DNA of 64,000 nt from positions 1,922,001 through 1,986,000 of the forward strand of contig NC_017068.1 of NCBI RefSeq assembly GCF_000284095.1, in the 5' to 3' direction. A program made the position numbers and the translations under genes. Below the pieces are notes generated by a model. That model was not told the origin of the DNA. It ran no database searches and was given only the letters and a program-made list of their open reading frames with translations. Positions within the stretch are counted from its first letter, which is position 1, and the number at the start of each line of letters is the position of its first letter. Source of the stretch: Selenomonas ruminantium subsp. lactilytica TAM6421 (GTDB lineage Bacteria > Bacillota > Negativicutes > Selenomonadales > Selenomonadaceae). Shown here one piece after another: positions 1 to 64,000 of the stretch.

Positions 1-863
1 ATATTGGCAGGACGGGACTCCAGAGTTACTACATGTTCCTGCTGCAGGCGCAGTTCCGCCGCATCCTCGATAGTGACAATACGCTCCTCCTCCGGAATAA
101 AGGATGAAATGACATTCAACGTGGTTGTCTTACCAGAGCCTGTACCTCCGGACACCAGAATGTTGACACGCGCTTCGACACAGGCTCGTAAGAATTTGGC
201 CATTTTCTCATCGATGGTACCAAAAGCAATCAGATTATCCACAGTCAACGGCTTCTTGGAGAATTTACGGATGGTAATCGACGGGCCATTAAGAGCCAGT
301 GGCGGAATGATGATATTCACACGACTGCCGTCTTCCAAGCGGGCATCCACCAAAGGAGACGACTCGTCAATCCGGCGGCCCAGCGGTGTCAAAATGCGTT
401 CTGCGATATTCATGATATGGGCGTTGTCATGAAATTGCACATCCGTCCGTTCCAGCTTGCCCAAACGCTCCACAAAGACCTTCTTGGGGCCATTCACCAT
501 GATCTCGGTGATGCTGTCATCCTGCAGAAGCGGCTCAATCGGCCCCAATCCCAGCATTTCATCCCGAATGTCAGCAATCAGTCTGGCCTTTTCTCCCCGT
601 GGAATCGTAAAAGCTGCCGTATCCAAAGCCCTTTCGCAATAACGGGTAATAATCTCTTCCACTTGGCGGGGATCCTGGTTCAGGCTGGACAGTACAACCT
701 GTTCGGCAGGCGTCATTTCATCGATGATTCGCTGATGGATGCGATGCTTTACCGCCTGGTAGGAGCGTTCTTCTGCCATCTCCTGTGCTTCATCCTGTGC
801 GGCAAAAATCCGTACCTGCTTATTTCGCCCATCTCTACGTCCCAGACGCGTCAATAATGACAT
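1..863 (-). CDS. cpaF: CpaF/TadA-type pilus assembly ATPase (3' end cut off by window)
   Basis: This is a secretion-type hexameric ATPase that powers assembly of Tad (Flp) pili at the inner membrane. I translated 287 residues from an ATG at 863; the C-terminus lies beyond the window edge. The N-terminal domain carries 'IMVNGPKKVFVERLGKL' (about residues 121-137), typical of CpaF. Walker A GGTGSGKTT is at about 239-247 and is followed by the 'TIEDAAELRL' box. The ribosome site reads GGGGGAAGC before the ATG. It is the last visible gene of the Tad operon, 14 bp after tadE. Placement after the pilin and the pseudopilin is less usual than placement before the TadB/C genes. A second TadC-type membrane protein may lie beyond the edge. 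Confidence 0.93.
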   Translation of the reverse strand, partial: MSLLTRLGRRDGRNKQVRIFAAQDEAQEMAEERSYQAVKHRIHQRIIDEMTPAEQVVLSSLNQDPRQVEEIITRYCERALDTAAFTIPRGEKARLIADIRDEMLGLGPIEPLLQDDSITEIMVNGPKKVFVERLGKLERTDVQFHDNAHIMNIAERILTPLGRRIDESSPLVDARLEDGSRVNIIIPPLALNGPSITIRKFSKKPLTVDNLIAFGTIDEKMAKFLRACVEARVNILVSGGTGSGKTTTLNVISSFIPEEERIVTIEDAAELRLQQEHVVTLESRPAN

Positions 864-877
864 CTTGCTTCCCCCGC

Positions 878-1318
878 TTACTCCAATTGTTTTTCACTAT
901 ACATTGTATATCTAATCTTCAAGCTAATATCCTTCATATCACTGCCGGTTATGTTATCCAATACACCAGCTAAAGTATAACCAACACCATCTTTATTTAA
1001 GTCAGCCTTCAATTCTACTATGACATTTTGGCTGTTTTTTTCATAAGTTATCTTAAAATCATTTTCATTTTTTTTAGGATTCCAATCTAAAATATCAATT
1101 GGTAACTTACTTTTTTTTACGTAATTATCTCTTATAGTCTTGTACTTGTTCTTATTGTCTACTATTGCAGCCTCTCTTGCACTACTGCGAGCTATACTGC
1201 TTAAAGTCAAATAATCGGCCATTACCATGCCACTATAGAAAATACCAAATAGTAAAACTAAAAAGAGAGGCAGCAACAATGCAAACTCCACAATAGCTTG
1301 ACCTCTTTGGAATTTCAT
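878..1318 (-). CDS. tadE: TadE-like minor pseudopilin
   Basis: A 146-residue TadE-family protein. The N-terminus MKFQRGQAIVEFALLLP, followed by a single hydrophobic helix (about residues 8-35), is the TadE signature, and the remaining ~110 residues would be periplasmic. TadE-type pseudopilins are needed for Flp pilus assembly. The start is supported by GGGAGGTAGCAGT before the ATG. The gene lies between flp and cpaF in the Tad operon. Its base composition is visibly more AT-rich than the flanking tad genes, and the periplasmic part is rich in Lys, Asn and Asp. This suggests fast divergence or a separate origin of this segment. Confidence 0.88.
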   Translation of the reverse strand: MKFQRGQAIVEFALLLPLFLVLLFGIFYSGMVMADYLTLSSIARSSAREAAIVDNKNKYKTIRDNYVKKSKLPIDILDWNPKKNENDFKITYEKNSQNVIVELKADLNKDGVGYTLAGVLDNITGSDMKDISLKIRYTMYSEKQLE

Positions 1319-1341
1319 ACTGCTACCTCCCTTCCATTCAA

Positions 1342-1518
1342 TTAGAATGCGTTCTCTACACCAATGAATACATCTTTAATCTTATTCGTCAGCGTACCAG
1401 TACCGCCAACATAAGCAGCAATCGCCACAACAAAAGCCAGAATCAGTGCATATTCCACAATGCCCTGAGCCTTTTCGCTAAGATAACGTGCCTTCAAATA
1501 CTCGATGATTTCCTTCAT
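1342..1518 (-). CDS. flp: Flp-type pilin (58 aa)
   Basis: This short gene encodes MKEIIEYLKARYLSEKAQG followed by IVEYALILAFVVAIAAYVGG and a short charged tail. The 'Q-G-I-V-E-Y-A-L-I-L' motif is the prepilin peptidase site and hydrophobic core of Flp pilins. Cleavage should follow the Gly, and the Glu-Tyr pair is characteristic of the Flp/TadE class. The mature pilin would be about 39 residues, polymerised by the surrounding Tad machinery. A good ribosome site (GGGAGG) precedes the ATG. The 68-bp gap upstream is longer than elsewhere in the operon and contains an AT-rich palindrome, so a separate promoter or processing site is possible. No prepilin peptidase gene is visible here. Confidence 0.9.
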   Translation of the reverse strand: MKEIIEYLKARYLSEKAQGIVEYALILAFVVAIAAYVGGTGTLTNKIKDVFIGVENAF

Positions 1519-1537
1519 TCTGAAATCCTCCCTTAAT

Positions 1538-1556
1538 TAAATAAATAATTTATTTA
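1538..1556. repeat. AT-rich palindrome in the flp leader
   Basis: TAAATAAAT-A-ATTTATTTA forms a 19-bp palindrome 20 bp upstream of the flp start codon, just before the ribosome site on the minus strand. It could be a regulator site or an mRNA structure setting pilin expression relative to the upstream tad genes. Nothing more specific can be read from it. Confidence 0.4.
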
Positions 1557-1586
1557 TGCAAATCCCCATAGGATTGACATACAAGA

Positions 1587-2567
1587 TTAAAATTTTATAT
1601 TTACTATCTTTTGGATAACCAAATAGCCAACAATCTCCATTACAATCGCTGCCACCATAAACATACGTCCAATGGGCTCTGTAAACAACGGCTGTAAATA
1701 TGTAGGATTGATTATTGACAGGACAAAGCCCAATGCTATCGGCAAAGCTGTCAATACAATTCCTGATGCCCGCCCCTGGGCAGTCAACGCCATAATCTCT
1801 CTGCGCATTCGGATACGCTCATTAATAGTATCACTAATCGTATCCATAATCTGCGCCAGATTACCACCCACCTGCCGTTGTATCAGCACGGCAGTGACAA
1901 CCAGCTCAAAATCAGGGCTGTTAACCCTTTTCTGCATATTGTCTAGGGCTGTTTCCAAATCAACGCCGATATTCACTTCATTGACAACCTTCTGCACTTC
2001 CCGACCAATGGGTGCATCCATTTCCCGGGCGATATGTTCGAAGGCCTGCATAAAGCTGAAACCGGCCCGCAGTGCGTTGGCCACCATGGTGAGCATATCG
2101 CCCAGCTGATTGGTAAAGGCCTTTTGGCGGCGTTTGATATGAATACTCAGGAACATCAGCCCCAGTATGACACCACCAGCAAAGGCGGCCAATGACCATA
2201 AAGGTTCCAACGTAGCCGCCATGGTAATCGCGGCACAGAGCCCGCCCAGGAGTCCCAGGATAACTTCAAATTCAGACCCCAGCAGTGGCCAGTCAGCCTG
2301 CTGCATCTTGAAGTCCATACTATTGCCGCTATGCTGGATTTTCCTTACCCAGGCACCCGCCCGCTGGACGAAGTTGCGGAACCTGTCTTTGGCCACGGCC
2401 TTAGCCCGCTCTCCTCTAAGTTCCTGCTGGCGCAGGCGCATAGCGGCACCGGAGAAATACTCCATGCGATTGACCAAATCCGTGTGCTGACGCATTCTGA
2501 TGCGGATCAACATCATCAGCAGGCCGAAGGTCAGCAAGGTCACAGCTAATGATAATGCTAGCTTCAT
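1587..2567 (-). CDS. tadB: TadB-type inner-membrane platform protein (T2SSF domain)
   Basis: A type II secretion F-domain membrane protein of about 326 residues, the inner-membrane platform of the Tad pilus. One N-terminal and two central hydrophobic segments precede the cytoplasmic F domain ('NALRAGFSFMQAFEHIA', 'VLIQRQVGGNLAQIMD'), and two helices close the protein. I chose the ATG at 2567 because it overlaps the upstream cpaE stop as ATGA and has AAGGTG nine bases before it. An in-frame GTG at 2579 would add four residues. A TadC partner is not seen in the window and may follow cpaF. Confidence 0.88.
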   Translation of the reverse strand: MKLALSLAVTLLTFGLLMMLIRIRMRQHTDLVNRMEYFSGAAMRLRQQELRGERAKAVAKDRFRNFVQRAGAWVRKIQHSGNSMDFKMQQADWPLLGSEFEVILGLLGGLCAAITMAATLEPLWSLAAFAGGVILGLMFLSIHIKRRQKAFTNQLGDMLTMVANALRAGFSFMQAFEHIAREMDAPIGREVQKVVNEVNIGVDLETALDNMQKRVNSPDFELVVTAVLIQRQVGGNLAQIMDTISDTINERIRMRREIMALTAQGRASGIVLTALPIALGFVLSIINPTYLQPLFTEPIGRMFMVAAIVMEIVGYLVIQKIVNIKF

Positions 2568-3694
2568 GAAGCAGCCCACCTTATGCGATGCTGCCGGCCA
2601 ATGATGTTATCAGCCAGACGATCAACCTGCCGGGACAAGGGACTGTCCGGACGGATATCCGTAGCCATCTTGCCCTTATCGGCAGCGTCAGAAACGATGG
2701 CATATTCATTGGGGATGATCTCGGTTACGGGATACCCCAATTTCTGCGATAATTCAAGTTTGGAACGGGAATCACAAGGTTCCACGCGGGTAAAGATAGT
2801 CTTAACCCGGGTTTCCATATCTTCCCAATCCCGGAAGATTTCCAAGGCCCGTTTCATATGGTCAATCTCGTAAGCGCCATTGATCATGCTCATCACGAAG
2901 GTGGTGCTGGACGCTTCCGCCGCCGCAATGGATGTAGGATTGAAGCCCGCCGGCACATCGATGAGGATATAGCGGAACAGGCTGCGGCTCATGGCGATGA
3001 GATTTTCCAACCGCTTGATTGACACCTTGTCAATCATATTCGGCGTCTTCGTGCCGCATAGCACGCTGACATTTGGCGCCACGGGCATATAATAGGAACT
3101 CAGGGACGCCGGTGACAGGAACTTCGTATCCCGCACCGCTTCCACAATGGTGGTCTGGGGCGCAAGGTTGAAGAACACGGCCATATCACCGAACTGCAGA
3201 TCCGCATCGATGATGCCCACCGGTTCCCGCGTCTTGCGGGCCAGAGCCATGGCAAGATTGGCAATCAAGGTTGTCTTGCCGCTCTTGCCCTTGGGACTGA
3301 AGAACACCAATGTCTCGGCCCCGGCCTCACTGCCCAGGCGGGAGAAGGTATCCACAGTCTCCTGCAGTTCCACTCCTGTAAAGGGCTTGATGATATAGCC
3401 TTTGGCACCGGCCTTGACACTGTGGCTGGCGTTTTCTGCCTGCCACTTTTCCCCCATGCAGAGGATAGCTGCCGCCGGATAGGCACGTTTGAACTCGTCA
3501 ATCAGTCCCATGCCTCCAGGCTGTTCAATATCCAACAGAATCAGATTGGGGCTGAATACTGCTCCCTGCCCCAAGGCATCACTGACATTCTGGAATTTGG
3601 CCGCCAAAGTGAAGTTCGGGGTATCATTTACCACCTGGCTGAGCCGTTCCAGCATCAAGCGATCTGACTCTACCAGCAATACGCGGTATTCCAT
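2564..3694 (-). CDS. cpaE: CpaE-type protein: receiver domain plus MinD/ParA-like ATPase
   Basis: A 376-residue two-domain protein. Residues ~1-120 form a response-regulator receiver fold ('NLILLDIEQPGGMGLIDEF', 'GYIIKPFTG'). Residues ~130-370 form a MinD/ParA ATPase with the deviant Walker A SPKGKSGKTT and 'GIIDADLQFGDMAVFF'. CpaE proteins position or activate the Tad secretion machine. The start follows GAGGAGG. It lies 11 bp after a second MinD-like ATPase gene that has no receiver domain. The pair may form a heterodimer or split the localisation and signalling roles, which is inference. Confidence 0.87.
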   Translation of the reverse strand: MEYRVLLVESDRLMLERLSQVVNDTPNFTLAAKFQNVSDALGQGAVFSPNLILLDIEQPGGMGLIDEFKRAYPAAAILCMGEKWQAENASHSVKAGAKGYIIKPFTGVELQETVDTFSRLGSEAGAETLVFFSPKGKSGKTTLIANLAMALARKTREPVGIIDADLQFGDMAVFFNLAPQTTIVEAVRDTKFLSPASLSSYYMPVAPNVSVLCGTKTPNMIDKVSIKRLENLIAMSRSLFRYILIDVPAGFNPTSIAAAEASSTTFVMSMINGAYEIDHMKRALEIFRDWEDMETRVKTIFTRVEPCDSRSKLELSQKLGYPVTEIIPNEYAIVSDAADKGKMATDIRPDSPLSRQVDRLADNIIGRQHRIRWAAS

Positions 3695-3705
3695 AACTTA
3701 CCTCC

Positions 3706-4539
3706 TCAGCCAAAAATCCTAGACAACCAGGACTCTGACACTTCTTCTTCATCATCGTCCATGACATTATCATACGCACGGTTGGTATAACGCGCCACGA
3801 GATCCCGCAGGGCATCCCCCAATTCACTGCCGCCCGAGCGAAGCACCAAAGGAACACCATCCTGAATGGAACGGCTGGCCGCCTGGAAATCATTGGGCAG
3901 AATGTGATAGAAAGGTTCGCCCAGCAGATTTTCCACATCGGCAATGCTGATACGGGTTTTCGCATTGCTGCGGTTCAAGATCAGACGGATCTTATTCTTG
4001 TCGTAATTCAGCTTTTTCAGCGTATCCGTGCCGATTTTCATATTCTTGATGGTTGGAATGAAATCCACAATCCCCAGGAAGCTGACAATAGTTGACAAGT
4101 CAAGCAAGGCCAGATTCAGCTTGCTGAACATGGAGGTGGTATCCACCAGCACATAATCAAAGATATTCTGCAACTGCCGAATCATATCTATGGCCTTGTC
4201 AGCATCGATATTATAAGCTTCCTCCAATTTCGCAGGCGCTGCCAATACGTAGAACACTACATTGTTGTATTCAAAGGGCGTTAGATATTCCTCCGCCTGC
4301 ACTTTGCGCCCCTGCAGAGCCATGGCCTGTTGGAGATCATAGGACGTGCGCTGGGGCAGCAATTGCAGGTAATTGCTGACATCCCCAAACTGCAAATCAA
4401 AATCTACAAGGCAGACCTTTTTACCCTGACGGGCCAATTCAGCGGCCATATTAGTGCTGATAATGGTCTTACCCACCGCCGAAGCGGTACTGAAAAAGGT
4501 TATGACAACGCCGTGTATTTCCTGTGTAAATCCTGGCAT
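3706..4539 (-). CDS. MinD/CpaE-like ATPase without receiver domain
   Basis: A 277-residue P-loop ATPase of the MinD/ParA superfamily within the Tad operon. The Walker A region reads FFSTASAVGKTIISTN. It has the signature Ala-Val-Gly-Lys-Thr but lacks the usual Gly-Gly-x-Gly start, so the loop is divergent. 'VDFDLQFGDVSNYLQ' matches the CpaE switch region. The C-terminal tail is acidic (DDDEEEVSESW). It probably acts with the receiver-bearing CpaE encoded next in the operon to localise or gate the pilus machine. The start is supported by AGAAGGAG before the ATG. Confidence 0.82.
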   Translation of the reverse strand: MPGFTQEIHGVVITFFSTASAVGKTIISTNMAAELARQGKKVCLVDFDLQFGDVSNYLQLLPQRTSYDLQQAMALQGRKVQAEEYLTPFEYNNVVFYVLAAPAKLEEAYNIDADKAIDMIRQLQNIFDYVLVDTTSMFSKLNLALLDLSTIVSFLGIVDFIPTIKNMKIGTDTLKKLNYDKNKIRLILNRSNAKTRISIADVENLLGEPFYHILPNDFQAASRSIQDGVPLVLRSGGSELGDALRDLVARYTNRAYDNVMDDDEEEVSESWLSRIFG

Positions 4540-4562
4540 AATGTCTCCTTCTTACTTTTTAA

Positions 4563-6116
4563 TTAATTGTTACCTACTGGCATAATCTGATCCAGCGGAC
4601 TTGTTTCCTCGCCCCGCAGTTCCTTATCTGCCCTTTCCTCCCGGGCTTTGCGGTCGGCTTTTGCCTCGGCTTTCGTCATCTTACCGCTTGTCACGCCATT
4701 GGGATCAACGGAGCGCATGATCTTGTAATCCCGGCGGCTTTCCTGGTAGGCCTCTTCCATCTTCTCCGACATCTTGACCGGCGTGCGTTCATTAACTACC
4801 CGCGGCGTAAGGAGAATCATGATCTCCGACTTCTGCCGGCTGTCATTATGATATTTGAAGAGTTCACCCAAGATGGGAATATCTCCCAGCAAAGGCAATT
4901 TCGTGATGGTCTTGGAATCTTCCGAGTTCAGCAGACCGCCAATGGCCATGGTCATGCCATTGGGAATCGTGACTTCGGTCTGGGCCGAACGTGTGGACAG
5001 ACCTGGCATTTTATAACCATTAGCCGTAACACTGTTCGTCCAATCCAAACGACTGACCTCAGCATTGAGTTTTGCCTGGACATTGCCCTGCTGATCCACT
5101 GTGGGATTGAGGATATTCAGAGAAATACCGTAAGGCTTGTATTCCACCGTAATATTGTTGCTAGAACTGGAAGCAGATGGATAGGGAATCTGACCGCCTA
5201 CCAAAATGCCTGCAGATTTACCACTCATGGTGGTAATATTGGGGCGGGATACCACCCGCGCCTTCCCCTGTTCAATCATCAGCCGCAGTTGCGCATTGAT
5301 CTGGGAAAAATGCGTGAACAGCCAATTCTTCGTATACCAGTGGTTGCCCTTACTGCGCTGCTGACCAAAGCTTTCCCCACCGTAGAACAGACCTGTATCA
5401 CCTAAGGTCACCCCTTCAGTATCAGAAGAAGATGAAGTGACCGGTGATGAATAGGTCACGCCCAACTGTTTAGCCGCATCGGAGTTGATTTCGATAACGA
5501 GGGCCTCCATATTTATTTGATCAGGATTCTCCATATCCAGAAGGTTAATAACCCGCGCACTGCTATCGATCTGCTCCTCTGTAGTCACTTCGGTCTTTAC
5601 ATTCGCCGACGAACCTGTATTATCCCCCAGTTTTATGTTGCCTTTCTTGGTTGCCACCGGATTCTCACCTACATAGAGGCAGGCAATCTTAAACGCCAGA
5701 TCCTTTTCATACTGATTCTTGACCTGGCCGCGCAAAAGGACGCGATTTTCTACCATCTGCACCGTAACACCAGGCAGATTGATGGCCCGTTCAATCGTCG
5801 ATGCCAGGCCCTTGTCTTCGTTGCTGACACTGACGGTAAAATCCTGACGCATTCCGTTGGCTGTCCAAACATTGATGGTTGTAGTTCCCTGACCAACGGC
5901 TACAATATTGATGGCAAAAGGCCCCAGTTCCTGTACATCAGCAATCTTTGGATTGCCAACGGCTACACGCGTTATCGCACTGCCAGGACTCAGATAATAA
6001 GACTGATTGACGCCTAACCAGATAGGCTGCATATATGCATAAACCGGTGCCGGTGCCACGATAGCGGCAGTTGTCAGCCCCAGAGCAATAGCCGCGGCTC
6101 TCTTCCCTGTGAACAA
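4563..6116 (-). CDS. cpaC: CpaC/RcpA outer-membrane secretin of the Tad pilus
   Basis: The secretin that lets the Flp pilus cross the outer membrane. The order is signal peptide, pilus-formation N-terminal domain ('VAVGNPKIADVQ', 'GTTTINVW'), a BON-like region ('TIERAINLPGVTVQMVENRVLLRGQV'), and a C-terminal secretin domain ('RLMIEQGKARVVSRPNITT', 'VTIPNGMTMAIGGLL', 'LPLLGDIPILGELF', 'EIMILLTPRVV'). I place the start at a TTG at 6116, eight bases after AGGGGG and just past the cpaB stop, so the protein opens directly with a signal peptide. A GTG at 6146 would add ten residues. An outer-membrane secretin implies a diderm cell. Confidence 0.92.
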   Translation of the reverse strand: MFTGKRAAAIALGLTTAAIVAPAPVYAYMQPIWLGVNQSYYLSPGSAITRVAVGNPKIADVQELGPFAINIVAVGQGTTTINVWTANGMRQDFTVSVSNEDKGLASTIERAINLPGVTVQMVENRVLLRGQVKNQYEKDLAFKIACLYVGENPVATKKGNIKLGDNTGSSANVKTEVTTEEQIDSSARVINLLDMENPDQINMEALVIEINSDAAKQLGVTYSSPVTSSSSDTEGVTLGDTGLFYGGESFGQQRSKGNHWYTKNWLFTHFSQINAQLRLMIEQGKARVVSRPNITTMSGKSAGILVGGQIPYPSASSSSNNITVEYKPYGISLNILNPTVDQQGNVQAKLNAEVSRLDWTNSVTANGYKMPGLSTRSAQTEVTIPNGMTMAIGGLLNSEDSKTITKLPLLGDIPILGELFKYHNDSRQKSEIMILLTPRVVNERTPVKMSEKMEEAYQESRRDYKIMRSVDPNGVTSGKMTKAEAKADRKAREERADKELRGEETSPLDQIMPVGNN

Positions 6117-6117
6117 A

Positions 6118-7077
6118 TCAATTTCCCCCTGTCGATCTCGTCCCACGAATTATCTTCATTCCGCCGCTCTCGTGCGTGCTGGCACTAGCCGCTGCAGGCG
6201 CAGCTGCTGGTGCGGGTGCCGGTGCTGCTACCGGCGCCGACGTTGGCGCAGAAGCTGCCGGCGCATTGGTACGAGGCGCACTGTCAACGCTGCGTTCACC
6301 CGGAATCATATAATCCGTATTGATGGTAAAGATATCGGTTGGTGCCACTGGACGGAGCACTAGATAGATCGTTCCCTTCTGGGAAGCCGTTGCCACTTTC
6401 AAGGCTTCATCCAACGGCAATGCCAGGGTTGCAGTTGCCATAGCATCGCTGCTGCCCTTGATGGCTCCTTCCTCACCACTATTCTTGTTATCGGAAGACT
6501 TATCACCATTATCTGCCTCAGCACCTTGGCTGCCAGTCTTATTGATAGCCAGCAGCTGTACATTCTGCAACAGGATTTCGCCCTTGAAGCCGCCTTCCTT
6601 GGTTCCGGAAACCACCATTACATCCACGAAGTCACCCGGCTTTGCGAAACCGGACACACCCGTGATATCCGTGATTGCCACAGATACCGCACGGCAATTT
6701 GCGGGAATGGTTCCTGTAAACCCCGCCATGCGCACATCGGTATAGATCTTTTTCGTGGTCATGATATCGCCCTGCTGAATGGCCACGCTAGTGGGATTGC
6801 CGGTAATCTCGCTGACTTCATGCACCGCTTCAGCCGGGACTACATCCACCGGCATCTCCACTACTTTGAGCATATTGTCCTTAATAATCGTACGTTCTGG
6901 GATATCCTGCTTGGCCACTACGACCTTGACAAGTTCCACCTGATTCGTATCTTTCGCTGCTGTTTCCACACCTGACAGCGAAAAATAAACCAGAATTCCT
7001 AACAGACAACTGACTCCCACTGCCAGCGACACCCATTGTTTATAGGTCAGCTTGGCATCCAGCATCCACTTTTTCAC
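6118..7077 (-). CDS. cpaB: CpaB/RcpC pilus assembly protein (SAF domain)
   Basis: A 319-residue periplasmic protein anchored by one N-terminal helix (about residues 15-35). A SAF/CpaB domain follows ('VVVAKQDIPERTIIKDNML', 'TNPTSVAI'-type region, 'AVSVAITDITGVSGFAKPGDFVDVM'). CpaB works with the secretin in Tad pilus biogenesis. The C-terminal 60 residues are an Ala/Pro/Ser low-complexity tail. The start is a GTG ten bases after AAGGA. It is the first gene of the operon and is preceded by a plausible sigma-A promoter. Confidence 0.9.
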   Translation of the reverse strand: MKKWMLDAKLTYKQWVSLAVGVSCLLGILVYFSLSGVETAAKDTNQVELVKVVVAKQDIPERTIIKDNMLKVVEMPVDVVPAEAVHEVSEITGNPTSVAIQQGDIMTTKKIYTDVRMAGFTGTIPANCRAVSVAITDITGVSGFAKPGDFVDVMVVSGTKEGGFKGEILLQNVQLLAINKTGSQGAEADNGDKSSDNKNSGEEGAIKGSSDAMATATLALPLDEALKVATASQKGTIYLVLRPVAPTDIFTINTDYMIPGERSVDSAPRTNAPAASAPTSAPVAAPAPAPAAAPAAASASTHESGGMKIIRGTRSTGGN

Positions 7078-7213
7078 GCTTTGATCATCCTTACCTAATC
7101 AACTCAATCAACCAATTGAATGAACCAGAGACATGACAGCCATCTTAGGGCATCTGTCCCCACTTTTTAGACTTTTTGAGGCCACTTTAATGGTCTTCTA
7201 ATGAACTCTTAAC

Positions 7214-7243
7214 ACTATATCACATGACATATTATGAATTCAA
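7214..7243 (-). promoter_or_regulatory. Predicted promoter of the Tad pilus operon
   Basis: On the minus strand, TTGAAT (7238-7243) and TATAGT (7214-7219) are separated by 18 bp, about 135 bp upstream of cpaB. The 352-bp gap between the divergent cpaB and NlpC/P60 genes holds this promoter, the plus-strand promoter and otherwise AT-rich sequence with no clear gene. The long leader could hold regulation that I cannot resolve. Confidence 0.55.
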
Positions 7244-7360
7244 CCTTTTTTTGCCCCAAATGGAGCAGTATTTCACCTATTTTGGAAAAATCTCGTTTAA
7301 TCTGAAACAAGCATAGGACTACAGTCCCCAAAAATCCGCACCAAAATTATTAGTACCTAG

Positions 7361-7390
7361 TTGACCTGCAAAGTACTAATATGCTATAAT
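7361..7390 (+). promoter_or_regulatory. Predicted sigma-A promoter of the NlpC/P60 gene
   Basis: TTGACC (7361-7366) and a perfect TATAAT (7385-7390) are 18 bp apart. Transcription would begin near 7397. Start codons upstream of that point are therefore excluded, and the downstream TTG at 7430 is favoured. Confidence 0.78.
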
Positions 7391-7429
7391 TTACCTAGTT
7401 TTGTGTACAATGTTAAGGGGGTTTTTTAC

Positions 7430-8104
7430 TTGCGTCTGACAATACCAGGCTGCCTGCTTGCCGCAGCAGCATTTTTTCTGAGTTCCGCATCGATTACCCA
7501 GGCCGCCAGCTTCCAGCTGGGCGATACCGGCCGTGAAGTTGTTGAAATCCAGCAGGCTTTGGCCAGCCGTGGCTATGACGTAGTTGTGGACGGCGATTAT
7601 GGCCCGGCTACCAAAGCAGCTGTCGCCGATTTCCAGAAGGATAATAATCTTGAAGTAGATGGTGAAGTTGGTTCCCATTCTTATCAGGCACTTTTCCATC
7701 GCGCTATGCCAGAGCATGAGCGCCAGTCCTACTTTGCTGACGGCAATGGCATCATTGACCTCGCGCAGCAATTCCTGGGCGTTCCCTATGTCTGGGGTGG
7801 CAGCAGCCCAAATGGTTTTGACTGCTCCGGTTTCGTTCAGTACGTCTACGCACAGAAGGGTATCCAGCTGCCCCGCACGGCAGATATTCAGGCAACCGCC
7901 GGACGGCCTGTCTCCAAAGCTGAACTTCAGCCTGGCGATTTGGTTTTCTTTGCCGGCGATTACGTGAATATCTCCCATGTCGGTATTTATGTAGGAAATG
8001 GCCAGATGATCCATGCCTCTTCCAGCCATGGCATCGCCTACGACAATCTGAGCCGTGACTACCGCGTGGCCCACTATGCTGGTGCCTGCCGCGTACTCAA
8101 CTGA
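7430..8104 (+). CDS. Secreted NlpC/P60 peptidoglycan hydrolase with PG-binding domain
   Basis: A 224-residue cell-wall endopeptidase that would cleave peptide stems of peptidoglycan outside the cytoplasm. The order is a signal peptide ending near ...ITQAAS (~27), a PG_binding_1 domain ('VVEIQQALASRGYDVVVDGDYG', 32-88), and an NlpC/P60 domain (~105-224). Catalytic Cys132 is in FDCSGF, His183 in ISHVGIYVG, and the polar partner His195 in MIHAS. I chose the TTG at 7430 because AAGGGGG lies eight bases upstream and earlier codons fall inside the promoter. It is monocistronic, closed by a strong terminator. Confidence 0.92.
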   Translation: MRLTIPGCLLAAAAFFLSSASITQAASFQLGDTGREVVEIQQALASRGYDVVVDGDYGPATKAAVADFQKDNNLEVDGEVGSHSYQALFHRAMPEHERQSYFADGNGIIDLAQQFLGVPYVWGGSSPNGFDCSGFVQYVYAQKGIQLPRTADIQATAGRPVSKAELQPGDLVFFAGDYVNISHVGIYVGNGQMIHASSSHGIAYDNLSRDYRVAHYAGACRVLN

Positions 8105-8122
8105 TTTTTCCCATGAAAACGC

Positions 8123-8149
8123 AAAAAGCCCCCTGCTCGGGGGCTTTTC
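8123..8149 (+). terminator. Rho-independent terminator after the NlpC/P60 gene
   Basis: AAAAAGCCCCC-TGCT-GGGGGCTTTT hairpin with T-rich end, 19 bp after the stop codon. Four bases later the next promoter begins. Confidence 0.9.
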
Positions 8150-8152
8150 TAA

Positions 8153-8181
8153 TTGACAGAAACAGGCCATTGTTATATAGT
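8153..8181 (+). promoter_or_regulatory. Promoter of the polysaccharide deacetylase gene
   Basis: TTGACA (8153-8158), 17 bp, TATAGT (8176-8181). The predicted transcript start near 8188 almost coincides with an in-frame ATG at 8189. The ATG at 8219, which has its own ribosome site, is therefore the better start. Confidence 0.8.
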
Positions 8182-8218
8182 AGTCAATATGCGAAAAAAT
8201 CAAAGGAAGTGTCTTTCA

Positions 8219-9064
8219 ATGACAATTTGGATAAAGCGGTTGCTGCTTTTACTGGCGGCCGTTGTCTTGACCGTTTTGGCCGTCTGTTTCTATCTTATCC
8301 ACAGTGCTGACCAGTCTGTACCAGTTCTGAACTATCATCAGATCAACGACCGGGATGAAAACGCCCTGACCGTTCATACGGATCAGTTCGAAGCACAGAT
8401 GAGATATCTGGCAGAGGAAGGCTATCACGTCATCACGCCGGAGGAAATGATCAATGCTTGGGAAAATGGAGAAAAGCTGCCAGAAAAACCGGTCATCATC
8501 ACCTTTGACGATGGCTATGCGGACAATTACCGCAATGCCTTCCCCATTCTGCAGAAATACAATCTCAAAGCCACCATCTTCCTGATTTCGGATTATGTCA
8601 GCACCTATCCAAACTATCTGACCTGGACACAAGTCAGCGAAATGCAGGACAGCGGCCTGATTGATTTTGAAAGCCATACCCTGTCCCATGAACAGCTGGA
8701 CAGCACCAGCCCGGAGGAAACCTGGAATCAGCTTGACGGATCGAAAAAAGCCTTGGAATGGCATCTGCAGAAGGAAATCAACTTCCTGGCCTATCCTTGT
8801 GGTTCCTACGATGAAGAATTGCAGCAGCTGGTAAAAAAGGCCGGTTACAAAGGTGCCTTCACCGTCAACTACGGTCTGGCCGATAAGAGCGAGAACCACT
8901 ACATCCTGGACCGGGTGCCCATCTTTGGCTGCACCAATCACACCCTGATGCGCTTCAAACTGCGCCTGCAGTACACGCCCATCTTCGCACCACTGGCAAA
9001 ACTGAATCGCGAATTGTTAGCGGGAGGTCATAACTTCCTGGCCCGATTCGTTCCCACACCTTAA
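8219..9064 (+). CDS. Membrane-anchored polysaccharide deacetylase (NodB family)
   Basis: A 281-residue protein with an N-terminal membrane anchor or signal (about residues 5-28) and a NodB-type deacetylase domain outside the membrane. The catalytic and metal residues appear as TFDDGYADN (Asp97/Asp98) and the HxxxH metal motif HTLSH (His153, His157). 'FLAYPCGSYDEE' is the third conserved block. Substrates in this family are N-acetylated glycans such as peptidoglycan or poly-GlcNAc, and which one applies here cannot be told. The start at 8219 is chosen for AAGGAAGT eight bases before it. It lies next to a peptidoglycan hydrolase but is a separate transcription unit. Confidence 0.88.
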   Translation: MTIWIKRLLLLLAAVVLTVLAVCFYLIHSADQSVPVLNYHQINDRDENALTVHTDQFEAQMRYLAEEGYHVITPEEMINAWENGEKLPEKPVIITFDDGYADNYRNAFPILQKYNLKATIFLISDYVSTYPNYLTWTQVSEMQDSGLIDFESHTLSHEQLDSTSPEETWNQLDGSKKALEWHLQKEINFLAYPCGSYDEELQQLVKKAGYKGAFTVNYGLADKSENHYILDRVPIFGCTNHTLMRFKLRLQYTPIFAPLAKLNRELLAGGHNFLARFVPTP

Positions 9065-9067
9065 ATG

Positions 9068-9097
9068 AAAAAAGGAGCCGCACGGCTCCTTTTTTTT
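9068..9097 (+). terminator. Rho-independent terminator after the deacetylase gene
   Basis: AAAAAGGAGCCG-CA-CGGCTCC followed by eight T residues, directly after the stop codon. It is close to the convergent gene at 9109 and may serve both directions. Confidence 0.9.
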
Positions 9098-9108
9098 GCG
9101 CTATAAAT

Positions 9109-9378
9109 TCAGGAAGGCATCCCTACATTGATTTCCTTGACGATTTTGGCCTCATCCCGGCCCATGCACCAGCCCAGCGTCTTGATCTCTGAGTAGAGCA
9201 TCACCCGCTGTTCCCGATTATCCACTTCAGCCTGCATCAGAATGCGATACTGCTGAATCGCCTGACCATAGCGGGCGCTTATCTCGTGGTAACTGCGCGG
9301 CTTTTCCGGACGGTTTCCCTTATGCCGGCGAATCAGCTCCTCCGCTGCGTTTACTGTTTCTTTATCCGTAACTATCAT
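9109..9378 (-). CDS. Small conserved-looking hypothetical protein (89 aa)
   Basis: I do not recognise this family. The product is a charged, mostly helical soluble protein ('YGQAIQQYRILMQAEVDNREQRVMLYS' looks like an amphipathic or coiled helix) with no signal peptide or membrane segment. The start at 9378 is chosen because AAGGAAG lies seven bases upstream; a longer reading from 9426 lacks this. It is followed at higher coordinates by trpF on the same strand, with a 65-bp gap, so co-transcription is possible. No function is inferred. Confidence 0.6.
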   Translation of the reverse strand: MIVTDKETVNAAEELIRRHKGNRPEKPRSYHEISARYGQAIQQYRILMQAEVDNREQRVMLYSEIKTLGWCMGRDEAKIVKEINVGMPS

Positions 9379-9443
9379 GACGAATCTTCCTTTCTGTCCA
9401 GCTCTTATATGGTTAAAATTCGTCATGCAAAGGAAAAATCCTC

Positions 9444-10046
9444 TTATTTGATCCGACGGAGGAACGCCTGAATCTTATCCAGGGATTTTTCACCATTTTC
9501 CTCTACCCCGCTGGATACATCCACAGCATAGGGATGCAGCAGTTTATTGACTTGCTTGACATTCTCCCGGTTGATGCCGCCTGCCACCAGCACCGACTTG
9601 TGGATCTGGGCAATATCCCGGGCTGCCTTGCGCCAGTCAAACTGTCTGCCCGTGCCGCCGGGAAGCGTAGGATGCGGCGTATCCAGCAATACCATTTCCG
9701 ACGGGTAGGCATTGACTTCTTCCACAGAAAAATTTTCATCATATGAATATGCTTTGATCACCGGGCAAGTGACCTGCTCAGCATAGGCCGCGGACTCATG
9801 GCCATGAAGCTGCACGTAATCCAGCCCCACCAGGTCAGCGATTTCATTGACCGTCTCCAGCTCTTCATCCACAAAGACGCCAACACAACGGGCCTCGCGA
9901 ATCTGCTGACAGATAACCGCCGCCTTCTGCGGATCGATATAACGGGGGCTGGACTTATAAAATACAAAGCCAATAAAATCTGCGCCAGCCTCTTCCGCCA
10001 CCTTGGCAGCAAATAAATCCTTTATACCACAAATTTTAGCTCTCAT
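9444..10046 (-). CDS. trpF: Phosphoribosylanthranilate isomerase
   Basis: TrpF converts N-(5-phosphoribosyl)anthranilate to the ribulose form in tryptophan synthesis, in the cytoplasm. The ~200-residue TIM barrel begins with 'KICGIKD' (catalytic Cys) and contains 'GFVFYKSSPRYI', 'VGVFVDE', 'DYVQLHG', 'LLDTP', 'GGTGRQFDW', 'VLVAGGIN' (catalytic Asp/Gly region) and 'DVSSGVE', all family blocks. I start at the ATG at 10046, five bases after AAGGAG; an ATG at 10070 would add eight residues without support. No other trp gene is nearby, so the gene is separated from the usual trp operon. Confidence 0.93.
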   Translation of the reverse strand: MRAKICGIKDLFAAKVAEEAGADFIGFVFYKSSPRYIDPQKAAVICQQIREARCVGVFVDEELETVNEIADLVGLDYVQLHGHESAAYAEQVTCPVIKAYSYDENFSVEEVNAYPSEMVLLDTPHPTLPGGTGRQFDWRKAARDIAQIHKSVLVAGGINRENVKQVNKLLHPYAVDVSSGVEENGEKSLDKIQAFLRRIK

Positions 10047-10187
10047 AGCGACTCCTTCTTGCCTTCCCATAACATTTTTTTACAATTATCATCATCAATG
10101 ACTATTATGTTACAGGCTTTTGTCCTCATTGTCAAGACATAAGTCCAATTCGTCAAGAAAATTTGTGTATATTTGTTAAGAGACAAA

Positions 10188-10222
10188 AGAGCAGCCTGAC
10201 CACTATGGTCAAAAGCTGCTCA
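10188..10222 (-). terminator. Terminator after the exported repeat protein gene
   Basis: On the minus strand GAGCAGC-(19 nt loop containing GACCATAGTGGTC)-GCTGCTC is followed by TTTTGTCTCT, just after the stop at 10231. The loop itself contains a second small palindrome. Confidence 0.75.
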
Positions 10223-10230
10223 GAGCATCC

Positions 10231-10983
10231 TTATTTGGCTTCGTCAGCACCATTCATTTCCGGAGGTGCCATTTCCCCGCCCATATCCTCTGCCGGGGGC
10301 GGGCCTCCCTGGGGACCATGACCATGGAAACCGCCTTCACCGCGCTGCAGACGAAGCTTATCCCGGTCAATGCCTAACTGCTGGGCCACATCGCCCCAAC
10401 GGTTGTTGATTTTCTTCATATCCAGCACAGACTGGATATCCTTGCCGCTGAGCTTGGCCAGTTTTGCAGCCATGCCGATGTCATGGGGACGATAGCCATT
10501 ATTCATAAGCTTCAGGGCCGTGTCTTTATCCACATCACCTTTTTCCGCCATGCGTACAGCGGTCATCTCATTCATCTGAGCATGGATTTGTTCCGGGGTG
10601 ACACCTAATTCCTGACCGATTTCCGGCCAATGTTTGTCATCCGTCTTCATGGCCAGCACATCTTTAAAGGACTTGCCGCTGATTTTCGAAAGCATGGCTG
10701 CCTGACCGATATCGCGGAAATCTTTCTGCTCATCGATAGCGGCCTTGACTTCCTTCTCGCTGACGCCAAAGGTCTTGTTGATCTGCTTGGCCACATCATC
10801 AGCACTCATCTGCCGCATCGGCGGCTGGCCGCCACGCGGGCCTCTCATCATGGGCGGTGGCGGACAAGGCTGGCCATTCTGTACATTCTTATCTGCAGCC
10901 TGCGCCTGACCTTCCAGAACGCCAAAGCCCATTCCCACCATCAATGCACCGGCCACAATACCTGCTAACATTTTCTTACGCAT
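10231..10983 (-). CDS. Exported protein with two internal repeats and Pro-rich ends
   Basis: A 250-residue secreted or periplasmic protein I cannot name. A signal peptide (MRKKMLAGIVAGALMVGMGF..., ending near GQAQA, ~29) is followed by a Pro/Met/Arg-rich linker. Two repeats follow. One has 'FRDIGQAAMLSKISGKSFKD' then 'VLAMK...HWPEIGQELGV'. The other has 'PHDIGMAAKLAKLSGKDIQS' then 'VLDMK...RWGDVAQQLGI'. The shared pattern is DIG-AA-L-K-SGK---VL-MK----W--(I/V)-(G/A)Q-LG(V/I). The C-terminus is rich in Gly, His and Pro. The start at 10983 is chosen because GGAGG lies eight bases before it. No transmembrane segment is seen after the signal. Confidence 0.8.
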   Translation of the reverse strand: MRKKMLAGIVAGALMVGMGFGVLEGQAQAADKNVQNGQPCPPPPMMRGPRGGQPPMRQMSADDVAKQINKTFGVSEKEVKAAIDEQKDFRDIGQAAMLSKISGKSFKDVLAMKTDDKHWPEIGQELGVTPEQIHAQMNEMTAVRMAEKGDVDKDTALKLMNNGYRPHDIGMAAKLAKLSGKDIQSVLDMKKINNRWGDVAQQLGIDRDKLRLQRGEGGFHGHGPQGGPPPAEDMGGEMAPPEMNGADEAK

Positions 10984-11178
10984 AATTTTTACCTCCATTC
11001 ATTTCACATCGGGTAATCTCATTTGCTATGATTATAATATAACGCTTTATTCTTATAGTTGCTTTAGATTACTATTAATTTTTCATAAAATTACGATGAA
11101 ATTAAGCTGAAAGATCGAAGGTATAAATATTTTTTATTTTGTTCCGGCAAAAAGAAGGATATTTTTCCTATTATGTCG

Positions 11179-11184
11179 TATAAT
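11179..11184 (+). promoter_or_regulatory. Possible -10 box for the small gene at 11220
   Basis: TATAAT about 36 bp before the start codon. No convincing -35 box stands at 16-18 bp, so this is only a partial promoter call. Confidence 0.4.
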
Positions 11185-11219
11185 ATAACGTGTGATAATT
11201 ATGGAAAGAGGTGTATTCG

Positions 11220-11426
11220 ATGACAGAACAGGAAATCGAGAAACTCGTGCAGGATAAACTCAACGAGGCTTATCAGGCTGAAGAACATCCCAAGAAATTC
11301 TTCATTACGGAAAATGGCCGTGGTGTCTGCGATGGCGGTGACCTTTACAACGCGCTGCTCGGCGACATGATGCGCATTTCCCAGAAAGCCCTGACCGGCA
11401 TTCTCAAAGAAGCTCTGAAAAAATAA
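11220..11426 (+). CDS. Small hypothetical protein (68 aa)
   Basis: A short soluble, charged protein, family not recognised. The N-terminal half is helical and acidic ('EQEIEKLVQDKLNEAYQ'), followed by 'KKFFITENGRGVCDGGDLYNALL' with one Cys, and a C-terminal helix ending KEALKK. The ATG at 11220 is preceded by GAAAGAGG, and the gene is closed by a strong terminator, which supports it being real and monocistronic. No signal or membrane segment. No function is inferred. Confidence 0.65.
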   Translation: MTEQEIEKLVQDKLNEAYQAEEHPKKFFITENGRGVCDGGDLYNALLGDMMRISQKALTGILKEALKK

Positions 11427-11433
11427 GGCATGA

Positions 11434-11474
11434 CAAAACAGCCTCCCGCAATTCCCGTGGGAGGCTGTTTTTCT
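11434..11474. terminator. Bidirectional terminator between the small gene and nadC
   Basis: AAAACAGCCTCCC-GCAATTCCCGT-GGGAGGCTGTTTT with A-rich and T-rich flanks. It can end both the plus-strand gene and the convergent nad operon. Confidence 0.9.
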
Positions 11475-11479
11475 ATGCC

Positions 11480-12319
11480 TTATTTTATTTCACCAATATC
11501 CATGCTGATATCCAAGGCCTTGACGCTGTGCGTCAGCGCGCCAACGGAGATCACATCCACGCCGCTCTTAGCCGCAGCAGCCAAGGTCGTCTCATCGATA
11601 CCGCCAGAGGCTTCCACTACAGCCCGATGGTCAATCAATTTGACCGCTTCTGTCATCAACTCTGGTGCCATATTGTCCAGCATGATCACATCAGCCTTGC
11701 CAGCCAGAGCTTCCTCGACCCCAGTCAGGTCTTCCACCTCAATCTCAATCTTCGTCATATGAGAAGCATAGGCCTTAGCCCGCTCCAAAGCCGCCGTAAT
11801 GCCGCCAGCCACCTGGATATGATTGTCCTTGATCAGGATGGCATCATAAAGCCCCAGACGATGATTGGCACCGCCGCCGACTTTGACCGCATACTTATCT
11901 AAGAGACGCAGGCCCGGCGTGGTCTTGCGGGTGTCCACGAGCCTTGCCCCATAAGGTGCGGCAATGGCAGCCAGCTTATGGGTGCGGGTGGCCACACCGG
12001 ACAGATGCTGCAGCAGATTCAGGGCCAGCCGCTCACCGGTCAGAATAGCCTGTGCCGAACCATCCAACGTGGCAATCACGGAAGTGGGCGTAAGTTCCGC
12101 ACCATCCTCCAGCACCTTGTTGAACTTGACATCCGGATCAAGCAGGGCAAACACCCGCTCTGCCACATCCACGCCCGCCAGGATTCCCGTATCCTTGGCA
12201 TGGATAATCGCATGTGTCACAGCTGCTTTCGGTACCGTAGCCAATGTGGTGATATCGCCGCTGCCCACATCCTCCTGTAGCCAGCCTTTGATCTTTTCAT
12301 CCAAACCTAATATATTCAT
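11480..12319 (-). CDS. nadC: Nicotinate-nucleotide pyrophosphorylase (quinolinate phosphoribosyltransferase)
   Basis: NadC joins quinolinate and PRPP to give nicotinate mononucleotide, the third step of de novo NAD synthesis. It has 279 residues, the usual length. Visible blocks are 'EDVGSGDITT', 'LNLLQHLSGVATRT', 'DTRKTTPGLRLLDKYAVKVGGGANHR', 'LIKDNH', 'IEIEVE' and 'ASGGI', which carry the Arg/Lys/His residues that bind quinolinate phosphate. It lies 19 bp after nadB in a nadA-nadB-nadC operon and ends at a bidirectional terminator. Confidence 0.96.
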   Translation of the reverse strand: MNILGLDEKIKGWLQEDVGSGDITTLATVPKAAVTHAIIHAKDTGILAGVDVAERVFALLDPDVKFNKVLEDGAELTPTSVIATLDGSAQAILTGERLALNLLQHLSGVATRTHKLAAIAAPYGARLVDTRKTTPGLRLLDKYAVKVGGGANHRLGLYDAILIKDNHIQVAGGITAALERAKAYASHMTKIEIEVEDLTGVEEALAGKADVIMLDNMAPELMTEAVKLIDHRAVVEASGGIDETTLAAAAKSGVDVISVGALTHSVKALDISMDIGEIK

Positions 12320-12338
12320 AAAGTCAAATCCTTCCCTT

Positions 12339-13982
12339 TTATGCCATCCCGAGCGTTACTGCAGCGGCAATATTTTCATCCCCGAATCGTTCTGCCTCAT
12401 CATCGGCTTTGCGCCGATCCCCAAAATGCTGGCGCAAGGATTCATCCTGATCGGGATAATCCGCACGATAATGTGCCCCGCGGCTCTCCTGACGGCGCTG
12501 CGCCCCACGGAAAATCAGATCCCCGCAGATAAGTTCTGCCCGCAAATCCAGCTCGGCAGGCGAAACCGCACTGCAGCCTTCATACTTTGCCGCCAGCTGA
12601 CGCAGTTTTTCTTCCCCCGCAGCCATCTCATCGGCCTGACGGACAATGCCCAAATAGCGGCTCAAAATCTGCTGGCTTGCTTCCCGGTCTGCCGCCACAC
12701 CTGTCTGCCTATCCTCAGTCAGACACTCTTCCCGCCAGAACAGTCCCGCTTCGGCCTGCGGCAGCCGCGTCTTGCCGATGATCGTTGCCACCCTGCGCCC
12801 AAAGACCAGGCCTTCCAGCAGGCTGTTGCTGGCCAACCGGTTTGCGCCCTGCAATCCCGTGCAGGCCACTTCGCCGCAGGCATAAAGGGCTTCAATATTC
12901 GTACGCCCCCAGATATCCGTATGCACGCCTCCCATCATGTAATGGGCTGCCGGTGCAATGGGAATCAGATCCTTGGCAATATCCACACCATAATCCCGGC
13001 AGGTTGCCGCGATCATCGGGAACTTCTCCGTCACATTCTCGATATGCCGGGCATCCAGCCAGATATGGCTGACTTCCGCTTTGGTCATTTCCCGGAAAAT
13101 GCAGCGAGCCACCACATCCCGGGGAGCCAGTTCAGCCATGGGATGACAATCCGACATAAACCGCTGGCCCTCGCTGTTCAGCAGATGCGCACCGGCTCCG
13201 CGCACGGCTTCGGAAATCAGGAAGTTTGGACAGCCTTCAAGTGCCAGCGCCGTAGGATGGAACTGCACGAATTCCATATCGGCAAGTTCGGCGCCAGCCC
13301 GGGCGGCCATGGCCATGCCGCTGCCCGTGGCCCCTTCCGGATTGGTGGTATGCTGGAACAGGCGCCCCAAACCGCCCGTTGCCAGCACGATATGTTTTGC
13401 CCGCAGGCAGATCTTTTTGCCATGCCAGAGTGCCGTCACACCATAGCAACGCCCCTGATGAACCAGCAGATCCACCACATAACAGCCTTCCATGGTGCGG
13501 ATATTCTTCTCTTTGGCTGCCATCTCATTCAGCGCCCGGGCCACCTCTGCCCCCGTGGCATCCCCATGGCTATGGACAATGCGGTTGCGGCTGTGGCAGC
13601 CTTCCCTGCCCAAAGCCAGTGAGCCATCTGCATTGCAGTCAAATTCCGCTCCGTTGGCCGCCAGCCAGCGAATGTCCTCCGGCCCTTCCGTCACCACCAT
13701 GCGGGAGACGGATTCATTGCTGAGCCCTGCACCTGCCACCAAAGTATCGGCCAGGTGCAGCTGCGGATTGTCATCTTTCCCCAAAGATGCCGCAATGCCG
13801 CCCTGGGCTTTGCTGGTATTGCTGTCCTGCAAGGTATCCCGCACCACCAGCAGCACATGATGGCCATGGCGGGCCAATTGGCAGGCTGCCGTAAGTCCGG
13901 CCACGCCGCTGCCAATCACCAGACATTCTTCCTGCCGCGTTTCCATCCGGCGCGTATCAAAATTCATCAAATAGCGTTGCAT
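12339..13982 (-). CDS. nadB: L-aspartate oxidase
   Basis: NadB is the FAD enzyme that oxidises L-aspartate to iminoaspartate for quinolinate synthesis. It has 547 residues. The FAD dinucleotide fold is seen as 'VIGSGVAGLTAA' (about 23-34), and flavoprotein blocks include 'SKAQGGIAA', 'GREGCHSRNRIVHSHGDATG', 'VLATGGLG', 'FVQFHPTA' and 'EALYACGEVACTGLQGANRLASNSLLEGL'. The ATG at 13982 is kept because GGGGG lies seven bases upstream. It overlaps the nadA stop by 16 bp, so translation is probably coupled. Confidence 0.95.
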   Translation of the reverse strand: MQRYLMNFDTRRMETRQEECLVIGSGVAGLTAACQLARHGHHVLLVVRDTLQDSNTSKAQGGIAASLGKDDNPQLHLADTLVAGAGLSNESVSRMVVTEGPEDIRWLAANGAEFDCNADGSLALGREGCHSRNRIVHSHGDATGAEVARALNEMAAKEKNIRTMEGCYVVDLLVHQGRCYGVTALWHGKKICLRAKHIVLATGGLGRLFQHTTNPEGATGSGMAMAARAGAELADMEFVQFHPTALALEGCPNFLISEAVRGAGAHLLNSEGQRFMSDCHPMAELAPRDVVARCIFREMTKAEVSHIWLDARHIENVTEKFPMIAATCRDYGVDIAKDLIPIAPAAHYMMGGVHTDIWGRTNIEALYACGEVACTGLQGANRLASNSLLEGLVFGRRVATIIGKTRLPQAEAGLFWREECLTEDRQTGVAADREASQQILSRYLGIVRQADEMAAGEEKLRQLAAKYEGCSAVSPAELDLRAELICGDLIFRGAQRRQESRGAHYRADYPDQDESLRQHFGDRRKADDEAERFGDENIAAAVTLGMA

Positions 13983-14896
13983 GCTGTTTCCCCCTTTATT
14001 GCCAGCATCCGCTCCAGAGCAGTTACGGATTTCAGGCGGATATCCTCAGGTACCACTACCTGCGGCTCCATAGTTAGCAGAGCATCCCGCACTTTCTCCA
14101 GCGTCGTTTTCTTCATATTTACACATAGCAAGCGGCGGGAAGCCAGATGGAATTTCTTCTGCGGGCAGCGCTCCGTCAGTTCATACATGACACCTTCCTC
14201 AGTGGCAATGATAAACTCATCGGCATCGCTCTTTTCGGCAAAATCGATGATACCGCTGGTACTGCCCACATAATCGGCCAGTGCACAGAGTTCAGCCCGG
14301 CACTCCGGATGCATGAGTACCAGCGCCTGCGGATATTTTGCCTTCGCCGCCTGGATTTCCTCCACGGTGAGATTGCCATGGATTGGGCAGCCGCCCTGCC
14401 ATTTCAACAATTTGCGGCCGCATTGTTCTTCTGCCCAAGCCCCCAGATTGGCATCGGGGACAAAGATGACTTCCTTATCCCGTGGCAGGGAAGCCACCAC
14501 CGCAGCAGCATTGGAAGAAGTACAGCAGATATCACTCATGGCTTTGACCGAGGCCGGTGTATTGACATATGAAACGATCAGTGCGTCCGGATGTTCTGCC
14601 TTGGCCTTGCGTACCTCTCCCGTAATGGCATCGGTGAACATCTGGCAGCCAGCATCCGCAGCGGGCAACAGCGTGATCTTATCCGGTGACAGGATATTGG
14701 CCGTCTCCGCCATGAAACGCACGCCACAGAAAACGATGACCTCCGCATCCGTAGCCGCTGCCTTCCGGGATAAGCCAAAAGAGTCCCCGCTGAAGTCCGC
14801 AATCTCCTGAATCTCCTCCGGCTGATAGACATGCGCCAGGATGATTGCCTTGCGCTCCTTCTTCAGCCGCATGATTTCCTCAATGATATCTTCCAT
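13967..14896 (-). CDS. nadA: Quinolinate synthase A
   Basis: NadA is the [4Fe-4S] enzyme that condenses iminoaspartate with dihydroxyacetone phosphate to quinolinate. It has about 309 residues from the ATG at 14896, which has GGGGAG six bases before it. A reading from 15130 would cross the terminator and promoter upstream, so it is rejected. Family blocks are 'ILAHVYQPEEIQEIADFSGDS', 'VFCGVRFMAETANIL', 'PDANLGAW', 'WQGGCPIHG', 'MHPECRAE', 'GSTSGII' and 'CPQKKFHLASRRLLCVNMKK'. Cysteines in CGVRF, PEC and CPQ are the likely cluster ligands. It is first gene of nadABC. Confidence 0.95.
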   Translation of the reverse strand: MEDIIEEIMRLKKERKAIILAHVYQPEEIQEIADFSGDSFGLSRKAAATDAEVIVFCGVRFMAETANILSPDKITLLPAADAGCQMFTDAITGEVRKAKAEHPDALIVSYVNTPASVKAMSDICCTSSNAAAVVASLPRDKEVIFVPDANLGAWAEEQCGRKLLKWQGGCPIHGNLTVEEIQAAKAKYPQALVLMHPECRAELCALADYVGSTSGIIDFAEKSDADEFIIATEEGVMYELTERCPQKKFHLASRRLLCVNMKKTTLEKVRDALLTMEPQVVVPEDIRLKSVTALERMLAIKGETACNAI

Positions 14897-14920
14897 ACAT
14901 AACTCCCCATAAAAAGTAAT

Positions 14921-14954
14921 AGCATTGCTTACTGTCATGACAGTAGACAATGCT
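14921..14954. promoter_or_regulatory. 34-bp palindromic operator candidate of nadABC
   Basis: Two 17-bp arms, AGCATTGCTTACTGTCA and TGACAGTAGACAATGCT, are complementary except for two adjacent positions. The core is ACTGTCATGACAGT. The palindrome lies directly downstream of the nadA -10 box, over the expected transcript start, where a repressor would block initiation. NAD-biosynthesis operons in Firmicutes are commonly controlled by the niacin-responsive repressor NiaR, so a NiaR-type site is a reasonable guess. No regulator gene is adjacent. Confidence 0.6.
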
Positions 14955-14983
14955 ATTATAAACGCAAATAAAATATCTGGCAA
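14955..14983 (-). promoter_or_regulatory. Promoter of the nadABC operon
   Basis: On the minus strand TTGCCA (14978-14983) and a perfect TATAAT (14955-14960) are separated by 17 bp. The operator-like palindrome abuts the -10 box. Confidence 0.75.
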
Positions 14984-15001
14984 GTAAAATAGAAAAGTAT
15001 A

Positions 15002-15034
15002 CAAAAAAACCCGCCAGCAAAATGCTGACGGGTT
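15002..15034 (-). terminator. Terminator of the rplM-rpsI operon
   Basis: On the minus strand AACCCGTCAGCA-TTT-TGCTGGCGGGTT followed by a run of T, 20 bp after the rpsI stop. The nadA promoter starts about 20 bp further on. Confidence 0.9.
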
Positions 15035-15053
15035 GTATCCAACGATAATGAAA

Positions 15054-15446
15054 TTAACGCTTGGAGAACTGGGAAGCCTTGCGGGCTTTCTTGAGACCGT
15101 ACTTACGACGTTCTTTTTCACGCGGGTCACGCGTAACGAAACCAGCTTTTTTCAGAGCCGGACGGAGTTCAGCGTCCATCTCAATGAGTGCACGGGTGAT
15201 ACCGTGACGAACTGCGCCTGCCTGACCAGATACGCCGCCACCTGCAACATTTGCGATAACGTCATACTTGTCAACAGTTTCCGTAAGGTTCAGAGGCTGA
15301 CGAACGATGAGTTCGAGAGTCTTCAGACCAAAATATTCTTCCATGCTACGACCGTTGATCGTAACCTTGCCTTCGCCTGGAACCAGACGAACACGGGCAA
15401 CGGAAGACTTTCTGCGGCCAGTGCCGTAATAGCTTACTTGTGCCAT
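15054..15446 (-). CDS. rpsI: 30S ribosomal protein S9
   Basis: A 130-residue uS9 protein of the small subunit head, whose C-terminal tail contacts P-site tRNA. The family ends are clear: '[16 protein letters not shown]' near the start and '[12 protein letters not shown]' with terminal Lys-Arg. '[19 protein letters not shown]' is the central block. It lies 20 bp after rplM, the standard bacterial pair, and is closed by a strong terminator. Confidence 0.98.
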
Positions 15447-15466
15447 TTATATGTTCCTCCTCCAGA

Positions 15467-15907
15467 TTAGCGAATGTTCAGCTCGAGCTTTTCCGGCTTC
15501 TGAGCTGCATGCGGATGTTCGCTGCCAGCGTAAACGCTGAGCTTGCGGTACATCTGAGCACCGAGACGGTTATGCGGCAGCATGCCTTTTACAGCGTGCT
15601 CAATAACGCGTTCCGGGAACTTTTCGAGCATCAGGCCAGCGGACGTGAAGGTCGTGCCACCCTGATAACCGGAATGACGGAAGTAAGTCTTATCCGTAAG
15701 TTTCTTACCCGTAAATTTAACCTTCTCTGCATTGATGACGATGACATAATCACCCGTATCAACGTGCGGAGTAAAGGTCGGTTTATTTTTACCGCGAAGA
15801 ACTTTAGCAACTTCGGCTGCAAGACGGCCGACAGTCTGCCCTTCAGCGTCTACAACATACCATTTACGCTCAACGTTGGATGCATTTGCCATAAACGTTG
15901 TCTTCAT
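15467..15907 (-). CDS. rplM: 50S ribosomal protein L13
   Basis: A 146-residue uL13 protein, an early-assembly protein of the large subunit. '[16 protein letters not shown]', '[18 protein letters not shown]', '[10 protein letters not shown]' and '[10 protein letters not shown]' are diagnostic. The first ATG at 15907 (MKTTFMA...) is retained because AGGGGGG lies eight bases upstream. In other Firmicutes L13 represses its own operon through a leader RNA, and a fitting leader structure is present here. Confidence 0.98.
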
Positions 15908-15944
15908 GCGATTTCCCCCCTAATAAGTTCAAATAATTAATCGG

Positions 15945-16004
15945 TTGTGATACTCTCGTGACTGGCTTCCGGGGCTAATGGATGCCATGCCCGTAACATC
16001 ACAA
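15945..16004 (-). ncRNA. Candidate L13 autoregulatory leader (5' UTR of rplM)
   Basis: The predicted rplM transcript starts near 16003 and has a ~95-nt leader. Its first seven bases TTGTGAT pair with ATCACAA (plus-strand 15945-15951), closing a 60-nt domain. Within it GGGC, GGCAT and GCC segments can pair to give a branched fold. L13 leader RNAs of Firmicutes bind L13 for feedback repression. The identity is inferred from position and the closing helix, not from an alignment. Confidence 0.5.
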
Positions 16005-16009
16005 AGTAC

Positions 16010-16038
16010 ATTTTACGCAAAAACGGCCAACAAGTCAA
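16010..16038 (-). promoter_or_regulatory. Promoter of rplM-rpsI
   Basis: On the minus strand TTGACT (16033-16038), 17 bp, TAAAAT (16010-16015). The -35 box and spacer overlap the 3' arm of the rpoD terminator hairpin. Confidence 0.75.
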
Positions 16039-16100
16039 GAACTTTTTTTCTGATTTTCCAAAGAAAATTTCCCCAAAAGTTTTCTGACCTGTTGGCCGTT
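16022..16100 (-). terminator. Long-loop terminator after rpoD
   Basis: Minus-strand AACGGCCAACA (16090-16100) pairs perfectly with TGTTGGCCGTT (16022-16032) across a ~57-nt AT-rich loop and runs into TTTTT. It begins 14 bp after the rpoD stop. The 3' arm is shared with the rplM promoter spacer. Confidence 0.7.
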
Positions 16101-16114
16101 ATTCATCTAAATCC

Positions 16115-17257
16115 TTAGTCCAGGAAATCCTTCAGCTTGCGGCTGCGGCTCGGATGGCGCAGCTTGCGCAAAGCCTTGGCTTCGATCTGGCGGATACGCT
16201 CACGGGTAACGCCGAAACTCTGCCCCACTTCTTCCAACGTCCGGGCCCGGCCATCGTCGAGGCCGAAGCGCAGGCGCAGAACCTTTTCCTCACGGGGCGT
16301 CAGGGTATCAAGAACTTCTTCGAGCTGCTCTTTGAGGAGCATGAAGGAAGCCGCATCAGCCGGTGCCGGTGCATCCTGATCCTCGATGAAGTCGCCCAGA
16401 TGGGAATCTTCCTCTTCGCCGATTGGCGTTTCCAGGGATACCGGTTCCTGGGCGATCTTCATGATCTCCCGGACACGTTCCACGCTGATATCCATTTCCT
16501 TGGCGATTTCTTCCGGCGACGGTTCGCGGCCCAGCTGCTGCAGGAGCTGACGGGATACGCGGATCAGCTTGTTGATGGTCTCCACCATATGCACCGGAAT
16601 GCGGATGGTACGGGCCTGGTCAGCAATGGCGCGGGTGATGGCCTGACGAATCCACCAGGTCGCATAGGTACTGAACTTATAGCCCTTGGTATAGTCAAAC
16701 TTCTCCACCGCCTTGATAAGGCCCAGGTTACCTTCCTGAATCAGATCCAGGAACAACATGCCGCGGCCCACATAGCGCTTGGCGATGCTGACCACAAGGC
16801 GCAGGTTGGCTTCTGCCAGACGCTTCTGGGCAATCTCGTCGCCCTCCTGCATGCGCTTGGCCAGTGCCACTTCCTCATCAGCCGTGAGCAAAGGCACGCG
16901 GCCGATTTCCTTCAGATACATGCGCACGGGATCATCAATGCTGATGCCCTCGGGCACGGAGAGATCGATTTCGACCTCTTCTGCATCCTTGTCGTCAATG
17001 TCAATATCATCATCCCCTACATCCGTAGTAGAGGAATCATCCACAATCTCGATACCCTGCTGGCTGAAGGTATCATACATGCGGTCGATTTCGTCAGGGG
17101 TCAGGTCTTCCTGCTGGAGAGCTTCTACGAGTTCCCCATAAGTCAATGTACCACCGTTTTTGTTTCCTTTGGACAACAGATTTTCCACAATCTGCGAACT
17201 GTGGTTCTTACTGCCAGCCTCAGCCTGCGCGACACCCTTCTTTTTCGCATCAGCCAT
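16115..17257 (-). CDS. rpoD: Primary sigma factor RpoD (SigA)
   Basis: A 380-residue vegetative sigma-70 factor. The order is region 1.1 (residues ~20-80, acidic), region 1.2 ('[17 protein letters not shown]'), region 2 ('[25 protein letters not shown]', '[29 protein letters not shown]'), region 3 ('HMVETINKL', '[14 protein letters not shown]') and region 4 ('[18 protein letters not shown]', '[30 protein letters not shown]'). The start follows AAAGGGG. It lies 41 bp after dnaG, the conserved dnaG-rpoD macromolecular-synthesis arrangement. Many promoters in the window match its expected TTGACA/TATAAT consensus. Confidence 0.97.
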
Positions 17258-17298
17258 TCAGCATACCCCTTTCCACGACCTTAATATTCCATACGATT

Positions 17299-19101
17299 TC
17301 ACTCAAGTTGCAATTCTTCCATTTCACTTTTGATTTGCTGGGCCTTATTGAGTTCCTCAATATAGCCCGTATCCCCGGCCTGAGATAATTCCATGGCCCG
17401 TTGGGAATGTCTGATGTAGCACAGGTTCAGATATGCCCTGCGCAACACATTAACCGCCTTGGTATAGGCATCGGTTTCACTGAGGACGCCCAAGTCCTCC
17501 ACCATGGCCCTAGACAACTCGGCCACGGCTTCCTCGCTTAACTTGTCAGCGACCTCAATATCATTAGTTTTCTGCCCTTGGGCGGCTAAATCCTGCAAGT
17601 AAAGAAAAATTTCCCGCTGGGCACTGTCGCCAATGCTTTCCAATGGCACCATCGTCGCCAAGTGCTGCAGGATGCCGCTGTCCTGCCAGGCCAGGCGGAT
17701 GGCAATGCGCCCCGCACGCTGCAGGGCCGTATCCGTGCGCCGGCTGGCCTGCCGGATAGGCGCCCGGGGAGTTTCCGCCTCTGGCAATGGCAAGGGCTGA
17801 TGGCTGAACCTGCGCAGTTCATCCCGCACGATGCCTTCATCCAGAAGCAGTGCCTGTGCCAACCGCTTGATATACTCACCAAGCAGTGCCATCTCCCGGA
17901 TACCAGTCAGCACCGGCAGCATGGCATGGAGTGCCTTGACCTTGCCCTCCAGTGTATCATAGGCAAAATGCTTCAATACATATTGCAGGCGGTATTCCAC
18001 CAACGGCAAAGCCTTTTTGACAAGTTCCTGGAATGCCGGCGCCCCATGCTTGCGGATGTACTCATCGGGATCCTTGCCATCCGGCACCACGATGACCTTC
18101 ACATCTGCGCCTGTCCCCTGCACAATGGACAGGGCACGGATTGTGGCCTTCTGACCGGCCTCGTCACTGTCATAGCAGAAATAGATGGCAGGAGCATAAC
18201 GCATCAGGAGCTTGCCATGTTCCGGCGTGAATGCCGTGCCCAAGGAAGCCACCACATTCTTTACCCCGGCGCTGAAAACAGAGATGGCATCCATATAGCC
18301 TTCCACCACAATGGCAAAGCCGGCATTCTGGATGGCCCGATGAGCCCTGTCCAATCCGAAGAGGATGCGCCGTTTATTGAAGATCACCGTTTCCGGGGTG
18401 TTCAGATACTTGGGCGTACTGTCATCTAAGACACGGCCGCCAAAGCCGACCACCCGCCCCCGTTCATCGGCAATTGGAATCATGACGCGGTTGCGGAACC
18501 GGTCATAGACACCTTCACCATTCTTACGCTCTGCGGCCAGCCCCCCTGAGAGCAAATATTCCTGCTTCACTCCACGCTTCAAAAAGGCGGTGGACAACTT
18601 ATCCCAGGCATTAGGGGCAAACCCCAGTTTGAATTCTTCAATGGTTTCCGCTGAAATAGCACGGCCGGCAAAATAAGCCTTCCCCGGCTCACCCAACCTT
18701 GTCATAGTCAGACAGTTATGGAAAAAGTCCCGCGCCATCTCATTGACCTTGCGCAAATCTGCGATTTCCCTGTCCCGGGCCAATTCCTGCGGCGACTTCT
18801 GCCTTTGAGGCATTGGTATGCCGAGTTTTTCTGCCTGCAGCTTAATAGCTTCAAAATAGGAAATGTTTTCAATCAGCGATAGGAACTTGAAGACATTCCC
18901 TCCGGCGTGGCAGCCAAAGCAATAGAAAAAGCCCTTATCCGGAACCACAGAAAAAGAGGGGGTTTTCTCACCGTGAAAGGGGCAACAGCCCCAATAACGA
19001 TTTCCCTTGCGCTTCAAGGGAACATAACTCTGCACAACCTGCAGGAGGTCTGACCGGGCACGAACCTGCTCGACAAACTCGTCCATTTCCTCTCTGTGCA
19101 T
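17299..19101 (-). CDS. dnaG: DNA primase
   Basis: A 600-residue replicative primase that makes RNA primers at the fork. The order is an N-terminal zinc finger (Cys-x2-His 'CCPFHGEKTPSF', 'FYCFGCHAGG', about residues 39-65), the core with 'RVVGFGGRVLDDSTPKYLN', the Toprim domain ('VVEGYMDAIS', 'FCYDSDEAGQKAT') and a C-terminal DnaB-interacting helical region. It has the usual family length. The ATG at 19101 has GAGGGG five bases upstream. It forms an operon with rpoD. Confidence 0.97.
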   Translation of the reverse strand: MHREEMDEFVEQVRARSDLLQVVQSYVPLKRKGNRYWGCCPFHGEKTPSFSVVPDKGFFYCFGCHAGGNVFKFLSLIENISYFEAIKLQAEKLGIPMPQRQKSPQELARDREIADLRKVNEMARDFFHNCLTMTRLGEPGKAYFAGRAISAETIEEFKLGFAPNAWDKLSTAFLKRGVKQEYLLSGGLAAERKNGEGVYDRFRNRVMIPIADERGRVVGFGGRVLDDSTPKYLNTPETVIFNKRRILFGLDRAHRAIQNAGFAIVVEGYMDAISVFSAGVKNVVASLGTAFTPEHGKLLMRYAPAIYFCYDSDEAGQKATIRALSIVQGTGADVKVIVVPDGKDPDEYIRKHGAPAFQELVKKALPLVEYRLQYVLKHFAYDTLEGKVKALHAMLPVLTGIREMALLGEYIKRLAQALLLDEGIVRDELRRFSHQPLPLPEAETPRAPIRQASRRTDTALQRAGRIAIRLAWQDSGILQHLATMVPLESIGDSAQREIFLYLQDLAAQGQKTNDIEVADKLSEEAVAELSRAMVEDLGVLSETDAYTKAVNVLRRAYLNLCYIRHSQRAMELSQAGDTGYIEELNKAQQIKSEMEELQLE

Positions 19102-19259
19102 AAGAACCCCTCTTCTGACTAATCATGGTATTTTGCAAGATACTCGTATACAATTCGCTACTTTTTAGCAATATCCTTCTTTTTTTCGAAAATTTTCTGC
19201 GTTTACTATAACATTTTTTGCATACAGTTCTTTTACATTATAGTATTCTACCCACTTTG

Positions 19260-20276
19260 TCAATATCCTTTTTTATTTTTTTCCACGGTCCGGCCCATGG
19301 GCGGCATAAAAATCTCTTCAAAGAGGGCTACAGCATAGCTATCCGTGAGGCCGGCCACATAGTCCGTGACGATCTGCTGCCGTCCCCAGCGGGCTTCACG
19401 CTGGATAAATTCCGGCGGCAGCTGGCTGGTATTATGTAGGAAGTAGTCATAAAGCTCTCTGAGCACAAAGGAAGCCTGTTCCCGTTCCCGGGAGAGCCGG
19501 TCCGAATGATAGATATGCTCGAACATGAAGCTTCGGAAAACATCCATGACCTGCTTGATGGCCGGGGACTGCAGGATTTCACCTGTGCCCTGGGAGGTCA
19601 TGATCATATCTGCCACCATGCTCGTGATCATCCGGGAAGTGTCCGGCCCTAATTTCTCATAGACCTCTGCCGGCAGGTCGCCGGGCTTCAAAAGCCCCGC
19701 CCGCAGGCTGTCATCGTAATCGTGGCAGAGATAGGCGATGCGGTCAGCCGTGCGCACGATGCGCCCCTCCAGCGTCTTGGGCAGATGCTTGCCCGTATGG
19801 TTGACAATGCCATCCTTGACCTCAAAGGTCAGATTGAGTCCCTGACCGCCCCGCTCCAGATACTCCACCACCCGCAGGCTCTGCTCGTTGTGGGTGAAAT
19901 GGCCAGTGAGTTCAGCCATAACAGATTCCCCTGCATGACCAAAAGGCGTATGGCCCACATCATGGCCTAAAGCGATGGCCTCTGCCAAATCCTCATTGAG
20001 CTGCAAGCCCCGAGCAATGGTACGGGAAATCTGTGCTACTTCGAGGCTGTGTGTCATGCGGGTGCGATAATGGTCTCCGGCCACGATATAGACCTGTGTC
20101 TTATGCTTCAGGCGGCGAAAACATTTAGAATGGAGAATACGATCCCGGTCCCGCTGGAATTTCGTGCGGAAGTCGCATTCCTCCATGGGATATTTGCGCC
20201 TTGCTTCCCGGCTCTTGGCCGCCAGAGGCGACAAAATCCTGTATTCCTGTTCCTCCGTGCGTTCCCTGATTTTCAT
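19260..20276 (-). CDS. dgt: dGTP triphosphohydrolase-like HD protein
   Basis: A 338-residue HD-domain dNTPase that would convert dGTP (or other dNTPs) to deoxynucleoside and triphosphate. The metal motif is split as 'RTRMTHSLEVAQISRTIA' (His) and 'ALGHDVGHTPFGHAGE' (HD pair), with a distal Asp in 'DRIAYLCHDYDD'. I start at the ATG at 20276, seven bases after GGAGGT; the upstream extension from 20309 lacks support. It belongs to the conserved dgt-dnaG-rpoD neighbourhood of Firmicutes, although a 158-bp gap separates it from dnaG. Confidence 0.92.
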   Translation of the reverse strand: MKIRERTEEQEYRILSPLAAKSREARRKYPMEECDFRTKFQRDRDRILHSKCFRRLKHKTQVYIVAGDHYRTRMTHSLEVAQISRTIARGLQLNEDLAEAIALGHDVGHTPFGHAGESVMAELTGHFTHNEQSLRVVEYLERGGQGLNLTFEVKDGIVNHTGKHLPKTLEGRIVRTADRIAYLCHDYDDSLRAGLLKPGDLPAEVYEKLGPDTSRMITSMVADMIMTSQGTGEILQSPAIKQVMDVFRSFMFEHIYHSDRLSREREQASFVLRELYDYFLHNTSQLPPEFIQREARWGRQQIVTDYVAGLTDSYAVALFEEIFMPPMGRTVEKNKKGY

Positions 20277-20314
20277 TTCTGTCACCTCCGTAATTGTTGA
20301 AATTCTCAATCTAT

Positions 20315-20344
20315 ATTATAACGCAATTGTTCAAATTTTGCCAA
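20315..20344 (-). promoter_or_regulatory. Promoter of dgt
   Basis: On the minus strand TTGGCA (20339-20344), 18 bp, perfect TATAAT (20315-20320), about 40 bp before the dgt start. Confidence 0.65.
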
Positions 20345-20370
20345 AGGCAAAATATTCCACTTGACGTTTC

Positions 20371-20401
20371 AACGAGGCAGGAGCATATCTCCTGCCTCGT
20401 T
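20371..20401. repeat. Perfect 13-bp-arm hairpin upstream of the dgt promoter
   Basis: AACGAGGCAGGAG-CATAT-CTCCTGCCTCGTT. Neither flank is T-rich, so it is not a standard terminator. It sits between the nitroreductase terminator and the dgt promoter. It could be an operator or a backup transcript end. Confidence 0.5.
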
Positions 20402-20421
20402 ATACACGAATCTGCGTAAAT

Positions 20422-20446
20422 GAAAAGCGGAGGTTATCCCTCCGCC
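20422..20446 (-). terminator. Terminator of the dhaKLM-nitroreductase operon
   Basis: Minus-strand GCGGAGG-GATAA-CCTCCGC followed by TTTTCATTT, 19 bp after the nitroreductase stop. Confidence 0.75.
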
Positions 20447-20464
20447 CTGCATCCACGGCCTTTG

Positions 20465-21064
20465 TCAGCCGATATAGGTCACTTCATTGCCTCTGATATT
20501 CACGATGTTGCGATTGGGCAGGCCATCCGGCATATCCGGATAACCAATGCTCAGAGAGGCAAATACCCACTCATCCTCAGCCATGCCCAACTCATGGAGA
20601 TAGTCCAGCAGTACCGGATTATCCTGCAGCCAGCGCAGCTGGTTGATCCAGCAGGCGCCCAAGTCCAGGGCGTTGGCCGCCAGCAGCATATTCTCCATGG
20701 CCGCACAGGCATCGGCCATATTATTGCCGTAATCCTTCTTATTGGCCACCACGATCAACACCGGGGCATTGTATTTGAAGACATAATTGCCCTTCTTGGA
20801 AAGCTTGATGGCCCCGCCGATATTGGCTTCATTCTCCGGCGTGATCTCCATTTTGGCAAACTCGGACTGCACGAGATTTACGAGCTTGTCCAGCACCGCA
20901 GCATCACGGATCACCAGGAAGTGATTCGTATTCTTGCTCTTGCCGCTTGGTGCCCGGCGGCCTGCCTCGACCACCTTGTCCAACAGATCAGCCTCTACCA
21001 TTTCCGGTTTGAACTTACGCGTACTATGCCGGGTAGCAATTACATGCAATGCATCTTTTTCCAT
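20465..21064 (-). CDS. Nitroreductase-family FMN oxidoreductase
   Basis: A 199-residue nitroreductase fold protein, usually an FMN-dependent NAD(P)H oxidoreductase. 'IATRHSTRKFKPE' (FMN phosphate binding), 'AGRRAPSGKSKNTNHF' and 'NMLLAANALDLGACWINQL' are family blocks. The physiological substrate cannot be predicted. It starts eight bp after the dhaM stop with AGGAGA before the ATG, so it belongs to the dihydroxyacetone kinase operon. Its link to glycerol/DHA metabolism is unexplained; recycling of reduced cofactor is possible. Confidence 0.85.
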   Translation of the reverse strand: MEKDALHVIATRHSTRKFKPEMVEADLLDKVVEAGRRAPSGKSKNTNHFLVIRDAAVLDKLVNLVQSEFAKMEITPENEANIGGAIKLSKKGNYVFKYNAPVLIVVANKKDYGNNMADACAAMENMLLAANALDLGACWINQLRWLQDNPVLLDYLHELGMAEDEWVFASLSIGYPDMPDGLPNRNIVNIRGNEVTYIG

Positions 21065-21072
21065 ACTGTCTC

Positions 21073-21459
21073 CTATTCCGGGAACTTACGGACATTGTAA
21101 GCTTCCTTGATCTTAACCGCCAATTCGTCCAGAGTAATGCCACCGGTGGATTCCACAGCGGCCAGCACAGCACCTTCTACCAGAGGACAATCCAGCATCA
21201 TGACCTTCTTGTCCTCCATATCCTCCACCACGATTTCCGTGGTCATCACGGCGCTGCCCATATCCATCAGCACGGCTACACCGTCTTCTGAATACACCGC
21301 TTCCACAGCCGCACTGATTCTGGCATAACTTGTCCCCAGCTCCCCATCTTCCAGACCGCCGGCCGCAGCCAGCGGCGCATTTGGTGCCATCATCCTGGCG
21401 ATTTCCACAACTCCTGCTGCTAATTTTTCACTATGTGATACAATTACTATCCCGACCAA
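21073..21459 (-). CDS. dhaM: Dihydroxyacetone kinase phosphoryl donor subunit DhaM
   Basis: A 128-residue EIIA-mannose-like protein that carries phosphate from HPr to the DhaL-ADP. 'GIVIVSHSEKLAAGV' holds the active His (about residue 9), and 'DGVAVLMDMGSAVMTTE' and 'LVEGAVLAA' are family blocks. It is the short form with only the IIA domain, so external HPr must supply phosphate. The start is a TTG at 21459 next to GGGGGGAG. It is third in dhaK-dhaL-dhaM. Confidence 0.92.
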   Translation of the reverse strand: MVGIVIVSHSEKLAAGVVEIARMMAPNAPLAAAGGLEDGELGTSYARISAAVEAVYSEDGVAVLMDMGSAVMTTEIVVEDMEDKKVMMLDCPLVEGAVLAAVESTGGITLDELAVKIKEAYNVRKFPE

Positions 21460-21504
21460 ATTTCTCCCCCCACCGAGAAAATCAAACTATCTTACCCCAA
21501 AGGT

Positions 21505-22128
21505 CTATAGACATTTTACCATTTCTTCGAGCATATATAAAGAGGATGTTGCACCGGGGTCCTGATGACCGAGACTGCGCTCCCCTAAATAACTGGCTCT
21601 CCCCTTGGTGGCAATGATGGTCTTGGTGTATTCCACGCCTTCTTTGGCTGCGTCCACGGCTTTGACCAGCGCTTCCTTCAGTTCTGCACCGGCATCTACC
21701 GCCTCAGTCAGTTCCTTATACGCCGGGCAAAGCGCATCGAGCATGGTCTTTTCCCCGGCTTCGGACTTGCCCCGCATCTTGATGCCGCCGATAGCGGCAT
21801 CCATAGCCAATGCAAAATCCACAGCCGTAACTTCCGTCTTGCCTTTGAGGGTGTTGCCTGCCTTCATAAAGGCCGTACCATAGAGGGGGCCGGAAGCACC
21901 GCCTACATGAGAAACCAGCTGCATCCCTACGCCCTTGAGCAGGGCGCCGACATCGCCATTTTCCCATTCCGGCAATTTCTCCAGCACGGCTTTGAAGCCG
22001 CGTTCCAGATTGATGCCATGGTCGCCATCACCGATTTCGTTGTCGAGCTGCGTCAAAAAATCTTTTTCTGCTTCCATCCGGGCGGCAATAGCCCGGATGA
22101 TTTCTGCCATTTTTGCTGTGTCTAACAT
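21505..22128 (-). CDS. dhaL: Dihydroxyacetone kinase ADP-binding subunit DhaL
   Basis: A 207-residue all-helical subunit that holds ADP/ATP and transfers the phosphoryl group to DHA bound on DhaK. 'LDNEIGDGDHGINLERGF' contains the Asp residues that bind Mg-nucleotide, and 'HVGGASGPLYGTAFMKAG' and 'KGRASYLGERSLGHQDPGATS' are diagnostic. It starts 15 bp after dhaK. A 45-bp gap separates it from dhaM. Confidence 0.95.
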   Translation of the reverse strand: MLDTAKMAEIIRAIAARMEAEKDFLTQLDNEIGDGDHGINLERGFKAVLEKLPEWENGDVGALLKGVGMQLVSHVGGASGPLYGTAFMKAGNTLKGKTEVTAVDFALAMDAAIGGIKMRGKSEAGEKTMLDALCPAYKELTEAVDAGAELKEALVKAVDAAKEGVEYTKTIIATKGRASYLGERSLGHQDPGATSSLYMLEEMVKCL

Positions 22129-22143
22129 ACTTACTCGCTCCTC

Positions 22144-23133
22144 TTAACGTTTCAAAGCCAAAGTATCTGCCGGGGCATCATACAGGGCCTTCATTTCGTC
22201 ATCCAGACGCAAAAGTGTCAGGGAGAAACCGGCCATCTCAATGGAGGTCATATAGTTTCCCACCATGGTATCATAGACCTTCACGCCCTGTGCCTTGAGA
22301 TAATCCTGCACAAAATTGTTGATGATATAAAGTTCCATCAGCGGCGTGGCTCCCATGCCATTGACCAGAACCACGACCTCCTGCCCTTTGTAGTCGATAT
22401 CGGCCAGGATTTTATCCAAGAGCTTTTTGGCCGTTTCATCTGCTGTGCCGAGTTTCTCCCGGGTGGTACCCGGCTCGCCATGGATGCCGATGCCGATTTC
22501 CACTTCATCCTCAGCTAATTCAAAGCCCGGTTTGCCAGCGGCAGGCACCGTACAGGGAGAAATGGCCATGCCCATGGTGCGGACATTGGCGATTACCTTT
22601 TCCGCCACCGCCTTGACTTCTGCCAGGCTGGCCCCAGCCTCTGCCTTGGCGCCGGCAATCTTGTGTACCAGCACAGTCCCGGCCACCCCACGACGCCCCG
22701 TGGTATACAGGCTGTCTTTCACAGCCACATCGTCATTGACCACCACATAATCGGCTTCGATGTCCTCATCTTTTGCCATGTCGATGGCCATCTCAAAATT
22801 CATCACATCACCGGTGTAGTTCTTGACGATACAGAGCACGCCCTTATCGGTGGACACTGCCTGAATCCCGGCCAGGATCTTGTCCGGCGTCGGTGAGGTA
22901 AAGACTGCTCCGGCCACGGCCGCATCCAGCATGCCTTCACCCACGAAACCACCATGGGCCGGCTCATGGCCGCTGCCGCCGCCACTGACCAAGGCTACCT
23001 TGCCTTCTTTTTTCTGCGCCCGGACGACAACATTGCCTTCCTCTAATTTCTTCAGCTTCTGGGGGGCTGATTTTACCAGACCAAGAATCATCTGTTCTTC
23101 TACCGATTCCACACCGTTGATCAGTTTCTTCAT
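22144..23133 (-). CDS. dhaK: Dihydroxyacetone kinase substrate-binding subunit DhaK
   Basis: A 329-residue subunit that binds dihydroxyacetone covalently through a His and passes phosphate from DhaL to it, giving DHAP. 'LVSGGGSGHEPAHGGFVGEGM' is diagnostic, with 'IVKNYTGDVMNFEMA' and 'IGIGIHGEPG' (containing the reactive His) also clear. The start at 23133 has GGGAGG upstream; a longer reading from 23175 runs into the terminator region. With DhaL and DhaM it forms a PEP-dependent kinase that joins glycerol/DHA use to glycolysis. Confidence 0.95.
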   Translation of the reverse strand: MKKLINGVESVEEQMILGLVKSAPQKLKKLEEGNVVVRAQKKEGKVALVSGGGSGHEPAHGGFVGEGMLDAAVAGAVFTSPTPDKILAGIQAVSTDKGVLCIVKNYTGDVMNFEMAIDMAKDEDIEADYVVVNDDVAVKDSLYTTGRRGVAGTVLVHKIAGAKAEAGASLAEVKAVAEKVIANVRTMGMAISPCTVPAAGKPGFELAEDEVEIGIGIHGEPGTTREKLGTADETAKKLLDKILADIDYKGQEVVVLVNGMGATPLMELYIINNFVQDYLKAQGVKVYDTMVGNYMTSIEMAGFSLTLLRLDDEMKALYDAPADTLALKR

Positions 23134-23171
23134 TATCCATATCCTCCCTATCGGGCCTCCGCCCTTTCTAT

Positions 23172-23210
23172 ACACAACAACAGACAGTTCCCCTCCAGAA
23201 ACTGTCTGCC
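23172..23210 (-). terminator. Probable terminator between the stress-protein gene and dhaK
   Basis: Minus-strand CAGACAGTT-TCTGGAGGGG-AACTGTCTG followed by TTGTTGTGT. The T-tract is imperfect, so some readthrough into dhaKLM is possible. Confidence 0.6.
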
Positions 23211-23218
23211 TGGTATGC

Positions 23219-23599
23219 TTATTTGATGACCATTACCGGAATGGGCGATTCCTCGATGACCTTCTGGCTCACGCTGCCAATCAGCGCGCCCTTGAAGAGC
23301 CCCAGTCCCCGGCTGCCCATGATGATCATATCGCTATGTTCCTGAGCTGCTACCCGGATGATTGCTTTATGGATGCTGCCGGTCTCCACATGTTTGGCAG
23401 CCCGCAGATCCTCCGGAATCTTCTCCCAGATGCGGTCAAAGACTATATGACTGGGAATGTCCTTGTTGATATTGCTGGACACATAGACAAAATCCAAATC
23501 GGCTTTGCATTTCTCTGCGAGAAAAATAGCCTCATCCACCGCCTTGCAGCCATTAACTGAACCGTCAACGGGCACGAGGATTTTTTGAATCTTCCCCAT
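23219..23599 (-). CDS. Universal stress protein (UspA family)
   Basis: A 126-residue single Usp domain. 'KILVPVDGSVNGCKAVDEAI' at the N-terminus and 'DMIIMGSRGLGLFKGALIGSVSQKV' with the G-2x-G-9x-G-(S/T) nucleotide loop indicate an ATP-binding UspA protein of the cytoplasm. The start follows GGGGAGG. It lies upstream of dhaKLM on the same strand, separated by an imperfect terminator. The role is general stress or persistence by family; nothing specific is visible. Confidence 0.88.
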   Translation of the reverse strand: MGKIQKILVPVDGSVNGCKAVDEAIFLAEKCKADLDFVYVSSNINKDIPSHIVFDRIWEKIPEDLRAAKHVETGSIHKAIIRVAAQEHSDMIIMGSRGLGLFKGALIGSVSQKVIEESPIPVMVIK

Positions 23600-23747
23600 A
23601 CTAAAACCTCCCCACGCATTTATTCATCGCTTTGTTTACTATTTCGCTCCTGCCCGTTATAAATCCTGCAAGATACCCCGAGAAAATCCACAGCACGCCG
23701 ACTTTTTCGGCCTTTGTAACTTTTTTGCATATTTTTTAAAAAAGTGC

Positions 23748-23776
23748 TTGACACACATACCGATTATCCGTATAAT
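23748..23776 (+). promoter_or_regulatory. Perfect consensus promoter of tRNA-Pro
   Basis: TTGACA (23748-23753), 17 bp, TATAAT (23771-23776), exactly consensus. The mature tRNA begins 14 bp after the -10 box. Confidence 0.92.
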
Positions 23777-23790
23777 ATTTCTTGTGATTG

Positions 23791-23867
<77 letters not shown>

Positions 23868-23877
23868 TTGAGAGGTC

Positions 23878-23908
23878 AAGCCAGTAACTTCGGTTGCTGG
23901 CTTTTTTG
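23878..23908 (+). terminator. Terminator after tRNA-Pro
   Basis: AAGCCAGTAAC-TTCG-GTTGCTGGCTT followed by TTTT; the UUCG tetraloop makes it very stable. One G-T wobble in the stem. Confidence 0.92.
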
Positions 23909-23968
23909 CTATGTAAATATGCAAATTTATCATATTGTGAGCCGGTTACATAAAATCAACCAGCCAGA

Positions 23969-23977
23969 TGCTATAAT
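23969..23977 (+). promoter_or_regulatory. Extended -10 promoter of trxA
   Basis: TGCTATAAT, an extended -10 element with perfect TATAAT (23972-23977), 42 bp before the trxA start. The -35 region is weak (TTACAT at 20 bp). Confidence 0.6.
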
Positions 23978-24019
23978 CAAATCAATAAGAAAACAATAAC
24001 GCACATAGGAGGATAGATT

Positions 24020-24328
24020 ATGGCAACGACGGTTATTACCAACGACAATTTCAAAAACGAGGTGCTGGATCACCCAGGCACGGTGCTCATTGACTTCTGG
24101 GCAGAATGGTGCGGCCCCTGCCGGATGCTCAGCCCGGTCATCGATGAGGTGGCGGCGGAAAATCCTGCCATCAAAGTGGGCAAAGTCAATGTGGACGAAC
24201 AACAGGAACTGGCGGCCCAGTTCGGCATCATGAGCATCCCCACCCTGCTGGTCTTCAAGAACGGCCAGAAAGTCAACGAATCCTTAGGGCTTATCCCCAA
24301 GGAACAGGTAGAAAAACTTATCGGCTAA
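24020..24328 (+). CDS. trxA: Thioredoxin
   Basis: A 102-residue cytoplasmic thioredoxin that keeps protein thiols reduced with thioredoxin reductase. The redox motif W-C-G-P-C is at Cys31/Cys34, with 'VLIDFWAEWCGPCRM', the cis-Pro in 'IMSIPTLLVFKNG' and the usual length. AGGAGG lies before the ATG. It is a single-gene unit with its own promoter and a strong terminator. Confidence 0.97.
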   Translation: MATTVITNDNFKNEVLDHPGTVLIDFWAEWCGPCRMLSPVIDEVAAENPAIKVGKVNVDEQQELAAQFGIMSIPTLLVFKNGQKVNESLGLIPKEQVEKLIG

Positions 24329-24343
24329 AGATAACATATTCCT

Positions 24344-24390
24344 TACCAGCAAAAATCCCGCTGACATCCAATGTCAGCGGGATTTTTATA
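24344..24390 (+). terminator. Terminator after trxA
   Basis: AAAAATCCCGCTGACAT-CCA-ATGTCAGCGGGATTTTT, a near-perfect 17-bp stem with T-tract, 19 bp after the trxA stop. Confidence 0.93.
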
Positions 24391-24392
24391 AA

Positions 24393-24663
24393 TTGCAGTT
24401 TGTAGGTGCGAGCCTGAACACATTTGTTACAGATCAGTGGGGCGGCGGTGGGAATACTTTTTCGCCGCTTCACTAAATGTCCCGCCAGCAGAAGTACGCA
24501 TCTTCCAGTAACCTGCGCCGGTCTTGCCCGGCGCCATCTGGCTAAACAGCTCTAAAATTGCCGAGAGGGTCGTTTTAGCGGAAACAGAAAAAGTACTCCC
24601 CCGTGAACCCCTGACTGCGTATGAACGGGATACCTTCAGCACGAACGCACTGACAAATTGCAA
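24393..24663. repeat. MITE-like element with imperfect terminal inverted repeats
   Basis: TTGCAGTTTGTAGGTGCG (24393-24410) and the complement of CGCACTGACAAATTGCAA (24646-24663) match at 15 of 18 positions, so the 271-bp segment is bounded by inverted repeats. An open frame of 78 codons (24427-24663, minus strand) begins inside one repeat with TTG. It is Ser/Thr/Arg-rich, shows no ribosome site and looks non-coding. The segment fills the otherwise gene-free gap between the trxA terminator and the Crp/Fnr gene. It is not proven repetitive, because only one copy is in this window. Confidence 0.45.
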
Positions 24664-24682
24664 CTTGTATATGCATGCCTTT

Positions 24683-25378
24683 TTATTTTCCGGCCAATTG
24701 TTTCATCGCATCCCTGTCGATGATTTTGATGCAGCCCCGGGAGTTCTTGATCAGGCCTTCCTGATTGAAATACTTCACCAGACGGCTGACCACTTCCCGG
24801 GCGGTACCCATAAAGCGGGCAATCTGCTCATGGGTCAGATGGATTTCCGCTGAACCATTTTTCTCGCTTTCTTCCAATAAGAAGATAGCCAGCCTGCGGT
24901 CAGCCGAGAAGAACAATACCTGCTGCATCTTCCAGAGCATGTCCGACAGACGGCGGGTGGCCATCTGATAGCCATAGCAGCGCACCTGGATGTTGCCATC
25001 GGACAATTTGCGGAAGGTTGGCGATTTGACCAGCAGAACTTCCGTATCTTCCTCGGCATCCACATAGACCTCAAAGGTCAGCGATTCCAGCACGCAGGGT
25101 GCCGACAGGATGCCCACATCATCGGCAAAGAGCCGGTAGAGCGTGACCTCCCGTCCATCCTCGGACATAGTATAGACACGCAGCTGCCCCTTTTTCAACA
25201 GCAGCACACCAATACAATCAAGCGGTCCCTGATGGACGTGCGTCCCCTTAGGATAATGCACGATTTGGGAACCGGCGATCAATATTTCTTTTTCCGCCGC
25301 TGACAGATGCGGCCAAAAGTCAAAGTGATGAATAAACAGATCCACAAATTCTGAAGTCAAATTAGTCCCCTCCCCCAT
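24683..25378 (-). CDS. Crp/Fnr-family transcriptional regulator
   Basis: A 231-residue regulator. Residues ~15-140 form a cyclic-nucleotide-binding-like beta roll ('GVLLLKKGQLRVYTMSEDGREVTLYRLFADDVG'). A linker helix and a winged HTH ('LTHEQIARFMGTAREVVSRLVKYFNQEGLI') follow. There is no N-terminal Cys cluster of Fnr type; Cys residues occur at 'LDCIGV', 'APCVLES' and 'VRCYGY', so redox or haem sensing cannot be excluded. The Crp-type cAMP residues are not evident. It appears monocistronic, and its targets are unknown. Confidence 0.87.
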   Translation of the reverse strand: MGEGTNLTSEFVDLFIHHFDFWPHLSAAEKEILIAGSQIVHYPKGTHVHQGPLDCIGVLLLKKGQLRVYTMSEDGREVTLYRLFADDVGILSAPCVLESLTFEVYVDAEEDTEVLLVKSPTFRKLSDGNIQVRCYGYQMATRRLSDMLWKMQQVLFFSADRRLAIFLLEESEKNGSAEIHLTHEQIARFMGTAREVVSRLVKYFNQEGLIKNSRGCIKIIDRDAMKQLAGK

Positions 25379-25387
25379 TATTTAGGT

Positions 25388-25420
25388 AAAAAAATTGCCC
25401 CCATGAAGGGGGCAACTTTT
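25388..25420 (-). terminator. Terminator after prs
   Basis: Minus-strand TTGCCCCC-TTCAT-GGGGGCAA followed by seven T. It lies between prs and the Crp/Fnr gene and insulates the two. Confidence 0.92.
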
Positions 25421-25446
25421 GCTGTGTTCTTCCCAGTCCCGATATC

Positions 25447-26394
25447 TTAGCGGAAGAGCTGGCTCACAGAGCGATGGCTCTGGATGCGCATGATCACATC
25501 ACCGATAGCATCGGCCAGGGACAGCGTCACGAACTTATCGGACTGCTTCTCCGGCGGCAGCGGAATCGTGTTGGTGATGACCAGCTTTTCAATGCAGGAA
25601 TCATTGATGCGCTGCACAGCCGGATCACTCAGGATAGCATGAGAGCAGGAAGCGAATACGCGCTTTGCGCCCTGCTTTTCGAGAGCCTTAGCACCTTCGC
25701 AGAGAGAACCAGCCGTATCGACGATATCATCGATGATGATGGCCGTCTTGCCCTTTACGTCGCCAATGAGGTTCATGACCTCAGCACAGCCCGGTTTCGG
25801 ACGGCGCTTCTCGATGATGGCAATAGGTGCATGGAGATGGTCAGCCAGTACGCGAGCACGGGTTACGCCACCCAGGTCCGGGGAAACCACAACCACATCA
25901 TCCAACTTCTGGGAGCGGAAATAGTTAGCAATAGTCGGAGCTGCTGCCAGATGATCCACCGGGATATCGAAGAAGCCCTGGATCTGGCCAGCGTGGAGGT
26001 CTACGGTTACAACGCGGGTTACGCCAGCAGTAGTCATGAGGTTGGCTACCAGTTTGGCAGAAATCGGCTCACGGCCGCGGGTCTTGCGGTCCTGACGAGC
26101 GTAAGCGTAGTAGGGAACGACTGCCGTTACGCTGTGAGCGGAAGCGCGCTTGCAGGCATCAGCCATGATCAGCAGTTCCATCAGGTTGTCATTGACCGGA
26201 TAGGAAGTCGGCTGAATGATGAAGATGTCCTTGCCGCGAATGCTTTCGCTGATCATTACCTGAGTTTCACCATTGTTGAAATGACCGACATATGCATCGC
26301 AAAGATTCACGCCGATATGATCAGCGATCTCTTTTGCCAGCTGCGGATTAGCGTTACCGGTCAGGATGCATAAGTTTCCAGTGTCTAAAGCCAT
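25447..26394 (-). CDS. prs: Ribose-phosphate pyrophosphokinase (PRPP synthetase)
   Basis: Makes PRPP from ribose-5-phosphate and ATP, feeding nucleotide, NAD, His and Trp synthesis. It has about 315 residues. '[19 protein letters not shown]', '[23 protein letters not shown]', '[21 protein letters not shown]' (ATP site), '[19 protein letters not shown]' and the PRPP loop '[14 protein letters not shown]' identify a class I enzyme. The ATG at 26394 is used, with GGAGG upstream; codons before it belong to the leader. It follows glmU, the common glmU-prs order, but has its own likely promoter and a palindrome in its leader. Confidence 0.97.
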
Positions 26395-26447
26395 TTTGTA
26401 AAAGTCCTCCAAATCTTTCTTTTCCTAAAAGTTAACACATCTTGGGG

Positions 26448-26465
26448 AAGTGACACATGTCACTT
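26448..26465. promoter_or_regulatory. Palindrome in the prs leader
   Basis: AAGTGACA-CA-TGTCACTT, an 18-bp near-perfect palindrome about 55 bp before the prs start. A possible minus-strand promoter (TTATGT-16-TATACT) lies just upstream, so the palindrome would sit near +20, an operator-like position. The regulator is unknown. Confidence 0.45.
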
Positions 26466-26542
26466 TCTATCTACAACAGTATAGCACTGTTTGTATTTTA
26501 CATAAAGCCCTTATTTATGATTGTTTAGGCAATTATTATACT

Positions 26543-27907
26543 TTATTTGCGCTTGTCAGCCCAGCCTTCAATATTTTTCTGACGAGCGCGGGCAATTGCC
26601 AGGGTATCCTTCGGCACCGTCTTGGTGATGGTGGAGCCAGCGCCGATATAAGCGCCATCTTCTACTTCTACCGGTGCAACCAGGTTGGAGTTGCAGCCCA
26701 CGAAGGCATCGTTGCCGATCTTCGTGCGGAACTTGGTCTTGCCATCGTAGTTGACCGTAATCGTGCCGCAGCCCATGTTGACGCCGGAGCCCATATCCGT
26801 ATCGCCGATATAGGACAGATGCGGCAGCTTGGAACCTTCGCCAATGACGGAGTTCTTGACTTCCACGAAGTTGCCCATCTTGACGCCGGCCATCAGATGG
26901 GAGTCCGGACGGATATGGTTGAACTGGCCGAGGATCACGCCATCATCGATCACGCAGTCATGGTAGTAACCGAACTGGCCCATGACCTTGTTACCCATCT
27001 TGACATCCTGCAGGCGGACGCAGGGGCCCACTTCGCAATCTTCGCCAATCACGGTGTTGCCTTCGATCCAGGTCTGGGGATAGATAACCGTATCGCGGCC
27101 AATCTTCACGTCACAGTCCACATAGGTGGTATCCGGATCCATGATGGTCACGCCTTCTGCCATAAGCTCTTCATTCTTGCGGCGGCGCAGGATCTTCTCA
27201 GCGCCGGAAAGCTGCAGGCGGGAGTTGATGCCCAAGGTGGATTCATAATCGTCAGCAGCTACAGCCCAGATCTTTTCGCCCTGTTTCTGGAGAATTTCCA
27301 GCACATCCGGCAGATAGTATTCGCCCTGAGCGTTGTCGTTGGTAACCTGCTGGAGGGACGCAAAGAGTGCACGGGCATCAAAGCAATAGATGCCGGAATT
27401 GACTTCCTTGACTTCGCGTTCTGCATCCGTAGCATCCTTGTGCTCCACAATCTTGAGCACGCTGCCGTCTTCGGCACGGATGATGCGGCCATAACCCGTG
27501 GCATCCGGCATAATAGCCGTCAGCACCGTGGCCTTGGCCTGAGCTTCCACATGGGACTCGTAGAGCTTCTTGAGCAGGTCGCCCGTCAAAAGCGGCGTAT
27601 CGCCGCAGAGTACCATGACCGTCCCCTGTTCATCTTTCAGCAGGTCAGCGGTCTGCAGCACGGCATGACCCGTGCCCAGCTGTTCCTTCTGCTCAGCAAA
27701 TTCTGCCTGCGCACCCAGAGCTTCACGGACAGCCTCGCCGCCGAAACCGGTAACCACGATATTGCGCTTAGCACCAGCAGCCTTGGCCGCATCGATAACA
27801 TGCTGGACCATGGACTTGCCGGCTGCCTTATGCAGGACCTTCGGGAGTTTGGACTTCATGCGAGTGCCCTTGCCTGCGGCAAGGATTACAGTTACTAAAT
27901 CTGACAT
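26543..27907 (-). CDS. glmU: Bifunctional GlcN-1-P acetyltransferase / GlcNAc-1-P uridyltransferase
   Basis: GlmU makes UDP-GlcNAc for peptidoglycan and LPS. It has 454 residues. The N-terminal pyrophosphorylase domain has 'VILAAGKGTRMKSKLPKVLHKAAGK' across residues ~7-31, 'LGTGHAV' and 'VLCGDTPLL'. The C-terminal left-handed beta helix of hexapeptide repeats carries 'FGYYHDCVIDDGVI', 'SYIGDTDMGSGVNMGCGTI' and 'NYDGKTK' of the acetyltransferase site. It lies 20 bp after a GntR gene at the end of a long minus-strand gene series. Confidence 0.97.
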   Translation of the reverse strand: MSDLVTVILAAGKGTRMKSKLPKVLHKAAGKSMVQHVIDAAKAAGAKRNIVVTGFGGEAVREALGAQAEFAEQKEQLGTGHAVLQTADLLKDEQGTVMVLCGDTPLLTGDLLKKLYESHVEAQAKATVLTAIMPDATGYGRIIRAEDGSVLKIVEHKDATDAEREVKEVNSGIYCFDARALFASLQQVTNDNAQGEYYLPDVLEILQKQGEKIWAVAADDYESTLGINSRLQLSGAEKILRRRKNEELMAEGVTIMDPDTTYVDCDVKIGRDTVIYPQTWIEGNTVIGEDCEVGPCVRLQDVKMGNKVMGQFGYYHDCVIDDGVILGQFNHIRPDSHLMAGVKMGNFVEVKNSVIGEGSKLPHLSYIGDTDMGSGVNMGCGTITVNYDGKTKFRTKIGNDAFVGCNSNLVAPVEVEDGAYIGAGSTITKTVPKDTLAIARARQKNIEGWADKRK

Positions 27908-27927
27908 CGTTCTATGTCTCCTTAAAT

Positions 27928-28638
27928 TTATTTCTTGCTTTTCTTTTCTGCTTTTTTCTGATTCTCCATGGCTTCCATGGCTTTAAGCAAGGTTTTTTCT
28001 GAGTTTTCCATATGGAGTTCCGCCGCCTTGCTGGCGCTCTTGCGGTCACCGTTGGCAATGGCCTCCACGATTTTCTTATGCTCTTCCAGCGTCTCTTCCA
28101 GGCGGCCCGGATAGGACATGGACAGGGTGCGGAAACGCGTCAACTGGTCGCGCAGATTCGAGATGATTCCCACCAGCCGCTCATTGCGGGCGGCATGATA
28201 CATGGTATCGTGGAACTCAATATCGGTTTCCACGATTTTCTCGATGTTGCCGTCCTTGATATAACCGCCAATAATCACCAACAGACGCTGCAGATGCTCC
28301 AGCTCATCATCCGTGATATGGTCCGCCGCCAGTCCGTTGGACAGAGATTCCAACGCCGTGCGGATCTCAAAGATCTCATTGATATCCCGGATGGACATGC
28401 TGGCCACATAGGTACCCCGACGGGGCATCATCACCACATAGCCCTCCAATTCCAACTTGCGGCTGGCCTCCCGCACCGGTGTGCGGCTGACCCCCAGTTC
28501 CTCAGCCAGCTGGATTTCCATAATGCGTTCACCAGGCTTCAATATGCCATTGCGAATGGCCTCCCGCAGGGATTCGCACACCACTTCCCGCAAAGGCTGG
28601 TAGCTGTCAAGTTTAATCGGAGCTAATCTGTTCTTCAT
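27928..28638 (-). CDS. GntR-family regulator with FCD domain (FadR subfamily)
   Basis: A 236-residue regulator. The N-terminal winged HTH 'ESLREAIRNGILKPGERIME' and 'LAEELGVSRTPVREASRKLELEGYV' (about 20-75) is GntR type. The C-terminal helical FCD effector domain (about 95-220) has the metal-binding pattern Asp in 'ETDIEFHDTMYHAARN' and His in 'EEHKKIVEAI' and 'ELHMEN'. FCD regulators often sense small organic acids. It is embedded between ispE and glmU, so its target is not obvious from context. The C-terminus is a Lys-rich tail. Confidence 0.9.
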   Translation of the reverse strand: MKNRLAPIKLDSYQPLREVVCESLREAIRNGILKPGERIMEIQLAEELGVSRTPVREASRKLELEGYVVMMPRRGTYVASMSIRDINEIFEIRTALESLSNGLAADHITDDELEHLQRLLVIIGGYIKDGNIEKIVETDIEFHDTMYHAARNERLVGIISNLRDQLTRFRTLSMSYPGRLEETLEEHKKIVEAIANGDRKSASKAAELHMENSEKTLLKAMEAMENQKKAEKKSKK

Positions 28639-28661
28639 ATAGGCCTACCTCTTTTGTAAAA

Positions 28662-29531
28662 TCATGCTTTCATGCGGTTCATCTGAAAAGTACGCGTAAC
28701 AAAAACATCGGCATTGGTTTCCCGACGCAGGACATTGGCAATGGCCTCTGCCTGTTCCCGACTGCGCGCCAGGCCAAAGACAGTCGGGCCGCTGCCGGAC
28801 ATCATGCTGGCCATAGCGCCGTTTTCCAGCATCATCTCTTTGTATGCCGCAATCACATCATACTTTTTAATAGTAACACTTTCCAGCACATTACACAATA
28901 ACCCCGCCACGGCTTTTCGATTCTTATGAGCTATGGCGCGCTGGATGGCCTCATTGTCCGGATGGGCTTCAGCGCCCTGCTCATCATAATTCTGATAAGC
29001 CCAGGCCGTGGATACGGAGATGCGGGGTTTAGCCAGTACCACCCAGGTCTCCGGCATATCGGCAAGGCGCGTGAGGACTTCTCCTCGGCCCGTGGCCAAC
29101 ATGGTGCCGCCCATGATGCAGAAGGGGATATCCGAGCCCAGCTGCGCGCCCAGCTCGCAGAGCTTTTTCTGGGACAAGCCGAGATCGTAGAGCTCATTCA
29201 TGCCCTTGAGCACCGCAGCCGCGTCTGCACTGCCGCCGGCGAGCCCTGCCGCCACTGGAATGCGCTTGATGAGCTCGATGCGCACACCGCCTGCCAGCTT
29301 GAATTCTTCCTGCATCAATGCCGCCGCCCGCCAAGCCAGATTTTTCTCATCGGCCTTGAGCCAGGGGACATTGATGGTCAGTTCAATGCCCGCTTCGATT
29401 TTCTCCAGGGATAAGGTATCATGCAGGCCAATGGACTGCATGACCATGGATACCTCATGGAACCCATCCTCGCGCTTGCCCAAAATATCCAGCGTCAGAT
29501 TGATCTTGGCATTTGCCTCAACTGTTACCAT
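28662..29531 (-). CDS. ispE: 4-diphosphocytidyl-2-C-methyl-D-erythritol kinase
   Basis: A GHMP kinase of the MEP isoprenoid pathway that phosphorylates CDP-methylerythritol. It has 289 residues. 'ANAKINLTLDILGKREDGFHEVSMVMQSI' blocks, the glycine-rich loop 'RIPVAAGLAGGSADAAAVL' and 'MSGSGPTVFGL' are diagnostic. GGAG lies eight bases before the start. It is 22 bp after the M18 aminopeptidase gene in the operon. Confidence 0.96.
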   Translation of the reverse strand: MVTVEANAKINLTLDILGKREDGFHEVSMVMQSIGLHDTLSLEKIEAGIELTINVPWLKADEKNLAWRAAALMQEEFKLAGGVRIELIKRIPVAAGLAGGSADAAAVLKGMNELYDLGLSQKKLCELGAQLGSDIPFCIMGGTMLATGRGEVLTRLADMPETWVVLAKPRISVSTAWAYQNYDEQGAEAHPDNEAIQRAIAHKNRKAVAGLLCNVLESVTIKKYDVIAAYKEMMLENGAMASMMSGSGPTVFGLARSREQAEAIANVLRRETNADVFVTRTFQMNRMKA

Positions 29532-29553
29532 CGTTCACTCTCCATCTCATGCC

Positions 29554-30942
29554 TCAGGCTTCCTGCAGGAAAGCCATATAGCCCTTCTTCACTTCGTATA
29601 CGTCAATCTTGCTGGTGACTTCCCAGGGTGCGTGCATGCTCATAACGCCTACGCCGCTGTCAATCACCTGCATACCATAAAGGCTCATGATATAGGCAAT
29701 GGTGCCGCCGCCGCCCAAGTCCACCTTGCCCAGCTCGGCCAGCTGATAATGCACGTTGTGCTTATCCATCATGGTGCGCAGCTCGCCCAGATACTCGGCG
29801 TTGGCATCATTGGAGCCGGATTTGCCCCGGGCACCGGTAAACTTGTTGAATACCATGCCCTTGCCCAGGTACGCCACATTCTTCTTGTCATAAGCGCTGG
29901 CATAGAGAGCATCATAAGCGCTGGAAACATCAGAGGAGAGCATCTTGCAGTTGGCCAGCAGGCGGCGCAGGCCTAATTCGCTATAAGCACCGCAGGCATT
30001 CATGACCTCTGCCACGGTGTTCTCAAAGAAACGGGACTGCATGCCCGTGGCGCCTACGCTGCCGATTTCTTCCTTGTCTACCAGCAGGCAGCAGGCCGTG
30101 CGCTTGACGTCCTTCATCTCCAGCATGGCCCGCAGGGAAGTATAGGAGCAGACACGGTCATCCTGACCATAAGCCAGGATCATGCTGCGGTCAAAGCCCA
30201 GTTCCCGGGCCTTGCCAGCCGGCACCAGTGCAAGCTCTGCAGACTGGAAATCCGCTTCTTCGAGATCATACTTGTCCTTGATGAGTTTGAGGACGCCCTC
30301 TTTGACACTTTCCTTGTCATCCTTTTTCAGGGGATAGTTGCCCACGAGGATATCGAGATTTTCCCCTTCGATGACCTTAGCGGCATTCTTCTTCATCTGC
30401 TCCTGGGAAAGATGGATCAAAAGATCCGTCACGCAGAATACCGGATCATTCTCGTCCTCGCCAATGCAGATCTCTACCAAAGAGCCATCCTTCTTGGCCA
30501 CCACACCATGCAGGGCCAGGGGCAGGGTTACCCACTGATACTTCTTGATGCCGCCATAGTAATGGGTGTCAAGATAAGCAAGGCCGCCATCTTCATACAG
30601 CGGGTTCTGCTTAACATCCAGACGGCAGGTGTCGATATGAGCGCCCAGGATATTCATGCCCTGTTCCAAAGGCTCCGTGCCGATATTGAAGAGCACGATA
30701 GCCTTCTCCATATTCACGGCATAGACCTTGGCACCCGCCGCAAGTTGCTCGCCGCTCTTGATGATATCCGCCAGATTGCGGTAACCGGCAGCTTCTGCCT
30801 GTTTGATTGCCTCTTTAACACTTTCCCGCTCCGTCTTGCAATTGGTCAGAAATTCCCGGTAGCCCTTGTTGAGTTCTTCCAGTTCCTGCTTTTCCGCCTC
30901 GCTGTACTGACTCCAGATGGAGTCTTTCTTTTCTTCGCTCAT
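29554..30942 (-). CDS. M18-family aminopeptidase
   Basis: A ~462-residue metallo-aminopeptidase of family M18, which cuts acidic or hydrophobic N-terminal residues from peptides in the cytoplasm. The binuclear metal residues are visible in 'LGAHIDTCRLD' (HxD), 'LLVDKEEIGSVGATGMQSRF' (Glu pair), 'SSDVSSAYDALY' (Asp) and 'SMHAPWEVTSKIDVYE' (His). It resembles the larger ApeB-like bacterial members. The ATG at 30942 has AGAGGTG upstream. It starts immediately before the dusB stop region, implying coupling. Confidence 0.9.
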   Translation of the reverse strand: MSEEKKDSIWSQYSEAEKQELEELNKGYREFLTNCKTERESVKEAIKQAEAAGYRNLADIIKSGEQLAAGAKVYAVNMEKAIVLFNIGTEPLEQGMNILGAHIDTCRLDVKQNPLYEDGGLAYLDTHYYGGIKKYQWVTLPLALHGVVAKKDGSLVEICIGEDENDPVFCVTDLLIHLSQEQMKKNAAKVIEGENLDILVGNYPLKKDDKESVKEGVLKLIKDKYDLEEADFQSAELALVPAGKARELGFDRSMILAYGQDDRVCSYTSLRAMLEMKDVKRTACCLLVDKEEIGSVGATGMQSRFFENTVAEVMNACGAYSELGLRRLLANCKMLSSDVSSAYDALYASAYDKKNVAYLGKGMVFNKFTGARGKSGSNDANAEYLGELRTMMDKHNVHYQLAELGKVDLGGGGTIAYIMSLYGMQVIDSGVGVMSMHAPWEVTSKIDVYEVKKGYMAFLQEA

Positions 30943-30944
30943 AT

Positions 30945-31916
30945 TCACACCTCTAATAGATATTCATTGATGATATCGATAAAATCCTGCCGCTTCTCGG
31001 CATGATTGAATTTGTCCCTGAGGATTGCACCATGAGTGATGCCTCTGGTATACCAGGTGGCATGCTTGCGCATTTCCCTTGGGCCGATATAGTCGCCCTT
31101 GTACTTCAGCAGCAGATCCAGATGGCGCACGATGACCTCCGCCCGCTCCTGCATGGAAGGTTGGGGCAGGATTTCGCCGGTCCGGAGGTAATGGGTCAGC
31201 CGCTTGAATATCCAGGGATTTCCCTGCGCCCCACGGCCGATCATCACACCGTCCGCGCCGGTAACCTCCAGGATTTTCTTCAAGTCCTGACAGGTGCGCA
31301 CATCGCCATTGGCAATCACCGGCACCTTGACGGCTTTCTTGACTTCCGCGATGATATTCCAATCGGCATTGCCACTATAGAACTGCTCTCTTGTGCGGCC
31401 ATGGACGGCAATGGCATCAACGCCGGCTGCTTCCGCAATCCTGGCGATTTCCAGCACATTGACATGGTCGTCATCCCAGCCCTTGCGCATCTTGACCGTC
31501 ACGGGCATCTTGACCGCCTTGCGGATGGCTGACAGGATTTCGTAGACCTTATCTGGAGCCAGCATCAGAGCTGAACCCTCACCATTCTTGACGATTTTCG
31601 GCGCGGGACAGCCCATATTGAAATCGAGGATATCTGCCGTTCCCAATTCCTCCACATATTTCGCCGCCTCCGCCGCCATATCCGGCGAATTGGCAAAAAG
31701 CTGCATGGCCAAAGGACGCTCTCCCGGTTCCGATTCCAGCATGGTCAAGGTGCGCTCATTGCGGTAATGAATGCCCTGACAGCTGACCATTTCCGCATAG
31801 CAGAGGGGGCAGCCCATATCATGGGCGATAATGCGATAAGCCGTATCCGTAACCCCGGCCATGGGCGCTAAAAACACCGGCGCATCAAAGGTAAAGTTTC
31901 CGATTTTCATGGTCAT
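30945..31916 (-). CDS. dusB: tRNA-dihydrouridine synthase
   Basis: A 323-residue FMN enzyme that reduces uridine in the tRNA D-loop. 'PVFLAPMAGVTDTAYR' at the start, 'DILDFNMGCPAPKIVKNGEGSAL' with the catalytic Cys, 'VTVKMRKGWDD', 'AIAVHGRTREQFYSGNADW', 'VIANGDV' and 'GVMIGRGAQGNPWIF' are DusB-type. The start codon lies inside the coupling zone just after coaX. The fis partner found in Proteobacteria is absent, as expected. Confidence 0.95.
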   Translation of the reverse strand: MTMKIGNFTFDAPVFLAPMAGVTDTAYRIIAHDMGCPLCYAEMVSCQGIHYRNERTLTMLESEPGERPLAMQLFANSPDMAAEAAKYVEELGTADILDFNMGCPAPKIVKNGEGSALMLAPDKVYEILSAIRKAVKMPVTVKMRKGWDDDHVNVLEIARIAEAAGVDAIAVHGRTREQFYSGNADWNIIAEVKKAVKVPVIANGDVRTCQDLKKILEVTGADGVMIGRGAQGNPWIFKRLTHYLRTGEILPQPSMQERAEVIVRHLDLLLKYKGDYIGPREMRKHATWYTRGITHGAILRDKFNHAEKRQDFIDIINEYLLEV

Positions 31917-31918
31917 GC

Positions 31919-32713
31919 TCAGGCGTTCCTCTCGGCAGGTTCCCGCTTATCTGCATTGCGCTCATAAAGGGCCTGCAGACCGGTCAGTGTCAGGAAGTGG
32001 TCGACCTTGTCAATGGTGGCCGACTCCTTGGCAATCATGCGGGCCAGACCGCCTGTCGCGATAACCTTCATCTCCTTGCCATACTCCGCCTTGATGCGGC
32101 GCACGACTTCGTCAATCTGCCCCACATAGCCGAAGATGATGCCCGCCTGCATACCCTGAATGGTGTTGCGGCAGATGATCTGCTTGGGCGGCACCAGTTC
32201 GATACGGGGCAGCTGGGCCGCCGTCTGGAACAGGGCGTCAGCACTGGTGCCGATACCGGGAGCAATGACGCCGCCCATAAAGTCGCCATCATCCCCCACC
32301 ACATCATAGGTGGTAGCGGTACCGATATCGATGACGATCAATGGGCCGCCATACTGTTCATAGGCACCTACCACATTGACGATACGGTCGGCACCGATGG
32401 CCCGGGGATTCTCATAATGGAGCTTGATGCCTGTCTTGATGCCGGGCCCTACCACCAGCGGTTTCAGATGGAAGTAACGCTCACACATCTTGACCAAAGG
32501 CACCACCAAAGGTGGCACAACGGACGAAATGATGATGGCATGGATGTCGCTCATGCTGATGCCCTGATAGCGGAACAGATCATTCATCAGCATGCCGTAC
32601 TCGTCCCCGGTCTTCTGACGATCCGTGGAAATACGCCAATGCTTCATCAACTTCTTGCCTTCATAGGTTCCCATGACAATATTGGTATTGCCAATATCCA
32701 AAACTAATAACAA
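31919..32713 (-). CDS. coaX: Type III pantothenate kinase
   Basis: CoaX phosphorylates pantothenate, the first step of CoA synthesis, and is insensitive to CoA feedback. It has 264 residues. 'VLDIGNTNIVMGTYEGKKL' (phosphate loop), 'IIISSVVPPL', 'GADRIVNVVGAY', 'IVIDIGTATTYDVV' and 'GGVIAPGIGTSADALF' are diagnostic of the ASKHA-fold type III enzyme. It follows birA by 29 bp, the usual birA-coaX pair of Firmicutes. Confidence 0.96.
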   Translation of the reverse strand: MLLVLDIGNTNIVMGTYEGKKLMKHWRISTDRQKTGDEYGMLMNDLFRYQGISMSDIHAIIISSVVPPLVVPLVKMCERYFHLKPLVVGPGIKTGIKLHYENPRAIGADRIVNVVGAYEQYGGPLIVIDIGTATTYDVVGDDGDFMGGVIAPGIGTSADALFQTAAQLPRIELVPPKQIICRNTIQGMQAGIIFGYVGQIDEVVRRIKAEYGKEMKVIATGGLARMIAKESATIDKVDHFLTLTGLQALYERNADKREPAERNA

Positions 32714-32742
32714 AGGATTATCCTCCTAGATAACAAATAAAA

Positions 32743-33729
32743 CTACCATTTACCGCTCTGGGGACGAATGGATACATCCCCAGCCAGAACACGCTGGCGT
32801 CCCGTTTCCGTATCCACCAGCAAAGCGCCGTCATCATCGATATCCACAGCCTTGCCGGTATAGACCTCGCCATCCCGCACGCCGATGACCTTGACTTCCT
32901 GTCCCAGAGTGATGTTGTACTGACGCCACTCCGCCAAAACAGGCGCAAAGCCATCACGCTGCACCTTGGCATACAGATCGTCCATGGCCCGGAGCACCGC
33001 CTGGAAGAACTTCACCCGGGGAAGTTTCTCCCCCTTCATAATGCTCAGGGACGTAGCCACGTCACGGATATCCTCAGGGAAATCTGACGCGTCAATATTC
33101 ACATTGATGCCTGTGCCAATGACAATATAATTGATGCCATCCATCTCGGCACTCATTTCCGTCAAAATGCCCACGAGCTTCTTATTGTCAAACAGCAGAT
33201 CATTGGGCCATTTGATGCCCGGCTTGAGCCCGAATTCCGTCATGGCCCGAGCCACAGCCACCGCCGCCATCAGGGTGCACTTAGGCGCCTCCTGGGGCAG
33301 GAATTTAGGCCGCAGGATAACGGAAAACCAAATGCCCTTCCCCTTGGGGGAGAAGAACTTGCGCTCTAAACGCCCCTTGCCGCCGGTCTGACATTCAGCC
33401 ACCACCACCGTGCCCTCTACGGCGCCTTCACGGGCCAGCCGCTTGGCTTCATTATTGGTGGAGTCGATCTCCTCATGGCAGATGATTTTTTTCCCGATCA
33501 CCTGGGTTGCCAAACCATTATTGATCTCCCCGGCCAGCAGGGCATCCGGAGCCACCCGCAGGCTGTAGCCGCTGCGGGCATGGCTCTCGATCTCATAGCC
33601 CTGCGCCCGCATTTCCTTGATATGCTTCCAGACTGCCGTCCGGGAAACCCCCAGACGATCCGCAATCTCCTCGCCGGATATATATGTATCTCCTGCATTG
33701 CGCAGGATCTCCAGAATCTTGTTACGCAA
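32743..33729 (-). CDS. birA: Bifunctional biotin ligase / biotin-operon repressor
   Basis: A 328-residue BirA with an N-terminal winged HTH (residues ~1-60, 'ISGEEIADRLGVSRTAVWKHIKEMRAQGY') plus a ligase core ('EEIDSTNNEAKRLA', 'VVAECQTGGKGRLERKF' GRGR-like loop, 'GIKWPNDLL', 'GTGINVN') and a C-terminal SH3-like cap. It biotinylates carboxylase carriers and represses biotin genes. The start is a TTG at 33729, seven bases after AAGGGGG. An orphan biotin carboxylase lies at 47.9 kb. Confidence 0.95.
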   Translation of the reverse strand: MRNKILEILRNAGDTYISGEEIADRLGVSRTAVWKHIKEMRAQGYEIESHARSGYSLRVAPDALLAGEINNGLATQVIGKKIICHEEIDSTNNEAKRLAREGAVEGTVVVAECQTGGKGRLERKFFSPKGKGIWFSVILRPKFLPQEAPKCTLMAAVAVARAMTEFGLKPGIKWPNDLLFDNKKLVGILTEMSAEMDGINYIVIGTGINVNIDASDFPEDIRDVATSLSIMKGEKLPRVKFFQAVLRAMDDLYAKVQRDGFAPVLAEWRQYNITLGQEVKVIGVRDGEVYTGKAVDIDDDGALLVDTETGRQRVLAGDVSIRPQSGKW

Positions 33730-33802
33730 CAGCCCGCCCCCTTGGAAAAATTTACATACTTCTTTATTATAGCGCTAGAACTGCCGTTGCGCCACAAAAA
33801 AA

Positions 33803-33832
33803 TTGACCGGTCAATCCTGACTGACCGGTCAA
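33803..33832 (-). terminator. Terminator after clpB built from two TGACCGGTCA palindromes
   Basis: Minus-strand TTGACCGGTCAG-TCAGGA-TTGACCGGTCAA followed by TTTTTTT, 12 bp after the clpB stop. Each arm is itself a 10-bp palindrome. The same design recurs after rubredoxin. Confidence 0.85.
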
Positions 33833-33843
33833 ACTCCATTTAC

Positions 33844-36417
<2,574 letters not shown>

Positions 36418-36464
36418 AATGTATTCCTCCGTAACTTCGCGGTTAAGTTTCATCTTCAAGTTCT

Positions 36465-36492
36465 ATTATACAGGATAAGGTCAAAAAGTCAA
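36465..36492 (-). promoter_or_regulatory. Promoter of clpB
   Basis: Minus-strand TTGACT (36487-36492), 16 bp, perfect TATAAT (36465-36470). The -35 box lies inside the left arm of the inverted repeat at 36477-36517. Confidence 0.7.
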
Positions 36493-36517
36493 ATACTATT
36501 TCTGACTTTTTGACCTT
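36477..36517. promoter_or_regulatory. Inverted repeat over the clpB promoter (heat-shock operator candidate)
   Basis: Perfect 15-bp arms AAGGTCAAAAAGTCA and TGACTTTTTGACCTT are separated by 11 bp. The GGTCAAA heptad recalls the CtsR operator. However, the two GTCAAA units are spaced by eight rather than ten bases, so it is not a canonical CtsR box. It also sits upstream of the divergent gene at 36584. Confidence 0.55.
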
Positions 36518-36522
36518 AAACC

Positions 36523-36552
36523 TTGTCTTCCCTGCTCATTTTAAGCTATAAT
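36523..36552 (+). promoter_or_regulatory. Promoter of the TPR-like gene
   Basis: TTGTCT (36523-36528), 18 bp, perfect TATAAT (36547-36552), ahead of the start at 36584. Confidence 0.6.
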
Positions 36553-36583
36553 AGGGAAAGCTGATCATAAGGAGGATTTTTTC

Positions 36584-37288
36584 ATGACACAGAATGAATT
36601 CCATAAATTAGTCCATGTGGTAATGGACTCCAAGGCCAAACCACCCGAAAGCCTGTTCAACGGTGGTATGGACAGCTGGCGCGCCCGGGCAAGACTGGCA
36701 CATTTCCTTGCCATGGACGAGATCGACAAGAAGGACGAGGCCAGCGAGCTTTTCCATAGCGTGGTTGAGGCCGACTACGACGAGGAAAACAGCGAAGAAG
36801 TTGAAGAATACGTCTTCGCCCTGCAGAAGCTCAGTGCACTCGAAAAAGATCAAGAAAAATATGATGAAGCGCTGAACCATATCAATCAGGCCATCGAAGC
36901 CGGCGAAGGCACGGACTTCCTCTACAAGTATATCCTGCGTGGCGAACTTTGGGCCGACCGTTGGAATATCCTGCACAAGATGGGCATGACTGCCGATGCG
37001 GAAAAGGAAGTCGATGAACGCATCGAGGCCTACAAGGACATCCCCATCGAACATAACAGCTATCTCTACTATGGCTACCGCTTCAAGGCCCAGTTGGCAG
37101 CTGCCCGCGGCGTGACCTTAGTCGCCAAGGATTATATGCATATGGCCATCCATGCCATGGAAATTCCCGAAAACTATCAGGCCGGACTCGAAAAAGCGTT
37201 TGCGGCTGACCATGATAATGCCTCCTGGATTCTGGCCGAAGTGGATAAGGCTACGCCGAATCCGGATATGTTGCATTGGGACATTTAA
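36584..37288 (+). CDS. TPR-like hypothetical protein (234 aa)
   Basis: A soluble, acidic, wholly helical protein without signal peptide. Helix pairs such as 'VFALQKLSALEKDQEKYDEALNHINQAIEAG' (about 78-108) and 'YRFKAQLAAARGVTLVAKDYMHMAIHAM' are tetratricopeptide-like. I do not recognise a named family. AAGGAGGA precedes the ATG. It is transcribed divergently from clpB and shares the upstream inverted repeat, so a stress-linked role is a guess from context only. It ends at a large hairpin. Confidence 0.75.
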   Translation: MTQNEFHKLVHVVMDSKAKPPESLFNGGMDSWRARARLAHFLAMDEIDKKDEASELFHSVVEADYDEENSEEVEEYVFALQKLSALEKDQEKYDEALNHINQAIEAGEGTDFLYKYILRGELWADRWNILHKMGMTADAEKEVDERIEAYKDIPIEHNSYLYYGYRFKAQLAAARGVTLVAKDYMHMAIHAMEIPENYQAGLEKAFAADHDNASWILAEVDKATPNPDMLHWDI

Positions 37289-37331
37289 GATTACCACCAT
37301 TGATTCGTTAATGATTGTCCATTCCGTTTAG

Positions 37332-37408
37332 GAAAGCCCGGGGTAACTATTTCTTCCGCTGAGACGCTTACGCGCCAAACGCTCTAGAAATAGTTACCCC
37401 GGGCTTTC
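37332..37408. terminator. Large hairpin with perfect 23-bp arms between convergent genes
   Basis: The arms at 37332-37354 and 37386-37408 are exact complements (beginning GAAAGCCCGGGGTAACTATT), with a 31-nt loop. It ends in CTTTCTCTG, a weak T-tract. It lies between the convergent TPR-like gene and nagB and probably terminates both. It is longer than other terminators in the window. Confidence 0.65.
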
Positions 37409-37438
37409 TCTGTTTATGCCTGCCAATATATGTTCGCT

Positions 37439-38200
37439 TTATTTGCGGGTTATGCTGATTCCGCGGATGGTCTCGGGCAGCAGCGCCGCCGCTTCTTTGT
37501 CAATAATCACAGCCACATCACGGTGTAGCTGCAGGATTGAGGCCGGCGCCTCCGGCGTCACATCACCACAGACAGCCTTATACACGGCTTCCGCTTTATT
37601 GCGGCCATTGGCCAGCAAAATGACGTGTTCCGCCATCATAATGGTCTTGATGCCCATGCTTATGGCATAACGTGGGACTTCTTCTGCACTTTTGAAGAAA
37701 CGGGAATTGGCCTGGATGGTCTCTTCATCCAGCTGCACTTTATGGGTGGTGGCGGCAAATTTCACATCCGGCTCATTGAAACCGATATGGGCATTCTGAC
37801 CAATGCCCAGGACCTGCAGGTCAATGCCGCCTTTGGAGGCGATCAGCTTTTCATAGCGCTCCCCCTCCGCTGCCATATCGTCAGCCATGCCGTTGGGCAG
37901 ATAGACATTTTCCGGGCGGATGTTGATATGGCGGAAGAAATTTTCCTGCATGAAATAATGATAGCTCTGGGGATTATCCGGACTCATGCCGATATATTCA
38001 TCGAGATTAAAGGTGGTCACTTCCGAAAAATCCAGCCCTACGCTTTTGTGCACGGCTGCCAGCCGCTGATACATAGAAACCGGCGTACTGCCCGTGGCCA
38101 GCCCCAAAACGCTGTCAGGCTTCAGATAGACCTGCCCCGCCACGATATTGGCCGCTTCCAGCCCCATCTTTTCATAGGAATCCGTTATGATGATCCGCAT
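37439..38200 (-). CDS. nagB: Glucosamine-6-phosphate deaminase
   Basis: NagB converts GlcN-6-P to fructose-6-P and ammonia. It has about 253 residues. 'LGLATGSTPVSMYQRLA', 'TTFNLDEYIGM' (catalytic Asp), 'QSYHYFMQENFF', 'DLQVLGIGQNAHIGFNEP' (catalytic Asp and His) and 'AISMGIKTIMMAEHVILLANGRNKA' are diagnostic. The ATG at 38200 is selected because GGAGG lies seven bases before it. It directly follows tadA with no gap. No nagA is adjacent. Confidence 0.95.
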   Translation of the reverse strand: MRIIITDSYEKMGLEAANIVAGQVYLKPDSVLGLATGSTPVSMYQRLAAVHKSVGLDFSEVTTFNLDEYIGMSPDNPQSYHYFMQENFFRHINIRPENVYLPNGMADDMAAEGERYEKLIASKGGIDLQVLGIGQNAHIGFNEPDVKFAATTHKVQLDEETIQANSRFFKSAEEVPRYAISMGIKTIMMAEHVILLANGRNKAEAVYKAVCGDVTPEAPASILQLHRDVAVIIDKEAAALLPETIRGISITRK

Positions 38201-38202
38201 AA

Positions 38203-38706
38203 TCATGCCTCCGCTTCTTTAGCCTGCTGTTTTTCCCGTTTTTTCTTCTCCCGGCGTTCCTTAAAAAAGCGCTTCATGATGCCTGCACATTCCTCCTGCA
38301 GGACACCAGCCGTGATTTCCGGCCGATGGTTCAACTGCTCGTTGCCCGGAATGTTGAAAACTGACTCACAGGCACCGGCCCGGCTGTCGGTACTGCCATA
38401 GACCACCCGGTCCACCCGGCTCATGACAATGGCTCCGGCACACATGGGACAAGGCTCAATGGTCACATAAAGCGTCAGACCGGACAAACGCCAGCGCCCC
38501 AGATCCCTGCAGGCGCTCTGTATGGCAATCAGTTCCGCATGGGCCGTGGCATCATGCCAGATTTCCCGCATATTATGACCGCGGGTTACGATCTCGCCGG
38601 TGGCATTGTCCACAAGCACAGCACCGATGGGCACTTCCTCCAGGTCGTAAGCCACCTGCGCCTCTTTCAAAGCCTCCCGCATATAGTAAACATCATCTTT
38701 TTCCAT
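38203..38706 (-). CDS. tadA: tRNA-specific adenosine-34 deaminase
   Basis: A 167-residue zinc deaminase that makes inosine at the wobble position of tRNA-Arg. The active site is HAE (His56, Glu58) and PCPMC (Cys86, Cys89), with 'EVPIGAVLV' and 'GRWRLSGLTLYVTIEPCPMC' as family blocks. I use the ATG at 38706; a reading from 38775 would start inside the neighbouring terminator. The C-terminus is a Lys/Glu-rich extension. It is co-transcribed with nagB. The gene name is unrelated to the pilus tad genes. Confidence 0.93.
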   Translation of the reverse strand: MEKDDVYYMREALKEAQVAYDLEEVPIGAVLVDNATGEIVTRGHNMREIWHDATAHAELIAIQSACRDLGRWRLSGLTLYVTIEPCPMCAGAIVMSRVDRVVYGSTDSRAGACESVFNIPGNEQLNHRPEITAGVLQEECAGIMKRFFKERREKKKREKQQAKEAEA

Positions 38707-38730
38707 TATGTACCCCGTTTTCCTCACTAA

Positions 38731-38767
38731 AAACACTCCTTGTGTATATTCTAGCACAAGGAGTGTT
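38731..38767. terminator. Terminator between the alpha-glucoside PTS and tadA
   Basis: AAACACTCCTTGTG-TATATTCTA-GCACAAGGAGTGTTT with A- and T-rich flanks. On the minus strand it ends the malH-PTS operon, 40 bp past the PTS stop. Confidence 0.85.
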
Positions 38768-38809
38768 TTTTTCATAATGATTCCTTAGGGGATATCTTTA
38801 GAGTATTCT

Positions 38810-40408
38810 TTAGGCTTGATGTGCCAATTGCTCTTCCAGCAAGGTCTCAAACCGTTCACGCACCTGCGGCACGGACAGGCCGATGATGATCTGCAAAGCA
38901 CAGCCATTATGCACCAGCCCCCGGGCACCATGAGCCTCGAAGGTTTTGGCATCAGCCAGCAGGCTTTCGTCCTTCACGGTCACCCGCAAGCGGGTAGCGC
39001 AGTTGGTCACATCCACGATATTATCCGGACCGCCCAGATCTGCCAGGAAAGCAGCGGCTTCTTCTGCCAGGATATCCTTGCCCGCCTGTTGTTTGGCCTT
39101 GTAATCGGCCTTGGTATAGAGCTTGGCCTCATCACCACTGCGCCCCGGTGTCTTGAGATCCAATTTGATGATCATCGTGCGGAAGACCACAAACCAGATA
39201 CAGGTGAAGATCAAACCGATGACAATCTGCGTCAGATAAGTTGGCCAATGGTTCTGGAACAGGGGAATCCAATCCTGGAAAATCGCACAGTCCAGAAGAC
39301 CTCCGCCAAAATTACCCGTAACGCCAAAGGCGTACATGGTGGCAGCCAAGGTTCCGGCCAGCAGGGCATGCACCAAAAACAGCACCGGTGCCAGGAACAG
39401 GAACGTGAATTCCAGCGGCTCCGTGATGCCGCAGCAGACAGCCACAGCCGCTGCCGGGAAGACCAGGGCCCCGATCTTCTTCCGGTTCTCCGGTCTGGCC
39501 GTGAAATAGATGGCCAGAGCAATACCAGGGCAGCCAAAGATCTTGCTCATGCCATGCAGGGCAAAGCCACCTTGGGGAAATAATTCAATCAAGGGTTTCG
39601 TCGAAGCGGCAAATTCCTGCAGATGCTGCAGCCAGTAAACCTGAATGCCATTATCCACCACGGCAGGGCCAAAGATAAAGGGAATATAGATGAAGTGATG
39701 GAGTCCGGTCGGAATCAGGATGCGCTCCAGGAAGGTATATACCCAGACGCCCGTCACACCGGCCCCCACCAAAAAGCCCTGCAAAGAGGCAATGGCCTGT
39801 TGGAACTGGGGCCAGACTACACAGAACAGCAGGGCAATGGGGAACATCAGCCAGAAACCGGCTACCACAACCAGCGAGGAGCCGCGGAAAATGCCCAGAC
39901 TTTCCGGCAGATTCACATCAAAGAGTTTATCATGGAGCCAGACTGCAATGGATGCAATCAGGATGGCCCCTACGATACCGGTATCCAAGGTCTTGATGGT
40001 TGCCACCATCGTCAGACCGGAACCAGTCACCGCCTCCTGGGCAAAATTCACGCCGAACTCCGGCCCATAAATGGAAAGCATGGCACTGATGAAATAGTTG
40101 AAGATGATATAGATCAGAAAGGATTCCATGCAGGCCCGGGCATTGTTTTTCCTGGCCAGACCAATGGGCAGACCAATAGCAAACAGCAAAGGCATCTGCC
40201 GGAAAACCGTCCAGGAACCTTCCTGAATGATATACCAGAAGTTATACCACAGAGTGCCTTTCTCTGCTATAGGACCTAAAATCACAGGATTGGTACAGAG
40301 AATGGACACCGCAACAAAAATACCGAACACACCGAACATGAGTACCGGCGTGAACATGGCACCGCCAAACCGCTGGACTTTCTGCATGACAATATCTTTT
40401 GAAATCAT
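38810..40408 (-). CDS. malB: PTS alpha-glucoside transporter, IIC-IIB fusion
   Basis: A 532-residue sugar permease of the glucose/maltose PTS family that imports and phosphorylates alpha-glucosides. About ten membrane segments make the IIC domain (residues ~1-415, with 'GITEPLEFTFLFLAPVLF' as the conserved sugar-site loop). A linker and a C-terminal IIB domain follow, with the phosphorylated Cys in 'VDVTNCATRLRVTVKDE'. No IIA domain is present, so a glucose-type IIA must come from elsewhere. It follows the GH4 phospho-alpha-glucosidase, the same pairing as in the MalH/MalB and AglB/AglA systems. Confidence 0.92.
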   Translation of the reverse strand: MISKDIVMQKVQRFGGAMFTPVLMFGVFGIFVAVSILCTNPVILGPIAEKGTLWYNFWYIIQEGSWTVFRQMPLLFAIGLPIGLARKNNARACMESFLIYIIFNYFISAMLSIYGPEFGVNFAQEAVTGSGLTMVATIKTLDTGIVGAILIASIAVWLHDKLFDVNLPESLGIFRGSSLVVVAGFWLMFPIALLFCVVWPQFQQAIASLQGFLVGAGVTGVWVYTFLERILIPTGLHHFIYIPFIFGPAVVDNGIQVYWLQHLQEFAASTKPLIELFPQGGFALHGMSKIFGCPGIALAIYFTARPENRKKIGALVFPAAAVAVCCGITEPLEFTFLFLAPVLFLVHALLAGTLAATMYAFGVTGNFGGGLLDCAIFQDWIPLFQNHWPTYLTQIVIGLIFTCIWFVVFRTMIIKLDLKTPGRSGDEAKLYTKADYKAKQQAGKDILAEEAAAFLADLGGPDNIVDVTNCATRLRVTVKDESLLADAKTFEAHGARGLVHNGCALQIIIGLSVPQVRERFETLLEEQLAHQA

Positions 40409-40506
40409 GGCAAGACTCTCCTATCTCATATAATCCGGAAGCATCAGATACAACAAGGGAGACACAGGGCAGTGCCTGTGCCTCCCTCTTGTTTCCCCGC
40501 CGGTTC

Positions 40507-41941
<1,435 letters not shown>

Positions 41942-42005
41942 TAGTTTCGGGGCCTTTCGGGCCTTGTCCACAAAGGCTGTTCCTTGTCACGGGCGATGTG
42001 ATATA

Positions 42006-42788
42006 TCACACCCCGTCCTCATCCGTCGTATCGTCCTGTTCTGCCAGGAATTGCGTATAACTGATAAACCAGATCTCGACCAACAGGAAGAAGGCCAACA
42101 TGGACTCATAGGGCTGTCCCAGCGCTGCGGGCAGCTCACGGGGAGTCACATAGAGATTTTCCGTACTGAGCCGGGCTAAGGGATTGCTCTGCAGCCGCGT
42201 CATGGATATCAGCGGCACTCCCTTGACATGCAATGTTTTGGCAAAGTCTACCACCTGTTCCCCCTCACCGCTCAGAGAAATGATGATAAAGAGATCCTGC
42301 TTGCCCGCCTGCTCCATGATGGTACGAAATTCATTATACCCCTGAACACTAAAGATATACTTGTTGGTATGCAGAAACAAGCGCGTCAGCTCATTGGCAA
42401 TATTGCGCTGCACCAGCCCGGAAGCAAAGACAAAAACCCGTTGCGCCCGATACATCAGCTTGTTGACCTTCCAGAAGTCCTGCCTGGCTATCTCCTCCCC
42501 AATGCTTTTGCAGAGCGCCGTCGTGGCCTCGGCGATATTCTGGGAGGGCTTTTCCTGCGGCTTCACCTGCTCCAGCTTGAGCATCGCCTTCAAATCGCTG
42601 AAACCGTCAAAGCCCAGTTTCTTGGCAAAGCGCATAATGGTCGTCCGGGACACATGACAGGCATCGGCCAGATCATAGATGGAAATATAGCAGCACTCCT
42701 GCATATGGGCGTAGATATAGCGCCAGACAATAAGGTCTGTATCATTCAAATGGCTCAGGTTATGATTGACCAGCTCTTCTAATTTCAT
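42006..42788 (-). CDS. RpiR-family regulator (HTH plus SIS domain)
   Basis: A 260-residue regulator. The N-terminal HTH ('ISIYDLADACHVSRTTIMRFAKKLGFDGFSDLK', about 35-67) precedes a SIS phosphosugar-binding domain (about 110-240, 'VFVFASGLVQRNIANEL', 'IIISLSGEGEQVVDFAK'). RpiR proteins sense sugar phosphates. It is encoded upstream of malH on the same strand with a 167-bp gap containing the malH promoter, so it very likely controls the alpha-glucoside operon, either activating like GlvR or repressing. Confidence 0.92.
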   Translation of the reverse strand: MKLEELVNHNLSHLNDTDLIVWRYIYAHMQECCYISIYDLADACHVSRTTIMRFAKKLGFDGFSDLKAMLKLEQVKPQEKPSQNIAEATTALCKSIGEEIARQDFWKVNKLMYRAQRVFVFASGLVQRNIANELTRLFLHTNKYIFSVQGYNEFRTIMEQAGKQDLFIIISLSGEGEQVVDFAKTLHVKGVPLISMTRLQSNPLARLSTENLYVTPRELPAALGQPYESMLAFFLLVEIWFISYTQFLAEQDDTTDEDGV

Positions 42789-42825
42789 ACTGTTTGGTTC
42801 TCCCCTCCATAAAAATAAACTTCCT

Positions 42826-42850
42826 GAACTTATTCTAGCACAGGAAGTTA
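42826..42850 (-). terminator. Terminator after the small gene at 42862
   Basis: Minus-strand AACTTCCTG-TGCTAGAATAAGTT-CAGGAAGTT followed by TATTTTTAT, just before the RpiR gene start. Confidence 0.75.
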
Positions 42851-42861
42851 TGATTTACTAT

Positions 42862-43140
42862 TCAGCTGGGGAGGTTTACCTTATCTTCGATCTCACTTAA
42901 ATCCACCATCTCCCGATAAAACAGCGACTGGGTAGGTCGGGTAGACAACTCCAGACGATAGGCATTAGGAATGCCGATGCCTGCCTCATTGCCTGGACGA
43001 ACCTCTTTGTCCATTTCCCTGCTCAGAACGTCTTTGAAGGATTGCTTGTTCTTCTTATCCTCATTGTAACCTTCCTTGCGTTCGAAGGCACGTCCTTCTA
43101 TACCTTTGACGCGTGCAACGCGCTCAATCCGCTCCAGCAT
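42862..43140 (-). CDS. Small hypothetical protein (92 aa)
   Basis: Not recognised. It is a highly charged soluble protein ('LERIERVARVKGIEGRAFERK', 'KKNKQSFKDVLSREMDKEV') with no signal or membrane segment. The ATG at 43140 has AAAGGAGG eight bases before it, a very strong ribosome site. The gene has its own terminator, both supporting expression. It lies between mdh and the RpiR regulator, separated from mdh by a terminator. No function is inferred. Confidence 0.65.
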   Translation of the reverse strand: MLERIERVARVKGIEGRAFERKEGYNEDKKNKQSFKDVLSREMDKEVRPGNEAGIGIPNAYRLELSTRPTQSLFYREMVDLSEIEDKVNLPS

Positions 43141-43224
43141 GACAGACACCTCCTTTGCCCAAAACTTACTTGCTTATTTGATATATCGTATCATTTACGA
43201 CAAAGCTTAATAGTCTGGAAAAAT

Positions 43225-43266
43225 AAAATGAGGTTCAAAGGGACAAATCCCCTTGAACCTCATTTT
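43225..43266 (-). terminator. Terminator after mdh
   Basis: AAAATGAGGTTCAA-AGGGACAAATCCCC-TTGAACCTCATTTT, a 14-bp perfect stem with further pairing of AGGG/CCCC, about 50 bp after the mdh stop. Confidence 0.85.
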
Positions 43267-43315
43267 CCGCTCTGCGGTATCCTCTCTAAGAAGGATTATT
43301 TACTTGTTATTCTCG

Positions 43316-44284
43316 TTATTTCAAAGCATCGCCGAGTTTGGAGTTCGTGTTGCGGGCAGCAGCTACGCTTTCATCAAACTTAGCCTTCTCGTCGCCTTCG
43401 AGCTTGTATTCCACGATCTTTTCCAGACCGTTCTTGCCCAGGATAACGGGTACGCCGATGCAGAGATCTTTTTCGCCGTATTCGCCATCGAGGTATACGC
43501 AGCAAGGCATGAGCTTCTTGGCATCGAGAGCGATAGCCTCAACCATGGCAGCAGCTGCTGCGCCCGGAGCGTACCAAGCGGAAGTGCCCAGCAGGCCCGT
43601 CAGCGTAGCGCCGCCAACCTTCGTCTGAGCTACAGCATCATCCAGCTGCTCTTTGGAGAGCAGCTGAGAAACGGGGATGCCGCGATAGGTAGCCAGGCTC
43701 GTGAGGGGAACCATGGTCTTGTCGCTGTGACCGCCGATAACCGTGCCATCGATGTCCGTCGGGGTTGCCGGATAGCCAGCTTCCTGCAGAGCCTTGGACA
43801 GGAAATAACGGAAACGGCTGCTGTCGAGCATACCGCCCTGACCGAGAACGCGGTTGCGGGGCAGCTTGGAATCTTTCAGCGTCAGGAACGTCATAGCGTC
43901 CATCGGGTTGGAGATGATGATGAAGATAGCGTTGGGAGAATACTTCAGCGCCTGGTCAACAACACCTTTGACAATCTTTGCATTTACGCCGATGAGTTCT
44001 TCGCGAGTCATACCCGGTTTACGCGGCATGCCGGAAGTAACAACCACAACATCGGAACCTTCCGTCGGTGCATAACCGTTCTCGTCACCGATTTCAGCCG
44101 TAACGCCCGTTACCGTGGTGTCAAAGTTCAGCAGATGTGCCGTCTGCATGATGTCCATAGCCTTGCCTTCAGCAAAGCCCTTCTTGATGTCCACGAGCAT
44201 AACTTCGCTGCAGAAATTCTTCACTGCCAGCACATTTGCTACGGTAGCGCCAACGTTACCTGCACCAACAACTGTTACCTTCAT
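43316..44284 (-). CDS. mdh: Malate dehydrogenase (LDH-like type)
   Basis: A 322-residue NAD enzyme. 'KVTVVGAGNVGATVANVLA' is the NAD fold. The substrate loop reads MPRKPGMTREEL, with Arg where lactate dehydrogenases have Gln, which points to malate rather than lactate. 'IIISNPMDAMTFLT' and 'TVIGGHSDKTMVPL' (catalytic His) follow. The start at 44284 has AAGGAGG upstream. In propionate/succinate-producing Negativicutes it would reduce oxaloacetate on the reductive branch to succinate, which is inference. It is monocistronic with its own promoter and terminator. Confidence 0.93.
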   Translation of the reverse strand: MKVTVVGAGNVGATVANVLAVKNFCSEVMLVDIKKGFAEGKAMDIMQTAHLLNFDTTVTGVTAEIGDENGYAPTEGSDVVVVTSGMPRKPGMTREELIGVNAKIVKGVVDQALKYSPNAIFIIISNPMDAMTFLTLKDSKLPRNRVLGQGGMLDSSRFRYFLSKALQEAGYPATPTDIDGTVIGGHSDKTMVPLTSLATYRGIPVSQLLSKEQLDDAVAQTKVGGATLTGLLGTSAWYAPGAAAAAMVEAIALDAKKLMPCCVYLDGEYGEKDLCIGVPVILGKNGLEKIVEYKLEGDEKAKFDESVAAARNTNSKLGDALK

Positions 44285-44368
44285 AATCAAAAGCCTCCTT
44301 AAAATTAGAAAGCGATTACCCGAAACGAAACTACCATAATGGAAACCGCTTTCGGAATGCCAGGAATT

Positions 44369-44390
44369 ATGAATCAAACTTATGATTCAT
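44369..44390. promoter_or_regulatory. Operator-like palindrome in the mdh leader
   Basis: ATGAATCA-AACTTA-TGATTCAT, just downstream of the mdh -10 box, near the expected transcript start. The regulator is unknown. Confidence 0.45.
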
Positions 44391-44399
44391 TACGTGATA

Positions 44400-44428
44400 A
44401 TTATAACAAAGTAAGACAAAAAAATCAA
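44400..44428 (-). promoter_or_regulatory. Promoter of mdh
   Basis: Minus-strand TTGATT (44423-44428), 17 bp, perfect TATAAT (44400-44405). It gives a ~110-nt leader before the mdh start. Confidence 0.7.
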
Positions 44429-44509
44429 TAAAAAGCGACAAATATTTTTATTATTTTTTATCTTATCATAAATCTATTTAATAGTCTTATGACCTGCTAA
44501 CAAGAAAAA

Positions 44510-44532
44510 TGACCGGTCAATCTGACCGGTCA
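44510..44532 (-). terminator. Terminator after rubredoxin (paired TGACCGGTCA palindromes)
   Basis: Minus-strand TGACCGGTCA-GAT-TGACCGGTCA followed by TTTTTC, 22 bp after the rubredoxin stop. Same unit as the clpB terminator. Confidence 0.82.
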
Positions 44533-44554
44533 TTCCCCTGCCTTAACAGCTGTT

Positions 44555-44713
44555 CTATTGTTCCTCAAACATATCCTTGCCCACACCACACAGAGGGCAG
44601 ACAAAATCCTCCGGCAGGTCCGCAAAAGCTACGCCCGGCGCCAGATCATACTCGCTGTCGCCCTTCTCCTCATCATAGATCCAGCCACAAACCGTACAAA
44701 CCCAAGTCTTCAT
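44555..44713 (-). CDS. Rubredoxin (52 aa)
   Basis: A one-iron electron carrier. The protein begins MKTWVCTVCGWIYDEEKG and ends DFVCPLCGVGKDMFEEQ. Cys6, Cys9, Cys39 and Cys42 form the two C-x2-C-G iron-binding loops of rubredoxin, and 'GVAFADLPEDFVCPLC' is diagnostic. It probably passes electrons to an oxygen- or peroxide-detoxifying enzyme in this anaerobe, but no partner is adjacent. The start is supported by GGAGGG before the ATG. It ends at a paired-palindrome terminator. Confidence 0.95.
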   Translation of the reverse strand: MKTWVCTVCGWIYDEEKGDSEYDLAPGVAFADLPEDFVCPLCGVGKDMFEEQ

Positions 44714-44760
44714 AAACCAGCCCTCCTAAGCACCACAACCAATAAAGGTATATCGTTGCC

Positions 44761-44857
44761 CGGCGCCCAAGGACGGGCGCCGGCGGACGTAAATCACGTG
44801 ATGTGATTTCAGTCCGCTGTTTCTTTTGGTACTTTTCTTTGCACCAAAGAAAAGTAC
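44761..44857. repeat. Three-hairpin intergenic element
   Basis: Three adjacent inverted repeats fill the gap between rubredoxin and the PHP gene. They are CGGCGCCC/GGGCGCCG (44761-44782), GCGGAC..AATCAC/GTGATT..GTCCGC (44783-44817) and GTACTTTTCTTTG-CAC-CAAAGAAAAGTAC (44829-44857). The last is a perfect 13-bp stem. The compact series suggests a mobile or regulatory intergenic repeat rather than a simple terminator; copy number is not known from this window. Confidence 0.5.
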
Positions 44858-44925
44858 ACAAACCTCTCTGCAACTTAATTAGGATTTTCTAGCTTGTCCA
44901 AGACAAATCCTGCCAATAGCAAAAA

Positions 44926-45789
44926 TTATTTCCCGAGTCTTTCCTTAATACCTCGAAAAAATTCATAAGGCACGGAAATATTTCCGTTTATCCCGCTCCC
45001 CAACTCAATCTGGGGCCGGTTCGTCCCATGGAAATCCGTCCCGCCGGTGGACATCAGGTCATACTTCCGGATCATCTCCGCCGCAAATTCCTCGTCTTCG
45101 GCCGTGTAATTGGGATAGAAACGCTCCATTCCATCGAGCCCCAGACGATGCAGCTCCACAATGGCCTGCTCCTGCTGCTGGCGATTATCGAGATTTCCCA
45201 GCCCGATATTCTTATGGAAATGCGCCAGCGACGTCACACCGCCCGCCTGATGGATCAGCGGCAGGGCTTCCTCTGCCGTAATGCTGAAATTCAGGCCGAG
45301 TTCCACCGCCGCCGGATCAAGGTAGTGATCCCAAAGGGGCTGCGCCCGGTCATACATATGCAGGGATACCAGATAACGCATGATGGCATAGCGGTCCATC
45401 AGCCCCTGATAGGCAAACTTCTCCACCTTTTCCCAACTGATATCCACACCCTTGCGGCGCACGAATTCGATGATATCCTCAATGCGCCCCTCCTTGATAG
45501 CCCGTACCTTCTTATATACAGTCTGGAAAGCCGCATGATTGGGAGCAAAGCCCAGGCAGATTACATGGATCTTATGCCCTTTGAAATCTGCGGTCAGTTC
45601 CATGCCATTGATGAATTCCACGCCGGCCTCCGCGGCAGCCGCAGCAGCCTCTTCCGTTCCCGCAATCACGTCATGGTCGGTCAGGGCAAAAGCAGAAAGC
45701 CCCTGCTCCCTGGCATGAACAGCCAAATCATGGGGCGTAAAACTGCCATCGGATACCAGTGAATGCACATGTAAATCAATCGTCTTCAT
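44926..45789 (-). CDS. PHP-domain phosphoesterase
   Basis: A 287-residue metal-dependent phosphoesterase. The PHP motifs are 'DLHVHSLVSDGSFTP' (HxH), 'FALTDHDVIAGTEEA' (DH), 'GMELTAD' (Glu), 'LAHFHKN' and 'TGGTDFHGTNRP' (DxH). The family includes the RNase AM / 3',5'-nucleotide bisphosphate phosphatase group, which is the most likely activity, but histidinol-phosphatase-like or polymerase-type roles are not excluded. It starts 25 bp after the uvrC stop, so the two are probably one operon. Confidence 0.9.
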   Translation of the reverse strand: MKTIDLHVHSLVSDGSFTPHDLAVHAREQGLSAFALTDHDVIAGTEEAAAAAAEAGVEFINGMELTADFKGHKIHVICLGFAPNHAAFQTVYKKVRAIKEGRIEDIIEFVRRKGVDISWEKVEKFAYQGLMDRYAIMRYLVSLHMYDRAQPLWDHYLDPAAVELGLNFSITAEEALPLIHQAGGVTSLAHFHKNIGLGNLDNRQQQEQAIVELHRLGLDGMERFYPNYTAEDEEFAAEMIRKYDLMSTGGTDFHGTNRPQIELGSGINGNISVPYEFFRGIKERLGK

Positions 45790-45814
45790 TATTTCCTCTC
45801 AATCTATCCTGACT

Positions 45815-47641
45815 CTACTTGCCACGCAATTCCCTCTGCGCAGCAAAGAAATTGAACACCGCCTCTGCCGCAGGCTTATTCATCCCTGGTGCCTGTTGCA
45901 GTTCCTCCAACGAAGCGGCCTTTATCTTATTGATGCTGCCAAAATGACTCCAGAGCGCCTGCCGCCGTTTCGGCCCGATGCCCACGATATGATCGAGCAC
46001 GGACACCAGATTACGCTTGCCCCGCAATTTCCGGTGATAGGTGATGGCAAAACGATGGGCCTCGTCGCGGATACGCTGGATAAGATAAAGGGCCTGACTA
46101 TGCCGCGGCAGGACCACAGGTTCCGGATTGCCCTCGGTGAACACCAGCTCAAACTGCTTGGCCAGGCCAACCACAGGCACCGTTTTATGCCCTGCTGCAT
46201 TGCGGATAATCTCCAGCGCCGAAGATAACTGCCCCTTGCCGCCATCGATGATGATGAGATCCGGCAGTTCTTCCTCCGGCAGATCCACATAACGCCGGGT
46301 TGTGACCTCCCGCATGGACAGGAAATCATCAGGCTTGCCTTCGGTGCTCTGGATCTTGAAGCGCCGATAATCGCTTTTCTTCGGCAGCCCCCCTTCGAAC
46401 ACCACCATAGAGGCCACCGTCTCGCTACCCTGATTATGGGAGATATCGAAACATTCCATGCGGTCCGGGGCCTTAGCGAGTCCCAGATAACGCCCCAATT
46501 CTTCCACCGCACCTAAGGTCTGGTCATTGGCCTGCTTGATGCGGGCGGCTTCATCGTGCAGGTATTTCTCCGCATTGCCTACGGCCATATCCACGATATC
46601 CTTTTTCGTGCCTCGCTGCGGCAGGATAAGCTGAACCTTGGCCTTCCGCTTCTTCTCCGACAGCCATGTTTCCAATAATTCCCGCTCCACCGCCGGCAAT
46701 TCCATGGGCAACAGGATTTCCCGCGGAATAAAAGTCGCACGATGGTAATACTGCTGCAGGAAGGCCGCGAGTATTGCCCCATCGCTTTCGTCCTCACTGC
46801 CCTGCAGCAAGAAATGCTCGCGGCCAATCATCTTGCCCGCACGGATCATGAATACCTGCACTACCACGCCGATTTCCGAACGGGCAATGCCCACGGCATC
46901 CTGATCACCGGAACCTGTGACGATATTCTGCTTTTCCGCCACCTTGCGCACGGCCAGCAGCTGGTCACGCAGGCGGGCCGCCACTTCAAAATTGAAGCTC
47001 TCCGCCGCCTGCTCCATGCGGAACTGCAATTCCTTCTCCACATCTTCCGTACGGCCTTCAAGGAACAGCAGCACCGCCTTGATCATGGCATCATAGTCAG
47101 CTTTTTCCACCTTGCCCACACAGGGAGCCAGGCATCTTTTGATATGATACTCCAGACAGGGACGTTCCTGCAAATGCTTGCAGGTGCGCAAAGGGAACAA
47201 ACGCCGCAAAAGCTTCAAACTCTCATGCACCGCCGTGGCATTGGTATAAGGGCCAAAGTAACGGGCGCCGTCCTTCAAGATCCGACGGGTAATAAACACC
47301 CGCGGAAAATCCTCCTGCACGGTCACCTTCACATAGGGGTAGCTCTTGTCATCCTTGAGGCTGATATTGTAGCGGGGACGATGTTTCTTGATCAAATTGC
47401 ATTCCAGGATCAGCGCCTCCACTTCCGAGGCCGTCATGATGATCTCAAAATCCGCAATATGACTCACCATGGCCCGCACCTTGGGGCTGTGGTTCTTGCC
47501 GGATTGGAAATACTGCCGCACCCGGTTCTTCAGCACAATGGCCTTGCCCACGTAGATGATCCGCCCTTCGGCATTCTTCATAATATAGACACCGGGCTTA
47601 TCCGGCAGCAATTTCAATTTCTCTGCTACAACATCCGTCAT
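45815..47641 (-). CDS. uvrC: Excinuclease ABC subunit C
   Basis: UvrC makes both incisions in nucleotide excision repair. It has 608 residues. The order is a GIY-YIG domain ('KPGVYIMKNAEGRIIYVGKA', about 14-90), a Cys-rich region ('CLEYHIKRCLAPCVG'), a UVR motif ('FNFEVAARLRDQLLAV'), an RNase H-like C-terminal nuclease ('MECFDISHNQGSETVASMVVF', 'IIDGGKGQLSSAL', 'RDEAHRFAITYHRK') and tandem helix-hairpin-helix ('VGIGPKRRQALW', 'LEELQQAPGMNKPAAEAVF'). The start has GGAGG upstream. Confidence 0.97.
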   Translation of the reverse strand: MTDVVAEKLKLLPDKPGVYIMKNAEGRIIYVGKAIVLKNRVRQYFQSGKNHSPKVRAMVSHIADFEIIMTASEVEALILECNLIKKHRPRYNISLKDDKSYPYVKVTVQEDFPRVFITRRILKDGARYFGPYTNATAVHESLKLLRRLFPLRTCKHLQERPCLEYHIKRCLAPCVGKVEKADYDAMIKAVLLFLEGRTEDVEKELQFRMEQAAESFNFEVAARLRDQLLAVRKVAEKQNIVTGSGDQDAVGIARSEIGVVVQVFMIRAGKMIGREHFLLQGSEDESDGAILAAFLQQYYHRATFIPREILLPMELPAVERELLETWLSEKKRKAKVQLILPQRGTKKDIVDMAVGNAEKYLHDEAARIKQANDQTLGAVEELGRYLGLAKAPDRMECFDISHNQGSETVASMVVFEGGLPKKSDYRRFKIQSTEGKPDDFLSMREVTTRRYVDLPEEELPDLIIIDGGKGQLSSALEIIRNAAGHKTVPVVGLAKQFELVFTEGNPEPVVLPRHSQALYLIQRIRDEAHRFAITYHRKLRGKRNLVSVLDHIVGIGPKRRQALWSHFGSINKIKAASLEELQQAPGMNKPAAEAVFNFFAAQRELRGK

Positions 47642-47760
47642 ACCTTCACTTCCTCCCGCTCTAACTATATTACCACACTATACAACAGAAATATGAAAAT
47701 TTCTTGTATACAACATTCATTATTCTTGCAGGGAATAATTCCTATACCTTCACTTTATCA

Positions 47761-47789
47761 TTGACCGGTCAAAAAAATTGTGCTACAAT
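47761..47789 (+). promoter_or_regulatory. Promoter of the biotin carboxylase gene
   Basis: TTGACC (47761-47766), 17 bp, TACAAT (47784-47789). The -35 box is the left half of a TTGACCGGTCAA palindrome, the same sequence found in two terminators nearby. The leader is about 105 nt. Confidence 0.65.
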
Positions 47790-47899
47790 TCATGACATAG
47801 TTGTTTTAGTAGCTGGTTATAACACCTGTTGGTGTACAACTCGATACAATAATCATTAATAATATTAATCAATTTGTAAAGTTTTTAGGAGGTAGTCCT

Positions 47900-49309
47900 A
47901 TGTTTAAACGCATTCTTATTGCCAACCGCGGCGAAATTGCCGTACGCATTATCCGTGCCTGCCAGGAGCTGGACATCGAAACCGTAGCGGTATATTCCGA
48001 AGCCGATGCCAATGCCCTGCATGTGCGCCTGGCTGATATTGCCGTGAACGTCGGCCCTGCCGATGCTCTGGAAAGCTACCTCAATAAGGATGCCATCCTC
48101 AAAGCCGCCCGCGAAACTCATGCCGATGCCATCCATCCCGGTTACGGCTTCCTGTCCGAGGATGCTGACTTTGCGGAACAGGTTACGGAAGCCGGCATCA
48201 CCTGGATCGGGCCCATGCCGGAAACCATCCGCCTCGTAGGCGACAAGGACATCGCCCGTGCTTCCATCGCTCCCTCCGGCATCCCCATGGCCAAGGGCAG
48301 CGATCCGCTGACCAGCAATGAAGAAGCCATCAAGGTGGCTGCCGAGGTTGGCTATCCCGTCATCCTGAAACCGGTATCCGGTGGCGGCGGTAAGGGTATG
48401 TGCGTGGCTCATGATGAAAATGACCTCAAGAATATCCTGAACCTGCTGGTGGACATCACCAAGACGAAATATTACTTCGAGCATTATATCGAGCGTTCCC
48501 GCCATATCGAGGTACAGATCGTAGCCGATAACTACGGCGAAGTGCTGCACCTTGGCGAACGTGAATGCTCCCTGCAGCGCCGCAACCAGAAACTGCTGGA
48601 GGAATCCCCCTCCATCGCCCTGACGCAGGATATGCGCAACCGCGTAGGCCGTCTGGCTGTCAAGGCTGCCAAGAGCGTGCACTATTCCAATATCGGTACG
48701 GTAGAGTTCCTGCTGGATCTGTCCAACAACGAATTCTACTTCATGGAAATCAACCCCCGCATCCAGGTAGAGCATGGCATTACTGAAGCCGTTACCGGCA
48801 TTGACCTGGTACGCACCCAGATCCGCATCGCCGCCGGCGAAGCCCTGGAAATCACCCAGGAAGATGTGGACTTCACGGGCCATGCCATCGAGTGCCGCAT
48901 CAACGCAGAAGATCCGGAAAACAACTTCATGCCCTGCCCGGGACAGATCACCTTCCTGCACGAGCCCAGCGGTCCCCGCGTCCGCTTCGACTCCGGCGTA
49001 ACGGCTGGTCTTTCCATCGAGCCCTACTACGATTCCATGATTGCCAAGATCATCGTCCATGGCCGCACCCGCGGCGATGCCATCAAGATCATGGAACGTG
49101 CCCTGAAGGAATTCCGCATCGACGGTGTCAAGACCACCGTATCCCTGCATAAGAAGATCCTCAAGGATACCTACTTCCGCACGGGCAACATCGACACCCA
49201 GTTCATCAAGAAACGCATGGATGCCTATGAAGCAGCTCCGAAAGATACCAAAGACATGAACGAGGAAGAACTCGCTAACACCATCAGCGAAAGCATGTAC
49301 CTCGCATAA
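47900..49309 (+). CDS. accC: Biotin carboxylase subunit (acetyl-CoA or pyruvate carboxylase)
   Basis: A 469-residue ATP-grasp enzyme that carboxylates biotin on a carrier protein. 'RILIANRGEIAVRIIRACQEL', 'HPGYGFLSEDADF', the ATP loop 'KPVSGGGGKGM', 'ERSRHIEVQIVAD', 'ECSLQRRNQKLLEESPS' and 'FYFMEINPRIQVEHGITE' are diagnostic. The last block has Gly where Pro is usual (VEHP). It stands alone, without accB or carboxyltransferase genes beside it. It could serve acetyl-CoA carboxylase, or the biotin carboxylase subunit of a two-subunit pyruvate carboxylase; context does not decide. GGAGG precedes the ATG. Confidence 0.92.
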   Translation: MFKRILIANRGEIAVRIIRACQELDIETVAVYSEADANALHVRLADIAVNVGPADALESYLNKDAILKAARETHADAIHPGYGFLSEDADFAEQVTEAGITWIGPMPETIRLVGDKDIARASIAPSGIPMAKGSDPLTSNEEAIKVAAEVGYPVILKPVSGGGGKGMCVAHDENDLKNILNLLVDITKTKYYFEHYIERSRHIEVQIVADNYGEVLHLGERECSLQRRNQKLLEESPSIALTQDMRNRVGRLAVKAAKSVHYSNIGTVEFLLDLSNNEFYFMEINPRIQVEHGITEAVTGIDLVRTQIRIAAGEALEITQEDVDFTGHAIECRINAEDPENNFMPCPGQITFLHEPSGPRVRFDSGVTAGLSIEPYYDSMIAKIIVHGRTRGDAIKIMERALKEFRIDGVKTTVSLHKKILKDTYFRTGNIDTQFIKKRMDAYEAAPKDTKDMNEEELANTISESMYLA

Positions 49310-49319
49310 TACAGATAGT

Positions 49320-49357
49320 AAAGTCCCCGCAAGGATTCACGTCCTTGCGGGGACTTT
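49320..49357. terminator. Bidirectional terminator between accC and the LacX-like gene
   Basis: AAAGTCCCCGCAAGGA-TTCACG-TCCTTGCGGGGACTTT, a perfect 16-bp stem with A- and T-rich ends, between convergent genes. Confidence 0.95.
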
Positions 49358-49363
49358 ACTATA

Positions 49364-50242
49364 TCAACCGATCTTTATCGTGTAATGGAAAGTCTGTGTT
49401 TCCTTGGCGGCCAGTTTCAGGCTGCCTTCACGATCCTTGAATTCACCGTCGTAACTTTCATAATCTGCATGTCCCTGCCAGGGTTCAAGGCAGATGAACG
49501 GCGCACCGCCCTGAGCCGGCGTCCAGAAGCCCCAGAAAGGATAATCCTTGGCTGCCATGGAGACCTTCTTCTCACTCTTATGGGAGCAGATTGTCACCAC
49601 ATCGGACTGCAGGCCTTTATAAGCCAACGCATCACCGGCGAACATTTCATAATTCAGCTCCAGTTGCTTGCCCTGCAAACGTGCCTCGCCCGGAGTTTTC
49701 AGGAACTGCCCCTTGCTGTTCAGCGGCATGTTGACATTATCCTCTGCCTGATTGAAGGTCAGATAGCAGTCACTGAACTCTTCCCCCGGTACAAGCGGGC
49801 AACGGAAAGCCGTATGGGCACCGATGGAATAGATCATTTCCTTATCGTCAAGGTTCTGCACCTTCCAGATGACTTCCACCTCATTGTCCTTCAGGGCATA
49901 GGCCACGTTGAGCTGGAACTTCCAAGGATATTTTGCCAGAGTTTCCTCCGTCCACTTCAGGGCAAACTCGATATAATCCTGGCGACGTTCCACCAGCTCA
50001 TATTCAGAAATACGTCCCAGACCATGCCCCGGCAGTTCATATTCCTGACCATCCACACGGTATTTGCCATCCTGCAATTTACCGACAATCGGGAACAGAA
50101 CCGGGGAGCTGTACTTCCACCACTGCGGATTGCCATCCCAAAGATATTCCGTCTCATCCGCACGTTCCTTGATGGACCGCAGTTCCGCGCCATAACTGCG
50201 CACCTGTACACATAACTTATCATTTTCCAAATTATAAAGCAT
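49364..50242 (-). CDS. Aldose 1-epimerase family protein (LacX-like)
   Basis: A 292-residue galactose-mutarotase-fold protein. 'YGAELRSIKERADETEYLWDG', 'SSPVLFPIVGKLQDG', 'HGLGR' (catalytic His region), 'IGAHTAFRCPL' (second His) and 'FICLEPWQGHAD' (catalytic Glu) match the LacX branch, which probably mutarotates hexoses or hexose phosphates. It is cytoplasmic, with no signal. GGAGAGG lies before the ATG. It is not in a sugar operon, so the natural substrate is unclear. Confidence 0.88.
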   Translation of the reverse strand: MLYNLENDKLCVQVRSYGAELRSIKERADETEYLWDGNPQWWKYSSPVLFPIVGKLQDGKYRVDGQEYELPGHGLGRISEYELVERRQDYIEFALKWTEETLAKYPWKFQLNVAYALKDNEVEVIWKVQNLDDKEMIYSIGAHTAFRCPLVPGEEFSDCYLTFNQAEDNVNMPLNSKGQFLKTPGEARLQGKQLELNYEMFAGDALAYKGLQSDVVTICSHKSEKKVSMAAKDYPFWGFWTPAQGGAPFICLEPWQGHADYESYDGEFKDREGSLKLAAKETQTFHYTIKIG

Positions 50243-50308
50243 ATTCTGTCACCTCTCCTCCCCTATAGTACCATATATACAGGTGCTTTGTAAAAACGAC
50301 TGGTGAAT

Positions 50309-50857
50309 TTATTTGCCCTGCTGCTTTCTGGCCAGGAACTTAGCCTTGAGCACCAGCTTATGTTCCATCTTATGGACCAGTTCCTTCGCCGCTTCGATAT
50401 CCTGCGCATCCGGGTGCGAAGCGGCCTTCTTCCAGCGTTCCTGCGCCTTCACGCCGCCATGCGGATCATCCGGACCGGCATTCTTGCGCTTTTCCAGCAT
50501 GACCGGATTGATCTTCCCCTGACAGCCAAACGTTCCCAGGATCTCACAGCCATCGCCCAGATTGTACCCCGCCCGGGCAAACGACGTGATGGCATGCTCA
50601 CTGGTCGGTTCCGTGCCATGCGTCTGGAAAAATACCACCTTGCTGCCTTTCACCTGCGGCAGATATTTCAGCATCAGGGGATCTGGCTGCCCCAGCCGCA
50701 GCCAATATCCTAGAGCCACAATATCATAACCGGATAGATCCCTTGGCGCCTCCTGCACCCGGAAAATATCCGCACATTCTGCCTCTTCGGCAATGGCCTC
50801 CGCTATCATTTTCGTATTTCCCGTCACCGAAGAATAGATTACTGCCCATTTGTTCAT
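50309..50857 (-). CDS. Flavodoxin-family protein
   Basis: A 182-residue flavodoxin-fold protein. The FMN phosphate loop is SSVTGNTKMIAEAI (about 9-22), and the conserved 'DIVALGYWLRLGQPDP' and 'VVFFQTHGTEPTS' loops wrap the flavin. The C-terminal 'GTFGCQGKINPVM...HPDAQDIEAAKE' marks a subgroup of longer stand-alone flavodoxins rather than classic electron-carrier flavodoxin. The ATG at 50857 has GGGAGG upstream; a longer reading crosses the terminator before it. The electron partner is unknown. Confidence 0.85.
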   Translation of the reverse strand: MNKWAVIYSSVTGNTKMIAEAIAEEAECADIFRVQEAPRDLSGYDIVALGYWLRLGQPDPLMLKYLPQVKGSKVVFFQTHGTEPTSEHAITSFARAGYNLGDGCEILGTFGCQGKINPVMLEKRKNAGPDDPHGGVKAQERWKKAASHPDAQDIEAAKELVHKMEHKLVLKAKFLARKQQGK

Positions 50858-50881
50858 CAACAGCGCCTCCCAAAAAAATAT

Positions 50882-50942
50882 TCCCTGCCATTGTAACATG
50901 CCTCACATGTTCTGACTGTAAGGATTGTTACATCAGCAGGGA
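50882..50942 (-). terminator. Terminator after thiT
   Basis: Minus-strand TCCCTGC-TGA-TGTAACA ... TGTTACA-ATG-GCAGGGA, a two-part stem with a 27-nt loop, followed by ATATTTTTTT. Confidence 0.75.
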
Positions 50943-50947
50943 TAAAA

Positions 50948-51595
50948 TCATGACTGATGGATATGCCGGAGTTTTTCCTTGGGTTCAGTCTGACCGTCAA
51001 TATTGGCCAGCAGCTTCCGCACCGGCAGCACCTTCAGCAACAGGCAGCAGATAAGCATTTCCGGCACAAGATAGGTGGCATTGAATACCAGCGAATAATA
51101 GATTGGTGATACCCCTTCCGGCGCATAACTGCCAAAGAATACAAAGCCGGAAATAAAATGGCAGAGGAACCGCAGCCCAAAGGCCAGCAGCGTGCCCAGA
51201 TAAAGATGCTGGCGGAACAACCCTGCCAGCCCCATAGCCATAAAGGGCAATGGGTAATCAAACAAGACCTGCACAGGATGCAGGATAAAGGGATCCTGCA
51301 CCATATTCATCATACCGTAAACGAAACCCGCCAGCAGGCCCGTCCCAACACCGAAACGGTAACCGATCAAAAGCAGTGGCAGCATCGCCCCCGCCGTCAC
51401 ACTGCCCCCCTGCGGCATATGAAACAGCCGCAGTTGTTGCAGGACAACAGCCAATGCCAATAACAGCGCCGCCATCACCAGCGTGCGCGTATTGAATTTC
51501 TCATGACGTATATGCATCAGCCCCACAACCAGACACAACACACCTAACAATGCCAAAGCCACCGTGGGCTGCGTTAAGATTTCCAACAAGATCAA
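50948..51595 (-). CDS. thiT: Thiamine transporter ThiT (ECF S-component)
   Basis: A ~215-residue membrane protein with about six helices. 'MPQGGSVTAGAMLPLLLIGYRFG' blocks and 'YGMMNMVQDPFILHPVQVLFDYPLPF' segments are the signature of ThiT (YuaJ), which binds thiamine and works with the shared ECF ATPase module. There is an extra N-terminal helix (residues ~8-27). The start is uncertain: a TTG at 51595 lies five bases after AAGGAG, while a GTG at 51598 is too close to it. No TPP riboswitch is visible in the short leader. Confidence 0.92.
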   Translation of the reverse strand: MILLEILTQPTVALALLGVLCLVVGLMHIRHEKFNTRTLVMAALLLALAVVLQQLRLFHMPQGGSVTAGAMLPLLLIGYRFGVGTGLLAGFVYGMMNMVQDPFILHPVQVLFDYPLPFMAMGLAGLFRQHLYLGTLLAFGLRFLCHFISGFVFFGSYAPEGVSPIYYSLVFNATYLVPEMLICCLLLKVLPVRKLLANIDGQTEPKEKLRHIHQS

Positions 51596-51618
51596 CACAT
51601 CTCCTTCCCGTTGCTCGC

Positions 51619-51646
51619 ATTATACCACAAATGCCTGTTTCGATAA
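51619..51646 (-). promoter_or_regulatory. Extended -10 promoter of thiT
   Basis: Minus-strand TGGTATAAT (extended -10; TATAAT at 51619-51624) with a weak -35 TTATCG (51641-51646) at 16 bp. The transcript would have a leader of only ~15 nt. Confidence 0.6.
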
Positions 51647-51660
51647 AGTTCCACACAGAT

Positions 51661-51688
51661 AAAAAGAGAGCAGCCTGTGCCCTCTTTT
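51661..51688 (-). terminator. Terminator after holA
   Basis: Minus-strand AAAAGAGGGCA-CAGG-CTGCTCTCTTTT (one bulged base) running into a T-tract, just after the holA stop. Confidence 0.7.
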
Positions 51689-51695
51689 CGTTTAT

Positions 51696-52748
51696 CTACG
51701 CCGCCCCGCGGCACAGGTCTATGACCACATGTTCCAGGACTTCCTCGCCGGCCTGGCCTGTTTTCAGGAAATAGTCGGCGTCGATAAGTTCCAGCATGCT
51801 CCGCTTGAGCACGGGCTCGGGGAACTGCATGGCCGCGCGCCCCAGCTTTTCGGCAATGAAGGGATTGAGTTCCAAAGGCTTGGCTAAGGCCTTACCCCGA
51901 ACGCCCTGCTTCTGCAGGACCTGTGCCTGCCATAGCTGGCGCACATGACGTGTCAACAGGGCCAGTATCACCGTAAAATAGGTGCCATCGCTGAGCTGAC
52001 GTCTTAGCAGCTGCATGGCTTTTTTCGCCTTGCGCTCACTGATGGCATCGAGCAGGGCAAATACCGAGACTTCCGGCAGTCCGGCAAATATTTTTTCCAA
52101 CAAGGCACGACTAATCCGCCGTTCCTCTGTGAACAAGGCCAGCTTATCAAATTCCCGATCCAAGAATTCCAGTGAGATGGTCTGCATGGTACTGATGACG
52201 CCGCTGAAATAGGCTCTGGCCTCGCTGTCCATATCCTTGTTCAGGGATTGCAGCTTTCCCTGCAGCCAGTCATCGATATTCCAGGCGCGGATTGCCTCAG
52301 CTTCCAGCACGGCTCCGGCTTTTTCGATGGCCTTATAGATCTTGCGCCGCTTGTCTGCCTTGCCATTCTGCACGAAGATAACATAGCTGTACTCCGGCAT
52401 ATCCGCCAGCAGGTCCAGCAGGCGTTCCAGCGCCTTATCCTTGCCGGACTTGGCCGTATCCTTCGCCTCATCGCCTTTTTTCTCCTTGAACAACGATGTA
52501 TCCTGCAATAGCAGCACATTGCTTTTGACAAAAAAAGGCGCCGTTTCAATCAGGCCTGCCAAATCATCCAGATTGATATTGCCCGTCAGTTTCTGCAAGC
52601 CGCTGGATTGTTCCTGCGGCGAGGAAAACAGTTTCGCCAGGATTCGTTCCAGAGCCTTGTCGATATAATAATGTTCTTCACCAGCCAGCAGATAAACGTG
52701 TTTCAATCCGCCTTTCTGCAAGCTGGCCATAAACTCGCCAAATTTCAA
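51696..52748 (-). CDS. holA: DNA polymerase III delta subunit
   Basis: A 350-residue clamp-loader subunit that opens the sliding clamp. 'HVYLLAGEEHYYIDKALERIL' at the N-terminus, 'NLDDLAGLIETAPFFVKSNVLLLQDT', 'VIFVQNGKADKRRKIYKAIEKAG' and 'SVFALLDAISERKAKKAMQLL' match bacterial HolA (YqeN). The start is a TTG at 52748 with GAGG seven bases upstream. It begins 12 bp after manA, so this replication gene is transcribed with a sugar gene. Confidence 0.93.
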   Translation of the reverse strand: MKFGEFMASLQKGGLKHVYLLAGEEHYYIDKALERILAKLFSSPQEQSSGLQKLTGNINLDDLAGLIETAPFFVKSNVLLLQDTSLFKEKKGDEAKDTAKSGKDKALERLLDLLADMPEYSYVIFVQNGKADKRRKIYKAIEKAGAVLEAEAIRAWNIDDWLQGKLQSLNKDMDSEARAYFSGVISTMQTISLEFLDREFDKLALFTEERRISRALLEKIFAGLPEVSVFALLDAISERKAKKAMQLLRRQLSDGTYFTVILALLTRHVRQLWQAQVLQKQGVRGKALAKPLELNPFIAEKLGRAAMQFPEPVLKRSMLELIDADYFLKTGQAGEEVLEHVVIDLCRGAA

Positions 52749-52760
52749 TGTCCTGCCTCG

Positions 52761-53726
52761 TTATAATTTGCTCAAAATAAACTCTGCCTGTCCCTGCAGC
52801 TGATATGTTCCTAAACCTGCGGGCACAAAGGCGGTCGAACCCTTGGACAGCGTCAGCTTCTCCCCGCCGCCGCTGAGTTTGACAGCCCCCTCCAGCACCG
52901 TCAGGCAATGAAAGGAATCCATGCCAGTATGCATAGCACTTTCGCCCTGCAAGCTGCTATGGTAAACCTTGAAATACTCGCAATCTGCCAAAAGCTTCAC
53001 ATCCATATGCGGAAAGATATCAATGTCCATCAATGTCTGGGAAACCTGCGGCGGCAATTCCAAGCGCGTGACATCCAAAGCCTTGTCGATATGCAGCTGC
53101 CGCGGCTGGCCATCAGCACCGACACGGCCATAGTCGTAAACGCGATAAGTCAGATTTGAACTCTGCTGCACCTCATAGATCAGGATGCCGCTGCCAATCG
53201 CATGGAGCGTGCCTGCTTCGATAAAGAACACATCGCCTTTATGCACGGGCACCTTATTGCAGACCTCCAGCAGGGTATTGTCCTCAATGCGCTGCTGGAA
53301 CTCTTCCTTGCTGATTTCTTCTTTGAAGCCATAGATCAGACTGGCACCTGGCTCGGCATCCACCACATACCACATCTCCGTCTTGCCCTGCTCGCCTTCC
53401 ACACGCCAGGCGTATTCATTATCGGGATGCACCTGCACGGACAAATCGCCCTTGGCATCGATGAACTTGATCAGCAGGGGAAAATAATCAAGCTTTTGCG
53501 CCTTGTCCCCCAGCATTTTCTTTCCTTCACCCGTGAGCAGCTCCGCCAGTGTCTTTCCCTTATGCTCACCGCTGTCTACAATGCTCAAGCCGGCTTCATG
53601 GCAGGAAAGCTCCCAGCTTTCCGCCACAATATCCAAATCAGATGCCTTGCCATATTCCTTTTTCAAGCGATTGCCGCCCCAAAGATAGTCCTTCAAGGGA
53701 GCCTTCAACAACATCGGTTTCCACAT
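52761..53726 (-). CDS. manA: Mannose-6-phosphate isomerase, class I
   Basis: A 321-residue zinc cupin enzyme that interconverts mannose-6-P and fructose-6-P. 'LKDYLWGGNRL', 'AESWELSCHEAG', 'PLLIKFIDAKGDLSVQVHPDNEYA' (Gln/His zinc ligands), 'GKTEMWYVVDAEPGA' (Glu ligand) and 'FFIEAGTLHAIGSGILIYEVQQSSNLTYRVYDYGR' blocks (His ligand, catalytic Arg) are all visible; the protein is of the short Firmicute type. It lies 29 bp after a GntR regulator that is paralogous to the one in the mannanase operon. It would channel mannose-6-P from mannan breakdown into glycolysis. Confidence 0.96.
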   Translation of the reverse strand: MWKPMLLKAPLKDYLWGGNRLKKEYGKASDLDIVAESWELSCHEAGLSIVDSGEHKGKTLAELLTGEGKKMLGDKAQKLDYFPLLIKFIDAKGDLSVQVHPDNEYAWRVEGEQGKTEMWYVVDAEPGASLIYGFKEEISKEEFQQRIEDNTLLEVCNKVPVHKGDVFFIEAGTLHAIGSGILIYEVQQSSNLTYRVYDYGRVGADGQPRQLHIDKALDVTRLELPPQVSQTLMDIDIFPHMDVKLLADCEYFKVYHSSLQGESAMHTGMDSFHCLTVLEGAVKLSGGGEKLTLSKGSTAFVPAGLGTYQLQGQAEFILSKL

Positions 53727-53755
53727 AAATACATCACTCCATCATAACATTGCCC

Positions 53756-54466
53756 TTAACGAATGCTGACCGAACGAAAATTGCTGCGGTCACCACGATG
53801 GCGGGCAATCGAATATTCAAAAGGCCGGCCATCATCCAAAAAAGCCACCTGTGTCACTTCCAAAAGCGGCAGCACCCCTTCAATCTGCAAATGCTCACGC
53901 TCCTGCTCTGTGGGCATTACAGCTCGCACCATGCGATGCGCCGACTGGATTTTATACCCCAGCCCATTTTCGATATAACTGTAAATCGAAGTTTCCAAGT
54001 GCTGACGTTTGAGCCCATTTATCAACTGGATTGGCATCTGCGTATATTCGATGACAATGGGTTCATCATCCAATCGTCTCACCCGGATGATGTCATAAAC
54101 AAAATCATCCGTTGTCAACTGCAATTTCGCAGCTACCTCTGCCGTAGGATGAATGATTTCAAAGCGCAGGAGCTGCGAATCCACTTTTCGATTCTTGAAA
54201 GTAGCCGCAAAGCCCAGGAATTGATTGGCCATGCTCAGTTCCTTCACATCTTCATCCTTCAGGGATTTGACAAAAGTGCCAGAACCGCGGCGTTTCACCA
54301 CCAGCCCCTGTTTGACCAGTTCATCTACAGCCCGCTTGATGGTAATGCGGCTTACACCATACTGCTGGCACATTTCTTTTTCCAGTGCCAGCTGCTCTCC
54401 CGGCGTATATTTTCCCTGTTGTATATCCGCTCTGAGCGATTGGGCTATTTCCTCGTACTTCAACAC
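53756..54466 (-). CDS. GntR-family regulator with UTRA domain (copy 1, manA operon)
   Basis: A ~236-residue HutC/TreR-type regulator. The winged HTH ('GEQLALEKEMCQQYGVSRIT' followed by IKRAVDELVKQGLVVKRRGSGTF) precedes a UTRA effector domain ('DDFVYDIIRVRRLDDEPIVIEYTQMPI', 'RPFEYSIARHRGDRSNF'). UTRA domains bind sugar phosphates or similar ligands. The start is a GTG at 54466, nine bases after AGGAGG; an ATG at 54490 would place that ribosome site inside the gene. It is a clear paralogue of the regulator at 55187, and it heads the gntR-manA-holA operon. Confidence 0.9.
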   Translation of the reverse strand: MLKYEEIAQSLRADIQQGKYTPGEQLALEKEMCQQYGVSRITIKRAVDELVKQGLVVKRRGSGTFVKSLKDEDVKELSMANQFLGFAATFKNRKVDSQLLRFEIIHPTAEVAAKLQLTTDDFVYDIIRVRRLDDEPIVIEYTQMPIQLINGLKRQHLETSIYSYIENGLGYKIQSAHRMVRAVMPTEQEREHLQIEGVLPLLEVTQVAFLDDGRPFEYSIARHRGDRSNFRSVSIR

Positions 54467-54498
54467 GACTGCTGTCCTCCTTGCTTGCATATAAATAT

Positions 54499-54527
54499 AT
54501 TATATAGCGAATCGTCTCAAAGTACAA
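54499..54527 (-). promoter_or_regulatory. Promoter of the gntR-manA-holA operon
   Basis: Minus-strand TTGTAC (54522-54527), 17 bp, perfect TATAAT (54499-54504). It overlaps the end of the frameshifted carbohydrate-binding gene region. Confidence 0.7.
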
Positions 54528-54541
54528 ATCCTGCATACGAC

Positions 54542-55170
54542 TTATTCAAGTCTCAGATTATTGATATAAACTGCACCTTTATAATTCGTAAGATAGCCGA
54601 CAAGATTCCATTCAAAATGACCGATATCTTCCTTGACCGGCTTATCCAGCAACACCCTCACTGAAGCTTTTTCAGCTTTGTTCCTGGCACGGCCTTGGCC
54701 CTGGCCACCCCCAGGTCATCCACAGGCTGATTGATCACTTCACTGCCCTTGACATTTGACGCATAGAGCTTGACTTTGAGTGCAGCATCCCCCTTCAGCT
54801 GGCTGGCATCATAATAAAAATCAAAAGACACGGCCTTGATGCCATTACCTGCCTGAATGGGGGAACTGCTGTTGACATTCATGTCCATCAGCTTGACTTC
54901 GCTCCAACTCTGCTCCTTGTCCTCACTAAAATCCACATCCAGCTTCAAAGAACCACCAAACTCTGGCGAAAATGCAGTCTCTGCATCACCGCTATAAGCA
55001 TAGCCGCCCAGATAGCTCCAGCCGCCAATGTCCTGAGAAAAATCCCATGCCTTAATGGGTACAGCTGCTTCCACTGCTGGCATAGGAAAGACTGTGGTTC
55101 CTGCCAGCGGTGACAATATCAATCCAGCTCCCAGCATACATGTCAACAAACCTTTACCTGCAAATTTCAT
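54542..55170 (-). pseudogene. Secreted CBM27-like mannan-binding protein, frameshifted
   Basis: The first frame (55170 to 54658) encodes a signal peptide (ending near AVEAA) and a beta-sandwich carbohydrate-binding domain ('IKAWDFSQDIGGWSYLGGYAY', 'FGGSLKLDVDF', 'VSFDFYYDAS'). It stops right after GTKLKKLQ. In the -1 frame the domain resumes without a gap as ASVRVLLDKPVKEDIGHFEW then NLVGYLTNYKGAVYINNLRLE and stops at 54542. One extra A in the five-base A run at 54668-54672 would restore about 209 residues. The pattern resembles CBM27/CBM23 mannan-binding modules without a catalytic domain. It could be a true mutation, a sequencing error or -1 ribosomal slippage at G-AAA-AAG. Confidence 0.75.
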
Positions 55171-55186
55171 GATTTTTCGCTCCTTT

Positions 55187-55906
55187 TCATCTAACTGATA
55201 TCGCCTTGAATTTCATCTTATCGCCCCGATGTCGTGACAGGGAATACTCGAAAGGACGTCCATCTGACAGGAAAGCCACTTGTGCTACCTCCAGCAATGG
55301 CATCCTCTCGTCTATTCCCAGCAGCTTCTGTTCTGCAGCAGTGGGCATAACCGCCCGCACGGTACGATGAGCCGACTGGATATGCAATCCCAAAGTTTCC
55401 TCTATATATCGATAAATGGAATCCTGAAGGTTGCCCTCCTTCAGTCCTGCAATCAGATCGATGGGCATCTGGGTGTACTCGATGACCACAGGTCCCCCGT
55501 CAGCACAGCGCAAACGCTGGATATCATAGACGAAATCATCTTCCGACATTCCCAGCTGCACAGCTACCTCTGGGACGGGATGGACAATGGCAAAATGCAG
55601 TACCTCCGTATGCACCGGATGTCCCTGATAATAATCGGAAAAACCGCCAAACTGCTCGGAACGGCTAAGCTTATGCATGGCATGGTCATCCAACGATTTC
55701 ACGAAAGTACCTGCCCCTCTCCGTTTTACCACCAGGCCGCCCCGTACCAGTTCATCTACAGCTCTCTTGATGGTAATGCGGCTGACCGAAAATTCCACGC
55801 ACAAGTCCCGCTCCAGCGGCAACTGCCCACCTGGCTGGTATTTGCCCTGACGGATGGCCTGCCGAAGGATATCAGCCACCTGCTGATATTTCGCCCGGCT
55901 GCTCAT
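55187..55906 (-). CDS. GntR-family regulator with UTRA domain (copy 2, mannanase operon)
   Basis: A 239-residue HutC-type regulator closely similar to the one at 53756. Both share 'VSRITIKRAVDELV', 'LVVKRRG-GTFVKSL', 'DDFVYDI', 'VIEYTQMPI', 'IQSAHR-VRAVMPT' and 'DGRPFEYS--RHRGD'. The HTH is at about residues 25-75 and the UTRA domain at 95-235. Its start overlaps the GH26 stop as ATGA, so it is translated with the mannanase. It is the best candidate for control of the divergent promoter pair at 60.7 kb, while copy 1 may control manA. Confidence 0.9.
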   Translation of the reverse strand: MSSRAKYQQVADILRQAIRQGKYQPGGQLPLERDLCVEFSVSRITIKRAVDELVRGGLVVKRRGAGTFVKSLDDHAMHKLSRSEQFGGFSDYYQGHPVHTEVLHFAIVHPVPEVAVQLGMSEDDFVYDIQRLRCADGGPVVIEYTQMPIDLIAGLKEGNLQDSIYRYIEETLGLHIQSAHRTVRAVMPTAAEQKLLGIDERMPLLEVAQVAFLSDGRPFEYSLSRHRGDKMKFKAISVR

Positions 55907-57246
55907 TCAACGCTGCCTGCTTTCAGCTTCTTATAATCTGTATTGCCATCGGCAAAAATACTGGACGGCTCATTATAGAAGTCCACAAATTCATTGATCA
56001 TCTCATGCCCACGTTTATCGCTGACCATATAAGGCATGAAGAAATTATGCTCCTGCTTGTCAAAATTGGCCCAGGACATAAAATAGGAGGCTTTATGTGC
56101 CCGGCAAATAGCGGCAGCTTTAGAGAACCATTGCTTATCCACATTGCCAGCCACGGAAAGACTGCCATCCTTGCGCACACCAAGCTCCGTCACGGCAATG
56201 ACCTTATGACGCTCCCGGCCAAGTTTTTCCATCACTGCCAGTGTCTTGTCCAGATTCTGATACCATATACCGCTTTGGTCATCATCATAAGTATCCACAC
56301 CGAAAATATCCGCATAATCATCGCCAGGATACCGGTCTAAATAACCGGCCTCATTATCAAAGGGACCATTCGGCGAATACGCATAGAGGAAGTTATGTAC
56401 CCCCTTCACATCCCGCAGATATGTTGTCGTATATTGCCAAAGGGACTGAAAATCCTTGCTGCTGATATTGCGTCCTCCCCACCAGAACCAAAAGCCATTC
56501 TGCTCATGGAATGGACGGAAAATTACCGGTATATGCTTGTCCTGCAACCGCAGGGCAAAATCGGCGACCATATCGAGATAGGCACGATAGACTTCATTCA
56601 GATCCCCGTCCGGCAGGATCCGCTTGCCAACTTTCCCTGTCAACACATTAGGACTGTAACCCTTGAAATCATACATACCATTGATTTTCGGCTTTTTCGC
56701 TACCAAATCAAAATTAGGAATATGCATGGACAAAGTAAGGATGGCCCCCTGCTTATCGGCCTGTTCTGCAATCTCCACCAAGCGGCTGGTCAATGTGATA
56801 CCAGCTGCCTGCTCTGCAGCCGTAAGCTCCAATTCATCTCCGGTCAGGGACAACGAATCCAGCCCCACTACTCCGGCAATGCTGCCTGTCACATCCTTGC
56901 AATCAGATTCGCTGCCGCTGTCCACCCGGAACATCTTGTGATGCGTGTCATTCTGATGGCCGTAAATGACTTTTCCTGCCTTAGGAACTGCCAGAAGATA
57001 CCGATAAAGTCTGGCCGCCTCCGGAGTCAACTGTTTATCCACCACTTTGTTCGTCAGAGGCGTCAGATTTTCTACTTCAGCCGTTGTCAGCGCTTCCTTT
57101 TGGGCTTTAGCATTATCCGGCAGCACACTGCGCTCCACATACGCTTTATCCTGTGGATTATCCAGTACACTGGCTTGTGCCACACCAGCCAGCAAGGGCA
57201 TACTCAAGGACACCCCCACAGCCATAGCCAACAATTTTTTTCTCAT
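55903..57246 (-). CDS. Secreted beta-mannanase (GH26)
   Basis: A 447-residue exported endo-beta-1,4-mannanase. A signal peptide (MRKKLLAMAVGVSLSMPLLA..., cleaved near AQAS, ~26) is followed by a GH26 TIM barrel. 'GKVIYGHQNDTHH' is the GH26 N-terminal motif. Glu248 in FRPFHEQNGFWFWWG is the expected acid/base and Glu354 in VIAVTELGVR the nucleophile. 'DIFGVDTYDDD' carries a further active-site block. It has no C-terminal anchor or SLH domain, so it is periplasmic or released. It lies between a GH1 phospho-glycosidase and a GntR regulator in the PTS operon. Confidence 0.93.
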   Translation of the reverse strand: MRKKLLAMAVGVSLSMPLLAGVAQASVLDNPQDKAYVERSVLPDNAKAQKEALTTAEVENLTPLTNKVVDKQLTPEAARLYRYLLAVPKAGKVIYGHQNDTHHKMFRVDSGSESDCKDVTGSIAGVVGLDSLSLTGDELELTAAEQAAGITLTSRLVEIAEQADKQGAILTLSMHIPNFDLVAKKPKINGMYDFKGYSPNVLTGKVGKRILPDGDLNEVYRAYLDMVADFALRLQDKHIPVIFRPFHEQNGFWFWWGGRNISSKDFQSLWQYTTTYLRDVKGVHNFLYAYSPNGPFDNEAGYLDRYPGDDYADIFGVDTYDDDQSGIWYQNLDKTLAVMEKLGRERHKVIAVTELGVRKDGSLSVAGNVDKQWFSKAAAICRAHKASYFMSWANFDKQEHNFFMPYMVSDKRGHEMINEFVDFYNEPSSIFADGNTDYKKLKAGSVE

Positions 57247-57267
57247 CAATAAACATTCCTTCCTCTA

Positions 57268-58668
57268 CTACTCAGCAAAACCATTATGAGCGGACAATTC
57301 CCGGAACCAATAAGCAGACTTCTTCAACGTCTTCTGTTGATTGGTCAGATCCAGCGCAATCAGACCATAGCGATTCTTATAGGCATTGGACCACGACCAG
57401 CAATCAATTGGTGTCCAAAGATGATAGCCGAAACAGTTGGAGCCTTCAGCAATGCCCCGATGCAGCCACTCCAGGTGCTCTTTTATAAAGTCAATCCGGT
57501 AATCATCGGCAATCATGCCATCTGCCTGCCGGAATTTTTCTTCACCTTCCACGCCCATACCGTTTTCGGATACATACCAGGGAATATTGCCATAATTGTC
57601 CCGGATGTTGATAGCAATATCGTAGATCGCCTGCGGATAGATTTCCCAGCCACGATAAGGATTCATCCGTCTGCCCGGCATTTCATAAGGAGCAAAATAC
57701 TTCTCCGGCATCCAGCCCTTAGAATCATCAAAAGCCGTCTGTTCCTGAGCACGGAAAGGCTGATAGTAGTTCACGCCCAAAAAATCAACGGTATTTTTTT
57801 GAATCAAGGCCAGTTCCGCCGGTGAACTTTCCCAAAGCACATTATCCTTGCGCAGGATTTCCACCAGCTTCGGCGGGAAAACACCTTTGACTGCCGGATC
57901 AAGGAAGGCCTTGTTCTTAAACGTTTCGGCAAAATCCGCTGCCGCCATGTCTTCTGCTGACTCTGAACGCGGATAAGCAGGTGTCAGGTTGATCACAATA
58001 CCAATACGCCCACCCTCTTGTTGGCACGCCGCCTGACGAAAACGCTCAATCGCCATCGCCGAAGCCAGATTGAGATTATAAATGCACTGCACGGCCTTTT
58101 TCCCATCTACCTGCAACGGATAATGGAACTGATACAGATACTCGCCTTCTGCCACTACCATCGGCTCATTAAATGTTGTCCATTCCTTGACTCTGTCGCC
58201 AAAGAGCGCAAAGCATTTTTCCGCAAAGCCAGCAAAAAGTACAGCCACCTTTTTATTCGTCCAGCCGCCATATTTCTCGTATAGTGCATAGGGCAGATCA
58301 AAATGATGCAGGTTCAGGATGGGACGAATGCCCTGTCGCAGAAATTCATCGATGACTTCATTATAAAAACGCACACCATCTGCATCCGTTTCACCGGTTT
58401 CCAAGTCCTTTATGAGACGTGACCATTGAATGGACGTCCGGACAGAATTCAAGCCAGCCTGTTTCATCAGGGCAATATCCTGACGGAAATCATTGTAGAA
58501 ATCAGAAGCAACATTGGGGCCCACACCTGCAAAAAAAGCCTCTGGATCATGATCGAACCAATAGTCGAAGATATTCCTGTGTGTCTTGTGGAACCGCCCC
58601 TCAGACTGAGGGCCTGACGTAGCCGCCCCCCACCAGAAATTTTCTGGGAATTGATACAGCTTGGACAT
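57268..58668 (-). CDS. 6-phospho-beta-glycosidase (GH1)
   Basis: A 466-residue cytoplasmic GH1 enzyme. Acid/base Glu168 is in WTTFNEPMV and nucleophile Glu368 in YVSENGMGV. The C-terminal 'DCWSWSNAYKNRYGLI' loop with Lys and Tyr is the phosphate-binding pattern of 6-phospho-beta-glycosidases, and 'WGAATSGPQSEGR' starts the barrel. It follows the PTS IIA gene by three bp. Given the GH26 mannanase next door, its natural substrate may be phosphorylated mannobiose rather than cellobiose-6-P, which is inference. AAGGGG precedes the ATG. Confidence 0.94.
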   Translation of the reverse strand: MSKLYQFPENFWWGAATSGPQSEGRFHKTHRNIFDYWFDHDPEAFFAGVGPNVASDFYNDFRQDIALMKQAGLNSVRTSIQWSRLIKDLETGETDADGVRFYNEVIDEFLRQGIRPILNLHHFDLPYALYEKYGGWTNKKVAVLFAGFAEKCFALFGDRVKEWTTFNEPMVVAEGEYLYQFHYPLQVDGKKAVQCIYNLNLASAMAIERFRQAACQQEGGRIGIVINLTPAYPRSESAEDMAAADFAETFKNKAFLDPAVKGVFPPKLVEILRKDNVLWESSPAELALIQKNTVDFLGVNYYQPFRAQEQTAFDDSKGWMPEKYFAPYEMPGRRMNPYRGWEIYPQAIYDIAINIRDNYGNIPWYVSENGMGVEGEEKFRQADGMIADDYRIDFIKEHLEWLHRGIAEGSNCFGYHLWTPIDCWSWSNAYKNRYGLIALDLTNQQKTLKKSAYWFRELSAHNGFAE

Positions 58669-58671
58669 AGA

Positions 58672-58995
58672 TTACCCCTTCTTCAAGTCTTCATACAAAT
58701 CAACCATCAGTTTGGCCATGTCCCGCACGGCCAGCGATGTCATAAAATGATCCTGGGCATGTATCAGCAGGATGCTTTTCTCAACCGGCTGCCCATCACA
58801 TTCCGCGCTCATCATCGCCGTCTGGATATCATGAGCCTTGCCGATTTCCTGACCAGCTGCTTCAATCGATTTTCTGGCCTTTTCAATATCATGGTCTTGG
58901 GCCAATACCTGTATCGCTTCAATCACCGCTGAACGCCCCGTCCCCGAATGCAGGATCAGCTGCATGGATTGTTCTACTGTCTTTTCGTCCATCAT
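58672..58995 (-). CDS. PTS lactose/cellobiose-family IIA component
   Basis: A 107-residue trimeric helical IIA that relays phosphate from HPr to IIB. The active His79 is in LLIHAQDHFMTS, the family motif. The first ATG overlaps the IIC stop as ATGA, and a second ATG follows at once (58992), so either may be used. It is third in the IIB-IIC-IIA order. There is no fusion to other PTS domains. Confidence 0.94.
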   Translation of the reverse strand: MMDEKTVEQSMQLILHSGTGRSAVIEAIQVLAQDHDIEKARKSIEAAGQEIGKAHDIQTAMMSAECDGQPVEKSILLIHAQDHFMTSLAVRDMAKLMVDLYEDLKKG

Positions 58996-60314
58996 TCTTC
59001 CTCCGTATCCTTGATTTTATTCCCGGCAATGACAAATGGTGCATAGATGCAGATATCCATTGCCAGCCACACCAGCTGCAAAATGCCGCCAGCCAGCGAT
59101 CCTGTACCGATTGTGCCGCCAAAGAACAATGGCATCGTCCAGGGTACAACATATTTGAAGATAGGTACAATCCCTGCCGAAACAGCCAGCCAGCCGACAA
59201 TCGTATTCGCTAATGGTGCCAGGATATAAGGAACCAACAAAATCGGATTCAAGACAATCGGCAAACCAAAAGCAATCGGCTCCTGAATATTGAAGAGCAT
59301 GGCCGGGAACCCCACCTTGGCCACCGCCCGCCAGCTTTCACGCCTGGAAAAAAGGAAGATGGCAATAAGCAGCCCCAGTACATGCATGAGTCCCGCTTCA
59401 AAAAAGCCATTGGAGAAAATATATGCCGCATCACCGGACTGATTGGCCAGCTGCGCCGGCATATAGACCATATTCTGGATGGCTGCGGTTACATTATGGC
59501 CATGAATGCCAAACCACCAGAAAAACCAGACAATCCCTTGATAAAGAATCGAAAAGCCAATCCCCTGCGAAAAGCCCATCAGCGGCGCCTGAATCAATGC
59601 ATAGATCAAATCATTGAGCGCCTTGCTGCCCATAAACTCCATTTGGGATAACAATGTTGCAAAAAGAGTAAAACTGAACAGTACGATAAACACCGGCATC
59701 AGCACCGCAAAGGAATTAGCCACCGCAGGCGGCACCGTTTCCGGCATCCGGATGGTCAGTTTCTGATTCTTCGACAGATGGATAAACATCTTAGACGAAA
59801 GCGTTGCCACAATGATAGCTGTAAGCACGGCCTTGTTGCCAAAATAGGACAAATCAAAGGCTGCTATATTGCCAACACTTTGCGGCGTGACAATGATAAA
59901 AGCACCTAAAGCCGTCAGCGCGTTAGCAAAGGGATCTCCGCCCCATATGGTACCCAGCCGATAGGCAAAGGCACCCACCAACAGGAAGGAAAACACCCCA
60001 AAGCCAACGGTCACGACATTATTGCACAGCCCCTGAATCACCTGCATGCCGCGTACGAATTGTGAGTTTTTGTACGCATCGCCAGCAGTATCCAGTCCCG
60101 TGAATGCAGCACCAAGATTCAAACCATTTGCGCCCATTACAGTTCCCCAGGGATCTAAAAGCACCCACTGAATGATACCGAAAAAGGACCCTACGATAAT
60201 GAATGGCAGCAGCATGGAAAATGCATCACGCATGGCCAATAGATATTTGTTGCCGGAAATACGGGCAGCCAGTGGCATCATCACCCGTTCAAAACTGGAA
60301 ATCACTCCACTCAT
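58992..60314 (-). CDS. PTS cellobiose-family IIC permease
   Basis: A 440-residue sugar channel of the lactose/cellobiose PTS family with about ten membrane helices. 'KYLLAMRDAFSMLLPFIIVGSFFG', 'GAFIIVTPQSVG', 'YQGIVWFFWWFGIHGHN' and 'FNIQEPIAFGLPIVLNPIL' (substrate-binding His and Glu loops) are diagnostic. It imports beta-linked disaccharides while IIB phosphorylates them. The operon context (GH26, ManA) suggests beta-mannobiose, though cellobiose cannot be excluded. It starts seven bp after the IIB stop. Confidence 0.94.
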   Translation of the reverse strand: MSGVISSFERVMMPLAARISGNKYLLAMRDAFSMLLPFIIVGSFFGIIQWVLLDPWGTVMGANGLNLGAAFTGLDTAGDAYKNSQFVRGMQVIQGLCNNVVTVGFGVFSFLLVGAFAYRLGTIWGGDPFANALTALGAFIIVTPQSVGNIAAFDLSYFGNKAVLTAIIVATLSSKMFIHLSKNQKLTIRMPETVPPAVANSFAVLMPVFIVLFSFTLFATLLSQMEFMGSKALNDLIYALIQAPLMGFSQGIGFSILYQGIVWFFWWFGIHGHNVTAAIQNMVYMPAQLANQSGDAAYIFSNGFFEAGLMHVLGLLIAIFLFSRRESWRAVAKVGFPAMLFNIQEPIAFGLPIVLNPILLVPYILAPLANTIVGWLAVSAGIVPIFKYVVPWTMPLFFGGTIGTGSLAGGILQLVWLAMDICIYAPFVIAGNKIKDTEEE

Positions 60315-60321
60315 CTGTGTC

Positions 60322-60630
60322 TTACTCCTTCCCCATCAGCTGCAGTGCTTTCGCCAGCACCTTATCTCCGCGGATCATGCCATAATCCTGCATATTGATG
60401 ACTTCAACCGGACAACGGCCAGCAACGATCTTTTCTACATCCCCCTTCATATGGCGGATCTGAGGCCCCAAGAGTACCACATCTGCATCAGCTGCCCGCT
60501 GATCCAGAACCTCGACGCTGAATGCCTCGATATGGACATCCGACAGAGACTTAGCGGCAGCAGCTTCCTGCATCTTCTTAACCAGGATTGAAGTAGACAT
60601 ACCGGCATTGCAGACTAAATAAATGTTCAT
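60322..60630 (-). CDS. PTS lactose/cellobiose-family IIB component
   Basis: A 102-residue IIB domain that carries phosphate on Cys7 in 'VCNAGMSTSILVKKM', the family phosphocysteine loop. 'DVVLLGPQIRHM' and 'VINMQDYGMIRGDKVLAKAL' are typical. CAGGAGG lies before the ATG. It is the first gene of the operon IIB-IIC-IIA-GH1-GH26-gntR-CBM, read from a perfect consensus promoter. Confidence 0.95.
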   Translation of the reverse strand: MNIYLVCNAGMSTSILVKKMQEAAAAKSLSDVHIEAFSVEVLDQRAADADVVLLGPQIRHMKGDVEKIVAGRCPVEVINMQDYGMIRGDKVLAKALQLMGKE

Positions 60631-60694
60631 GTTAATTCCTCCTGAACAAAATTGATATAGACAGTTTTTTCTTGTTCTGTCTTTCTACCTCTTC

Positions 60695-60723
60695 ATTATA
60701 GTATTGGTAAACTCCTTTGTCAA
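60695..60723 (-). promoter_or_regulatory. Perfect consensus promoter of the mannan PTS operon
   Basis: Minus-strand TTGACA (60718-60723), 17 bp, TATAAT (60695-60700). The -35 box is the outer end of the left arm of the 19-bp inverted repeat. Confidence 0.9.
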
Positions 60724-60811
60724 TAAAAGATATAACTTTTATTTTTATCTTATCTCATTATTGCAGTATAGAATATTATCTTTTTTTCTTTTGTTATATC
60801 TTTTATTGACA
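60718..60811. promoter_or_regulatory. Paired operators: perfect 19-bp inverted repeat embedding both -35 boxes
   Basis: TGTCAATAAAAGATATAAC (60718-60736) and its exact complement GTTATATCTTTTATTGACA (60793-60811) are separated by 56 AT-rich bases. Each arm includes the -35 hexamer of one of two divergent promoters. Such exact duplication implies a shared regulator binding site; the local GntR/UTRA proteins are the natural candidates. The left arm also continues into a local palindrome AATAAAAG-ATATAA-CTTTTATT. Confidence 0.8.
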
Positions 60812-60834
60812 TAAATATGTTTTATAACTATAAT
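60806..60834 (+). promoter_or_regulatory. Perfect consensus promoter of the SLH porin operon
   Basis: TTGACA (60806-60811), 17 bp, TATAAT (60829-60834). It mirrors the PTS promoter exactly in elements and spacing. The leader is about 78 nt. Confidence 0.9.
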
Positions 60835-60918
60835 GAGAGTTACAAAGCAAGGGAAACCAATTGCAAAACCGCGGAACTACGCATATTATTCCCTTGCCAT
60901 GAGATAGGAGGAATAGGA

Positions 60919-62487
60919 ATGAAACAGAAGAAACTAGTGCCTCTGATGCTAGCACTAGCGATGAGCACTTATCCACTGACCGTTGGTGCCGCGGATAAGA
61001 ATGACATGTTTGCCGACCTGCCGGCCAATCATTGGGCCTACAAGGCTGTAAGCGAACTGAATGCAGCCGGCCTTATAACCGGCACCGGCCGTGAACGCCT
61101 CGAAAGCAATCAGCTCGTAACCCGCTATCAGATGGCCGAATTGGTAGCCAGTGCCATCGCACATCAAAATCAGGCGGATCGCCCACAGCAAAAAAACATC
61201 GCACAATTGAAAAAAGAATTCCAGCAGGAAATTGCCACCATAGAATCATTGGGACAGCGTATCAGCCAGCTGGAACATAAGACCAAGGATAAGTTTTCCC
61301 TCCACGGGCATTTCCAGCAAAGTATCGAGCATCAATATCATAAAAACGGCGCGGTTTCCAACTGGTGGGCCAAGGAAATCTATCTGAACCCTGCCGCGCA
61401 GCTCCCCGGAGGCTGGCAGTTCAAAGCACAATTCGTCACCAAGATGGGTTCCGACAAAAGCAATGGCTGGAATCAGGAAGAACTCATGCATGGTCAATTA
61501 TATAACGGCGGCAATAGCCGGGATGAAATCATGCGCCCTGACTACTATTATTTGGAAGGGAATCTGGGCAAGACCGGCCAGTTCATGAAAATCGGTGACT
61601 TCCAGCCCTGGGTACAGGCAGGATATGTCATGGGCGCCAACATACAAGGCATTTCTCTGGAACATTGGGGCAAGGGATACAATACGCACTTCTTTGCCGG
61701 ACGACTGGATGTTTCCAATAATGATCTGGCCATCGGTGCCAGCGCCAATTACGATAATGCTGCCGGTGGCTGGTTCCCTTCTCTTTCCCAACCCTGGAAC
61801 GACAATGTCCGTGCACACGAAGACTACCGCATTGTCAACAATGCCGCCTCCCACTGGCAGCCAGCACTTTCCCGCGATGGTGTCACGCCCTTGTCCGAGC
61901 AGGAGCAGCAGGAAGCCCTTGCTAATGGGGGCACTGGCAGTGACAATGCCCATGCCGGGCTGCAAGATCCATTTCATGATGGCAAAGATACCCGCAAGAC
62001 CGTATATGCTTTTGTCATTGACAAGACTTTTTCCAAGCGCCTGGACAGCAGCCTGGGTTACTATCGCTACAAATCAGCGGCCTATAATCGTAAGCCCCTG
62101 CACATCGGCGCTGCCACGCTCAATTACAAATTAGTACGCAATCTTAATCTGCAGGGCATCTATGCCTTTGGCAGCCAGCATGGAGCCAATAGCCATGACA
62201 AAGGTTATATGGTCGATCTCATGTTCCATGGCAATCCCTGGATTCCCAATGACCGTGCCCATTATTTTGGTGCCTATATCGGCTATCATTATCTGGCTCC
62301 GGATACGTACATCAAATGCGGTTATGGCGATGATATCGAAAAAGGACAGAAAGGACTGGCCCTCGGCATGTTCTACAATTTCACAGCAAATATGCAACTG
62401 GCAGTAAAATACGGCCGTGGTCATTCCCTGACCAATCATAATCTTTTCCGAGAAAAATTCTATAGCTGCTTCTCCGTCTTCTTCTAA
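60919..62487 (+). CDS. SLH-domain outer-membrane porin 1
   Basis: A 522-residue exported protein. A signal peptide (ending near TVGAAD) is followed by one SLH domain ('MFADLPANHWAYKAVSELNA' and 'GLITGTGRERLESNQLVTRYQMAELV', about 30-85), a coiled-coil linker ('LKKEFQQEIATIESLGQRISQLEHK') and a C-terminal beta-barrel with alternating strands. The SLH domain should bind polyaminated peptidoglycan while the barrel sits in the outer membrane, the OmpM-type design of Negativicutes. AGGAGG lies before the ATG; codons upstream from 60817 overlap the promoter. Divergent control with the mannan PTS suggests oligosaccharide uptake. Confidence 0.87.
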   Translation: MKQKKLVPLMLALAMSTYPLTVGAADKNDMFADLPANHWAYKAVSELNAAGLITGTGRERLESNQLVTRYQMAELVASAIAHQNQADRPQQKNIAQLKKEFQQEIATIESLGQRISQLEHKTKDKFSLHGHFQQSIEHQYHKNGAVSNWWAKEIYLNPAAQLPGGWQFKAQFVTKMGSDKSNGWNQEELMHGQLYNGGNSRDEIMRPDYYYLEGNLGKTGQFMKIGDFQPWVQAGYVMGANIQGISLEHWGKGYNTHFFAGRLDVSNNDLAIGASANYDNAAGGWFPSLSQPWNDNVRAHEDYRIVNNAASHWQPALSRDGVTPLSEQEQQEALANGGTGSDNAHAGLQDPFHDGKDTRKTVYAFVIDKTFSKRLDSSLGYYRYKSAAYNRKPLHIGAATLNYKLVRNLNLQGIYAFGSQHGANSHDKGYMVDLMFHGNPWIPNDRAHYFGAYIGYHYLAPDTYIKCGYGDDIEKGQKGLALGMFYNFTANMQLAVKYGRGHSLTNHNLFREKFYSCFSVFF

Positions 62488-62541
62488 AAAATCTGCCCCC
62501 AACCTTCCCCAAGACTGTCATGATACAAGGAGGAAAACAAT

Positions 62542-64000
62542 ATGAAAAACAAACAACTAGCGCTTGCCGTCTGTGCTCTGCTGCTCTCTGCTGCACCTGT
62601 CACCCAGGCTGCTGAAAACCCACTCTTCCAGGATGTCCCCCCCAACCACTGGGCTTATGAAGCCGTGACTAGTTTGGCAAAAGATGGGATTATCACCGGC
62701 TATAGCGATGGCAGTTTCCAGGGAGAAAAACTGATCACACGCTATGAAATGGCACAAATTGTAGCCAATGCCCGCACACATATGGACAAGGCTTCCCCTG
62801 ATGACAAACAGCTGATTGAAGAACTGTCCGATGAGTTCCACAATGATCTTGATGCTTTAGGGGTGCGCGTGCAGAAGCTGGAACGGAAAGTGGACAACGT
62901 CCGCCTCACTGGCTCCTTTGCCCAGAAGTACAACAAAGCACATCATCAGGGCATGGAGAATACCAAAGGCAACACTACATCTTACAAGTGGGAGAAGGAA
63001 TTGGATTTGCACCTGGATGCGGATGTCCCCAAAACCAATATCACCTTCCACAGTAATTTCAAGACCACCTTCCGCGCCGATAACAGCAGCGGCTTCAACA
63101 GCGAAGAAGAATCCAAAGATACCTGGAACGGTGGCAACGAGCGCCGGAACACCATGCGGCCGGAAACCTATTATGTTGAAGGCCCACTTGACAAAACCGG
63201 CATTCAGGCCTGTTTTGGAGCTTTCATCCCCGATGCTCAGTCCGGCTTTGTCAATCATGCGGCCATGAAAGGTCTGAGCTTTTCCCACGAGAGCAAAAAA
63301 TACAAGCTCACCCTCTTCGGCGGTCGTCTGGATGTAAAAGATACGGATATGGATGCCACCGAAGGCACCTATACCCACAACCTGACCAATGCAGACATAG
63401 ACTGGGATGGTCCGAAGGAACTTGTCTCACAGACAGCCGATAAATATGTCCAGAAAGTCTACTATAAAAAAGATGCTTATACATCCACTGACAATACTGC
63501 TGCGGCCAACGATTTTGCCCGGCATTCTGCGGTAAAAAAAACCGGCAGTGACCAACCCTATGTGCTTCAGACTGCGACCAGTACAAACAGTGACTGGAAT
63601 TATGATTGGGACAATGCCATCATCGAAGCACAAAATACCGTAGACAAAACCTACTATGCTACCCGGCATAAATCCCTTTACGGTGGCACTTACAGCCGTC
63701 AGCTCACCCCTGCCCTCAATGCTTCCCTAGGCTATTATCGCTACAAATCTGCCGCATATGACAACAGTGCCCTGAATATCGGTGCCCTGACCGCCGATAT
63801 CCGTCTTTCCCCTAAAATGAATCTCCACAGTACCTATGCACACGGCAGTCAGAAAGGCCACAACGATGCCTGGACGGCAGAATTGCAATTCAACGGTGCA
63901 CCAGATATGGACAGCAGAGACAAGCATCGCTTTGGTTATTATCTGGCCTACCGCTACCTTGCCCCTGATGCCCTGATCCGTACCATCTATGAAGACGGTG
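62542..64000 (+). CDS. SLH-domain outer-membrane porin 2 (3' end cut off by window)
   Basis: At least 486 residues; the C-terminus is beyond the window. A signal peptide (MKNKQLALAVCALLLSAAPV..., ending near TQAAE), an SLH domain ('LFQDVPPNHWAYEAVTSLAK' and 'GIITGYSDGSFQGEKLITRYEMAQIV'), a coiled-coil ('EELSDEFHNDLDALGVRVQKLERK') and a beta-barrel. It shares 'LGYYRYKSAAY' and the general plan with porin 1, so the pair arose by duplication. It starts 54 bp after porin 1 with AAGGAGGA upstream and no terminator between, so the two are one operon. Confidence 0.87.
   Translation, partial: MKNKQLALAVCALLLSAAPVTQAAENPLFQDVPPNHWAYEAVTSLAKDGIITGYSDGSFQGEKLITRYEMAQIVANARTHMDKASPDDKQLIEELSDEFHNDLDALGVRVQKLERKVDNVRLTGSFAQKYNKAHHQGMENTKGNTTSYKWEKELDLHLDADVPKTNITFHSNFKTTFRADNSSGFNSEEESKDTWNGGNERRNTMRPETYYVEGPLDKTGIQACFGAFIPDAQSGFVNHAAMKGLSFSHESKKYKLTLFGGRLDVKDTDMDATEGTYTHNLTNADIDWDGPKELVSQTADKYVQKVYYKKDAYTSTDNTAAANDFARHSAVKKTGSDQPYVLQTATSTNSDWNYDWDNAIIEAQNTVDKTYYATRHKSLYGGTYSRQLTPALNASLGYYRYKSAAYDNSALNIGALTADIRLSPKMNLHSTYAHGSQKGHNDAWTAELQFNGAPDMDSRDKHRFGYYLAYRYLAPDALIRTIYEDG

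Follow-up and report, generated by a model that had tools for sequence, protein, structure and literature searches.

The divergent promoter region described here is, in our view, very probably the control region of a mannan or glucomannan divergon, in which a HutC-type GntR regulator occludes the -35 boxes of two promoters until an inducer releases it, whereupon both operons are transcribed together. The operator, the promoter geometry, the conservation, the gene context and the inventory of regulators can all be read directly from the DNA, and the best explanation for them is a GmuR-like mannan repressor system whose operator departs from the published HutC consensus (GWYATRWC versus GTMTAKAC). 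A HutC-type mannan regulon is known; what appears to be new is the altered operator, which would join porin-like genes to a PTS operon.

The window, by which we mean the whole stretch of 64,000 nucleotides that was analysed, carries the following genes around the divergent promoters:

52761-53726, minus strand: ManA, class I mannose-6-phosphate isomerase (TIGR00218 above cut-off)
53756-54490, minus strand: GntR2, GntR HTH and UTRA domains, HutC type (PF00392, PF07702)
54658-55170, minus strand: 170-aa protein with a signal-like N terminus (no Pfam match)
55187-55906, minus strand: GntR1, GntR HTH and UTRA domains, HutC type (PF00392, PF07702)
55903-57249, minus strand: GH26 mannanase-type enzyme (PF02156)
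57268-58668, minus strand: GH1 enzyme, probably a phospho-glycosidase (PF00232; under the NCBIfam equivalog cut-offs)
58672-58995, minus strand: PTS IIA, lactose/cellobiose family (PF02255)
58992-60314, minus strand: PTS IIC, lactose/cellobiose family (PF02378; TIGR00410 above cut-off)
60322-60630, minus strand: PTS IIB, lactose/cellobiose family (PF02302)
60919-62487, plus strand: SLH-domain porin-like protein 1 (PF00395; presumed barrel), its start set at 60919 behind AGGAGGA and not at the mechanical 60817
62542-63999, plus strand: SLH-domain porin-like protein 2, which runs off the window (PF00395; NCBIfam por_somb below cut-off)

The gmu operon of Bacillus subtilis encodes IIB, IIA and IIC components, a GH1 enzyme, a mannose-6-phosphate isomerase, a GH26 enzyme and a fructokinase, GmuE; here, the PTS IIBCA, GH1, GH26, ManA and GntR genes of such a system are all present. 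CBM27 is a mannan-binding module, and the homologue of the 170-aa protein in a related locus, L044 (53%), is a CBM27 protein (labels beginning with L for loci, G for genomes and C for contigs are our own). On this gene content we read the locus as a gmu-like mannan or glucomannan utilisation locus. An RNA element in place of the operator was considered and set aside; Rfam on positions 60000-61500 gave two matches, both under their gathering scores, and the leader of the porin mRNA shows no unusual fold (z -1.36).

The promoters and the arms that hold their -35 boxes are as follows:

60695-60723, minus strand: promoter of the PTS operon, exact TTGACA-N17-TATAAT
60718-60736, plus strand: arm A, the 19-mer TGTCAATAAAAGATATAAC, which holds the -35 box of the PTS promoter
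60793-60811, minus strand: arm B, the same 19-mer inverted, which holds the -35 box of the porin promoter
60806-60834, plus strand: promoter of the porin operon, exact TTGACA-N17-TATAAT

A preliminary description of this DNA had reported two exact consensus promoters and a pair of exact inverted 19-bp arms, 56 bp apart and each ending in a -35 box, and all of this is present; the promoters point outward, away from each other. In the 3.63-Mb genome the arm occurs at two places only, both of them here, when up to three mismatches are allowed, while the pattern read backwards gives one chance match and 100 shuffles of the window gave a mean of 0.00 matches at the same threshold. The promoters as such are not rare, because TTGACA-N16..18-TATAAT has 57 matches in the genome (reversed pattern, 0); they are ordinary strong promoters, and the unusual part is the arm that they have in common. 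Six of its 19 bases are the -35 box itself, and CTTTT stands 1-3 bp before TTGACA in only four of the 57 consensus promoters, two of which belong to this region.

As we read the sequence, the arm falls short of the whole operator: it takes in the middle and the promoter-proximal half of a longer palindrome, AATAAAAG-WYATRW-CTTTTATTGACA, together with the -35 box. The arms had been called a 19-bp operator; their exactness stands, but each covers the -35 box and roughly two thirds of an operator. Likewise, the 19-mers are identical, as had been said of the regulatory arms, but the operators to which they belong are unequal, the porin-side one being without its distal AAAA half. The two predicted cores are:

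60725-60740, minus strand: predicted PTS-side operator core, AAAAGTTATATCTTTT (forward reading AAAAGATATAACTTTT)
60789-60804, plus strand: predicted porin-side operator core, TTTTGTTATATCTTTT

The PTS-side core is a palindrome with one mismatched pair, scores 25.7 of 26.9 against a position weight matrix (PWM) to whose training set it belonged, and is the sole match without mismatches to AAAAGWYATRWCTTTT in the genome. In the porin-side core (PWM score 10.0; proximal half 13.5, distal half -3.4) the proximal half is intact and the distal half degenerate, AAAA being lost and G-N6-C kept. The palindrome extends beyond the arm, imperfectly, on the PTS side only, and because one half of the porin-side operator is degenerate its affinity may be low. 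A PWM scan of the window found no second operator before GntR2/manA.

Elsewhere in the genome, searching for the operator with three mismatches was uninformative (270 forward versus 293 reversed-pattern matches), and with one mismatch it gave three places versus 0 for the reversed pattern; near the two one-mismatch sites beyond the window (L070, L093) there is neither a query gene nor a TTGACA promoter. A relaxed composite of operator and promoter occurs at five places, two of them within the window, and no mannan gene was seen by eye in the 330 bases read at each of the other three (L126, L129, L130). At L129 (C1:2561640) a near-consensus promoter would give a short transcript containing a tiny hydrophobic ORF, which we take to resemble a type I toxin-antitoxin module.

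The preliminary description had staked its reading on conservation of the arms in related genomes, and they are conserved. Thirty-seven loci were gathered by relatives of the IIC protein and the window genes mapped onto them; the 320 bp upstream of IIB could be read in 30, the others being L060 (no upstream sequence) and L056, L057, L059, L065, L068 and L069 (no IIB found). An operator-promoter unit precedes IIB in 24 of these 30 loci, the window not counted, although such counts are not independent, since the loci, about a dozen lineages by eye, include near-identical assemblies and overlap with the genomes searched below (identical proteins). The unit consists of a core, AAAAG-WYATRW-CTTTT, then 1-2 bp, TTGACA-N17/18 and a -10 box, with the distal half sometimes worn; the core is perfect (AATAAAAGATATATCTTTTATT) in L035, L054, L058 and L063. 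At IIB the unit is missing from six readable loci (L045, L047, L049, L050, L062 and L064), and the IIB site of L049 lies 22 bp from a weaker -35 box.

Two arrangements among these loci are of separate interest. In two species of Propionispira (L054 and L058, with cores at 1147 and 6529, respectively) a perfect 62-bp palindrome is centred on the IIB operator and carries a copy of the -35 region on either flank, with a good -10 box on one side only. In L033-L038, the loci closest to the window, the mirrored operator arms are kept and the divergent gene differs; in L033 and L036, as in L143 and L145 (genomes G020 and G017), it encodes a CE2 carbohydrate esterase and not a porin. Set beside the window, L033-L038 suggest gene exchange around a kept control region.

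The element also precedes other genes of these loci. A PWM built from ten distinct IIB cores, applied with a score cut-off of 14 to the 37 loci (617,776 bp), gave 52 sites, whereas three first-order Markov simulations averaged 1.0. Twenty-four of them are the IIB units and 28 lie elsewhere. Four of the 28 are still upstream of IIB (L044 at 9537, L047, L049 at 2143 and L063 at 9466), and 15, counted by eye, have a promoter 7-10 bp downstream that leads into another mannan-locus gene, namely porins (L043, L044, L049, L055, L056, L058), IIC (L049, L056), GntR (L058, L066), CBM27 (L044), GH5-CBM27 (L058) and CBM/GH26 genes (L040, L052, L066). The remainder have no evident target, some being within genes, and no explanation was found for the L036 site at 1011. 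When the best promoter per site and strand is taken at up to two mismatches, 42 of 51 promoters, window included, have the operator centre at 9 or 10 bp upstream of TTGACA, and the core ends 1-2 bp upstream of that hexamer. Among 40 distinct oriented sites G-4 is kept in 30 and C+4, six bases away, in all 40, the latter figure being biased by selection of the set on its proximal half.

Across 189 genomes of the family, the composite TATCTTTT-N1..3-TTGACA-N16..18-TAT gave 50 rows, or 49 distinct places, in 29 genomes, and the reversed pattern gave 1. Mannan-locus genes follow at 36 of the 49 places (IIB 20, SLH porin 7, GH26 5, CE2 2, CBM-like 1, GH1 1); at five there is no recognisable gene, though the contig bears mannan genes, and eight have no match to any of the 14 query genes. 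The bare 16-mer, tried with one mismatch, matched 49 of 121 family genomes, mostly as noise outside mannan loci, and because 24 of the 30 loci that it returned have no mannan-locus gene, against six that do, only the composite of operator and promoter is specific. Porins carry the unit even when they do not adjoin PTS genes, which supports co-control of porins and PTS. Joint control of the two had been proposed at the outset, and it gains comparative support from a unit that precedes genes of all four kinds, PTS, porin, mannanase and esterase.

The genome search found no UTRA-domain proteins besides GntR1 and GntR2, both of them encoded in this locus. The winged HTH and UTRA domains of the HutC subfamily are above cut-off in both; no named HutC equivalog (TreR, LSA1692, PhnF, HutC and others) is above its NCBIfam cut-off, the best scores being 146.1 bits versus a cut-off of 275 (LSA1692) and 144.7 versus 211.95 (TreR). 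Over the HTH part the two proteins share 46 of 67 residues, and over the remainder 93 of 167; their recognition helix, SRITIKRAVDELV, is identical and their wing, KRRG.GTFVKSL, is near-identical. This fit favours the GntR pair, which had been put forward earlier, as the probable regulators. GntR1 forms a well-supported clade that, among the loci and genomes examined, holds only the window and close relatives (L033, L034, L036, L037 and L038, which come from the same genomes as the five GntR1 matches).

In NagR (YvoA), Arg48 at the start of the recognition helix contacts G-4 and Arg38 contacts G-5 (PMC4333415). We placed these residues on the related GntR proteins by our own alignment of 52 HTHs, of which 51 are readable and one is truncated. 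The Arg48 place is Arg in all 51; at the Arg38 place 43 have Lys, four Thr and four Arg (Arg in GntR1 and Lys in GntR2 of the window); these residues would fit the kept G-4 and the A at -5. HutC HTH position 39 is most often Met and correlates with the base pairs at the operator centre (PMC4494728); by our mapping 46 of the 51 have Ile there and five have Val. The Val rows (L013, L014, L045, L047, L050) are three distinct proteins of one clade, to which L063 and L067, with Ile and the operator, belong as well. L045, L047 and L050 have the PTS, no operator at IIB, and SRVTIKRAMD in place of SRITIKRAVD, which is suggestive only of an operator switch with Val at position 39.

Binding, repression as opposed to activation, the identity of the inducer, the acting regulator, porin function and the change in expression are what we infer from these features, as follows. 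A predicted operator for HutC-type GntR repressors is centred 9 bp upstream of each TTGACA, and the two outward-facing, sigma-70-type consensus promoters would drive the PTS and porin operons. A repressor dimer (GntR2, GntR1 or both) would cover the G-N6-C core, the proximal half of which adjoins the -35 box, and would thereby block RNA polymerase; perfect promoters with an operator in this position fit repression by occlusion. A phosphorylated or free mannan or glucomannan oligosaccharide would bind the UTRA domain, causing the dimer to leave. The PTS-glycosidase-mannanase operon and the two SLH porins would then be transcribed together, and outer-membrane entry and inner-membrane uptake would rise together. 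The observation in the preliminary description stands, and its interpretation is partly supported and mostly right in direction.

It is a substantial possibility, though not the one we favour, that only a GntR2-type protein uses the operator while GntR1 regulates something else or nothing. The operator is indeed present in relatives that have GntR2-like proteins and no GntR1, but the identical recognition helix and near-identical wing of GntR1 speak for a shared site. Cooperation between the two operators, through a DNA loop or a side-by-side complex, seems unlikely. The centre-to-centre distances lie near whole helical turns (64 bp or 6.1 turns in the window, 43-44 bp or 4.1-4.2 turns in L033-L038, 45 bp or 4.3 turns in L044, and 45 bp in L043), yet the pair in L058 is 110 bp apart, or 10.5 turns, L049 has a single operator with consensus promoters on both sides, single-operator promoters are common and the independent spacings are few.

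Some class II activators have their site directly upstream of the -35 box, and a regulator centred near -45 could recruit polymerase in the same way. The core does end 1-2 bp upstream of TTGACA, and of its two halves the promoter-proximal one shows the stronger conservation, in a set that was selected on that half. Activation is nevertheless improbable, as 30 of the 42 promoters with 9-10 bp spacing are, by eye, exact TTGACA-N17-TATAAT, which should need no activator, and BguR, the operator of which overlaps a -35 box, is described as a repressor (PMC3585215). Least credible, and barely worth entertaining, is the idea that the arms, with no dedicated repressor to serve, form an AT-rich UP element or come from duplication of a promoter; the arms are AT-rich and adjoin the -35 boxes, but CTTTT before TTGACA is as scarce in this genome as noted above, and the operator-promoter element is tied to mannan genes across genera.

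Our preferred reading, repression by HutC-type GntR proteins, has precedents. The glucomannan operon gmuBACDREFG of B. subtilis is described as induced by cellobiose and mannobiose (PMC3585215), and the present system resembles that of GmuR in combining a GntR-type regulator with PTS and glucomannan genes. In contrast to it, there are two regulators here and a divergent SLH porin-like operon, which a one-membrane cell such as B. subtilis would not need, and the predicted Bacillales GmuR site, tAAATGTaTAGACAttTa (PMC3585215), is not what is conserved here, differing in its centre and inner bases. BguR of Streptococcus pneumoniae represses by occlusion, as promoter truncation showed, from a 20-bp palindrome that overlaps the -35 box of a PTS operon; deletion of half the operator derepresses, and the authors found one target operon only (PMC3585215). 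The predicted operator here similarly lies beside the -35 box of a PTS operon, whereas the BguR site, AAAAATGTCTAGACAAATTT, has a normal HutC core, GTCTAGAC. With the dre sites of NagR, which in their native form are imperfect palindromes (PMC4333415), ours shares the half-site positions G-4 and C+4 six bases apart, but NagR also reads G-5 by Arg38, and here the consensus has A at -5 and 43 of the 51 readable proteins have Lys at that place. The HutC motifs compiled by Suvorova et al., 2015 (PMC4494728) are likewise palindromic and stand as single or double sites in divergons. Their consensus, NyGTMTAKACNy, with its GT-N4-AC core, is absent here; the site is G-W-Y-A-T-R-W-C, the central bases being AT and not TA, with A/T at -3. 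In the open PMC literature, subscription journals being mostly outside it, we found no paper on a mannan regulon or GntR operator of Selenomonas or Negativicutes, and none of the titles and abstract starts listed for S. ruminantium with mannan, mannanase or phosphotransferase concerned this regulon.

For the two-membrane Firmicutes of rumen and gut, these data offer a testable regulon and operator for mannan use. One DNA element ties porin-like genes to the PTS operon, an issue that does not arise in one-membrane Bacillus, and through the probable shared repressor site the cell would unlock its outer door and its inner transporter at the same time. The site also widens the range of HutC operators by one variant, in which residues and bases can be matched coherently, and the regulon points to candidate small RNAs in relatives. 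An extended reading, to which we give only tentative credence, is that two paralogous repressors with the same helices and diverged sensors act on a re-specified HutC core as a two-signal gate, and that some relatives add a mannan-induced, C-rich small RNA that pairs with Shine-Dalgarno sequences.

C-rich small RNAs of Firmicutes can pair with Shine-Dalgarno sequences. At the five composite places that lack a recognisable gene, which fall into two genus-level groups (g46 with G068, G114 and G132; g15 with G112 and G035), the unit leads into an ORF-less stretch rich in C and poor in G. We regard these stretches as candidate mannan-regulon small RNAs, which could, by analogy, pair with the Shine-Dalgarno sequences of competing genes:

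L167, 806-985 (G068:C72), with L168, L169 and L039/L040/L042: C-rich stretch and hairpin
L044, 4950-5160, minus strand: C-rich stretch and hairpin
L049, 2600-2777, minus strand: C-rich stretch and hairpin

In L039, L040, L042, L044 and L049, where these contigs recur among the 37 loci, the 83-156 nt before the hairpin have C 0.29-0.34, G 0.09-0.13 and CCC(C) runs; in L049 the script chose the second hairpin, and its 144 nt take in the first. The hairpin is GC-rich and the T tract that follows in that direction is short (TTT or TTTCTT). For two of the three kinds, g46 and L049, the hairpin may instead, or in addition, terminate transcription of the facing manA or IIB gene, because by eye a longer T tract lies on the opposite strand. 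Intergenic 90-nt windows of this composition, by thresholds set after the stretches had been seen, number 52 of 5526 in the loci, and 16 of the 52 lie in these stretches and their L041 counterpart. Rfam gave none above threshold on the stretches and two sub-threshold matches (L157, L167), while on the same loci it found 5S rRNA elsewhere in L171. The genome of the window has no match to the C-rich RNA beyond the operator itself. The g46 version has full-length matches of 91-100% identity in four of 189 genomes (ten have any match, the others being short), and in the L041 counterpart, one of the four, the operator and -35 box are worn.
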